A stretch of DNA of 40,802 bases from Gammaproteobacteria bacterium (GTDB lineage Bacteria; Pseudomonadota; Gammaproteobacteria; Steroidobacterales; GCA-2729495): contig JAPUGB010000065.1 in NCBI GenBank assembly GCA_027293165.1, positions 1 to 40,802 on the forward strand. The letters are read 5' to 3'. Within the stretch, counting starts at the first letter, position 1; each line of letters starts with the position of its first letter. The translations under genes were made by a program, and so were the position numbers. The notes below the pieces were generated by a model, which was given only the letters and a program-made list of their open reading frames with translations, was not told the origin of the DNA and did no database searches. Positions 1 to 40,802 of the stretch are shown here, one piece after another.

Positions 1-71
1 GGCTCCCGCAACGACACGGACAGCAAGTAATCATACAAACGGTCGTCCAAGGCTATAGTCTTATTGCTCAT
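1..71 (-). CDS. Putative class I SAM-dependent O-methyltransferase, N-terminal fragment
   Basis: This reading frame starts at an ATG at 71 and runs off the left edge after 23 codons. It begins MSNKTIALDDRLYDYLL and continues SVSLRE. That resembles the N-terminus of bacterial caffeoyl-CoA/catechol-type O-methyltransferases, where a D-x-L-Y-x-Y-L segment precedes the SAM domain. The ATG overlaps the TGA of the upstream FAH-like gene (ATGA), so the two are probably translationally coupled in one operon. No catalytic or SAM-binding motif lies inside the window, so the assignment rests on N-terminal similarity only. Confidence 0.5.
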   Translation of the reverse strand, partial: MSNKTIALDDRLYDYLLSVSLRE

Positions 72-982
72 GTGGCGATCTCGACAGACAGGCTCATGAT
101 GCCGTCCAGGGCCACCGAAAAGGTATCCCCAGCCATCAGCGCAACTCCCTGGGAACGCGCGGTCGAACCCGGTGGCCCCAGCGCCACGGTGTCCCCGGGT
201 CTAAAACCGAAACGACCCGACAATGTCGCCAAGAGCTCGGCGGCGGAATCCGCCGTCGGCCACACGGAATCCTCACTCACCAACACGTCGTTGATTCGCA
301 TGCCTGCACTGACCTGCTCCGGTGGCGGCATCGCATCTGCGGTGACCATGGCCGGCCCCATCGGGCAGGCGCCGGGGAACTGCTTACTGTCAATGTAACG
401 CCGCCATCCTTCGGCAACCGTCAAATCCGTTGCGGCTGGCGGCAGCAGCGACAAATCAATGATCAGTGTATAGGCCGCTACCGCCGCCGCCGCTTCCACG
501 CTGCTGGCCTGGTACAACGGTTTTCCTAATACGGCGGCCAGCATACCCATTGCCACCACCTGGTCTTTGCCGTTCCATGGCGGACGAACCAGCGCCGCCG
601 GTCCGACGACGGTGTTTGGACCTTTGATGAAAGCCACCGGATCGGGCTCGCCCGCTCCGTTGCCGGCCGGGGCGCTGATCAGAACCAATCCGGGTCGACG
701 CACCGGCGCCATCAAAGCCGTCCCGGAAAATGGCAACAGCACACCGGTATCGCGCATTTTGGATTCCTCGGCCGCGGTGGCATTTTCCGCCGCACGTACA
801 AGGCGCATGGCATGTTCGCGACCTTTGTCGCCAGCTACCAGAATGCTAACCACGGACTGTGGAATCCACTGCGACTCGGCTAACGTGACGGGAGCCGCCG
901 TCAAGTCGAGAATGTCACCACTGTCCAGCAGCACGCCAGGTCGGCCGGCCACTTCGCGGGCATCGATGGTGACCAGTTTCAT
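68..982 (-). CDS. FAH-family (fumarylacetoacetate hydrolase-like) protein, probably lacking the metal site
   Basis: This 304-residue protein has the shape of the fumarylacetoacetate hydrolase superfamily (2-keto-3-deoxy sugar-acid dehydratases, acylpyruvases and related C-C hydrolases). The FIKGPNTVVGP segment (119-128) corresponds to the family's F-x-K-x-x-x-x-x-x-G-P. LLAAVLGKP-like residues near 148-155 match the ELAVVIGK strand, IIDLS (174-178) matches the xNDVS segment, and KQFPGACPMGP follows it. The E-x-E metal ligands of the family read M145-G-M147 here, and no acidic or histidine substitute is visible nearby; only D176 remains. Activity as a metal-dependent hydrolase is therefore doubtful. 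It lies 28 nt after the ferredoxin gene and overlaps the methyltransferase start, so it is probably in one operon with them. The fold is fairly secure; no substrate can be assigned. Confidence 0.72.
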   Translation of the reverse strand: MKLVTIDAREVAGRPGVLLDSGDILDLTAAPVTLAESQWIPQSVVSILVAGDKGREHAMRLVRAAENATAAEESKMRDTGVLLPFSGTALMAPVRRPGLVLISAPAGNGAGEPDPVAFIKGPNTVVGPAALVRPPWNGKDQVVAMGMLAAVLGKPLYQASSVEAAAAVAAYTLIIDLSLLPPAATDLTVAEGWRRYIDSKQFPGACPMGPAMVTADAMPPPEQVSAGMRINDVLVSEDSVWPTADSAAELLATLSGRFGFRPGDTVALGPPGSTARSQGVALMAGDTFSVALDGIMSLSVEIAT

Positions 983-1010
983 TGTTCTTTATCCCGCTGT
1001 TTGAAACATT

Positions 1011-1331
1011 TTAGTCACCGTTGTCTGCAACTGTAACGACCAGACCATCCAGCTCACCCGTGACTTCGAGTTGGCAGGTCAAACGACTGTTTTCGCGTCG
1101 ATCCTCTGCCGAATCCAGCATAGCATCCTCCATATTTTCCATTGGCGGCAATTTTTCCAGCCACTGGTCGTCAATGTAACTGTGGCAGGTTGCACACGCA
1201 CAGGCACCGCCGCATTCCGCTACGATTCCAGGCACATTGTTGTCAATGGCGCCTTCCATAACGGTATAGCCGATGTCCACCTCCACTTCATGGACCTTTC
1301 CGTCGCGAGCGTGGTAGATAATTTTAGGCAT
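1011..1331 (-). CDS. Adrenodoxin/putidaredoxin-type [2Fe-2S] ferredoxin
   Basis: This 106-residue small electron carrier has cysteine ligands C40, C46, C49 and C86, that is C-x5-C-x2-C-x36-C. This spacing is typical of vertebrate-type ferredoxins (adrenodoxin, putidaredoxin, Isc Fdx). C44 is an extra cysteine inside the loop. The segment CGGACACATCH followed by the acidic helix around 64-77 (MENMEDAMLDSAEDRR) is characteristic, and the acidic helix normally docks reductase or P450 partners. It is not beside isc genes, so it more likely serves a P450, Rieske oxygenase or similar partner than general Fe-S assembly. The start ATG at 1331 gives the usual family length. It precedes the FAH-like gene by 28 nt on the same strand. 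Confidence 0.92.
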   Translation of the reverse strand: MPKIIYHARDGKVHEVEVDIGYTVMEGAIDNNVPGIVAECGGACACATCHSYIDDQWLEKLPPMENMEDAMLDSAEDRRENSRLTCQLEVTGELDGLVVTVADNGD

Positions 1332-1388
1332 CAGCTGGTGATTCTCGCTGTGATCGATTGTCAGGGTTGGTTCGCAGCAGACCGCGTA

Positions 1389-1405
1389 TTCTCTGTTTCA
1401 GAGAA
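1389..1405. other. Small perfect hairpin between ferredoxin and TPR genes
   Basis: TTCTCTG and CAGAGAA flank a 3-nt TTT loop in the 141-nt gap 1332-1472. No U-run follows on either strand, so it is not a convincing intrinsic terminator. It may separate the TonB2 operon from the ferredoxin transcript by stabilising RNA ends, or it may be chance. Confidence 0.25.
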
Positions 1406-1472
1406 CCTACAGGCCTTCTCGATTTGGCGCTCAAAGCCTGATTCGGCCGCTACACGCAGGCGGGCGAATAGA

Positions 1473-2876
1473 CTAGTAAGTATTGGAAACTCCGCCGCCC
1501 GCCTGTCTCATTGAATCGAGCTGCTGCTGCAGTTGCTTCAGCCGCTTCTGCTCATTCTGGATAAAATTCAGCCACGAGTTGGCATTCTTCTTGCTGCGCG
1601 AGTCTCTGGCAGCCCGGCGAAAAGCATTCATAGCACCACCGAGATTATCGGTCTCGAACAGGCACATGCCCAGCACCATGTTGGCCGTATCGGCGCGCTT
1701 CAGGTCACCCTTGCGGATTCCCGCCCTGGCCGCCTCGATGCACTCTTTGTACCTGCTGAGATTTAGAAGGGACTGCGCGAGCCGCACATCGAGTTCACCA
1801 TCATCGGACAGTCTGGCCGCTTCTTTCAGGGCGGGCACTGCTTTGTTGTCTTCCTGTGCAAGTGTCCATGCCTGCGACAGCAGGCGCCAATTCTTGGCGT
1901 CTTTTTTGACCTGTCCTGCCTCCATCCCTTTCTCGAGAACTCTCCCCGCCTTGTAGGGCACTTCGGCCTGCAGGAACAGCTGGGATAGTTGCACCAGCTC
2001 GGTATTTCTCTGCAGCAGTCCCTGGTCGTAGGCCGCTTCATACGCACTGAGTTGCCGACGTTCCTGATCAAGTTCACCGTACATTGCGGATAATTGGGTC
2101 CAGTATTCCTTCTTGGGCCACTGCACGACCAGGATTTCCAGGATGTCTTTTACTTTCGGAATATCGTCGAGCTCCCAATACGCCACGCGCAGCAACAGCC
2201 ACCATTGTTCCTTTACTGAAGTGCCACGCTCCCGGGCAATGCTCATTGCGCGCTCTACCGGTTGAATGATGTCGCGGTATCGTTCCAGTTGATAATAGCC
2301 GGTGGCCATAAAAATGAATGGTTCCGGGCCGGGATTTTCCGACTCCGCCACCCACTGATTCATCATATCGATCGCACCCTGGTAGTCCTCGAGGATAAAT
2401 TTCAACTGCGCTACCGTATAAATCGTCGACGTGCGCAGCCCCTCCGGAATTTCCGGTTCCTGCAGAACTTGTTGATATGCCCGAATGGCGTCGTCGTATC
2501 GTTCCATCGAGTAATAGATGAAACCGTAGAAATTGTTCATCTGCGCCCGTTCATATGGCGACAGCTTGGGCATGGTCTTGATCGCGTCGAGCTCCGATAG
2601 TGCCCTGAGATAATCCGGCTGCACGTCGGGTGTTTCCTCCGGAGGATCCGCAAACTCCTGGGCCTGCGCCAGGCGTTTGTAAACTTTCTCACTCATCGAA
2701 CCGGTGCGCTTGGTCTTGCGTTTTTCATCGGATTTCTTGTCGGCAGACTGCCCCGAACCTCCTCCGGAGCCCCCACCGTATTGAGCCTGCGCTACACCGC
2801 TGCTCCAACCCGGCACCAACAGTGGCAGGCTAGCGACCAGCGTGGCCACAACCAAACGCTGTAGTGCCGTTGACAT
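1473..2876 (-). CDS. Secreted TPR-repeat protein of the TonB2 operon
   Basis: The protein is 467 residues with a signal peptide (basic start, hydrophobic core to about residue 28, cleavage near AQA-QYGGG), so it is exported to the periplasm. A Gly/Ser/Lys-rich linker (33-62) leads to an array of tetratricopeptide helices from about 75 to 440; the NNFYGFIYYSMERYDDAI stretch is a good repeat unit. The tail is Gln-rich and probably coiled coil (KRLKQLQQQLDSM). Its ATG overlaps the tonB stop by one base (TGATG). A TPR protein is the known last gene of the TtpC-TonB2 clusters of Vibrio and Shewanella, where it supports TonB2-dependent transport. A role as a periplasmic scaffold is inferred from that gene order. 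Confidence 0.88.
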   Translation of the reverse strand: MSTALQRLVVATLVASLPLLVPGWSSGVAQAQYGGGSGGGSGQSADKKSDEKRKTKRTGSMSEKVYKRLAQAQEFADPPEETPDVQPDYLRALSELDAIKTMPKLSPYERAQMNNFYGFIYYSMERYDDAIRAYQQVLQEPEIPEGLRTSTIYTVAQLKFILEDYQGAIDMMNQWVAESENPGPEPFIFMATGYYQLERYRDIIQPVERAMSIARERGTSVKEQWWLLLRVAYWELDDIPKVKDILEILVVQWPKKEYWTQLSAMYGELDQERRQLSAYEAAYDQGLLQRNTELVQLSQLFLQAEVPYKAGRVLEKGMEAGQVKKDAKNWRLLSQAWTLAQEDNKAVPALKEAARLSDDGELDVRLAQSLLNLSRYKECIEAARAGIRKGDLKRADTANMVLGMCLFETDNLGGAMNAFRRAARDSRSKKNANSWLNFIQNEQKRLKQLQQQLDSMRQAGGGVSNTY

Positions 2877-3508
2877 CAGTCGTCTTCCATCTCAAAGCGG
2901 ATGATGTGTTGGACGCCGGGAACCTCGATCTCCTGGCCATCGACCACCCGTGGTTTGTATTTGAACTTGCCGGCTGCATTGACCGAGGCACGCTCAAATA
3001 AGGAACTGGTGCATTCGATGGATCTCACATCGCGGACCGTGCCGGTTTTCGTCACGGTAAACTCCAACAGACAGTAACCCTCCAGGCCCCGGGTCTGAGC
3101 GCGGCGCGGGTAGATCGGGGCAACCTTCACGATCGGCATATAATCACCGTCGACGACCGCAAAATTTCCGCGGGTTGGATCAAGATTTATGCCCATGCGA
3201 CCAAACGATATGTCCACTGTATGGGAGGTATCCAGCGGGTCGACCTGAGGTTGGGGCATTTCAGGCGGTGGCCGTTCCGGCTCCGGCGGCTTCTCGGGCT
3301 TGGCCTCATCGAGGTTCACGACTTCATCGCGCTTGATCCGGACAAAATCGACGAATCGAAAATCGCGGCTATTCGTCAGCGCATCTTTACCCGTCGCAAT
3401 CAGGATCTGCATGAGCCACAGCAAGGCAAACGTCACCACCAAGCCGCTCACCCCGGCAATGGCAAAACGGGTCAACATCGAGCTGCCAGCTGTTGCCTGC
3501 ATATTCAA
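2876..3508 (-). CDS. tonB: TonB2-type energy-transducing protein
   Basis: The 210-residue protein has one N-terminal membrane anchor (about 14-37, AIAGVSGLVVTFALLWLM). A Pro/Glu-rich spacer follows (about 70-90, with EKPPEPERPPPEMPQPQ), then a C-terminal TonB domain from about 118. That domain carries the PIYPRRAQTRGLEG signature and the YKPRVVDGQ strand. It transmits the proton-motive force from the ExbB/ExbD/TtpC complex to outer-membrane TonB-dependent receptors. The short proline spacer and 210-residue length fit TonB2-class rather than E. coli-type TonB. The gene lies 30 nt after exbD and overlaps the TPR gene. Confidence 0.93.
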   Translation of the reverse strand: MNMQATAGSSMLTRFAIAGVSGLVVTFALLWLMQILIATGKDALTNSRDFRFVDFVRIKRDEVVNLDEAKPEKPPEPERPPPEMPQPQVDPLDTSHTVDISFGRMGINLDPTRGNFAVVDGDYMPIVKVAPIYPRRAQTRGLEGYCLLEFTVTKTGTVRDVRSIECTSSLFERASVNAAGKFKYKPRVVDGQEIEVPGVQHIIRFEMEDD

Positions 3509-3538
3509 GCCCCAATCAAGCCTTCATTGTACCCGTGA

Positions 3539-3949
3539 TTAGTCATCCTGAGCCGCGATTGAAATATTGAATATCTTGGCCAGCCGGGCCGAATCCATGA
3601 CCAGGATCACGGTCTCCGTGTAGGCTTTCTTGTCCGCCTGGATCACGACCGCGCCTTCCGGGTTTTCAGCGTGCAGCCGTTCGAGCACGGCCCGAACTGC
3701 CCGCGGATCGATCCGGCGACGGTCGATCCAGATCTCATTTGATTCGCTGATTGCCACCAATATGTTGGCATTCTCTAGAACCTCGCGGGTTTGGGCGTCC
3801 GGTCGGTTCACGTCAATGCCGGCTTCCTTGACAAAAGACGCAGTGACAATAAAAAAGATCAGCATGATAAACACGACGTCGAGCATCGGCGTCAGGTTGA
3901 TCTCACTTTCGTCTTCTTCGCTAGCCGCCTGAATAATGGTTCTGCGCAT
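3539..3949 (-). CDS. exbD: ExbD/TolR-family proton-channel subunit
   Basis: The 136-residue protein has a short cytoplasmic N-terminus and one transmembrane helix (about 20-42) opening with INLTPMLDVVFIMLIFF. This contains the conserved Asp that carries protons in ExbD and TolR. A periplasmic domain (about 45-136) ends in the typical V-x-x-Q-A-D-K-K-A-Y strand. It forms the inner-membrane motor with the ExbB and TtpC proteins encoded just upstream, with a 39-nt gap to exbB. It is ExbD2-like by context. Confidence 0.95.
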   Translation of the reverse strand: MRRTIIQAASEEDESEINLTPMLDVVFIMLIFFIVTASFVKEAGIDVNRPDAQTREVLENANILVAISESNEIWIDRRRIDPRAVRAVLERLHAENPEGAVVIQADKKAYTETVILVMDSARLAKIFNISIAAQDD

Positions 3950-3988
3950 AACTTGGCCTCTAAAATCTCAGCATGATCACAGTCAGTT

Positions 3989-4516
3989 TCAGTGGTCCAT
4001 GGTCAATTGCTCTTCGAGACTTTGGACTCGGTTGACCACCGCTCGCGAAATGATTGTGACCAGAAACACCCCGGACAGGGCCCCTACCATCCCCGCCATG
4101 GTCGGAATCGTGGCCTTGGATACCCCGGCCGCCATGGAGCGAGCGTTGCCGGTGCCGGATATCGCCATGACGTCGAACACCTCGATCATTCCGGTGACGG
4201 TCCCCATCAAACCCAGCAGCGGACATAGCGCGACCAGGGTCTGGATCACCGGCACCGATCGATTGGCGGATATCGAAAACCGGGAAATCATCGCGTCGCG
4301 GATCCGTTGGGCACGCCAGGAGCGTCGTTCGGCCCGGGCCTCCCAGGTGTCCCGTATATCTCTAGCAAGGCCGACCAGCCCGGTGCGGTAGTAGATAAAC
4401 CGCTCCACGATGAGCATCCACATCGTGAAAATGACGATAGCAATTACAGTCAGGACATCGCCTCCGAGCTCCATGAAGTCCCGGACCGCCTCAAATGCGT
4501 CGATCAACCACTGCAT
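3989..4516 (-). CDS. exbB: ExbB2-type MotA/TolQ/ExbB proton-channel protein
   Basis: Starting at the ATG at 4516 (MQWLIDAFEAV) gives 175 residues. Longer upstream readings run into ttpC in another frame and are not credible. Three membrane segments are visible: about 20-42, 90-115 (PLLGLMGTVTGMIEVF, the family signature) and 132-155 (MAGMVGALSGVFLVTII). This short form lacks any periplasmic extension, unlike the neighbouring TtpC. Together they match the two-ExbB-like arrangement of the TonB2 system. The gene starts 40 nt after ttpC. Confidence 0.92.
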   Translation of the reverse strand: MQWLIDAFEAVRDFMELGGDVLTVIAIVIFTMWMLIVERFIYYRTGLVGLARDIRDTWEARAERRSWRAQRIRDAMISRFSISANRSVPVIQTLVALCPLLGLMGTVTGMIEVFDVMAISGTGNARSMAAGVSKATIPTMAGMVGALSGVFLVTIISRAVVNRVQSLEEQLTMDH

Positions 4517-4556
4517 ACTAGGCTTGTCCCCAGCTTTTACGGCACGGCCCGCAAGG

Positions 4557-5936
4557 CTAGCGTTCGCCCTGGCGCTCTGCGTGCTCGGCCAGAATGCCCG
4601 CGCTCTGCTCCTGCAGCACCTGCACGATCCGCCTGCTGCGGCCGCTGACCAGCGTGTGTAACAGGACCATCGGAATAGCGACGGTGAGCCCCAGCACAGT
4701 CGTGACCAGCGCCTGGGAAATGCCGCCGGCCATAAGTTTCGGATCGCCGGTTCCATACAACGTGATCGCCTGGAAAGTCTGAATCATTCCCGTGACGGTC
4801 CCGAGCAGGCCCATCAATGGCGCGACCACCGAGATGATCTTGATAAACAGCAGGGCTCGATTCAAAGCCGGGGTCTCTTTGAAAATCGCCTCGGACATTT
4901 TCAGTTCGAGCGTCTCGGTATCCGCGCTTTTGTTCGCGTCACAGACGCGCAACACGCGGCCCAGCGCATTGTCATTGCTCGGCGTGCTGCTGTTGAGCTG
5001 TGCCGTTACCTTGCGGCTCGCTATACCCAGCACGACCATGCGCTCCAGGGATATAAGCAAGCCGATAATGCCCAGCGCAATGATCAGGTAACCGACCAGC
5101 CCGCCTTGCTGAATTCGCTCGACCAGGTTGGGCCGCGCGACCAGCGATTTGAGCACGCCACCCAGCGTCGGATCCAGGCCAAACCGCACCAACGCGTCAT
5201 CCGAGTTCAACAGGTCCGAGGTGCTGCGGGTGAACCGCCGCTGCTCCGGCTGCCTGGGCAATTCCGATACCTTTTGGGTATTGGCGTCAAAATCGAGGTA
5301 TTTCCCATCGGAGACGATGTTGAACAATCCCACCCGGGCGACCTCCATGATCTCCTCGGTGCCGTCTTCCGTGATCACCGCTGTGTCGAAGCGGACGATT
5401 TTCCCGCTTTCGGTCATCTCGCGTTGCAGCTCAAACCACAGGCGCTCAATTTCCTCGATGGACGGCAGTTGGGAAGCGCTGCCTATCTTCTTGGCCAGAT
5501 CGCCGAGAAATTGACCCCGGTCCGGATACTGAATGTTGGTCAGGGAACTGTCGAAACGGCCCCGCGCATCGCCGGCGACCTGTTGCATGACCCCGAACAA
5601 TTCTTTCAGGGCGCCGAGGCGCTCATTGTATAAGGCCTTCAGATCCGCCAACGCGCCCTCATTCGCATCGAATTCATTCTCCAGTTGCTCACTGCGCCGC
5701 TCCTCGGCTCTCTTGGCCGCCTCTGCATCGCGCAACAGCCGCTGCTGATCGGCCCTGGACGCCCGGAATCGCTCCTCGCGTTGACGGTTTTCCTGATTGT
5801 CGTTAATCCGCCCCTGTTCCACCTGGCGCAGCAATTCGTCGATACTGACAGCTTTTTGTGCGACGGCGCTGGACGGCCCCAGAACGGCAACCGCCAGCAC
5901 CGAGGCGCCTAGCCAGTTTAAATATATGCGCTTCAT
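4557..5936 (-). CDS. ttpC: TtpC-like MotA/TolQ/ExbB protein with periplasmic coiled-coil domain
   Basis: The 459-residue protein has a signal peptide (1-26, ending SSAVA-Q). A long charged coiled coil follows (about 30-125, rich in QRE/RAEERRSEQLE), then a periplasmic domain and, from about 285, an ExbB-like membrane part. The membrane helices are LVGYLIIALGIIGLLISL, the MGLLGTVTGMIQTF signature, and LVTTVLGLTVAIPMVLL. In Vibrio, TtpC is an extra ExbB-like subunit needed by TonB2 but not TonB1. The start ATG overlaps the stop of the DUF3450 gene (TGATG), so translation is coupled. The symbol rests on domain architecture and gene order. Confidence 0.88.
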   Translation of the reverse strand: MKRIYLNWLGASVLAVAVLGPSSAVAQKAVSIDELLRQVEQGRINDNQENRQREERFRASRADQQRLLRDAEAAKRAEERRSEQLENEFDANEGALADLKALYNERLGALKELFGVMQQVAGDARGRFDSSLTNIQYPDRGQFLGDLAKKIGSASQLPSIEEIERLWFELQREMTESGKIVRFDTAVITEDGTEEIMEVARVGLFNIVSDGKYLDFDANTQKVSELPRQPEQRRFTRSTSDLLNSDDALVRFGLDPTLGGVLKSLVARPNLVERIQQGGLVGYLIIALGIIGLLISLERMVVLGIASRKVTAQLNSSTPSNDNALGRVLRVCDANKSADTETLELKMSEAIFKETPALNRALLFIKIISVVAPLMGLLGTVTGMIQTFQAITLYGTGDPKLMAGGISQALVTTVLGLTVAIPMVLLHTLVSGRSRRIVQVLQEQSAGILAEHAERQGER

Positions 5937-6712
5937 CAGGTTGCCTCCGGTGTATCGACAGGCAGCAACACCAGGTCCGGAGCGATTTGTTTGTTCGCAA
6001 TTCGCAGTCCCTGCCGAATCGAATTCTTGTACTCGTTACCGAGCTCGACCCACTTGCGTTCGTCCTGGTCCCAGGCGCCCGACAGCTTGCCGTCGGCGGT
6101 CTGATACAGGAGCGCAATCCGACCGATGCGCAGAAACTCCACGTTCCGCGTCGCGCCATCAATATTCAGGGTACCGGTATAGGCTTCGATCGTTCGCCCG
6201 TAGTCGTTTTCGATCTGGTATGTCTCCATGACCTTGCGGAACCTTTCTGCAACCGTAATTTCCTCAGTCTCGAGCAATAATTCCAGCTGAGCCACACGAG
6301 CTTGTCGCTCTTCCAGCAGGAACGGCACGTCGAGCGACACAAATTGCGTCACCGACTCGATCATTCTCAGCATCAGCGGGGCGATCTGGCGGCTGACAAC
6401 CGCAACGCGGTCAATGGACTCATTGAGTTCCGCCATTTTGGCAACCTGGCGATTAATCTGCCGTTGCAGCAGCTCGTTGTAAATGCGCAGCCCGTCAATT
6501 TCCTTGAGTACTGCTTTGTACTGGTCTTCCAGCAGCCGCGTCTGATCGACGACCGCGTCGATCGTTTGCTGCGACTCCTGCGCCAGCGTGGTTCGGTTCT
6601 GTTGAACCCCGATGACGTCGTTTAGTGACTGGGCCTGAGCTGCCAGCTGCCATGCTACCGCCGCGGCGACACATCCAGCCAACAGACAGGAACCCCTCTT
6701 CATCACATTCAT
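5936..6712 (-). CDS. DUF3450 family periplasmic protein, first gene of the TonB2 operon
   Basis: The best start is the ATG at 6712, six bases after a strong GGGGGAG. The ATG at 6703 is too far from it, and anything further upstream lacks coding character. The product is 258 residues: a signal peptide (about 1-28, core LLAGCVAAAVAWQLAAQAQ), a Gln/Glu-rich coiled coil (about 35-115), then an alpha/beta domain with IENDYGRTIEAYTGTL and FLRIGRIALLYQT. DUF3450 proteins are regularly encoded just before ttpC-exbB2-exbD2-tonB2. Their biochemical role is unknown to me. A structural role beside the TtpC coiled coil is my inference. Confidence 0.85.
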   Translation of the reverse strand: MNVMKRGSCLLAGCVAAAVAWQLAAQAQSLNDVIGVQQNRTTLAQESQQTIDAVVDQTRLLEDQYKAVLKEIDGLRIYNELLQRQINRQVAKMAELNESIDRVAVVSRQIAPLMLRMIESVTQFVSLDVPFLLEERQARVAQLELLLETEEITVAERFRKVMETYQIENDYGRTIEAYTGTLNIDGATRNVEFLRIGRIALLYQTADGKLSGAWDQDERKWVELGNEYKNSIRQGLRIANKQIAPDLVLLPVDTPEAT

Positions 6713-7120
6713 GAAGTCTCCCCCTGCTTGATTATCGGAGTGATCAATTCCGGAAAAATCTTGTAGGCCTGCGTGTTCAATTTTTTGTGTGGCCGTTCGG
6801 TACCTTACTACACAAGAGTTAGAGACGCATCCGCGCCCAATTGCAAACTTTTGCTTGTGTGCTCCCCCGCAAACCCGCTGCCGACACCATGAGATCAGCG
6901 CCGCGGCTAAATGAAAATATTTTCGGTACTCTGGGTACTCGTTCCGTAGTCCAATCACCGCCGCGCTGCCGCGGGACCTGCCGCGTGATAGCAGGCAACA
7001 CGCTTCCCCCCTTTCTACGGCGGCCGTCCTACCCCTGTGGCCGGCCGGCAGAATATTATACGCGGCAGGCAACGCCAGCACCGTTGGCTAGGGGCACATT
7101 GAACGGCCGGCTCGCGCCAG

Positions 7121-7143
7121 CCAGGCTGGGAACCCCAGCCTGG
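7121..7143. repeat. Perfect 10-bp inverted repeat with 3-nt loop
   Basis: CCAGGCTGGG (7121-7130) and CCCAGCCTGG (7134-7143) are exact reverse complements around AAC. They sit in a GC-rich block ahead of the AT-rich ilvC promoter tract. There is no U-run on either strand. It resembles a REP-type palindromic unit or an old terminator; only one copy occurs in this window. Confidence 0.55.
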
Positions 7144-7311
7144 GGCTCCGCCCATTCCGGGCTCGCCAACATGAATTAAGTATAAAGTTAAGTAAACTAA
7201 TAGTTTATATAATCTACCTACTGTATTTTCTCCATTTTGATTACGCCACTCGCCGGCGGATCGCCAGACGCTGAGCCGACCGGTTGTTGCTTAAAATTCA
7301 AACGCTTGAGG

Positions 7312-7340
7312 TTGACAAGCCTGCGCGCTTCCCGGAACAT
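7312..7340 (+). promoter_or_regulatory. Candidate promoter for the ilvC leader
   Basis: An exact TTGACA (-35, 7312-7317) is followed after 17 nt by GAACAT (7335-7340), a poor -10 (3 of 6). It would start RNA at about 7347, at the leader-peptide ATG itself. The competing candidate is the exact TATAAT at 7208-7213, which has no good -35 but would give a normal 5' UTR. Confidence 0.3.
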
Positions 7341-7346
7341 GCTCGG

Positions 7347-7463
7347 ATGCCTACAACCTGCGAAACAGTGCGAAATGGCTCCCCATGGGCCGGGATCACC
7401 GGGATACTGCGTCCGCTGTTGGTGCTGCTTTGCCGCTGCAGGTGCGGGCCGATGACCGGGTAA
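7347..7463 (+). CDS. Leader peptide of the ilvC operon (attenuator)
   Basis: This 38-codon frame from ATG (7347) to TAA (7461-7463) contains ITGILRPLLVLL at residues 17-28. That packs two Ile, five Leu and one Val into 12 codons, and all three are end products of the operon that follows. The tail is Cys/Arg-rich (CRCRCGPMTG). The stop is 18 nt before the intrinsic terminator at 7481-7516. GGTGCGGG (7441-7448), inside the last codons, can pair with CCCGCACC (7486-7493) and would disrupt the terminator. A ribosome stalled at residues 20-28 would leave that segment free, the classic antitermination arrangement. The ATG has no strong Shine-Dalgarno; the GTG at codon 8 is another possible start. 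Confidence 0.72.
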   Translation: MPTTCETVRNGSPWAGITGILRPLLVLLCRCRCGPMTG

Positions 7464-7480
7464 ATTCCCTACAAGTCATG

Positions 7481-7516
7481 AAAACCCCGCACCCAGCCAG
7501 GTAGCGGGGTTTTTTT
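7481..7516 (+). terminator. Intrinsic terminator acting as the ilvC attenuator
   Basis: CCCCGC (7485-7490) and GCGGGG (7504-7509) form the stem, extended by AAAA against the 7-U run (7510-7516). It lies between the leader peptide and ilvC, where no gene ends, so it must be regulatory. Its 5' arm is complementary to GGTGCGGG at 7441-7448, giving a mutually exclusive antiterminator. Confidence 0.85.
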
Positions 7517-7549
7517 ATGCCGTTAAGGCGGCGTGCCGAGGAGCTAACA

Positions 7550-8536
7550 ATGCAAATTTATTCCGAAAGCGATGTCAACGTCGACAAGCTCACTGACAAA
7601 AGGATCGCCGTGCTTGGATACGGCAGCCAGGGTCGGGCACATGCGCTCAATTTAAAGGATAGCGGTCTCGATGTCGTGGCGGGCCTGCGGCCCGACGGCG
7701 CCAGCTGGGCAAAGGCCCAGGCAGACGGACTGGAAGTTCAGCGCCCGGAAGATGCCGTCACTGATGCGGCCCTGGTCGCTTTCCTGGTGCCGGACACGGC
7801 GCAGCCGGCGCTCTACGAGCAAGTGGTGGACGGGATTCCACAAGCAGCGACGTTGCTGTTTGCGCACGGCTTCAATATTCATTATGACCAGATCCAGCCG
7901 CGGGAAGACCTCGATGTGGTCTTGATTGCGCCGAAGGGACCGGGCGATCTGGTCAGACGCCAATACCAACAAGGCAAAGGCGTTCCGTGCCTGGTTGCTG
8001 TTGCGCAGGACCGAAGCGGCGAAGCCATGGCAACGGCCTTGGCCTATGCGCACGGGATCGGGGGCTCCCGGGGCGGGATTCTGGAAACCACTTTTGCCGA
8101 GGAAACCGAGACTGACCTGTTCGGCGAACAAGCGGTCCTGTGCGGCGGGGCAACCGAACTGGTGCTGGCTGGATTCGACACGCTGGTCAAGGCCGGCTAT
8201 CAGCCCGAGGTGGCCTATTTCGAGTGCATGCACGAACTGAAGCTGATCGTTGATTTGCTGCACGAGGGCGGACTAAAGAAAATGCATCAGTTCATCAGCG
8301 AAACGGCCAAGTGGGGAGATTTGAAGAGCGGCCCACGCGTAATCGACGCGCACGTGCGTGAGCGCATGCAGGAAATCCTGGCGGAAATCCAGGACGGCAG
8401 TTTTGCAAAGGAGTGGGTTGCAGAGAACCGGCAGGGCCGCAGTGAGTATCAGCGAATGCTCGCCGCGGATCTGGCCCATCCCATCGAGACGGTAGGTAGG
8501 GAGCTGCGCGCCCGCATGCCCTGGCTGGAAGAGTAA
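7550..8536 (+). CDS. ilvC: Ketol-acid reductoisomerase, class I (NADP+)
   Basis: Starting at the ATG at 7550, six bases after GAGGAG, gives 328 residues, the usual class I length. The enzyme converts 2-acetolactate or 2-aceto-2-hydroxybutyrate to the dihydroxy acid, the second common step to Val, Leu and Ile. A Rossmann GYGSQG motif (23-28) and the LRPDGASW loop (46-53) indicate NADPH use. The active site includes H106 and the Mg ligands D189 and E193 in DLFGEQ. It is the first gene after the leader/attenuator. No acetolactate synthase genes (ilvBN/GM) occur in the window, so the substrate must come from a distant locus. Confidence 0.97.
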
Positions 8537-8611
8537 CAGCGACCGGGGTTCCACCGATGTGGCCCGGAATTCGGGCGCGGCAACGGAAATAGAGAAAATC
8601 GGAGGCACAGG

Positions 8612-10186
8612 ATGAACAAGCGAGCTGAGGATCGCGTCTTCATATTCGACACGAGCTTACGGGATGGCGAACAGGCACCCGGGTGCAGCATGACGCTGCG
8701 CGAGAAGCTGAGGGTCGCCGCGGCACTCCGTGAACTTAAGGTCGATGTCATCGAGGCTGGGTTTCCGGCCGCTTCTCCCGGCGATTTCGACGCAGTACAG
8801 GCTATTGCCGGTGAGATCGACGGACCGATCATCTGCGGACTGGCGCGTTGCAATCCAACCGACATCGAGCGGGTCTGGAACGCGGTGAGGTCCGCCGATC
8901 GGCACCGGATTCATGTGTTCGTGGCGACCAGTGAGATTCACCGTGAGCACAAGCTGCAGATGGCGAAGGAAGAAATCATCAAGAGCGCTGTAAGCGCGGT
9001 GGAAATGGCGAAGGCGCACTGTGACGATGTCGAATTCTCGCCCGAAGACGCGTCTCGCACCGAGCTGGCCTATCTGGCGGACGTCGTCACGGCCGTCATC
9101 GAGGCTGGTGCAACCACCGTCAATATACCGGACACGGTGGGATATACAGTACCCGATGAATTTGCCGAGCTATTCAGGTACCTGAAACAGCATGTGCCAG
9201 GTATCGACGACATCGTGCTTAGCGTGCACTGTCACGATGACCTGGGTATGGCGGTCGCCAATAGCCTGGCGGCGGTCGGCGCGGGAGCGCGCCAGATTGA
9301 GTGCACCATTAACGGGATTGGCGAGCGGGCCGGCAACTGTTCACTCGAAGAAGTGGTCATGGCGCTCAAGACCCGCGCGGAATTTTTTGGCGTCGGTACC
9401 GGTATCGACACGCGCAAGTTATACCCAACCAGCCGCCTGGTTGCGAGCATCACCGGCATGCACATTCCGCGCAATAAGGCCGTCGTTGGGGAGAACGCAT
9501 TCGCGCATGAAGCCGGCATTCATCAACACGGCATGCTGAAGAATGCTGCAACCTACGAAATCATGCTGCCCGAAGACGTCGGCATCAGTCAGTCGAATTT
9601 GGTACTGGGCAAGCACAGTGGTCGTCATGCATTCCGGGAACGCGTCCGGCAACTCGGGTTCGAACTCGATGATGATGAACTGAACCGGGCCTTCACGGAC
9701 TTCAAGAGCCTGGCCGACCGGAAAAAGGAGCTGTTCGATGCCGATTTAGAAGCCATCATCATGAATACCGGCACCGGTATCCAGGGCCCGTGGCAATTGG
9801 ATGAACTCAATATAACGGCCGGCACCGGAAAAATCGCTGCCGCGGCGGTTCGACTCAGTCATGCCGACGGGCAGACGATCAGTGAGGCATCAGTGGGCGA
9901 CGGCCCGGTCGAGGCAGCATTCAAGGCCATAGAAAGAGCGGCAGGCGTGTCCGCGGACCTGAAAAATTTCGAGGTCCGAAGCGTAACGGTCGGCGAGGAC
10001 GCCCAAGGTGAGGTGACCGTAACCGTAGAATATAATGGCCAAAGCTACAGGGGGCATGGCATCAGCACGGATATCGTGGAGGCCGGCGCCAGGGCGTATC
10101 TTGAAGTCATTAATCGTATCTGCCGACGGCAGGAAACCGGCGCAGACAGAGCAGCCGAAAAACAGCAAAGCATCGCCGGTATCTAG
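8612..10186 (+). CDS. leuA: 2-Isopropylmalate synthase
   Basis: The 524-residue protein is the first committed enzyme of leucine synthesis (acetyl-CoA + 2-oxoisovalerate to 2-isopropylmalate). It has an N-terminal HMGL-type TIM barrel with the FDTSLRDGEQAPGCSM signature near residue 12 and the metal site HCHDD near 206. GNCSLEE and HEAGIHQHG follow near 243 and 303. The C-terminal part (about 395-505) is the regulatory domain that normally binds leucine. The start follows GGAGG by 6 nt, and the gene is 75 nt after ilvC. The last 20 residues or so are polar and probably disordered. Confidence 0.96.
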   Translation: MNKRAEDRVFIFDTSLRDGEQAPGCSMTLREKLRVAAALRELKVDVIEAGFPAASPGDFDAVQAIAGEIDGPIICGLARCNPTDIERVWNAVRSADRHRIHVFVATSEIHREHKLQMAKEEIIKSAVSAVEMAKAHCDDVEFSPEDASRTELAYLADVVTAVIEAGATTVNIPDTVGYTVPDEFAELFRYLKQHVPGIDDIVLSVHCHDDLGMAVANSLAAVGAGARQIECTINGIGERAGNCSLEEVVMALKTRAEFFGVGTGIDTRKLYPTSRLVASITGMHIPRNKAVVGENAFAHEAGIHQHGMLKNAATYEIMLPEDVGISQSNLVLGKHSGRHAFRERVRQLGFELDDDELNRAFTDFKSLADRKKELFDADLEAIIMNTGTGIQGPWQLDELNITAGTGKIAAAAVRLSHADGQTISEASVGDGPVEAAFKAIERAAGVSADLKNFEVRSVTVGEDAQGEVTVTVEYNGQSYRGHGISTDIVEAGARAYLEVINRICRRQETGADRAAEKQQSIAGI

Positions 10187-10211
10187 CAGCGGTCACCATC
10201 AAGGAGTAACG

Positions 10212-11174
10212 ATGCCGATCAACGAATGCGACTGGATCTGGCAGAACGGCAAACTGGTGCCGTGGTCAGAGGCCCAAGTGCACGTGCTGACACACGGCCT
10301 GCACTACGGCTCGACCGTATTCGAAGGAATTCGTGTATACGCAACCCCGTCAGGGTCGATGGCATTTCGGCTGCAGGCACACACGCGGCGCATGCTCGAT
10401 TCTGCGCGGATTCACCGCATCAACATCCCGTATAGCGAGGACCAGATCAACGCCGCCTGCCGGGAAGTTGTGCTGCGCAACCAGTTGACCAACGGGGCCT
10501 ACATTCGCCCCATCGCCTATCGCGGTTACGGCGAGATCGGGCTGGCACCTGCGGCCGATCATCCGGTTGAAATGGCGATCGCTGCCTGGGAGTGGGGAGC
10601 TTACCTGGGCTCCGAGGCTCTGGAAAACGGCGTCGACGTCTGCGTGTCATCGTGGCAAAGGGTGGCTCCGAATACGATCCCGGCGCTGGCAAAAGCCGGC
10701 GGCAATTATCTGTCGAGCACCCTGGTCAGTCTGGAAGCCAGGGAAAACGGGTTCGCAGAGGGTATTGCGCTGGCCAGCGACGGCACCGTCAGCGAGGGCG
10801 CCGGCGAAAACCTGTTTTTGGTCAAGGACGGCAAAGTGTATACGCCGCCTGCGGCGGCCTCGATCCTGCCGGGTATTACCCGCAATAGCGTGATGGTGCT
10901 AGCCGAGAAAGCCGGCATAAACATCCAGGAACAATTGATCCCGCGGGAGATGCTGTACATCGCTGACGAAATATTTTTAACCGGCACCGCGGCGGAGATT
11001 ACCCCGGTACGCTCGGTTGACCGGATCGCCGTTGGCAATGGAAAGCGAGGTGATCTGACACGTCAGTTGCAGGACAGTTTCTTCGGGTTATTTAAAGGTA
11101 CGACGAAAGATGAATGGGGCTGGCTGGAGCCGCTGGAGTCTGAATCAAAAATAAAACAGAAAGCCGCCGGGTGA
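10212..11174 (+). CDS. ilvE: Branched-chain amino acid aminotransferase
   Basis: The start ATG at 10212 is 5 nt after AAGGAG; earlier in-frame codons overlap leuA. The 320-residue fold-type IV PLP enzyme transfers the amino group for the last step of Val, Leu and Ile synthesis. Features are the HGLHYGSTVFEGIR segment near 29, the PLP lysine in ALAKAGGNYLSS (about 160), and TVSEGAGENLF and FLTGTAAEITPV, which hold the phosphate. It sits between leuA and leuC, which fits an operon covering the whole branched-chain pathway. The charged last 15 residues or so look like a lineage-specific tail. Confidence 0.95.
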   Translation: MPINECDWIWQNGKLVPWSEAQVHVLTHGLHYGSTVFEGIRVYATPSGSMAFRLQAHTRRMLDSARIHRINIPYSEDQINAACREVVLRNQLTNGAYIRPIAYRGYGEIGLAPAADHPVEMAIAAWEWGAYLGSEALENGVDVCVSSWQRVAPNTIPALAKAGGNYLSSTLVSLEARENGFAEGIALASDGTVSEGAGENLFLVKDGKVYTPPAAASILPGITRNSVMVLAEKAGINIQEQLIPREMLYIADEIFLTGTAAEITPVRSVDRIAVGNGKRGDLTRQLQDSFFGLFKGTTKDEWGWLEPLESESKIKQKAAG

Positions 11175-11250
11175 CCGGCGCTTGATTTGCTTCGGGTTGT
11201 CGCCAGATTTTCTTAGCTTGGAATATTAGTCTCGCGGAGAACTCTCAGCC

Positions 11251-12660
11251 ATGAGCGGAAAATCGCTGTTCGAAAAAGTGTGGGACGAGCATATCGTCGT
11301 GCCCGAGACGGACGATGCGCCGGCCGTGCTCTATATCGACCTGCACCTGATTCATGAGGTCACGACGCCGCAGGCGTTCGCGCTGTTGAAAGATCAACAG
11401 CTGTCGGTGCGTCGTCCCGATTTGACGCTGGCCACGATGGATCACTCGACCCCCACCGTGCCGGTAACCACCCTGAAGGACCTGGAAGTGGTTGCCGAGG
11501 CGCCAGCGGCGGCGCAGATTCGCGCGATGATCGACAACTGCGAACACTTCGGGATCGAACTGTATGGTTTCGGCAGCGAATACCGCGGCATCGTGCACGT
11601 GATCGGCCCTGAACTCGGGGCTACACAGCCCGGCAAAACCATCGTCTGCGGTGACAGCCATACCAGCACGCATGGCGCGTTCGGGGCGCTGGCTTTCGGC
11701 ATCGGTTCGACCGAGGCGGCACACGTGCTGGTCACGCAATGCCTACTGCAACGCAAGCCCAAAATAATGGCGGTGACGATCGACGGCGCTTTGCAAACCG
11801 GGGTTTCCGCCAAGGACGTGATCCTGGCGCTGATCGGACAGATCGGTGTCGAAGGCGGCGTCGGTCATGTCATCGAGTACCTCGGAAACCCGTTGGCGGG
11901 GCTGAACATGGAACAGCGCATGACCATCTGCAACATGACCATCGAAGGCGGCGCCCGGGCCGGCATGATGGCGCCCGACGCAATCACGCTTGAATACCTT
12001 GCCGGCAGGCCGCAGGCACCTGCTGGCGCCGACTGGGATGCGGCGGTCGAACGCTGGCGTAAACTGCCGTCGGATCCCGATGCCCGCTTCGACCGGGAAG
12101 TCAGCCTCGACGCGTCGCGGCTCGAGCCGATGATCACCTTCGGCACCAACCCCGGTATGGTCATCCCGGTCACGCAACCGGTTCCCACCGATACCGGCGA
12201 CCCGAGTTTCCGTAAGGCGCTCGATTACATGCAGGTCGAAGCCGGCAAGCCGATACTTGGCAAAGCCATAGACATAGTCTTTATTGGCAGTTGCACCAAT
12301 TCACGCATGACCGACCTGCGGCAGGCCGCTGAAATGATCAAGGGGCATAAAGTCGCCGACTCGGTGCGGATGCTGGTCGTGCCCGGATCCCAGTCGATCA
12401 AGGCAGAGGCGGAGGCGGAAGGGCTGGACGAAATTTTCATCAGCGCCGGCGCTGAGTGGCGGGAATCGGGATGCTCGATGTGCCTGGGCATGAACGGTGA
12501 CGTGGTCGGACGCGGCCAGTTGGCGGTTAGCACCAGCAACCGGAATTTCGAAGGGCGCCAGGGCGTGGGCGCGCGAACGGTGTTGGCCAGCCCGGCAACT
12601 GCCGTCGCATCGGCAATCAGTGGAACGATCGCCGACCCTCGCGAACTGAACCGGCACTAA
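11251..12660 (+). CDS. leuC: 3-Isopropylmalate dehydratase, large subunit
   Basis: This 469-residue aconitase-family subunit, with LeuD, isomerises 2- to 3-isopropylmalate. The [4Fe-4S] ligands are recognisable in [13 protein letters not shown] (about 345) and [11 protein letters not shown] (about 405-415). [19 protein letters not shown] lies near residue 130. Length and order are standard for bacterial LeuC. It begins 76 nt after ilvE and is followed by leuD after 44 nt. Confidence 0.97.
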
Positions 12661-12704
12661 CGCAGCTCGAACGAAAACCTTAGGCAAGCGCGACAAACGA
12701 TTTG

Positions 12705-13289
12705 ATGGAAAAAATAATCCGCATAGAGTCGAAGACCCTGGTGCTGCCGCTGGATGACGTGGACACGGACCAGATAATCCCGGCCCGGTTTCTGACCACG
12801 ACGACCAGGGACGGGATCGGCAACGCTTTATTCGCCGACTGGCGCTATGACGCCAACGGCGAGCCGAATGCCGATTTTGTATTAAATGGCCCCGACGTAG
12901 CCGGTTGCGAGGTGTTAGTGGCCGGCCGGAATTTCGGTTGCGGTTCCTCTCGGGAACATGCGCCGTGGGCCCTGGTGGATTTCGGTATTCGCGCAGTCGT
13001 CAGCACGGCGATCGCTGATATCTTCCGCAACAACTCGCTCAAAAATGGTCTCGTGCCGGTCATCGTCGATGCGGATACACACCAGTATCTTCTCGACAAC
13101 CCCGGCATAACGGTCATCGTCGACGTGAAGCAACGGACACTGTCGCTGCCCGATGGCCGGACCGCTACATTCCCGATCGATGGTTTCTCCCGGCACTGCA
13201 TCATGAACGGCATCGACCAACTGGGGTTTCTGCGGCAGCAGGAAGCGGCGATAGCGGATTTTGAGACCAACCGCCCTTGGACGCCCTGA
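12705..13289 (+). CDS. leuD: 3-Isopropylmalate dehydratase, small subunit
   Basis: The 194-residue swivel-domain partner of LeuC has [17 protein letters not shown] near the N-terminus and the signature [17 protein letters not shown] near 70-86. The ATG at 12705 is chosen; a TTG one codon earlier is in frame. Neither has a strong Shine-Dalgarno, so coupling to leuC may matter. Its last 13 bases overlap leuB. Confidence 0.96.
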
Positions 13290-14347
13290 TCGCAATCCTG
13301 CCGGGAGACGGCATCGGACCCGAGGTGACCCACGAAGGGGTGCGCGTACTGAACGCCATTGCCGAACAGTATGGGCATCGCTTTGAACGGCGGGAAGCGC
13401 TGATCGGCGGCGCAGCCCTGGACGCCTTAGATATTCCCGCACCGGAAGCGACGCTCGACCTGGCCCGGGAAGCGGACGCCGTTCTGCTCGGCGCCGTCGG
13501 CGGTCCCAAATGGAACGACGTGCCCGGCGACAAGCGGCCCGAGCGTGGGCTGCTGAACCTGCGCGCGGCGATGAATACGTTCGCGAACGTTCGGCCGGTA
13601 GTCCCCCACGAAGCACTACGCGGTGCATCACCAATAAAGGAAGAACTGCTGGTCGGCGTCGACATGATCGTCGTCCGGGAGCTGACCGGAGGTATCTATT
13701 TCGGAGAGAAACAGCGCAGTGCAGACAGCGCGACCGACGTCTGCACATACACTCGCGAGGAAATCGTACGGGTACTGCGAATTGCGGGCCAGCTCGCCCA
13801 GCAGCGCAAAGGCCGGGTCACGTCAGTGGACAAGTCCAACGTGCTGGAAACTTCGCGGCTCTGGCAAAGCGTCGCCAGGGAGTTTTTTGCGGAGGAGTTT
13901 CCGGAACTTGAAATCGAGCATCTGCTCGTCGACGCGGCAGCGATGCACCTGCTCTCAAGGCCGCGCGATTTCGACGTCATAGTCACCGAAAACATGTTCG
14001 GCGACATTCTGACGGATGAGGCATCGATGCTGGCCGGTTCGATGGGCATGCTGCCGTCGGCATCGTTGAACGCCGGCAAAAAGGGCCTGTATGAGCCGAT
14101 TCACGGTTCTGCTCCGGATATTGCCGGTCAAGGGATCGCAAATCCCTGCGGGTGCATCCTCAGCGTCGCAATGCTGCTCCGGCACTCACTGAGCCTCGAA
14201 GCGGAGGCTGCGGCAGTTGAAGCGGCCGTGTTCGGGGCATTGGACCAGGGATACCGCACGGCCGACATCGCCATCGCGGGCGCACCGTCCGTCACAACCC
14301 GGGAAATGGGCGACGCAATCGCGGCGGGCTTACCGGCAGGCGACTAG
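13277..14347 (+). CDS. leuB: 3-Isopropylmalate dehydrogenase
   Basis: The 356-residue NAD-dependent oxidative decarboxylase makes 2-ketoisocaproate from 3-isopropylmalate. Landmarks are [11 protein letters not shown] at 7-17, [10 protein letters not shown] (about 135), [15 protein letters not shown] (about 185), the metal-binding [12 protein letters not shown] (about 240), and the adenine-binding [13 protein letters not shown] (about 275). The only possible start is TTG at 13277, because an in-frame stop lies just upstream and the first conserved strand begins at residue 4. The start lies inside leuD with a 13-nt overlap, suggesting translational coupling. The stop TAG overlaps the metB stop on the other strand. 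Confidence 0.96.
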
Positions 14348-15543
14348 GCCAGCGCAGAAAAACCGTCTGGCGCAACCGCGACCGCATCAAGCGCGCAGTC
14401 CAGCGCGTGCTCGACATCTGCCACCAGGTCAGCAGTGGCTTCGATCCCGGCGGACAAACGAATCAGTCCCGGGCAAAGGCCGGCAGTCCGCTTGCTGTCT
14501 TCGTCGACAACACCATGGGTCATGCTCCACGGATGAGATGCCAGGCTCTCAACTCCACCCAGTGATTCGGCCAGCGAGAAATATTTCAGCGCCTCGAGGA
14601 ACGCTCGTGCCGCTGGCTCTCTGCCCGCGAGTTCCAGACTGAGCATGCCACCAAAACCTCGCTGCTGGCGCTTCGCTACGGTATGCCCGGGGTGATCATG
14701 CAGACCGGGATAATAAACGCGCCTGACAGCCGCGTGGCCCACGGCAAGATCTGCCAGCGCGGCTGCGTTTTCTTCGTGCAGACGCATCCGCGCGTGTAGC
14801 GTGCGTAATCCTCGCAGCGTTAAGAAGCTATCGAACGGCGCGCCGGTCAGACCAATCGCGTTGGCCCAATACTGCATCTGCTCATGCAACTCCGCCGTGG
14901 TCGCCACCACGGCGCCACCGACGACGTCACTGTGGCCGTTAAGATACTTGGTGGTCGAATGCACGACCAGGTCGGCGCCGAACTCGATCGGCCGCTGCAA
15001 CACCGGTGACAGGAAAGTATTGTCCACCGCCAACAGCGCATCGCTGTCCAACAGCCGCCGACTGAGCTTCCGTAAATCGACGATTCGCAGCAGCGGATTG
15101 GTCGGCGTTTCAACCCAAACCAGTCGCGGGTTCTGCGCCAGCACGCGGTCCAGTTCCGCCGCATCGGTTTGGTCTATCAATTCAAGCCGGAACAACCCGC
15201 GCCGAGCGAATCCAGTCAACAAGCGAAACGTGCCGCCGTAACAATCGTTCGGCGCAATCACCAGGTCGCCGGGATCGACCAACTGGCATACCAGCGTGAT
15301 TGCGGCCATGCCGGTAGAGGTCACGGTGGCCCCCACCCCACCTTCGAGTTCGGCCAAGGCTTCGGCCAGCGCATCGCGCGTGGGATTGGCCGTGCGCGTG
15401 TAATCGTATTTGCGGGGCTTCCCGTAGCCCTCATAGGTGAACGTCGATGACAAATGCAACGGCGGCACGACGGCCCCGTACTGTTCATCGGATTCCAAAC
15501 CGGCTCGCACGGTTAGCGTTTGCGCAGATGGCTCGTTCGACAT
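14344..15543 (-). CDS. metB: Cystathionine gamma-synthase
   Basis: The 399-residue fold-type I PLP enzyme joins activated homoserine and cysteine to form cystathionine in methionine synthesis. It shows close motif-level similarity to E. coli MetB: DEQYGAVVPPLHLSSTF near 19, NPTRDALAEALAELEGG near 53, APNDCYGGTFRL, the PLP lysine in STTKYLNGHSDVVGG (about 197), and ESLGGVESLASHP near 328. A GGAG lies 9 nt before the ATG. Expression should be controlled by the SAM-I riboswitch directly upstream. A cystathionine gamma-lyase role is less likely because the SYR/YSR-type residues and the riboswitch point to biosynthesis. Confidence 0.93.
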   Translation of the reverse strand: MSNEPSAQTLTVRAGLESDEQYGAVVPPLHLSSTFTYEGYGKPRKYDYTRTANPTRDALAEALAELEGGVGATVTSTGMAAITLVCQLVDPGDLVIAPNDCYGGTFRLLTGFARRGLFRLELIDQTDAAELDRVLAQNPRLVWVETPTNPLLRIVDLRKLSRRLLDSDALLAVDNTFLSPVLQRPIEFGADLVVHSTTKYLNGHSDVVGGAVVATTAELHEQMQYWANAIGLTGAPFDSFLTLRGLRTLHARMRLHEENAAALADLAVGHAAVRRVYYPGLHDHPGHTVAKRQQRGFGGMLSLELAGREPAARAFLEALKYFSLAESLGGVESLASHPWSMTHGVVDEDSKRTAGLCPGLIRLSAGIEATADLVADVEHALDCALDAVAVAPDGFSALA

Positions 15544-15621
15544 GGATCGGTTCTCCGTTTGTAGGTGCTGCTGCTGCAGCGCTGTTCTCTCCGAGAACCC
15601 TACGGATCACCGTAAGCGGAA

Positions 15622-15655
15622 CCTTGCGTCCTTTAGCCAGCGGCCGTTCGCAAGG
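15622..15655 (-). promoter_or_regulatory. Expression-platform hairpin of the SAM riboswitch
   Basis: CCTTGCG (complement of 15649-15655) and CGCAAGG (complement of 15622-15628) form a 7-bp stem directly 3' of aptamer helix P1. It lacks a U-run. Further hairpins follow (GTTCTC/GAGAAC and TACGG/CCGTA), so the switch mechanism is not obvious. Rho-dependent or translational control is possible. Confidence 0.5.
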
Positions 15656-15776
15656 TCTCATCTTCCGGATCCCAATCTGATCTGGAATCCGTAGGACTTG
15701 GCACCTTTTCAGGAGGGTTAGTCCCGAAGGTTGCCCCGGCTTCCAAGGGCCTATCCCTCAGCCGGTCTCGATGAGA
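15656..15776 (-). promoter_or_regulatory. SAM-I (S-box) riboswitch aptamer controlling metB
   Basis: Read on the minus strand, the RNA has helix P1 formed by TCTCATC (15776-15770) and GATGAGA (15662-15656), an exact 7-bp pair. It also shows the conserved S-box blocks in order: CTGAGGGATAGGCCC, GCCGGGGCAACC and AAGGTGCCAAGTCC. These match the SAM-I family consensus closely. SAM binding is expected to turn metB off when methionine derivatives are plentiful. It begins a few bases after the predicted transcription start. Confidence 0.93.
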
Positions 15777-15784
15777 ACTCGTGC

Positions 15785-15814
15785 AGTGTAGGGGCTTCAT
15801 CGCTGGCCAGTCAA
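15785..15814 (-). promoter_or_regulatory. Predicted sigma-70 promoter of the metB riboswitch transcript
   Basis: On the minus strand, TTGACT (15814-15809) and TACACT (15790-15785) are separated by 18 nt. The predicted RNA start is about 7 nt downstream, immediately before riboswitch helix P1. That position supports the call. Confidence 0.65.
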
Positions 15815-15876
15815 GAAATTACGCCGAATCGCATGCAAAGTGCCCTGCCCGCTTGCATGCGGCCCGCCGGTGAGGT

Positions 15877-15900
15877 AATGTACTAACGTATTAGTACATT
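15877..15900 (+). promoter_or_regulatory. TrpR-family operator (predicted HisR site) of the his operon
   Basis: AATGTACTAA (15877-15886) and TTAGTACATT (15891-15900) are perfect inverted arms around CGTA. The GTACTA...TAGTAC core has the same half-sites as the E. coli TrpR operator. It lies 16 bp before the gene for a TrpR-family protein, so autoregulation of the whole his operon is likely. A TTGCAT at 15853-15858 could be the -35, which would put the -10 and RNA start within the palindrome. Confidence 0.85.
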
Positions 15901-15916
15901 AATATAACAAAATACC

Positions 15917-16222
15917 ATGAAGGACCATCGTGTGTTGAGCCCTGGCGAGGAAGTTGCCGCCGAAGAAGAACTCTTCAATGGGGTGCTGCAACTCAAGAAC
16001 ATCAGCGAGTGCCGGGCATTTTTCGAGGACCTGTGCACCCCGGCTGAACTGCAGGCGATGAAAGATCGCTGGAGCGTCGCCGAACGGCTGGCCGAAGGAC
16101 GGACCTATCGTGAGATTCATGAGCTGACCGGGGTCAGCGTGACGACGATTGGCAGGGTATCTAGATATTTATCTTCTGGTTCAGGTGGTTATCAAACTAT
16201 TTTAAAGAGACTTGGGAAATAA
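15917..16222 (+). CDS. hisR: TrpR/YerC-YecD family repressor, predicted histidine regulator HisR
   Basis: The 101-residue all-helical protein has the TrpR-like helix-turn-helix at about 62-84 (RTYREIHELTGVSVTTIGRVSRYL), preceded by the LCTPAELQAMKDRW helix. This subfamily heads his operons in many bacteria and is predicted to repress them with histidine as a cue. Here it is the first gene after a TrpR-like palindrome. Its stop overlaps the hisG start (TAATG). The ATG lacks a clear Shine-Dalgarno; a GTG at 15929 is an alternative. The effector is not proved by sequence. Confidence 0.87.
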   Translation: MKDHRVLSPGEEVAAEEELFNGVLQLKNISECRAFFEDLCTPAELQAMKDRWSVAERLAEGRTYREIHELTGVSVTTIGRVSRYLSSGSGGYQTILKRLGK

Positions 16223-17130
16223 TGGCAATGGAAACAACTGACGCTCGTATCAAGATCGCGATACAGAAATCCGGCCGGCTGACTGAACATTCGTTGGAAT
16301 TGCTGCAGCAGTGCGGGCTGAAATACAGCCGCGGCCGCGATCAGCTGATCGGATTCGGCGAGAACATGCCGGTTGATTTCCTGCTGGTCCGGGACGACGA
16401 CATCCCCGGGCTGGTGCGCGAGGATGTCTGTGATCTCGGCATCGTCGGCATGAACGTGCTCGAAGAAAAGCGGCTGGAATTCCGCGCGGCCGGCCAGGAC
16501 GCGCCGTTCCGGCTGATCCAGGAGCTGGACTTCGGGCATTGCCTGCTGTCGTTCGCCTATCCCGAGAACGGCGCAATTCAGTCGTTGGACGACATCGATG
16601 GGCAGCGGATTGCGACCAGCTACCCATGGATTGTCAAGGACTTCCTGAAGCGGCGAAACGTCAATGCCGAGGTCGTCGAATTCTCGGGCGCCGTCGAAAT
16701 CGCCCCCAACCTCGGGCGTGCCGAACTGATCTGCGACCTGGTCTCGACCGGCTCTACGCTGGCGGCGAACAAGCTCACCCAGGGCGAGACGCTCCTTGAA
16801 AGCTCTGCGGCGCTGATTCAAACGCCGGTGGAAATTCCGGCATCGAAGTCCGAGTGGGTCAATCGGCTGCTGCAGCGTATTTCCGGGGTGCAGCAGGTTC
16901 GCGAAAGCAAATACATCATGATGCACGCACCGCGATCAGCCTTGCCCAAGATATCCGCATTGCTGCCCGGCGCCGAAGCCCCGACGGTGCTGCCACTCGA
17001 AGGCTGCGACGACAAAGTAGCGGTGCACGTCGTCTGTCGCGAGACCGTGTTCTGGGAAACCCTCGAGCAACTCAAGGAAGCTGGCGCCAGTTCCCTCCTG
17101 GTCGTGCCGGTGGAGAAAATGCTGGCATGA
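16222..17130 (+). CDS. hisG: ATP phosphoribosyltransferase, long (HisG-L) form
   Basis: The 302-residue enzyme of the first step of histidine synthesis joins ATP and PRPP and is the feedback target of histidine. Landmarks are IAIQKSGRL near 11-19, the VCDLGIVGMNVL strand, and the PRPP-binding ELICDLVSTGSTLAANKL near 170-187. A C-terminal ACT-like regulatory domain occupies about 230-300. Because the regulatory domain is present, no hisZ is needed. Its TGA overlaps the hisD ATG (ATGA). A second in-frame ATG two codons on could also start it. Confidence 0.96.
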   Translation: MAMETTDARIKIAIQKSGRLTEHSLELLQQCGLKYSRGRDQLIGFGENMPVDFLLVRDDDIPGLVREDVCDLGIVGMNVLEEKRLEFRAAGQDAPFRLIQELDFGHCLLSFAYPENGAIQSLDDIDGQRIATSYPWIVKDFLKRRNVNAEVVEFSGAVEIAPNLGRAELICDLVSTGSTLAANKLTQGETLLESSAALIQTPVEIPASKSEWVNRLLQRISGVQQVRESKYIMMHAPRSALPKISALLPGAEAPTVLPLEGCDDKVAVHVVCRETVFWETLEQLKEAGASSLLVVPVEKMLA

Positions 17131-18455
17131 ATACCGAAGGGAGCCGTTTTACCTGGTCTGCGTTATCGGAGGCACAGCAGCGCGCAGCGTTGCAACGGCC
17201 GGCCGCACGTGACCAGCGGGAAACGGTCGAGCAGGTTCGCGCGATCATTCGGGAGGTCAAGCAGAGCGGCGATCGGGCGCTGCGCGAGCTGACCGAAAGA
17301 CTGGACGGGGTGAGATTGACAGACTTCAGAGTTGGCGACCAAGAAGCTGCCGATGCTGGACACGCACTGACGGATGCCCAGAAAAACGCCGTGACCGTGG
17401 CCATCACGAATGTGTCCCGCTTCCACGCGGCCGAGCCTAGCCTGCCGCTGCGGGTCGAGACCGCCGCCGGCGTCGCCTGCGAACGAATCCTGCGGCCGAT
17501 TCCCGCGGTTGGACTGTATGTCCCTGCCGGCACGGCGCCACTCCCGTCCACGGCCATTATGCTGGCCGTGCCGGCCGGCCTCGCCGGCTGCCCGGTCAAA
17601 GTGTTGTGCACACCACCGCGCGCGGACGGGCGGGCGGACCCGGCCGTGGTGTATGCCGCGCAGGAATGCGGCGTTGCTGACATTTTCAAACTCGGCGGCG
17701 CGCAAGCCATCGCTGCGCTGGCTTACGGTACCGAGTCGGTCCCTAAGGTCGACAAGATTTTTGGCCCGGGCAACGCCTGGGTGACCTGCGCGAAAACCGA
17801 GGTCGCCACCGACCCCGCCGGCGCGGCTTTCGATATGCCGGCCGGCCCAACCGAGCTGATGGTCATTGCCGATGCGGCCGCCAATCCGCGTGCGGTCGCA
17901 CTCGATTTGCTGTCCCAGGCGGAACACGGCGCCGATTCCCAGGTCGTGCTGGTCACCGACGCACCCGAACTCGCAGACGCGGTTGCGGACGCCGTGCAAG
18001 CGGCGCTTCCCGCGCTGCCGAGGCGCCCTATCATCGAGCAGGCGCTGCGGAACAGCTTGACGATTCTGGTAGACAATGTGCCGCAAGCCATCGATGTGGC
18101 CAATGCTTATGCGGCCGAGCACTTGATAATTCAAGTAACAAACCCGAGGCAATATATTGATAGCATTAAGAATGCAGGTTCCGTATTTTTGGGTCCATGG
18201 ACTCCGGAATCGGTCGGCGACTACTGCAGCGGGACTAACCACGTGTTGCCGACCTACGGATATGCCCGCGCCTACAGCGGCCTGTCAACCCGTGATTTCC
18301 AGAAGCAGATTTCGGTCCAGGAGCTGACCGAAGCCGGCCTGCGCGGGCTTGCCCCCACCGTCGAGGCGCTGGCCGAACTCGAAGGCCTGGATGCCCATGC
18401 AGAAGCCGTGCGGGTGCGGCTGAACCCGGGCAGCGGGAGCGCGAATCATGAGTAA
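17127..18455 (+). CDS. hisD: Histidinol dehydrogenase
   Basis: The 442-residue Zn- and NAD-dependent enzyme performs the last two oxidations, histidinol to histidine. Starting at the ATG at 17127, which overlaps the hisG stop, gives normal length; longer readings run back into hisG. Landmarks are LYVPAGTAPLPSTAIM, KIFGPGNAWVTCAK, the Zn-site SQAEHGADSQVVLVT (about 268-282) and VGDYCSGTNHVLPTYGYAR near 370. It overlaps hisC by 8 nt. Confidence 0.97.
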   Translation: MNTEGSRFTWSALSEAQQRAALQRPAARDQRETVEQVRAIIREVKQSGDRALRELTERLDGVRLTDFRVGDQEAADAGHALTDAQKNAVTVAITNVSRFHAAEPSLPLRVETAAGVACERILRPIPAVGLYVPAGTAPLPSTAIMLAVPAGLAGCPVKVLCTPPRADGRADPAVVYAAQECGVADIFKLGGAQAIAALAYGTESVPKVDKIFGPGNAWVTCAKTEVATDPAGAAFDMPAGPTELMVIADAAANPRAVALDLLSQAEHGADSQVVLVTDAPELADAVADAVQAALPALPRRPIIEQALRNSLTILVDNVPQAIDVANAYAAEHLIIQVTNPRQYIDSIKNAGSVFLGPWTPESVGDYCSGTNHVLPTYGYARAYSGLSTRDFQKQISVQELTEAGLRGLAPTVEALAELEGLDAHAEAVRVRLNPGSGSANHE

Positions 18456-19506
18456 TTTGCTCGATCTCGCCCGGCCAGAGATCCGGGCCCTGCATGCCTA
18501 TCGCGCGGCCGGAACTGAGGATGGCCTCATCCGGCTGAATGCGAACGAGACACCATGGCCGGCCACGGGCGGTGGCGACGGCCTGAACCGGTATCCGGAC
18601 GAACGACCGTTGACGTTGACCGGGCGCCTTGCCGCGCACTACGGTCTCGAGCCTGACGGGGTGCTGCTGACCCGGGGCAGCAGCGATGCGATCGACTTGC
18701 TGCTGCGTGGGTTTTGTCGCGCCGGCCGCGACGAAATCGTCATCTGTCCACCGACCTTCGGTATGTACCGGGTATATGCAGACATCCAGGGCGCAGCGGT
18801 ACGCGAGGTGCCGCTGGTTCGCGACCGCGGGTTTGCGCTCGACTGCCCGGCCCTCATCAATGGGTGGCAGTCGACATCGAAACTGCTGTTTCTGTGCTCA
18901 CCGAATAACCCGACCGGCAACCGCGTTCCGGACGTCGAACTGGATGAACTCTGCGCGGCGTTGGCCGGTCGGGGGCTGGTGGTCGTCGACGGTGCCTATA
19001 TCGAGTTCGCGGACAGCGACCCGACCAACCAACTGCTGCAACGACACGACAATGTCGTGGTGCTGAGAACGCTGTCAAAGGCATTTGGCCTGGCCGGTAT
19101 CCGCTGTGGCGCCCTGCTCGCCCGGGCGGAAATTATCAGCTTGCTCGGGCCGGTCCTGCCGCCCTACGCGTTTCCGACGCCCAGTCTGGAAGCCGCACAG
19201 CGCTGCCTGGAGCAAGCCGGCGGTGACGAACTGGCGACACGCATTGCCATACTGACGGCAGAGCGGGTCCGTTTGGCTGATGAACTGGCGCAGCTGGACA
19301 CCGTGACGCGGGTCTGGCCGAGCGAAGCCAATTTCCTGCTGGTGGAATTCGGCGATCCTGGGCGGGCCGTCGCAGCGGCACGAAAGGGCGGCGTGCTGGT
19401 CCGTGATTTCAGCGAAGAGCCCGAATTGGACGGGTGCTTGCGAATCACGGTCGGCGATGCGGACCAGAATAATCAACTATTAACGAGCCTCAGAAACGAT
19501 GAATAA
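18448..19506 (+). CDS. hisC: Histidinol-phosphate aminotransferase
   Basis: The 352-residue fold-type I PLP enzyme converts imidazole-acetol phosphate to histidinol phosphate. The N-terminal IRLNANETPWP (28-38), FLCSPNNPTGN (about 150), VVVDGAYIEFA and the PLP lysine in LRTLSKAFGLAGIRCG (about 210) are all present. The start overlaps the end of hisD by 8 nt and the stop overlaps hisB by 8 nt. Confidence 0.95.
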   Translation: MSNLLDLARPEIRALHAYRAAGTEDGLIRLNANETPWPATGGGDGLNRYPDERPLTLTGRLAAHYGLEPDGVLLTRGSSDAIDLLLRGFCRAGRDEIVICPPTFGMYRVYADIQGAAVREVPLVRDRGFALDCPALINGWQSTSKLLFLCSPNNPTGNRVPDVELDELCAALAGRGLVVVDGAYIEFADSDPTNQLLQRHDNVVVLRTLSKAFGLAGIRCGALLARAEIISLLGPVLPPYAFPTPSLEAAQRCLEQAGGDELATRIAILTAERVRLADELAQLDTVTRVWPSEANFLLVEFGDPGRAVAAARKGGVLVRDFSEEPELDGCLRITVGDADQNNQLLTSLRNDE

Positions 19507-20572
19507 CGGCGATGCCATCATCTTTGTGGATCGCGACGGCACGCTGATTCGCGAACCCGCCGATAGACAGGTTGACCGGCTCGACAAGGTCGAACTGCTG
19601 CCGGGCGTGATAGCCAGCATGCAGCGACTGCGCGACGCTGGCTACGAATTTGTCATGGTCAGTAACCAGGACGGGCGCGGCACCAACAGTTTTCCCGAAG
19701 AGGCCTTTACCCGCGTGCAGGACTTCGTGCTGAGCTTATTCGATTCGCAGGGCCTCCGGTTTCGCGAGGTATTTATCTGCCCACACTTTGAAACCGATGA
19801 ATGCTCCTGCCGCAAACCGAAGCCCGGCCTGGTCGCGGCGTTTATGCGCGATACGCCAGTCGATCGACAACGCAGCATGGTCATAGGCGATCGAGACACG
19901 GACCTGGCGCTGGCCGGCAACCTCGGCGTTCGGGGCTTCAAAGTCGACGCGGACGATCCTGGTGCCTGGGATCGATTGGCCCGCGATATTCTCGACCAGC
20001 CACGCGTTGCCTCGGTCAATCGTAAAACCAGAGAAACGGACATCAGGGTCACGGTTGACCTTGACCGGCAGGGGCCGGCCGAAATCGATACCGGAATCGG
20101 TTATTACGATCACATGCTGGAACAGATCTCGAAACACGGCGGTTTCGCGCTGGCGCTCACTTGCAGCGGTGATCTCCAAGTAGACGAACACCACACCGTC
20201 GAGGACACTGCCCTGGCTCTGGGACAGGCCATGCGCGAAGCGCTGGGCGATAAACGCGGTATCGGGCGCTATGGATTCACGTTGCCGATGGACGAGGCTC
20301 AGGCGCAGGTCGCGATCGATCTAGCTGGCCGGCCGTACCTGGTCTTCGACGGGTCGTTTCCGCGCGAGCGGGTCGGCGGTCTGCCGACCGAACTGGTGCC
20401 GCATTTTTTCCGCTCGCTGTCTGATGCACTCGGTGCAGCAATACACTTGTCCGTGCAAGGCGAGAACGCACACCACATGGTGGAGTCATGCTTCAAAGTC
20501 ACCGGCCGAGCGCTACGCCAGGCGCTGGCGCGCGAAGGCGCGGAGCTTCCAAGCACCAAGGGCCAACTCTGA
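19499..20572 (+). CDS. hisB: Bifunctional histidinol-phosphatase / imidazoleglycerol-phosphate dehydratase
   Basis: The 357-residue fusion is of the gammaproteobacterial type. Residues 1 to about 165 are a HAD phosphatase with nucleophile D11 and acid D13 in FVDRDGTL, and a zinc loop with C94, H96, C102 and C104. The rest is the IGP dehydratase, with DHMLEQISKHGGF, DEHHTVEDTALALGQA and ENAHHMVESCFK supplying the metal-binding histidines. The two activities are the sixth and eighth steps of the pathway. The stop TGA overlaps the hisH ATG. Confidence 0.96.
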   Translation: MNNGDAIIFVDRDGTLIREPADRQVDRLDKVELLPGVIASMQRLRDAGYEFVMVSNQDGRGTNSFPEEAFTRVQDFVLSLFDSQGLRFREVFICPHFETDECSCRKPKPGLVAAFMRDTPVDRQRSMVIGDRDTDLALAGNLGVRGFKVDADDPGAWDRLARDILDQPRVASVNRKTRETDIRVTVDLDRQGPAEIDTGIGYYDHMLEQISKHGGFALALTCSGDLQVDEHHTVEDTALALGQAMREALGDKRGIGRYGFTLPMDEAQAQVAIDLAGRPYLVFDGSFPRERVGGLPTELVPHFFRSLSDALGAAIHLSVQGENAHHMVESCFKVTGRALRQALAREGAELPSTKGQL

Positions 20573-21183
20573 TGTCAGCCGCTCGAGTGGCAATTATCGA
20601 TGGCGGCGGCGCCAATATCGCGTCGCTGCGCTTTGCGCTCGAACGCCTGGCGGTCGAGAGCGAACTGACCGTGGATATCGCAACGATCCGGTCTGCATCA
20701 CACGTGATCCTGCCGGGCGTCGGTGCAGCTGCCGATGCGATGAACCGGTTACGCAAGGCGGGCCTCGATCGCGTGATTCCGGAACTGACGCAGCCCGTGC
20801 TGGGCATATGTCTTGGCCTGCAGTTGTTGCTCGAAGCGTCGGATGAAGACGACGCCGAATGCCTTGGGATTTTGCGCGGCACCGCGCGCCGGTTTGAAGC
20901 GGTTGCGGATCAGCCGGTTCCCCACATGGGCTGGAACCGGATCACCCGAACCAACGGCGGCAGCGTGGTCGGTCTGTTGAACGATATCCCGGATGGTGCG
21001 TATTTCTACTTCGTGCACAGCTATGCGCTCGACGTCAACGCGACAACCGTAGCAAGCGCAACCTATGGCTGGGATTTCTCCGCGGTCGTCATGCACAACA
21101 ACTTCATGGCTACGCAGTTTCACCCGGAACGCTCCGGCGCGCATGGCGCAGCATTGCTGACGAACTTTTTGAGCTGCTACTGA
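20572..21183 (+). CDS. hisH: Imidazole glycerol phosphate synthase, glutaminase subunit
   Basis: The 203-residue class I amidotransferase supplies ammonia to HisF. The ATG at 20572 overlaps the hisB stop (TGATG). The nucleophile cysteine sits in LGICLGLQLLLEAS (about 80) and the catalytic His-Glu pair in TQFHPERSG (about 182). VAIIDGGGANIASL begins the fold. HisA follows after 29 nt. Confidence 0.95.
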   Translation: MSAARVAIIDGGGANIASLRFALERLAVESELTVDIATIRSASHVILPGVGAAADAMNRLRKAGLDRVIPELTQPVLGICLGLQLLLEASDEDDAECLGILRGTARRFEAVADQPVPHMGWNRITRTNGGSVVGLLNDIPDGAYFYFVHSYALDVNATTVASATYGWDFSAVVMHNNFMATQFHPERSGAHGAALLTNFLSCY

Positions 21184-21212
21184 GCATCTGATCCGAGGAG
21201 CACGCGAACGTC

Positions 21213-21953
21213 ATGGAGGTGATCCCCGCCTTAGATCTGCTCGGAGGCCGCTGCGTCCGCCTGTACCAGGGCGATTTCGACCAGGTTACCGTTTACGATC
21301 AGAACCCGATCGATCTGGCCCGGCGCTACCGGGACGCCGGGATGCAACGACTGCACGTCGTCGACTTGGACGGCGCCCGCAGCGGCGAACCGGGGAACCT
21401 GGATTTGATCGCAGAACTGACCGGCGATCTGGGTCTGGCCGTGCAGATCGGTGGCGGCCTTCGCGACCTGGCGCGAGTGCGGACACTGCTGGACACGGGC
21501 GCCAGCCGGGTCGTGATCGGCTCGATGGCCGTGACGGACCCGCAAGCCGTCATCGGCTGGATCAACGAACTCGGCGCCGAGCGCGTTATTCCGGCATTTG
21601 ACGTGAAACTCACCGAACAGGGCGAACCGATGGTCCAAACCCACGGGTGGACAAAAAACAGCGAGCAGACACTGTGGGAACTGATGGACTGCTACGCCGA
21701 GACCGGCGCCATGGACTTTCTCTGTACCGACATAAGCAAGGATGGCACGCTGGCGGGGCCCAACATCGAGTTGTACGCAAGCTGCACCGGTCGTTACCCG
21801 CAAGCCCGGATCATCGCTTCCGGGGGCGTCGCCGGCTTCGACGACCTCACCGCGTTGGCACAGACCGCGGCTGCGGCGGTCGTCACGGGAAAAGCGCTGC
21901 TGGACGGCCGATTGCAACTTGAGGAGATCCAGCGATTCTTGCAAAACGCATAA
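21213..21953 (+). CDS. hisA: Phosphoribosylformimino-5-aminoimidazole carboxamide ribotide isomerase
   Basis: The 246-residue (beta-alpha)8 barrel opens the ring of ProFAR. Catalytic Asp residues are in IPALDLLGG (D8) and [13 protein letters not shown] (about 170-180). The phosphate-binding VQIGGGLRD and IASGGVAG loops are intact. An AGGAG lies 11 nt before the ATG. Its last 19 bases overlap the inferred start of hisF. Confidence 0.96.
21921..21937 (+). promoter_or_regulatory. Ribosome-binding site and rare AUU start of hisF
   Basis: GAGGAG (21921-21926) lies inside the hisA end and is followed after 8 nt by ATT (21935-21937), then CTT GCA AAA CGC. In the hisF frame a stop codon lies just upstream of ATT, and there is no ATG, GTG or TTG before the conserved first strand. 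ATT is therefore the only spaced initiation candidate. Confidence 0.65.
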
Positions 21954-22702
21954 TTCCCTGTCTCGATGTGCGCGATGGCCAGGTGGTCAAGGGCGTGCAG
22001 TTCCGCAACCACGAAATCGTGGGTGACATCCTCGCCCTGGCCCAGCGCTATGTTGATGAAGGCGCCGATGAACTCGTGTTTTACGACATCACCGCCAGCC
22101 CCGATGGCCGATCAGTGGATCGCGGCTGGATCAACCGGGTCGCTGAAATCCTGAATATTCCATTCTCCGTGGCTGGCGGAATTCGTAGCGTCGCTGAAGC
22201 CGAAGAAATACTGAATTACGGCGCCGACAAGATTTCGGTTAACACCCCGGCACTGGCCAACCCCGATCTGATCGATGAACTGGCTCGGCGGTTCGGCACG
22301 CAATGCGTGGTAATCGGTATAGACAGCCGCCAGGAGAGCGGCGGCTACCGCGTGTATCAATACACCGGCGATCCGGACAAGACGCGTGAGGCTGGCCGCG
22401 AGACCGTCCAATGGGTACGCGAAGTCCAGGAACGCGGTGCCGGCGAGATCGTCCTGAACTGCATGAACCAGGACGGTGTGCGCCAGGGATACGACGCCGA
22501 GCAGTTGCGACTGGTGCGACAGGCCTGCAACGTACCGCTGATAGCGTCCGGCGGCGCCGGTGCAATGGAACATTTTGCCGATGTGTTCAACCTGGCGCGG
22601 GTCGACGGCGCGTTGGCCGCCAGCGTGTTTCACAAGGCGATAATCGAAATCGGTGATTTGAAGGCCTATCTGCGGGAACGCGGCGTCGAGGTGCGGCTAT
22701 GA
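21935..22702 (+). CDS. hisF: Imidazole glycerol phosphate synthase, cyclase subunit (AUU start)
   Basis: With initiation at ATT 21935 the protein is 255 residues, normal for HisF, and begins (M)[19 protein letters not shown]. This includes the first barrel strand and the catalytic Asp of CLDV. The next ordinary codon, GTG at 21968, would delete both and give 244 residues. The second catalytic Asp is in [17 protein letters not shown] (about 130). With HisH it makes IGP and AICAR. It overlaps hisA by 19 nt and hisE by 4 nt. The function is certain; the start codon is an inference that an uncorrected base error could undo. Confidence 0.9.
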
Positions 22703-22992
22703 CAACGGACAACCTGAAATTTCTATCCGAACTTGAGCAGATTCTGCGGCAGCGTGCCGAGGCGGACCCCAGCGAAAGCTACACGGCGATGCTGCTGCAG
22801 AGAGGCCGATCATACATTTCCCAGAAACTCGGCGAAGAAGCCGTCGAATTGGCGATCGCTGGCGTACAAGCGGATGCTGACCGGGTCGTGGCGGAAGCCG
22901 CCGATCTGCTTTACCACCTGCTGGTGCTGTTACAGAGCCATGATCTGCAGCTCGGCGACATAGTGACCGAACTCGAGTCGCGGCATCGCTGA
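22699..22992 (+). CDS. hisE: Phosphoribosyl-ATP pyrophosphatase (stand-alone HisE)
   Basis: This 97-residue all-alpha MazG-like domain hydrolyses PR-ATP to PR-AMP, step 2 of the pathway. [29 protein letters not shown] and [11 protein letters not shown] carry the acidic metal site. In many gammaproteobacteria HisI and HisE are fused; here only the HisE part exists and no HisI domain is encoded upstream. It overlaps hisF by 4 nt (ATGA) and ends the operon. Confidence 0.95.
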
Positions 22993-23014
22993 GAGAACCC
23001 ACGGTCGGCAAGCC

Positions 23015-23052
23015 CACCGCGTAGCGCCGAATGAGGCCTGAACGTGGCGGTG
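23015..23052. other. Weak stem in the 74-nt gap between his operon and ask-lysA
   Basis: CACCGC (23015-23020) and GCGGTG (23047-23052) can pair across a 26-nt loop between two convergent operons. There is no U-run, so a bidirectional intrinsic terminator is not supported. Confidence 0.2.
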
Positions 23053-23066
23053 CACATTGACAGTGA

Positions 23067-25673
23067 TCAAATCACCAACTCTTCGGCCGGATTCCTAAGG
23101 TTATAGTGCGAACTCATGACGTAGCCGTAGGCACCGGTGTTGGCGATTACCAGCACATCGCCCTCCCGGGTCGGCGGCAGCAGGCGATCGCTGCCCAATC
23201 GATCCCCCGTCTCGCAATTTGGGCCGACGATGTTGACGACCTCGGTCGCGGGTTCATCCGGTCGGCTGATATTGGCAATCTCATGATAAGCGCCATAGAG
23301 CGCCGGACGGATCAGCGAGTTCATCCCGGTGCTGACACCGACATAGCGCACCTGACCCTTTCCCTTGGTTTGGGTAACAGTGGTAACCAATACCCCGGCT
23401 GGAGCAACGACGTACCGGCCCGGCTCCAACCAGATCTCGTAAGCGGGAAACTCTGCACGCAGTTCGCCCAAACCGGCATCCAGTGCGGCCAGGTCCAGCG
23501 GTTGCTGTCCGGGTTTCTCCGGGATACCGAGGCCACCGCCCAGATCCAGGTACTGGACTGCGGGAAACAACCCGGCCGCATCCGCCAGGGTACGACCAAC
23601 GTCGCTCCAATTGTCTGCTTGCAGGATGCCACTGCCGCTGTGGGCGTGCAGCCCAATGACTTCGGCGCCGCAGGCTGCCAGCAACTCGCTGGCTTCTTCC
23701 AATTCGAACGCCGGTATGCCGAACTTCGAGTGCACCCCGGCGGTGCGCACATGTTCGTGGTGGCCGCGCCCCTGTCCGGTATCGAGACGCAGGAACACCT
23801 GGCGACCGGCGAAAGTATCACCCCAGTGACGCAGCGGATGCAGGTTATCCAGCGTCACCCACACTCCCTGGTCCAACCCAAATTGATATTCTTCGCGCGG
23901 TGCAAAATTCGGTGTGAACAGGATCCGATCACGCTCGATATCCGGGAACACCGTCAGCACGCGTTCGATTTCCCCTGGGGAGACGCATTCAAAGTTCAGC
24001 CCACCTGCACCCACGGTTTCCAAAATCTCGGGATTGCTGTTCGCCTTGATCGAGTAGTACACGCGGTCGACCGATCGCAATTTTTCGAGGTCCGAGATTG
24101 CGTTCTCGAGCGTGCCCCGATCGTAAACGTAGGCTGACGAACGCTCCTGCGCGATTTCGATCAAGCGCTCCCGCTTTTCCATCCACCAGGGCGGGCTGAT
24201 TGCCGGCAGCGCCGCCCCGGCCTGCTGCAGTTCCTGCCAGGTTTCGCCAAATACCGCGTCGTCCCGTGCCGGCTGCACCAGCGTCGCGTGCAGCCGCTGC
24301 ACGAGACGCTGCGCCTGTTCTTCTTCGACGACAAAGCTGAGGTTCAGGTCGCTGGCAGCCTGACTGACGAGGTGGATCCGGTGCTCCTCGAACGCCTCCA
24401 GCGCCGGGCCAATCTCGTGCAGCATGGCCCTGATTTTCTGGCCGACCAGACTGACGACCGCGACATCGCGGATGATGCGCACGCGACACAGACGTTCCAG
24501 CCGCTGCTCCAAGCGTTGCAATATGGCGTCGTCCAGCGAATTCGCACTCGGATCCAAGGTCACCGTGACATTGCTCTCAGACGTAGATATTAGATCAATA
24601 GATAATCCTAACTCACTGAAACATAGAAAAGAATCCGAAAGAAAACCGGCCTCCTGCCACATCGACTGGGTCTCCATCGACACCAGCGTGACGCCGCTGC
24701 GCCGGGAAATGGCCTTCAGCCGCGGCGCGTCATCGCCGGCATCGTGGCCGATGCGGGTACCCGGCGAATCAGGCCGCAGCGTGCACTTCACCCACATCGG
24801 GATATTGAATCGGCGCACCGGCGAGACGGACCGGGGATGCAGCACCGTTGCTCCGGTCGCAGCGATTTCCTGAGCCTCCTCATAGCGCAGCGCCCGCAGC
24901 AGCCGCGCACCGGGTACCTCGTGCGGGTTGGCGCTGAACAGACCGGGCACATCGGTCCAGACCTCCAACCGCTGCGCCTGCAGCTTCGCGGCCAGGTAGG
25001 CGGCGGAAACGTCGGAACCGCCGCGGCCCAGCAGCACGCCTTCGCCACGTGCATTGCGGGCAATAAAGCCCTGGGTCAGGACCACGCCGTCAAACTTGCC
25101 AAGACGCTTTTGCAGCTCAGGGTCCGGGTCATAATCGCAGCGCGCGCCCAGATAGTTGGCGCGTTCGCTGCCATTGACCAACTCGATACTGCGCAACAGC
25201 TCGCGCGCATCCAGCCAGTGCACCTCGAGACCCTCGCCTTGCAAATAAGCGGCTCCGAGCGTCGTCGCCATCAGTTCGCCCAGAGCCAACACCGTCGCGT
25301 GTACCGGCGGGCTCACCAAGCGCAGCTGCTTAATTCCTGCAATCAGCTGTTCGAGCTGGACCAGGTAAGGCTGCAGCAGTGTGGTCCCATCGACGCCCAG
25401 ATCGGCAGCCAGCGTTAAATAACGCTCGAAGAACTCAGTCAGCAGCGCATCATCCCCTCCGGCCGTCGCATGGCGCAGCAGTTCCTCCAGCTGGTCGGAG
25501 GTTCCTGCAATCGCCGAATGCACCACCAACGGGCGCATACCGGCGTCGAGCCGGTCGCGCACTAACGCGTGGATCGTTGCCCAGTTGGCTGCCGATGCCA
25601 CGCTGGTGCCGCCGAACTTGAGCACCACCCAAGCGGGTTGTGCGTCGCTGTTTTTGCGTTGTGCCGCATTCAT
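23067..25673 (-). CDS. Bifunctional aspartate kinase / diaminopimelate decarboxylase
   Basis: The 868-residue fusion covers the first and last steps of lysine synthesis. Residues 1 to about 470 are aspartokinase: KFGGTS at 19-24, GRGGSD at 217-221, and two ACT domains from about 326 (VTLVSMETQSMW) and 402 that normally sense lysine or threonine. Residues from about 500 are a PLP alanine-racemase-fold decarboxylase: PLP Lys543 in YYSIKANSN, HSGSG near 678-682, GGG at 712-714, and the dimer-shared CETGD at 820-824. The ATG at 25673 is chosen because longer readings translate a terminator hairpin. Such fusions are known from Xanthomonas and relatives. It may be controlled by the leader upstream. 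Confidence 0.95.
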   Translation of the reverse strand: MNAAQRKNSDAQPAWVVLKFGGTSVASAANWATIHALVRDRLDAGMRPLVVHSAIAGTSDQLEELLRHATAGGDDALLTEFFERYLTLAADLGVDGTTLLQPYLVQLEQLIAGIKQLRLVSPPVHATVLALGELMATTLGAAYLQGEGLEVHWLDARELLRSIELVNGSERANYLGARCDYDPDPELQKRLGKFDGVVLTQGFIARNARGEGVLLGRGGSDVSAAYLAAKLQAQRLEVWTDVPGLFSANPHEVPGARLLRALRYEEAQEIAATGATVLHPRSVSPVRRFNIPMWVKCTLRPDSPGTRIGHDAGDDAPRLKAISRRSGVTLVSMETQSMWQEAGFLSDSFLCFSELGLSIDLISTSESNVTVTLDPSANSLDDAILQRLEQRLERLCRVRIIRDVAVVSLVGQKIRAMLHEIGPALEAFEEHRIHLVSQAASDLNLSFVVEEEQAQRLVQRLHATLVQPARDDAVFGETWQELQQAGAALPAISPPWWMEKRERLIEIAQERSSAYVYDRGTLENAISDLEKLRSVDRVYYSIKANSNPEILETVGAGGLNFECVSPGEIERVLTVFPDIERDRILFTPNFAPREEYQFGLDQGVWVTLDNLHPLRHWGDTFAGRQVFLRLDTGQGRGHHEHVRTAGVHSKFGIPAFELEEASELLAACGAEVIGLHAHSGSGILQADNWSDVGRTLADAAGLFPAVQYLDLGGGLGIPEKPGQQPLDLAALDAGLGELRAEFPAYEIWLEPGRYVVAPAGVLVTTVTQTKGKGQVRYVGVSTGMNSLIRPALYGAYHEIANISRPDEPATEVVNIVGPNCETGDRLGSDRLLPPTREGDVLVIANTGAYGYVMSSHYNLRNPAEELVI

Positions 25674-25737
25674 CTTTGCTGTCGGCCCCAAATCACCGTC
25701 TATGAAGTCCCGGCGGCTACCGGTCCCCGCCACCACT

Positions 25738-25772
25738 AAAAAAAAGCCCGCTCCGGCTGCGCCGTTGCGGGC
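25738..25772 (-). terminator. Intrinsic terminator between ilvD and ask-lysA
   Basis: On the minus strand GCCCGC (25772-25767) pairs with GCGGGC (25751-25746), with an inner CGGC/GCCG stem, followed by eight U residues. It lies 65 nt before the Ask-LysA start and about 165 nt after ilvD. It could simply end the ilvD transcript or act as an attenuator for the fusion gene. Confidence 0.82.
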
Positions 25773-25810
25773 TTCTCTTGATTCCATTCAGACCGGTAAC
25801 AAATTCCGTC

Positions 25811-25891
25811 TTAAACCCCGCACCACCAGCATCCGGCCAATCGGCCAGAGCGTTTGTCCATCATGCGTTTACTGTGTTCACGCGTATCCAT
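25811..25891 (-). CDS. Possible leader peptide ahead of ask-lysA
   Basis: This 26-codon frame from ATG (25891) to TAA (25811-25813) encodes a basic peptide with K8, M10, M11 and K13, ending GCWWCGV. Near its stop, TGCGGG (complement of 25817-25822) can pair with CCCGCA in the 5' arm of the following terminator, the same geometry as in the ilvC leader. There is no clear Shine-Dalgarno, and the enrichment for lysine or methionine codons is slight, so it may be chance. Confidence 0.35.
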   Translation of the reverse strand: MDTREHSKRMMDKRSGRLAGCWWCGV

Positions 25892-25935
25892 GCACGGTAG
25901 TAAACCCAATGTCCGCACGCCCGTCAACTCCGGCG

Positions 25936-27639
25936 TCACACCTGCCCGGTCACCGCTCCGAGTGACGCGGAACTCACCAGTCGCGCGTATTTGGCCAGCA
26001 CTCCCTGCCCGGCTTCAGGCTCCGGTGGCGTCCAGCGCTCGCGACGAGCGCTGAGCTCTGCGTCATCCACAGCCAGCTCAATGGTCCGTTCCTCTGCATG
26101 GATCGTGATCCGGTCACCGTCTTCGATCAGCGCCAGCGGACCGCCAACTGCAGCTTCCGGCGTGACGTGACCGACGACAAAGCCGTGGCTGCCGCCGGAG
26201 AAACGCCCATCGGTGATCAATGCGACCTGGTCGCCGAGGCCTTTCCCCACGATCGCACTCGTTGGACTGAGCATTTCACGCATGCCGGGGCCGCCTTTGG
26301 GACCTTCGTAGCGAATGACCACGACGTCGCCGGCCACCACCGTGCCATCCAGAATCGCCTGTAAGGCGCTTTCCTCGGACCCATAGACCCGAGCCGAACC
26401 ACTGAAGCTGGTGCCTTCCTTACCCGTAATCTTCGCCACGGCGCCTTCCGGGGCTAGATTCCCGTACAAAATGACGAGGTGGCTGTCTGGCTTGATCGGT
26501 TGGTCGAAGCTCTTGACGATGTCCTGCTCCGGCGGATAGTCCGGTGCTGCCGCCAGATTTTCGGCCATCGTCTTGCCACTGACGGTCAGGCAGTCGCCGT
26601 GCAGCAATTGCTGGTTCAGCAGCCGTTTCATCAGCGGCTGCACGCCGCCAATGGCGACCAGGTCAGACATCGTGTAAGGGCCACTGGGTTTAAGATCGGC
26701 CAGTACCGGAACTTTCGCGCCGATTCGGCTGAAATCATCCAGCTCCAGCTCAACGCCTGCCTCGCATGCCATCGCAATTAAATGCAGCACCGCATTCGTC
26801 GACCCACCCAGCGCGATAACCACGGTGACAGCGTTTTCGAAAGCTGCCCGGGTCATGATATCGGATGGTCGGATCCCTGCGCGGATCAGATTGACGACCG
26901 CTTCGCCTGCGTTTCTGCTGTCGATGCGTTTGTGTTCAGAGATCGCATCCTGGGCCGAACTGTTGGGCAGGCTCATGCCCAGTGCTTCGATCGCGGACGC
27001 CATGGTATTGGCTGTATACATGCCGCCGCAGGAACCTGGCCCGGGTATTGCCGTTCGCTCGACATCGAGCAGTTCCGCTTCGCTAAGCCGGCCGCTCGCA
27101 ACACCACCGACGGCCTCGAAAACAGACACGATGTCGCGCCGCTGCGGACCCGGCTGTATGGTCCCACCATAGACGAACACCGCCGGGCGGTTGAGCCGGG
27201 ACATTGCCATCAGGCACCCGGGCATGTTTTTGTCGCAGCCGCCGATCGCGACAAAACCGTCAAATCCCTCGCCGCCGACGACGGTTTCGATGGAGTCTGC
27301 GATGACCTCTCGCGACACCAGCGAATACCGCATGCCGGGCGTGCCCATAGAGATTCCGTCTGAAACCGTTATGGTATTGAACAACACCGCTTTACCGCCG
27401 GCCGCATTCGCGCCGGCCGCGGCTTCATCCGCCAACTTCCCGATGTGCATATTGCACGGCGTCACCATGCTCCAGGTGGATGCGATACCGATCTGGGATT
27501 TGCCAAAGTCTTCATCCGTGAACCCGACGGCGCGGAGCATCGCCCGACTCGGGGCCTTTTCGATACCATCGACTACAACGCTGGAGTAACGGCGCTGTGC
27601 CTTGCCGTTTTCGTCTTTCCTGTTCTGCCTGTCAGTCAT
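25936..27639 (-). CDS. ilvD: Dihydroxy-acid dehydratase
   Basis: The 567-residue Fe-S enzyme dehydrates dihydroxy acids to 2-oxo acids, step 3 of Val/Ile synthesis. It directly follows IlvC in the pathway but lies about 17 kb away on the other strand. Cluster cysteines are C62 (TPCNMHIG), C135 ([10 protein letters not shown]) and C204 (GPGSCGGMY). With the roughly 560-residue length this suggests the [2Fe-2S] subtype. [11 protein letters not shown] lies near the C-terminus. The ATG at 27639 (MTDRQNRKD) is chosen because upstream codons have no coding character. A TACAAT at 27695-27690 may be its -10. Confidence 0.96.
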
Positions 27640-27771
27640 GGTTTTTGGTTCCGATCCGTTGCGACTGTTGCGTCCGCCTGTTGCGTTCGATTGTACACAC
27701 GAGCAGCCGAGATGGTCGCAATACCCCGCCAATGCGCTGGTTTGTCAGGCCGTGGTCCGGGCTAAGTCCGC

Positions 27772-29205
27772 TCATCGTTCAAGCACCTTGCCCGGATTCA
27801 TGATCCCGCGAGGATCGACCGCCTGCTTGATTGCCCGCATCAGATCCAGTTCCACCTCGGAACGCAGTCGTACCAGTTCACCGGTTTTCAGGGCGCCGAT
27901 TCCGTGTTCGGCACTGAAACTGCCGCCGAGTTGCACGGCGATTGTATGGATCGCTGCGGTGATCTCGTCCCAGAGATCGAGAAACTCCTGCGAGGGCATT
28001 GCTTCCGGCTGGCTCAGGTTGAAATGAATGTTGCCATCGCCGAGGTGCCCGAAAGCGACCGGCCGAACACCTGTCACACGCTGCGCCGCGTAGCTGGCGG
28101 CCTCATCTATGAACTGTGCAACCCGTGCCACCGGCACCGAAATATCATTCTTAATGCTGGCTCCAGCGTGACGCTGCGCTTCGGAGATGCTGTGCCTTAG
28201 CCTCCACAAATCAGCCCGTTGTGTGCCACTCTGCGCAATGACCCCATCACGAACGACACCCGCTGCCAGGCTGGCATCCAGAAAGCCGGTCAGATTCTGG
28301 TCGGTGTCCGCTTGATCCCGCACGCCAGCGATCTCGATCAGTAGATACCAGTCCCACGCCTTGTCAAACGGATCGCGACAACCGTCGATATGGGCCAGTA
28401 CCATATCCAGCGCGAGCCGCGGAAAAATTTCAAAGGCGATCAATTCATCTCCAAGACTTAGCTGTGCCCGCGTGAACAGGTCAACGGCTGCCCGAGGTTC
28501 GTCGACTGCCAGTAACGCCGTCGCAGAGCTGCGCGGTAGCGGGAACAGTTTGCAGACGGCAGCGGTGATAAAACCCAGCGTGCCTTCAGCTCCGATGAAT
28601 AGTTGTTTCAGATCGTAGCCGGTGTTGTCCTTCCTTAGCCCACGCAGGCCATCAACGATGCGGCCATTTGGCAGCACGACCTCCAGGCCCAGCACCGATT
28701 CGCGTACGTTTCCATAGCGCATGACATTGGTACCGCCAGCGTTGGTGGAGATATTCCCACCGATCTGGCAGCTGCCCTCGGCCGCCAGACTGAGTGGAAA
28801 CAGCCGATCCGCCGCGGCCGCCGCCTGCTGCAAGGTCGCCAGCACGCAACCCGCCTCAGCGGTCAGCGTGAAATTCTCAGCGTCTAGCTCGCGTATTCGA
28901 TTCAAGCGGGAAGCAGACAGCAAAATCTCCGGTGCGTCCGGTTTACTGTGCGGAATCGCGCCGCCTGCAAGCCCTGTGTTCCCGCCCTGCGGGACAATAC
29001 CGATTCCTCGCTCGTTGCAGCAGCGCAAAATGGCTGCGACTTCGCCCGTTGTGTCCGGCATCAGCATGATCGGGGTCGAGCCGCTGAACAGACCGCGCCA
29101 CTCGGATATATGCGGCGCAATCACCTCAGAATCATCGGACCAGCCAGCTGAGCCAACGATACCCTTCAGCTCGCTTAGCGTAGAATTATCCAGTCGCGAG
29201 AACAT
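27772..29205 (-). CDS. FAD-linked D-2-hydroxyacid dehydrogenase (GlcD / D-2-hydroxyglutarate dehydrogenase type)
   Basis: The 477-residue protein has an N-terminal PCMH-type FAD domain with PQGGNTGLAGGAIP (about 72-85), EGSCQIGGNISTNAGGTNVMRYG (about 143) and QLFIGAEGTLGFITA. The C-terminal FAD-oxidase domain has the metal-binding GHLGDGNIHFN (about 382), FSAEHGIG (about 420) and DPRGIMNPGKVL at the end. It oxidises a D-2-hydroxy acid (2-hydroxyglutarate, lactate or glycolate) and passes electrons to a flavoprotein or quinone. The exact substrate cannot be read from the sequence. It is 132 nt upstream of ilvD on the same strand. Confidence 0.9.
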   Translation of the reverse strand: MFSRLDNSTLSELKGIVGSAGWSDDSEVIAPHISEWRGLFSGSTPIMLMPDTTGEVAAILRCCNERGIGIVPQGGNTGLAGGAIPHSKPDAPEILLSASRLNRIRELDAENFTLTAEAGCVLATLQQAAAAADRLFPLSLAAEGSCQIGGNISTNAGGTNVMRYGNVRESVLGLEVVLPNGRIVDGLRGLRKDNTGYDLKQLFIGAEGTLGFITAAVCKLFPLPRSSATALLAVDEPRAAVDLFTRAQLSLGDELIAFEIFPRLALDMVLAHIDGCRDPFDKAWDWYLLIEIAGVRDQADTDQNLTGFLDASLAAGVVRDGVIAQSGTQRADLWRLRHSISEAQRHAGASIKNDISVPVARVAQFIDEAASYAAQRVTGVRPVAFGHLGDGNIHFNLSQPEAMPSQEFLDLWDEITAAIHTIAVQLGGSFSAEHGIGALKTGELVRLRSEVELDLMRAIKQAVDPRGIMNPGKVLER

Positions 29206-29331
29206 TTTCTATCGTTGCCAAGCGCGGCCCAAACCAACCATCCTTGCATGGCCGGGCCAAATTCGATTACGTTTGTGCATCATCCATGCTATGTATGGTC
29301 CTCGCGGTATCATCGCCCGAACCCGCAAACA

Positions 29332-30624
29332 ATGCCATTCAGCACGAGAACCACCACATCAGCCGGGCTGGGTCTGACCGGCTACGAGTACTGGAACAAT
29401 CCGGTGGGCGATGTCGATTCGCTGAACCTCAGCGAACGCAGCAACCTGGTCGAGCTGGACCGGATACTTCATGCGCTGTGGGGCCTGGGCCGAAATTTTA
29501 TCCTTGCCTGGTGCGCCTACGATCGAGGCGTGATGCTGCTGGTCCTTCCACACTACGCGGTTGCCAATTACGCGCTGGCCAAACACGACGACATCGTCTC
29601 GTCGACTGGACCGCTGCCGTCTGGGGACAGCCAGAATTTCATTATTGGCCTGTTATCTGGCAGGCGGCAGCTAACGCTCAGACAAATTCAGAATTCGGCA
29701 AAGCTGCTCGGCGTGGAGACAGAATACGTGGACCTGCGTCAAGCGCTGTCTGGTTCGCCGGCAGAAACCGAAATTGTCGAAAAGCTGATCAAACGTTACA
29801 GCGTCAGCTATGTGCAGAATCGGGCAGTAGCTCTGTTTGATATCGTTGGCTTCAGCCTGCTCAGTCCGTTTGAGCAAATGACCCAGCTCAACAGCCTTTC
29901 GTACTCGTTGAATTCCGCGCACAGCAAAATTCTGGATAAAGCCATTGATATCAATTTTGCCCGATCAAGCACCGGAGATGGCTTTTACATCTGGAACCGG
30001 GACCGCGGTGTGGCAGCCAATACGAATCTGTATCACCTGATGCACCTGGTGTTGGCAGACAACGCCATTGCGCGGCGCAAGGCGCACGGCAGAACCGTAC
30101 CGTTACTCCGTGCCTGCTTTCACGTGGGCAGTTGCTACGAGTTTCACCAAGCGGAAGGGCTTAATCCAACTGTCTTCAGCGATATCGTCGGAAACGTGAC
30201 GATCGAACTAGCGCGGATGATCGAACGCGCATTGCCAGGACAGATTTTCGTCGGCGAATTCAATGCCGAGCTGCCTCTTTCTGAAGATCCAGGTGCGGAT
30301 TTGGTTTCCGTTGACTCGATCGGCTTTGTCGATAGAGCGCAGGAAAACCTGTTGCAGCTGAACGGGCTGGAATTGTCCGGCGAAGCAATCCAATCCATCA
30401 AATGCTACCTGACCGGCAAGCAACAATCCGATGGCACGTTTAGCGTGCGCAAAATGAAGATTCATGACAAACACGGCCTAAGTCGCAACGTGTTCAATGC
30501 CAAGATCAACATCTATCGCACCGCAGCCGAACCGATCTTACTCGGTATTGAGGATCGCCTCCTCAGTAGCGAGGAACTCGATATACAAACCGTCGAACAC
30601 ATATTCCCCGATGCCCACCACTGA
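29332..30624 (+). CDS. Class III nucleotide-cyclase-like protein of unknown function
   Basis: The start is uncertain; the ATG at 29332 gives 430 residues, and 29215 or 29248 are longer options with little coding character. Residues about 165-315 resemble a class III adenylate/guanylate cyclase domain. AVALFDIVGFSLLS gives metal Asp D170, STGDGFYIW gives the second metal Asp D216, and FSDIVGNVTIELARMIERALPGQIFV matches the G-D-x-V-N-x-x-x-R helix. The transition-state Asn is replaced by I291 while R295 is kept. The first 165 residues and the last 115 match nothing I recognise. No membrane helix is evident, so it is probably cytoplasmic. It is divergent from the dehydrogenase. Whether it makes a cyclic nucleotide is open. 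Confidence 0.65.
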   Translation: MPFSTRTTTSAGLGLTGYEYWNNPVGDVDSLNLSERSNLVELDRILHALWGLGRNFILAWCAYDRGVMLLVLPHYAVANYALAKHDDIVSSTGPLPSGDSQNFIIGLLSGRRQLTLRQIQNSAKLLGVETEYVDLRQALSGSPAETEIVEKLIKRYSVSYVQNRAVALFDIVGFSLLSPFEQMTQLNSLSYSLNSAHSKILDKAIDINFARSSTGDGFYIWNRDRGVAANTNLYHLMHLVLADNAIARRKAHGRTVPLLRACFHVGSCYEFHQAEGLNPTVFSDIVGNVTIELARMIERALPGQIFVGEFNAELPLSEDPGADLVSVDSIGFVDRAQENLLQLNGLELSGEAIQSIKCYLTGKQQSDGTFSVRKMKIHDKHGLSRNVFNAKINIYRTAAEPILLGIEDRLLSSEELDIQTVEHIFPDAHH

Positions 30625-30647
30625 TGCTGCAGATTCGCAGCCGATAG

Positions 30648-33095
30648 TCACGCTCGGGAAGGGAAAAGCAACTCGACAACGTCCCGAAATGTTTCGACAA
30701 AATGCACGCTCAGATTCCGCCTGATATATTCGGGAATTTCCTCGAAATCACCTTGGTTTGCTTTGGGAAGAATCACCTCTTTCATTCCCGCGCGCCTGGC
30801 CGCGACGAGTTTCTCGCGAACCCCACCGACCGGCAGCACCTGACCGGTCAGCGTCAATTCACCCGTCATCGCTAATTTGTTTCTAATCCGCCGCTGGCGG
30901 GCCAGTGACAAAAAAGCACTTGCCATTGTTATGCCCGCGCTGGGCCCATCCTTCGGGGTAGCGCCGGCCGGCACGTGCAGGTGAACTTGCGCGTTATCAA
31001 AGTAATCTGACTTGACGCCATATTTCTCGGCATTGCTAACAATGTGACTGTAGGCAATGGTTGCCGACTCCCGCATGACTTCGCCCAACTGTCCAGTCAA
31101 CGTCATTCCCCGTCCGGACGAATGGACGCGATTGGCTTCGATATTCATGATCGTGCCACCGAGTGCCGTCCACGCCAGACCGGTTGATACTCCGACTCCG
31201 CCCACTAACCGGGATGCCTTGAACTCCGGTTTGCCGAGGTATTCTTCCAGTGAATCGGAGCCGACCCGCACAGGCTTCGTTGCGCCCTCGAGTATCTGCA
31301 CAACCGCCTTTCGCACGACGGCACCGATCTGTTTCTCCAACTTCCGGACTCCTGCTTCCCGGGCATAGCCTTCTATGATCCGACGCAGCGCCGATCGCGT
31401 GATCCGAAGGTCCTTGCGGGTCAGCCCTGCGCGTTCAAGCTGCCTTGGAATCAGGTGCTTCAGTGCGATATCCAGCTTCTCCTCGGTCAGGTAGCCGGAT
31501 AGCCTGATGATCTCCGTACGGTCCAGCAACGGAGCCGGTATCGTATCGAGTTGGTTTGCGGTCGCTATGAACAGCACTTTAGAAAGGTCAAACGGCACAT
31601 CGATGTAGTGATCAAGGAATCCTGCGTTCTGCTCGGGGTCAAGAACTTCGAGCAGTGCTGAGGCCGGGTCACCGTGATACGAGGCACCAACCTTGTCCAG
31701 TTCATCCAGCATGATGACCGGGTTTGCCGAACCGGTGTCCTTGATGGCCTGTATGAATTTTCCAGGCATCGCGCCTATATAGGTTCGACGATGACCCTTG
31801 ATTTCCGCCTCATCGCGCATGCCCCCAAGCGAAAAGCGGAAAAATTCGCGTCCAAGCGCTGCGGCAATGGAACGGCCCAAAGATGTCTTGCCCACGCCGG
31901 GTGGCCCAACGAACAGGAGAATCGACCCCGAAACCTCGCCCTTCATTTCAGCGACGGCGAGAAACTCGATGATTCGCTCCTTGACTTCTTCAAGGCCTTC
32001 GTGGTCCTGATCCAAGACGGCCCTCGCCTCGTTCAGATCGATGTAATCCTCCGTGTAGCGTCCCCATGGCAGTGCAGTCAGCCAATCAAGGTAGTTGCGC
32101 GTTACCGAGTATTCAGGTGATCCGGTTTCGAGCAACCCTAATTTTTCCATTTCATCATCGATGCGCTTTTGGGCTTTATCAGACAGCGTCAAGTCTTTCA
32201 ATCGGTCCCTGAAACGATCCTGTTCCGCTGTTCGATCATCCTTGGAGAGACCGAGTTCCTGTTGTATCGCTTTCAATTGCTCACGCAGGAAAACCTCACG
32301 TTGCCGTCCGTGGATTTCCTGCTCGACTTTCTCGTGAATCTTGGCCTGCGCACGCGCGATTTCCAGTTCCTTACGAATTAGAACGATCACCTTCTCAAGG
32401 CGTGGCATTAGACTATGAGTCTGCAGCACATTCTGCAGCTCAGCCTTCGAGGCAGTCGTCATGGATGCGGCAAAATCCGCCAATCGGGACGGTTCATTGG
32501 GACTGAAGTTTTCGAGAAAAACCTTCAGCTCTTCCCCGTACAGTGGGTTCAGGGGAACAAGTTCCTTAATGACGTTGATGATGGCGACCGCGTATGCCTT
32601 GATTTCGGATTCGGGACGCGACACCCGTTCGAGCTGGTAGAGGACACGCGCACGATACGGAACTTTTTCGGATATCCATTTGTCGACCGAAAACCGCTGC
32701 AAACCTTGTATGAGCACCTGCAAACGGCCTTCGGCTCTCATCGCCCGATGGATTCGGCAAGCAGTTCCGGATGTATACAAGTCATCCGGGCCGGGCTGTT
32801 CCGCCGCTTCCGTCTTGGTCAGCAACAGGCCGATCACCTTGTGCTCGGATTCCATTGCGGCCTTGATTGTTGTTTCCCACTTATCGGGCACGACCAAAGG
32901 GATCAGCTGACCGGGGAATACCGGCCGGCGTTCCTCTGGAAGTATCGGTATCACGTCCGGCAGAAGTTCGGACGCCCTGACGAGTTCGCCAGAACCGTGC
33001 TCGGAGTCGGCTTGCTTGAAATTTTCGTTGTGCTCGATATCCACGCTGGTTCTGCTATTACGCATGCCGCCGCCGCCCCAGCCGGGCAGATTCAC
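30648..33095 (-). CDS. lon: ATP-dependent Lon protease
   Basis: The 815-residue Lon has an N-terminal LON domain (about 45-235), a coiled coil (about 240-290), an AAA+ module with Walker A GPPGVGKT (397-404) and Walker B IMLDELDK (461-468), and a protease domain with catalytic Ser719 (PKDGPSAG) and Lys762 (GGVREKL). It degrades misfolded and regulatory proteins in the cytoplasm. The start is either the ATG at 33095 or the ATG at 33065 (MRNSRTS), since a Gly-rich 10-residue stretch separates them. It is not next to clpX or hupB, so a second lon elsewhere is possible. Confidence 0.95.
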   Translation of the reverse strand: MNLPGWGGGGMRNSRTSVDIEHNENFKQADSEHGSGELVRASELLPDVIPILPEERRPVFPGQLIPLVVPDKWETTIKAAMESEHKVIGLLLTKTEAAEQPGPDDLYTSGTACRIHRAMRAEGRLQVLIQGLQRFSVDKWISEKVPYRARVLYQLERVSRPESEIKAYAVAIINVIKELVPLNPLYGEELKVFLENFSPNEPSRLADFAASMTTASKAELQNVLQTHSLMPRLEKVIVLIRKELEIARAQAKIHEKVEQEIHGRQREVFLREQLKAIQQELGLSKDDRTAEQDRFRDRLKDLTLSDKAQKRIDDEMEKLGLLETGSPEYSVTRNYLDWLTALPWGRYTEDYIDLNEARAVLDQDHEGLEEVKERIIEFLAVAEMKGEVSGSILLFVGPPGVGKTSLGRSIAAALGREFFRFSLGGMRDEAEIKGHRRTYIGAMPGKFIQAIKDTGSANPVIMLDELDKVGASYHGDPASALLEVLDPEQNAGFLDHYIDVPFDLSKVLFIATANQLDTIPAPLLDRTEIIRLSGYLTEEKLDIALKHLIPRQLERAGLTRKDLRITRSALRRIIEGYAREAGVRKLEKQIGAVVRKAVVQILEGATKPVRVGSDSLEEYLGKPEFKASRLVGGVGVSTGLAWTALGGTIMNIEANRVHSSGRGMTLTGQLGEVMRESATIAYSHIVSNAEKYGVKSDYFDNAQVHLHVPAGATPKDGPSAGITMASAFLSLARQRRIRNKLAMTGELTLTGQVLPVGGVREKLVAARRAGMKEVILPKANQGDFEEIPEYIRRNLSVHFVETFRDVVELLFPSRA

Positions 33096-33192
33096 ATCGC
33101 TTCGAACATATATGGGCTCAGAATGGCTGATATCAAGCGGTCCAGCAGTGGCACGGGGATGGCCGAGCCCAAACCTGCGCTTGCCAGCGTAT

Positions 33193-34248
33193 TTAGTCGC
33201 CGTCCGGCGCCAGGACCCTCTTTTGCTGCTCTTGTTGAAACATGGTCCATACGGTCAGGAACAAGGCCGCGATAACCGGTCCAATCACGAACCCTGAGAC
33301 ACCAAATACGGTCAATCCGCCGAGTGTTGACAGCAGCACCAGGTAGTCGGGCATTTTGGTATCCCGACCGACGAGTATCGGGCGCAGCAGATTGTCGACG
33401 AGCCCGATGACCAGGACGCCAAATGCGATTAAAAAGGCCCCTTTCTGCCAAGCGCCATTCGCGATCAGGATCAGCGCCGCGGGACCCCAGACCAGGCTCG
33501 TTCCCACAACCGGCAACAGCGACAAAACAAGCATGACCACACCCCAGAATACCGCGCCCTGTATGCCCAATATCGCGAACATCATGCCGCCGAGAACCCC
33601 CTGGATGAACCCAATGACCAGTGTGCTCTTGACGGTCGCGCGCGAAACCTGGGCAAACTTCCTGAACAATTCGCGTTCCCGATCATCCCCAAAAGGCAGG
33701 GCGTGGACGATTACTTCGAGTAAATGTTCACCGTCGCGCATGAAGAAAAACAACAGGTACAGCATCAGAAAAAACATCACCACAAACCGTGCCGCGTTTT
33801 GCCCTACAGTCAGCGCCATTGATCCAATAAATCTGCTGCCTGCTACTGCTGCGGCAGCCAGATTTTTTCCTATCTCGTCAATGTCGAAACCAATGCGTTC
33901 ACCGAAGGCTCCCATCTGTGGGAGCAACGACTGAAGCCATATCCATAAAGCCTGCGGATTAATCTCGCCGCTCTGAATGCGCGCGTAAAAGTCGGTCGCT
34001 TCTCGCACGACGGCGGATGCGATGAGTAAGGCAGGAACGATTACCGTGAAGAAAATGATGATGACGGTCAGCATCGCTGCCAGCGAGCTCCGCCCGTGTA
34101 GCAGGCGCTCCAAATATACCTGGAGTGGATGAAACACGACGCCAAAGGTCGCAGCCCAGAATATAGGTTGTGCAAAGTCTGCAAGCAGACCCAAAAATGC
34201 CAGCGTAACCAGAACAACCAGGCCGATAAAAAACGAGTATTGAAGCAT
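33193..34248 (-). CDS. AI-2E family (PerM/YdiK) membrane transporter
   Basis: The 351-residue integral membrane protein begins with paired helices (about 6-30 and 58-80). A long extracytoplasmic segment with YARIQSGEINPQALW follows, then further helices ending in DNLLRPILVGRDTKMPDYLVLLSTLGGL. That last segment is the family signature. Family members export small molecules or ions (autoinducer-2 or Na+/H+ in some cases); the cargo here is unknown. It is 97 nt upstream of lon on the same strand and divergent from the sulfotransferase. Confidence 0.88.
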   Translation of the reverse strand: MLQYSFFIGLVVLVTLAFLGLLADFAQPIFWAATFGVVFHPLQVYLERLLHGRSSLAAMLTVIIIFFTVIVPALLIASAVVREATDFYARIQSGEINPQALWIWLQSLLPQMGAFGERIGFDIDEIGKNLAAAAVAGSRFIGSMALTVGQNAARFVVMFFLMLYLLFFFMRDGEHLLEVIVHALPFGDDRERELFRKFAQVSRATVKSTLVIGFIQGVLGGMMFAILGIQGAVFWGVVMLVLSLLPVVGTSLVWGPAALILIANGAWQKGAFLIAFGVLVIGLVDNLLRPILVGRDTKMPDYLVLLSTLGGLTVFGVSGFVIGPVIAALFLTVWTMFQQEQQKRVLAPDGD

Positions 34249-34332
34249 TCTTGCCCTTCCGACTACGCCGAATTCACAGGAACAAATGCCGACAACGCCG
34301 CCCGCACGCGACTAGCCCAGGCAACGGCGGTC

Positions 34333-35502
34333 ATGGTACACCCGAATTGGAGAATTCCTTACATTTCATATAGGGTGCGCGCTGACATGACAAACTCCTC
34401 TGCTAGCGATGCCGATATTTTCCGTGTATCTCAAAGCCTGGACTTTTTTGGCCGACTGGTCCTCGATAACCCCCGCACCTGGCGCCTGATCAGCAAGTTC
34501 GAAACCAAAGTGCTGGCTGCACGACTGGCGGACATTGAGATTGAAAGACCCGTTTTCATAACCGGTCTGGCCCGATCGGGCGGCAGGATATTGCTCGAGA
34601 TCATGGCTGAACTGCCGGGTGTCGCTTCCCACCGCAACAAGGATTTTCCCCTGCTGTTTACGCCGTATTGGTCGAACTGGCTTTTCAAATCTGCCAAAAC
34701 GAAAGCCGGCAAACCCGCACTGCGAACCCACCGGGACGGTGCCACAAAGGCGCCGAACAGTCCTGAAGCGATGGAAGAAGCGCTGTGGATGCAATTTTTT
34801 TCGGGCCTGCACGAGCCACGTGAAAGCAATGTACTGAATGCAACGACCTCGAATAGCTCATTCGAGAAATTTTACATTGATCACATTCGCAAGTTGCTCC
34901 TGGGGCGCAATGCCGATCGGTACGTAGCAAAAGCCAACTACCACGTTACCCGGCTCGAATATCTGCTGAAGATTTTCCCCGATGCCCGCTTTGTAATACC
35001 GGTTCGGCAGCCGGTAGCGCATATTGCGTCGCTGATGAAGCAACAAGATTTGTTTCGCCGCGGCCAGAAGGCAAACCCACGGGCGCGCGCTCACCTGAAA
35101 CGGGTCGGGGAATTCGAATTCGGCCTTGATCGCAGGCCGATAAATACCGGTAACACCGAACGTACCAAGGTGGTGTATAGCGCCTGGCGGCGGGGAGAAG
35201 AGATTCGTGGCTGGGCAATCTACTGGAGCCAGGTTTACGGGTACCTCGCGGACCTTCTGGAAAAGAGTCCGGCCGTGCGCGCTGCGTCGATTTTGATTCG
35301 GTTCGAGGATTTGTGCGACCAACCGAAGACCCATGTCACCAACTTATTTGCACATTGCGGGTTCCCGGATAAAGATCACGACATCAATGCTGCAGCCGGC
35401 CAGATACGGAAACCGACGAACTATGCCAATAGCCTTGCGGACGATGAAATCGCATTGATAAAGCTTGAAACCTACGACACAGCCAAGCGGTTGCGCTACT
35501 AG
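34333..35502 (+). CDS. Sulfotransferase-family protein (PAPS-dependent type)
   Basis: The ATG at 34333 gives 389 residues; the ATG at 34387 (371 residues) is equally possible. Upstream codons overlap the divergent permease gene. RPVFITGLARSGGRILLE (72-89) is the 5'-phosphosulfate-binding loop, though the usual S/T-G-T-T reads S-G-G-R. RFVIPVRQPVAHIASLMKQ corresponds to the 3'-phosphate site, and ILIRFEDLCDQP to the later conserved strand. The acceptor is unknown. A TIGR02444 gene follows after 25 nt in the same direction. Confidence 0.8.
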   Translation: MVHPNWRIPYISYRVRADMTNSSASDADIFRVSQSLDFFGRLVLDNPRTWRLISKFETKVLAARLADIEIERPVFITGLARSGGRILLEIMAELPGVASHRNKDFPLLFTPYWSNWLFKSAKTKAGKPALRTHRDGATKAPNSPEAMEEALWMQFFSGLHEPRESNVLNATTSNSSFEKFYIDHIRKLLLGRNADRYVAKANYHVTRLEYLLKIFPDARFVIPVRQPVAHIASLMKQQDLFRRGQKANPRARAHLKRVGEFEFGLDRRPINTGNTERTKVVYSAWRRGEEIRGWAIYWSQVYGYLADLLEKSPAVRAASILIRFEDLCDQPKTHVTNLFAHCGFPDKDHDINAAAGQIRKPTNYANSLADDEIALIKLETYDTAKRLRY

Positions 35503-35527
35503 CGTTAGCCCGCCACCAAATCTCAAC

Positions 35528-36058
35528 ATGACTAGCAACTCCGATTCAGAAAATCGACCTTTTTGGACGTTTTCTCTCGACGTCTATGCACGCCCCGGTA
35601 TCGCTGACGCCTGCCTAAGCTTGCAGGACCGCCATGGCTGTGACGTCAACATTGTGCTGTTCTGCTGCTGGGCGGCGTCGACCGGTGCAGGTCGCCTGGA
35701 CGATCGAACCATCGCAGATGCGGTCGCCAGCGTTGCAGAGTGGCAGACTGAGGTAATTAAGCCCGTTCGCGCCGTTCGCCGACGACTTGAAGCCGAATTC
35801 ACTCATGTTGATCCTAAGATGGCCAGCGAGCTGAAGATAGAAATCGGTGCTACCGAATTGCACGCAGAAAGCGTCGAACAAAACGTATTGGAAAAACTGA
35901 TCGCGCCCGAACGGGCCAGCCGGAGCGATTCCGCTGCGCAGATGCAAGACGCACAGTACAACCTGCTGGGGTACCTGAAACTGTTGGGGGTCGAGACCAA
36001 TAACGACGCGCTCGAATCGCTATCGACCATCGTTACCGGCTGCTGCGCCAAACTTTGA
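35528..36058 (+). CDS. TIGR02444 (DUF2390) family protein
   Basis: The 176-residue soluble protein has the family's N-terminal block FWTFSLDVYARPGIADACLS and QDRHGCDVNIVLFCCWAA (about 12-50), followed by helices with VIKPVRAVRRRLE. The family is common in gammaproteobacteria and has no assigned function known to me. The ATG at 35528 is chosen because upstream codons overlap the sulfotransferase end. It converges with the LLM oxidoreductase, only 9 nt apart. Confidence 0.85.
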   Translation: MTSNSDSENRPFWTFSLDVYARPGIADACLSLQDRHGCDVNIVLFCCWAASTGAGRLDDRTIADAVASVAEWQTEVIKPVRAVRRRLEAEFTHVDPKMASELKIEIGATELHAESVEQNVLEKLIAPERASRSDSAAQMQDAQYNLLGYLKLLGVETNNDALESLSTIVTGCCAKL

Positions 36059-36067
36059 CAGGCCAGC

Positions 36068-37093
36068 CTATTGCAATGCCGGGAGGACCCGTTCACCGAG
36101 CAGCCGGATTGAATCCTCGGGCTGGCCGTATAACCTGATCGCTAACTCGTTAACGCCGGCCTGACGGTAGCTCATCATAAGCTCGGTCAGTGTATCAACG
36201 TCATCCACGCTACCAGTAAGCGTTAAATGCTCCACCAGCGCATCGACGAGCCGGTCCGGTACCCCCTCGATTACCGGTGAATTTGCCGCATAGGCTTTTG
36301 CGAATGCGCCTAGATTTTCTTCGACGAAAGCGCTGTCGTCTTCATCCATGAATGTCGAGACATACATGCGGTCCAGCAAGCCCCTGACAAATAATTTGGC
36401 GCGCGCTTCCTGAACCGCTTGTGCGCGGTCAGCTTTGACGTGCCAGGAAACCAGATTGCTGATACGAAACTCGGATTCGGACCTCCCGTAATTTACCAAT
36501 GCGTCGCGGATGATGGCCATGGTCGCATCGATCCGTGGCAAGGGCGTGTCGCTCAACATCAATCCGTCGGCCAGGCGGACTGCCAGGCGTAACATCTGCT
36601 CCTTGCTGGCTGCGATATACAGCAACGGCGGCGCATCGCTGGCCCATTCCGGATCGTAGCCATGGATCTGGAATAGCTGCCCATCGAAATCCAGCGGTCT
36701 TTTCGCGGAGGCGCCCTGGATGAATTCCACGCATTCGCTGACCCCACGGACCATGTGGGGAATCATCGTGCGGCGGGCCGGTTTTAGCCCCATGCCAATG
36801 ACGGTCCCGCCTCCGCCGCCGACAACCAGGTTCGCTCGCCCGTTAGAAAATTCGTTCAGGGTGAACAGCTGGTTGGCCAATTTCAGTGGATGCACCTCGA
36901 ACGGGCTGATTGCGACCGGTCCCAAGCGAATCCTGCTCGTCGCCCGGGCAGCCTCCATGAAACACATGAAAGGATCGCGTGCGGCCAAGTGATTGGCGGT
37001 CCACACAGCGCCGAAATCATAGTTTTCGGCCAGCGCCGCGAGTTCAGCAAAGCGTGCCGGGCTATCCGGCTCCAGGACAATGTCAATCTGCAT
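36068..37093 (-). CDS. LLM-class (luciferase-like) flavin-dependent oxidoreductase
   Basis: The 341-residue protein has the F420/FMN-dependent luciferase-like TIM barrel. FGAVWTANHLAARDPFMCF (27-45), SRIRLGPVAISPFEVHPLKLANQLFTL (53-79), and GRANLVVGGGGG (85-96) are the usual family blocks. PPLLYIAASKEQMLRLAVRLADGLMLS follows the substrate loop. The cofactor (FMN or F420) cannot be settled from sequence, although FMN is more likely in a gammaproteobacterium. It lies 65 nt after the UbiD-like gene on the same strand and is probably co-transcribed. Confidence 0.88.
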   Translation of the reverse strand: MQIDIVLEPDSPARFAELAALAENYDFGAVWTANHLAARDPFMCFMEAARATSRIRLGPVAISPFEVHPLKLANQLFTLNEFSNGRANLVVGGGGGTVIGMGLKPARRTMIPHMVRGVSECVEFIQGASAKRPLDFDGQLFQIHGYDPEWASDAPPLLYIAASKEQMLRLAVRLADGLMLSDTPLPRIDATMAIIRDALVNYGRSESEFRISNLVSWHVKADRAQAVQEARAKLFVRGLLDRMYVSTFMDEDDSAFVEENLGAFAKAYAANSPVIEGVPDRLVDALVEHLTLTGSVDDVDTLTELMMSYRQAGVNELAIRLYGQPEDSIRLLGERVLPALQ

Positions 37094-37158
37094 CCAGGGC
37101 TACTCCGTGCCAATTCGTGTTGAATTGATTGCCTGCCTGCGAGGGAACACAACGACCG

Positions 37159-38676
37159 TCAGCCGCCCCATTTAGCGAAGATGTCGCCCCACTTGGCATC
37201 GGTCTGAGCAAACAAATCGGGGCAACTATCCCTCAGCAACTCCCGGGACACTGGCGCGAACTTTTTTGGGCCGCCTTCAGCTGGCAGCTGCCGGGTCGCG
37301 TCAATGACGATCTTGCTGCTCAGAAATGTGTGCGGCTTGCTCGGATCCGGCACCAGCATCTGGGTTTGCGGCACCACCAGAGTGGCGCTGCCCGGCTGCC
37401 ACCGCGCACCGATGGCGTGCAGCACCCGGACGGGATCGAAGATATTGACGTCGTGATCGACGACGATGACAATCTTGTTCTGGCCGGGGTTCGCCGAAAC
37501 CTGTTGACCGGCGGCCATGCCCTCGCCGGGGAAGCGTTTGTTGATTCGCACGAACACAACGCCGATTGTTCCTTTGGGCGTATAAAAACCAGTCAGATTC
37601 GGGATCAGCTGTTTATAGCGGTTGAATTCTGCCGCGGTCTGGGGGCCTTTGGGCATGTCCAGTGTAATCCCGGTGAATGAATTCTGAATCCACGGCTTGT
37701 CACGGTGGGTGACAAGTTTCAGCTCCATGAAAAAGTTTTCGGGCACCTGCGGGCCCAGGAATCCGAAAAGCTCGCCATAGGGACCTTCCGGCGCGGTCTT
37801 ATCCAGCGGAATTTCACCCTCTATGATCATCTCGGCATGCGCCGGCACGCGAATGTCGCAAGTTTCACAGCGGACCACTTCGACCGGTTTGCCCCGCAGC
37901 CCCCCCGCCACTTCGAGCTCATTGACACCGAAGTCAGCCATCTTGGTACTGCTCGTGACGAAGGTGATCGGGTCAACACCAACGGCTACGGCGCAACGGG
38001 CGACCTTGTCGCCGCGTTTTCGCATGCTGTTCAAAATGCGCCAGGCGTGCTGGCCGGGCCCCATGTTCACGCCGATTTGCCGCGGACCCTGAACCTGACA
38101 GCGATAAGTACCCACGTTGGAACCAAATTCCGGATCGTCGACAAACACAGCGCCCATATTGATATAACGCCCGGCGTCGGCCGGATTGTTCTGGAGCCAG
38201 GCAAACTGCTCGATATCGATCTCGTCGCCGGTAAGCGTTACCTGTTTGCACGGGGCGTCGGCGGCATTGGAAATCTCCACGGGTGGAATGCGCTGCCAGC
38301 GTCCGCCACTGTCGAGACGACCGAAGAGTTTGTCCATGACCGCCCAGTACATCTCCTCCTGGTCCTGGGAAACGTTTTCGACACCAAATACGAGCGCTTC
38401 GTCGACCCAGCTGCCAAATTGATTGCCAAGCACCGGCCCCTCGCGCCACTGACCCCCGGTCTTGACCCGTTCGACGACGAAGGCTGGCGCTTTCTCATAG
38501 CCAAGACGATCCAGCAATCGATAGGCGAAAGCCGTCATTTCGAACGCGTCCTGGTCCATTTCGCGAATACGCTCGACCCGACCCCTGGCCTCTAGGTCGT
38601 TAAGAAAGTCGCGGACCGAGTCATACGGGCCGCCTGCTGAACCGGCTGCAGGGAGTTGTGACGCTACACGGCTCAT
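37159..38676 (-). CDS. UbiD-family decarboxylase (prenylated-FMN type)
   Basis: The ATG at 38676 lies 8 nt after GGAG and gives 505 residues, typical for UbiD enzymes. NVGTYRCQVQGPRQIGVNMG (about 190-210) and VPAHAEMIIEGEIPLDKTAPEGPYGELFGF (about 280-310) hold the metal and prFMN site and the catalytic acid region. The family reversibly (de)carboxylates aromatic or alpha,beta-unsaturated acids. UbiX, which makes prFMN, is not in the window. Pairing with an LLM oxidoreductase rather than ubi genes suggests a catabolic or specialised substrate instead of ubiquinone synthesis; that is inference. Confidence 0.9.
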   Translation of the reverse strand: MSRVASQLPAAGSAGGPYDSVRDFLNDLEARGRVERIREMDQDAFEMTAFAYRLLDRLGYEKAPAFVVERVKTGGQWREGPVLGNQFGSWVDEALVFGVENVSQDQEEMYWAVMDKLFGRLDSGGRWQRIPPVEISNAADAPCKQVTLTGDEIDIEQFAWLQNNPADAGRYINMGAVFVDDPEFGSNVGTYRCQVQGPRQIGVNMGPGQHAWRILNSMRKRGDKVARCAVAVGVDPITFVTSSTKMADFGVNELEVAGGLRGKPVEVVRCETCDIRVPAHAEMIIEGEIPLDKTAPEGPYGELFGFLGPQVPENFFMELKLVTHRDKPWIQNSFTGITLDMPKGPQTAAEFNRYKQLIPNLTGFYTPKGTIGVVFVRINKRFPGEGMAAGQQVSANPGQNKIVIVVDHDVNIFDPVRVLHAIGARWQPGSATLVVPQTQMLVPDPSKPHTFLSSKIVIDATRQLPAEGGPKKFAPVSRELLRDSCPDLFAQTDAKWGDIFAKWGG

Positions 38677-38840
38677 GGCTATCGCTCCGTAATCAAAACT
38701 GATGCTGCGGCCAAAACCAGCCACCTCGCTGGCCATGGTCAGCCCGCGTGCATCCTAGGGCTGTGGCGAATCCTGCGGCGCCTGCGCTGCTGCGATCAAC
38801 TGGCAGGAGGAACACTGACCGCTAGGCGCTTAGGCCCCCC

Positions 38841-38967
38841 CTCATCCCGCCCAGGTGCTCAGAAGCACCGTGAGCCGATGCCCCCGCAACTGTAATCCAG
38901 CTGTAAGCGCTCCGTAACCGGTTTTTAAGCAGTCTCCGTCTAGCCTGCTTCTTCAGTCAAACGGAGC
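38841..38967 (+). promoter_or_regulatory. Candidate structured 5' UTR with cobalamin-riboswitch-like core
   Basis: A GGTGCT/AGCACC hairpin (38853-38868) is followed by GTGAGCCGATG and then CCCCCGCAACTGTAA (38881-38895). The latter is nearly identical to the conserved core strand of cobalamin riboswitches. The usual spacing before the core is shortened and no B12-box (GCCACTG) is seen. Downstream, GCTCCGT (38909-38915) and TCTCCGT (38933-38939) can each pair with ACGGAG (38961-38966), the Shine-Dalgarno of the PLD gene. This suggests an RNA switch controlling translation, degenerate or novel. Confidence 0.42.
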
Positions 38968-38971
38968 GGGG

Positions 38972-40528
38972 GTGGGGAGCATGCGAACGATAGACTTTAG
39001 CCGCACTCGGTCCTGTCTGCCTGTCCTGACTGCCGGGCTGGTGATGGCGGCCTGCGCCGGCTCGCCGTCTTGGAATACCGCCCACAACGCGAGCAGTTGG
39101 CAAGCCAACTCCGACGGGTCAGCTCCGCAGGTGTCGAGCTACGTCTTTAGGGCTGACGCGCTACGCCGCCAACCCATCGTTCGGCGTGCCGCCGGCATTG
39201 CCCAGGCCACCGAGCAGATAGCGCGCACATGGTATCTGGACCCGTTCGTCAGGCCGATATCCACCGGAAAGGCGCTCTATGCCGTCGTGTTCAAGTCCAG
39301 CACGGGTTTCGTCCAACGGCTCAGCATCGACGTCGTGCAGTTCCCGCTCCTCGAGCAAACTGCAGTGCCCCCGGTGGGCAACCAGCCCGGCATGAATCTA
39401 CACGAATGGGAAAGCGACCTGGATCGAATCCTTGGAGCGCCGTCGTCGAACGGCAGGATCGAGTTTTTGATCGACGGGCACGAGTATTTCCCGCGCCTCG
39501 AGAATGCCATTCACAACGCCCAGGAATCTATCGATGTGCGGACATATATATTCGACAACGACGACTACGCGGTCCGAGTCGCGAATCTGCTGAAAATTCG
39601 CTCCAAAGATATCGACGTCAAAGTTCTGTTGGACGGCTTTGGTGCGCTACTGGGGACACAGACCGATCCCGAGAATATGCCCGCAAATTTCTCGCCACCA
39701 CTGTCGATGCAGAACCACCTGCGCAGCCGATCGCGGGTAAAAGTCCGCACGCACACGAACCCATGGTTCACCGGTGATCACGTCAAGTCCACGATAGTCG
39801 ACGGCAAGCTGGCCTTTGTCGGTGGAATGAATATCGGCCGCGAGTATCGTTATGACTGGCACGACATGATGATGGCGGTGACCGGGCCCGTCGTGACGAT
39901 CCTGCAGCAGGATTCGGACAAGGCGTGGAACAGAGCCAGCCTGCTGGGCGACTTCGCCGTCGCAGCGCACCTGCTGACCCGCGGCGAAAGCCAGGCGCAA
40001 ACGCAAGGCTATCCGATCAGGGCCCTGTTCACGCGCGCGCACGATTCCCAGATATACCGCACCCAGCTCGAAGCTATCCGCCGGAGCCAGAGCTACATAT
40101 ACATTGAGAATCCGTATATTTCAGATGACCGGATGCTTTATGAACTGGCGCGGGCACGTCGGCGCGGGGTGGATGTCCGGATCATTCTCCCCGCGGAGGG
40201 CAACCACGAAACCATGAATCGCAGCAATAAGATCGCGATCAATACCATGCTCAAAAACGGAATCCGCGTGTACCTGTACCCGGGAATGACGCACATCAAA
40301 GCCGCTGTGTATGACGGCTGGGCGTGCATGGGTTCGGCCAATTTCGACAAAATGAGCCTGGAGATCAATAAAGAACTCAATCTCAGCACATCGGATCAGG
40401 ATACGGTCAATACCCTGCTTGACAGGTTGTTCATTCCCGATATGGAGCTATCAGCGGAACTGCACACAGCGCCGGAGACCAACTGGACCCATCGACTAGC
40501 GGAAATCGTCGCCGACGAAATGTTGTGA
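38972..40528 (+). CDS. Phospholipase D / cardiolipin-synthase-like lipoprotein
   Basis: GTG at 38972, 5 nt after GGAG, gives 518 residues; the ATG at 38981 is another start. The N-terminus is a lipoprotein signal with lipobox MAAC at C28, so the protein is probably lipid-anchored in the envelope. Two HxK(x)4D motifs define the PLD active site: H270, K272, D277 (HVKSTIVD) and H441, K443, D448 (HIKAAVYD). Both are followed by the usual GGMN/GSANFD segments. Cardiolipin or other phosphatidyl transfer, or phospholipid hydrolysis, is likely. A lipoprotein anchor is unusual compared with classical ClsA with its two membrane helices. Confidence 0.9.
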   Translation: MGSMRTIDFSRTRSCLPVLTAGLVMAACAGSPSWNTAHNASSWQANSDGSAPQVSSYVFRADALRRQPIVRRAAGIAQATEQIARTWYLDPFVRPISTGKALYAVVFKSSTGFVQRLSIDVVQFPLLEQTAVPPVGNQPGMNLHEWESDLDRILGAPSSNGRIEFLIDGHEYFPRLENAIHNAQESIDVRTYIFDNDDYAVRVANLLKIRSKDIDVKVLLDGFGALLGTQTDPENMPANFSPPLSMQNHLRSRSRVKVRTHTNPWFTGDHVKSTIVDGKLAFVGGMNIGREYRYDWHDMMMAVTGPVVTILQQDSDKAWNRASLLGDFAVAAHLLTRGESQAQTQGYPIRALFTRAHDSQIYRTQLEAIRRSQSYIYIENPYISDDRMLYELARARRRGVDVRIILPAEGNHETMNRSNKIAINTMLKNGIRVYLYPGMTHIKAAVYDGWACMGSANFDKMSLEINKELNLSTSDQDTVNTLLDRLFIPDMELSAELHTAPETNWTHRLAEIVADEML

Positions 40529-40551
40529 AGTACAAGTTTAAGTGCAACAAG

Positions 40552-40583
40552 TGGTCGGGGCGAGAGGATTCGAACCGTCGACC
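40552..40583 (-). tRNA. Orphan 3' end of a tRNA-Pro gene (remnant / possible att site)
   Basis: On the minus strand the sequence has the T-loop TTCGAAT, T-stem 3' strand CCTCT, acceptor strand CGCCCCG, A73 and encoded CCA. The G72-A73 pair fits tRNA-Pro. The T-stem 5' strand reads GACGG instead of a complement to CCTCT, and upstream of it the sequence becomes AT-rich with no anticodon or D arm. It is therefore not a functional tRNA. This is the segment that integrases commonly duplicate when inserting into tRNA genes. Confidence 0.75.
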
Positions 40584-40668
40584 CTATTAAAATAAACTAC
40601 ATTCAATATATTATATAACTTATTGATATATAATTCTATATCGCTAAATAAACCCACGGATAACAGCA
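40584..40668. other. AT-rich tract beside the tRNA remnant
   Basis: An 85-nt stretch dominated by A and T (TATTAAAATAAACTAC, ATATATTATATAAC and similar) contrasts sharply with the GC-rich neighbours. It contains no reading frame. It joins the broken tRNA end to the GMC oxidoreductase end and may mark a recombination scar or hold a promoter. Confidence 0.5.
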
Positions 40669-40802
40669 TCAGAAAGCCCGCTGGGACATTTCACGGACGA
40701 TGTAGTCGGCCTGACGGATGGCAAGCGCCACGATGGTCAAGGTCGGATTCTCGCAAGTGCTGGTCGTGAAAACGCTACCGTCCGATATGAAAAGATTATC
40801 GA
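40669..40802 (-). CDS. GMC-family oxidoreductase, C-terminal fragment
   Basis: The last 43 residues of a minus-strand gene extend beyond the right edge. DNLFISDGSVFTTST followed by CENPTLTIVALAIRQADYIV matches the closing segment of GMC flavoproteins (N-L-[FY]-[IV]-x-D-[AG]-S-x-[FL]-P...NPT-x-T), where the Asn in ENPT belongs to the FAD/active site. The T-C-E-N version resembles the dehydrogenase members (gluconate/sorbosone-type) rather than choline dehydrogenase. The product and substrate cannot be determined from this piece. Confidence 0.8.
   Translation of the reverse strand, partial: DNLFISDGSVFTTSTCENPTLTIVALAIRQADYIVREMSQRAF

Follow-up and report, generated by a model that had tools for sequence, protein, structure and literature searches.

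A predicted ribosome-mediated attenuator with a probably leaderless leader peptide precedes the ilvC-leuA-ilvE-leuCDB cluster of a gammaproteobacterium

The window analysed here is the whole 40,802-nucleotide stretch of contig JAPUGB010000065.1 (assembly GCA_027293165.1, Gammaproteobacteria bacterium). It carries six branched-chain amino acid genes on the plus strand, separated by small gaps and named by NCBIfam: ilvC, ketol-acid reductoisomerase (7550..8536; TIGR00465, 430 bits); leuA, 2-isopropylmalate synthase (8612..10186; TIGR00973, 721 bits); ilvE, branched-chain aminotransferase (10212..11174; TIGR01122, 421 bits); leuC (11251..12660; TIGR00170, 637 bits); leuD (12705..13289; TIGR00171, 195 bits); and leuB (13277..14347; TIGR00169, 457 bits). 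Genes for ilvG and ilvA are missing from this operon. The start of ilvC is placed at ATG 7550, preceded by the plus-strand Shine-Dalgarno sequence GAGGAG (7538-7543); the in-frame ATG at 7517, directly 3' of the terminator described below, is an unlikely start. A divergent cluster of ExbB/ExbD/TonB-like genes, named by eye, occupies 1473-7081 on the minus strand and points away from ilvC. Beyond leuB, a SAM-I (S-box, RF00162) riboswitch (15655-15777, minus strand, 83 bits) immediately precedes a gene on the same strand that resembles cystathionine gamma-synthase (14344-15543). The perfect palindrome TAATGTACTA-N6-TAGTACATTA (15876-15901) sits shortly before a TrpR-related YerC/YecD gene (15917-16222, plus strand; TIGR02531, 86 bits). 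This gene overlaps hisG and likely encodes a HisR-like repressor that controls both itself and the his operon.

The initial annotation had proposed a 38-codon frame before ilvC, and the sequence itself bears this out: the putative leader peptide gene spans 7347..7463 on the plus strand, ends in TAA and translates as MPTTCETVRNGSPWAGITGILRPLLVLLCRCRCGPMTG. Its codons 24-28, CTG TTG GTG CTG CTT (7416..7430, plus strand), specify Leu24, Leu25, Val26, Leu27 and Leu28, and predicted translation of this short frame would therefore draw on codons for the end product of the operon. None of 200 dinucleotide shuffles produced a frame that has 8 of 12 isoleucine, leucine or valine (I/L/V) codons and stops shortly before the terminator. 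An alternative 39-residue frame from ATG 7385 was rejected; it contains no I/L/V run and extends into the terminator. The placement of the element upstream of ilvC also stands, with the refinement that it precedes the whole ilvC-leu cluster.

Between the leader frame and this first structural gene lies an intrinsic terminator (7480..7516, plus strand), an arrangement that recurs in relatives. Its stem joins 7480-7493 to 7500-7514, with a run of seven T at 7510-7516; the hairpin folds at -21.3 kcal/mol (z -4.9), none of 200 shuffles was equally stable, and the fold energy and T-run uphold the original claim of a terminator. A simple terminator scan did not pick up the hairpin at 7480-7516 because of its bulge. 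Within the leader frame, folding, a pairing search and a partner-swap test identified an antiterminator segment, region 2 (GGTGCGGG, 7441..7448, plus strand), whose partner, region 3 (CCCGCACC, 7486..7493, plus strand), is common to the antiterminator and the terminator. Both segments lie exactly where the pairing had been proposed, and the partner-swap test agrees with it. The exact pairing pattern occurs once in the 2.36 Mb genome, with a chance expectation of 0.01 occurrences in the window. When the 3' arm of the terminator is left out, 7436-7500 folds into the alternative 2:3 hairpin (-24.2 kcal/mol, z -3.1). The antiterminator (2:3) and terminator (3:4) are mutually exclusive, and the 2:3 pairing is conserved among relatives. 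Region 1 (7408..7416, plus strand) can pair with 7444-7451 as a 1:2 protector stem, seen in the minimum-free-energy fold of this single sequence only.

The position of a translating ribosome was modelled by hiding the RNA up to 11 nt past the first A-site base. Under this assumption, the antiterminator has a probability of 0.99 when the A site is at codons 14-28, which drops to 0.71 at codon 29, 0.19 at codon 30 and 0.00 at codon 31. The control run therefore marks the last stall positions that free region 2, the same placement as in the classical attenuation scheme; in the model, a ribosome stalled on the control codons frees region 2 and one at the stop codon hides it. With region 4 present, equilibrium favours the terminator over the antiterminator at most stall positions, Leu24-Leu28 included, so the switch would rely on the 2:3 helix folding first. 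Such a kinetic order of folding is the standard assumption for attenuators.

From the computed frame, pairings, geometry and conservation, we infer a course of events in which the transcription start, leaderless initiation, stalling, termination and readthrough are all predicted. RNA polymerase would start at about 7347, placing the mRNA 5' end at the leader AUG or 1-2 nt from it, and the 38-codon leader would be translated without the help of a Shine-Dalgarno sequence. With ample charged Leu-tRNA (and Val-tRNA), the ribosome would clear LLVLL (7416-7430) and head for the stop codon at 7461; near this stop it would cover region 2 (7441-7448), leaving region 3 (7486-7493) to join the terminator (7480-7516), and transcription would end 34 nt before ilvC. 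When leucine (or valine) is scarce, the ribosome would stall on LLVLL. Its leading edge would then not quite reach region 2, which would be free to pair with region 3, block the terminator and allow the operon to be transcribed.

The predicted promoter consists of a consensus -35 element, TTGACA (7312..7317, plus strand), and a -10 element, GAACAT (7335..7340, plus strand), separated by a 17-nt spacer. The -10 element is a weak match to TATAAT (GAATAT in the sister species), and since it shares only 3/6 consensus bases, the start at 7347 is a prediction. The leader ATG stands 6 nt past the -10 element, so that the predicted transcription start (~7347) coincides with the A of the ATG or falls 1-2 nt from it. 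TTGACA keeps the same distance to the leader ATG in about half of related loci. The arrangement is conserved across the order: 26 of 51 non-redundant loci have an ATG 6-9 nt past the -10 element, at 25 of them in frame with the leader, compared with 2.6 expected and at most 9 under the null; under the promoter model used, the leaderless geometry is absent in about half of related loci. The automatic promoter finder misassigned at least one locus (L017, where TTGACA-N17-CAGTAT has an ATG at 7 nt), and 26/51 is therefore probably an underestimate. No Shine-Dalgarno sequence was found at the leader ATGs, with a mean of -0.5 kcal/mol compared with -6.8 kcal/mol at the ilvC ATGs of the same loci (n=23). 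A search of 60 related genomes for TTGACA-N17-NANNAT-N6..9-ATG returned 79 sites by our own count, against 11 for a reversed control pattern, and 28 of the 79 are, by our own reading and count, branched-chain leader frames. The pattern search and the conserved ATG spacing thus strongly support the leaderless geometry as a promoter-ATG arrangement, and the transcript itself is probably leaderless, with RNA synthesis starting at the leader ATG. The same search also returned about 23 yceD-like sites, one of them confirmed by Pfam/NCBIfam. TATCAT-N9-ATG appears as a second recurrent leaderless promoter geometry before yceD-like genes (L132, G000:C221:5216-5256; L133; about 20 others).

Conservation was assessed across related genomes, 90 of 99 of which contain ilvC, and 80 further loci from named genomes. 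Two ilvC groups were distinguished: those with at least about 64% identity to the ilvC of the window are mostly preceded by a frame rich in I/L/V, a complementary segment and a terminator, and a group near 55% identity, from the same family and order, lacks the attenuator. A frame ending at the terminator with at least 7 I/L/V per 12-codon window is present at 41 of 52 related loci, where dinucleotide shuffles predict 0.85, and at 2 of 53 unrelated or IlvY-type ilvC control loci. Pairing was assessed by partner-swap permutation, with regions 2, 3 and 4 at variable spacing and sharing region 3. The duplex of region 2 with its own region 3 averages -18.6 kcal/mol, compared with -17.4 kcal/mol for swapped partners (0 of 5000 permutations) and -14.4 kcal/mol for shuffled upstream sequence; the core CCCCGC/GCGGGG hardly varies and therefore tells little about covariation. 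The proposal had been staked in advance on whether ilvC homologues keep the leader codons and the pairing, and it passed this check on both the 41/52 versus 2/53 contrast and the stronger own-partner duplex. At one locus (L018), upstream of ilvC, hardly any sequence separates a promoter-like TTGACA from the terminator, a layout suggestive of a deleted leader frame.

Comparison with the sister species shows where constraint lies. The leader frame is retained there with no indel, and codons 31 to stop (7437-7463, the region-2 end) have no changes in 27 nt, the terminator 1 in 37 positions, leader codons 21-30 2 in 30 and the promoter 2 in 29, compared with 25 changes in 112 positions just upstream of the -35 element. 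The control codons at 7416-7430 are identical and LRPLLVLL is unchanged, and Ile20 of the window is Thr in the sister species. Across the leader, 7 of 10 changed codons are non-synonymous, so conservation applies to the control run and the pairing segments rather than to the whole peptide.

Leader composition tracks operon content. The isoleucine plus valine share of I/L/V in the control window is 0.54 in operons with ilvG and ilvA, 0.20 in ilvC-leuA operons and 0.27 in leuA-first operons; the first two differ with p 0.0009 (n=5 and 21, the loci being related). In the operons with leaders rich in isoleucine and valine, acetolactate synthase and threonine dehydratase genes sit between ilvC and leuA; the ilvG- and ilvA-type calls in relatives were made by reading the sequence, and Pfam backed one member of each type. 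Because the operon of the window consists of ilvC and leucine genes, leucine is likely to be its main signal, and valine probably the second. The initial annotation had described an attenuator sensing branched-chain aminoacyl-tRNA; attenuation is retained here, and the sensing of all three amino acids is narrowed to probable sensing of leucine together with valine.

Attenuation itself is almost certain on these data, and the whole explanation, a ribosome-mediated transcription attenuator governing the ilvC-leuA-ilvE-leuCDB cluster from a leaderless start, is very likely. On one alternative reading, the same attenuator is served by a more distant upstream promoter, which would give it an ordinary 5' untranslated region and make the ATG-promoter spacing incidental. 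The weak -10 element, a TATAAT at 7208-7213 in an AT-rich stretch, which could in principle give a longer transcript, and the 20-30 nt between the -10 element and the leader ATG in several relatives all speak for this possibility; it nevertheless appears unlikely given the conserved position of the ATG relative to TTGACA (26/51 loci against 2.6 expected), leader ATGs devoid of Shine-Dalgarno sequences and a sister species that keeps the promoter positions but not the sequence upstream of them.

Three further alternatives dispense with the leader ribosome. One holds that the terminator just ends outside transcription, or that ilvC is constitutive, and that the I/L/V frame is a by-product of leucine-rich codon composition. 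GC-rich DNA does yield short hydrophobic frames by chance and intergenic intrinsic terminators are common, but neither circumstance fits the I/L/V enrichment (41/52 against 0.85 expected; controls 2/53) or the preference of the segment ahead of the terminator for its own pairing partner; moreover, the upstream neighbours run the opposite way, so no upstream gene needs a terminator, and we consider this reading very improbable. No more credence is due to another RNA sensor (T-box, riboswitch or protein-binding leader) working the terminator with translation of the frame irrelevant. Upstream terminators serve all these classes, but T-box and riboswitch families all score below the Rfam threshold in the region, no conserved aptamer-like block was found besides the promoter, control codons and pairing segments, and leader composition tracks operon content. 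More broadly, no Rfam family exceeded its threshold at the leader region, Leu_leader (RF00512) scoring 12.7 bits on the leader RNA against a 50-bit gathering cut-off. Control of ilvC by an IlvY-type regulator, as in E. coli, apparently operates within the same family on ilvC genes of the other type, next to which a divergent IlvY-like gene and an operator-like sequence are found. In the window, however, no LysR gene adjoins ilvC, the divergent genes form the ExbB/TonB-like cluster, and the attenuator goes with the other ilvC lineage, making such control extremely improbable here.

The ribosome-mediated attenuator also occurs before other genes. In sister genera of the same family that have the other ilvC type, leuA, with 75-81% identity to leuA of the window, is itself directly preceded by the same promoter and leader frame, a segment resembling GGTGCGG and a closely similar terminator. 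In two genomes of another family, the cassette precedes a PALP-family, threonine-dehydratase-like (ilvA-like) gene. The other-type ilvC loci inspected (L040, L045, L047 and L050) have a divergent LysR gene in place of the attenuator; the one such gene tested scored best with IlvY (NF008722, E 1e-33). An operator-like sequence of the form TTGC...GCAA accompanies other-type ilvC in the same family. On the simplest reading, whose direction is taken without a tree, ilvC was lost from between the attenuator and leuA and its function passed to an IlvY-linked ilvC. It is reasonably likely that the leaderless leader peptide is a conserved, portable branched-chain aminoacyl-tRNA sensor in this order, sensing leucine through 70S-type initiation, with the cassette staying in place as the downstream gene changes (ilvC, leuA or ilvA-like) and its codons being retuned to the products of the operon.

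In its sequence-level features, the element would belong to the known trp/ilv/leu-type ribosome-mediated attenuators. The enterobacterial ilvGMEDA, ilvBN and leuABCD attenuators (ilvL, ivbL and leuL) combine a control-codon leader peptide with an exclusive antiterminator and terminator. The element described here shares with them the control-codon leader, the exclusive 2:3 and 3:4 pairing and a branched-chain operon downstream, and differs in having ilvC first in the operon and a leader RNA that Rfam Leu_leader does not recognise. The E. coli branched-chain leaders have ribosome-binding sites, whereas the transcript here is probably leaderless. A survey of predicted attenuators in Proteobacteria by Vitreschak et al. 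in 2004 reportedly included a Xanthomonas ilvC-ilvG-ilvM-tdcB-leuA operon, and an ilvC-first attenuator is therefore probably not new in itself; among the relatives studied here, this leader type is found before ilvC-ilvG-ilvA-leuA operons, and the operon of the window differs from the Xanthomonas one in having neither ilvG nor ilvA. A leader start codon at the transcript start, as predicted here, has precedents elsewhere. The Corynebacterium glutamicum ilvBNC leader, as cited from Morbach et al. 2000 in PMC11857589, has its start codon one nucleotide from the transcription start and no ribosome-binding site; as far as that citing account goes, it is likewise a branched-chain leader peptide, and it is likened by layout rather than sequence, phylum and first gene being different. 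In Sinorhizobium meliloti, the 5' end of the trpL attenuator RNA is the ATG of the leader peptide, and both the RNA and the peptide, once released, act in trans as well (PMC7298713); the position of the ATG is shared with the prediction made here, but that system concerns tryptophan and an alphaproteobacterium. A literature search of one open-access collection returned no account of leaderless ilv/leu leaders in Gammaproteobacteria, and this form, together with the exchange of the gene behind the cassette, is apparently undescribed.

These analyses identify a putative regulator for branched-chain amino acid synthesis in a gammaproteobacterial group that has received little study, an element of a kind that ORF-based annotation misses. 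The swapping of attenuator-controlled and IlvY-linked ilvC within one family looks like a clear regulatory replacement, and the short RNAs with their conserved leaderless geometry may offer a natural test set for leaderless initiation beyond Actinobacteria and Alphaproteobacteria.
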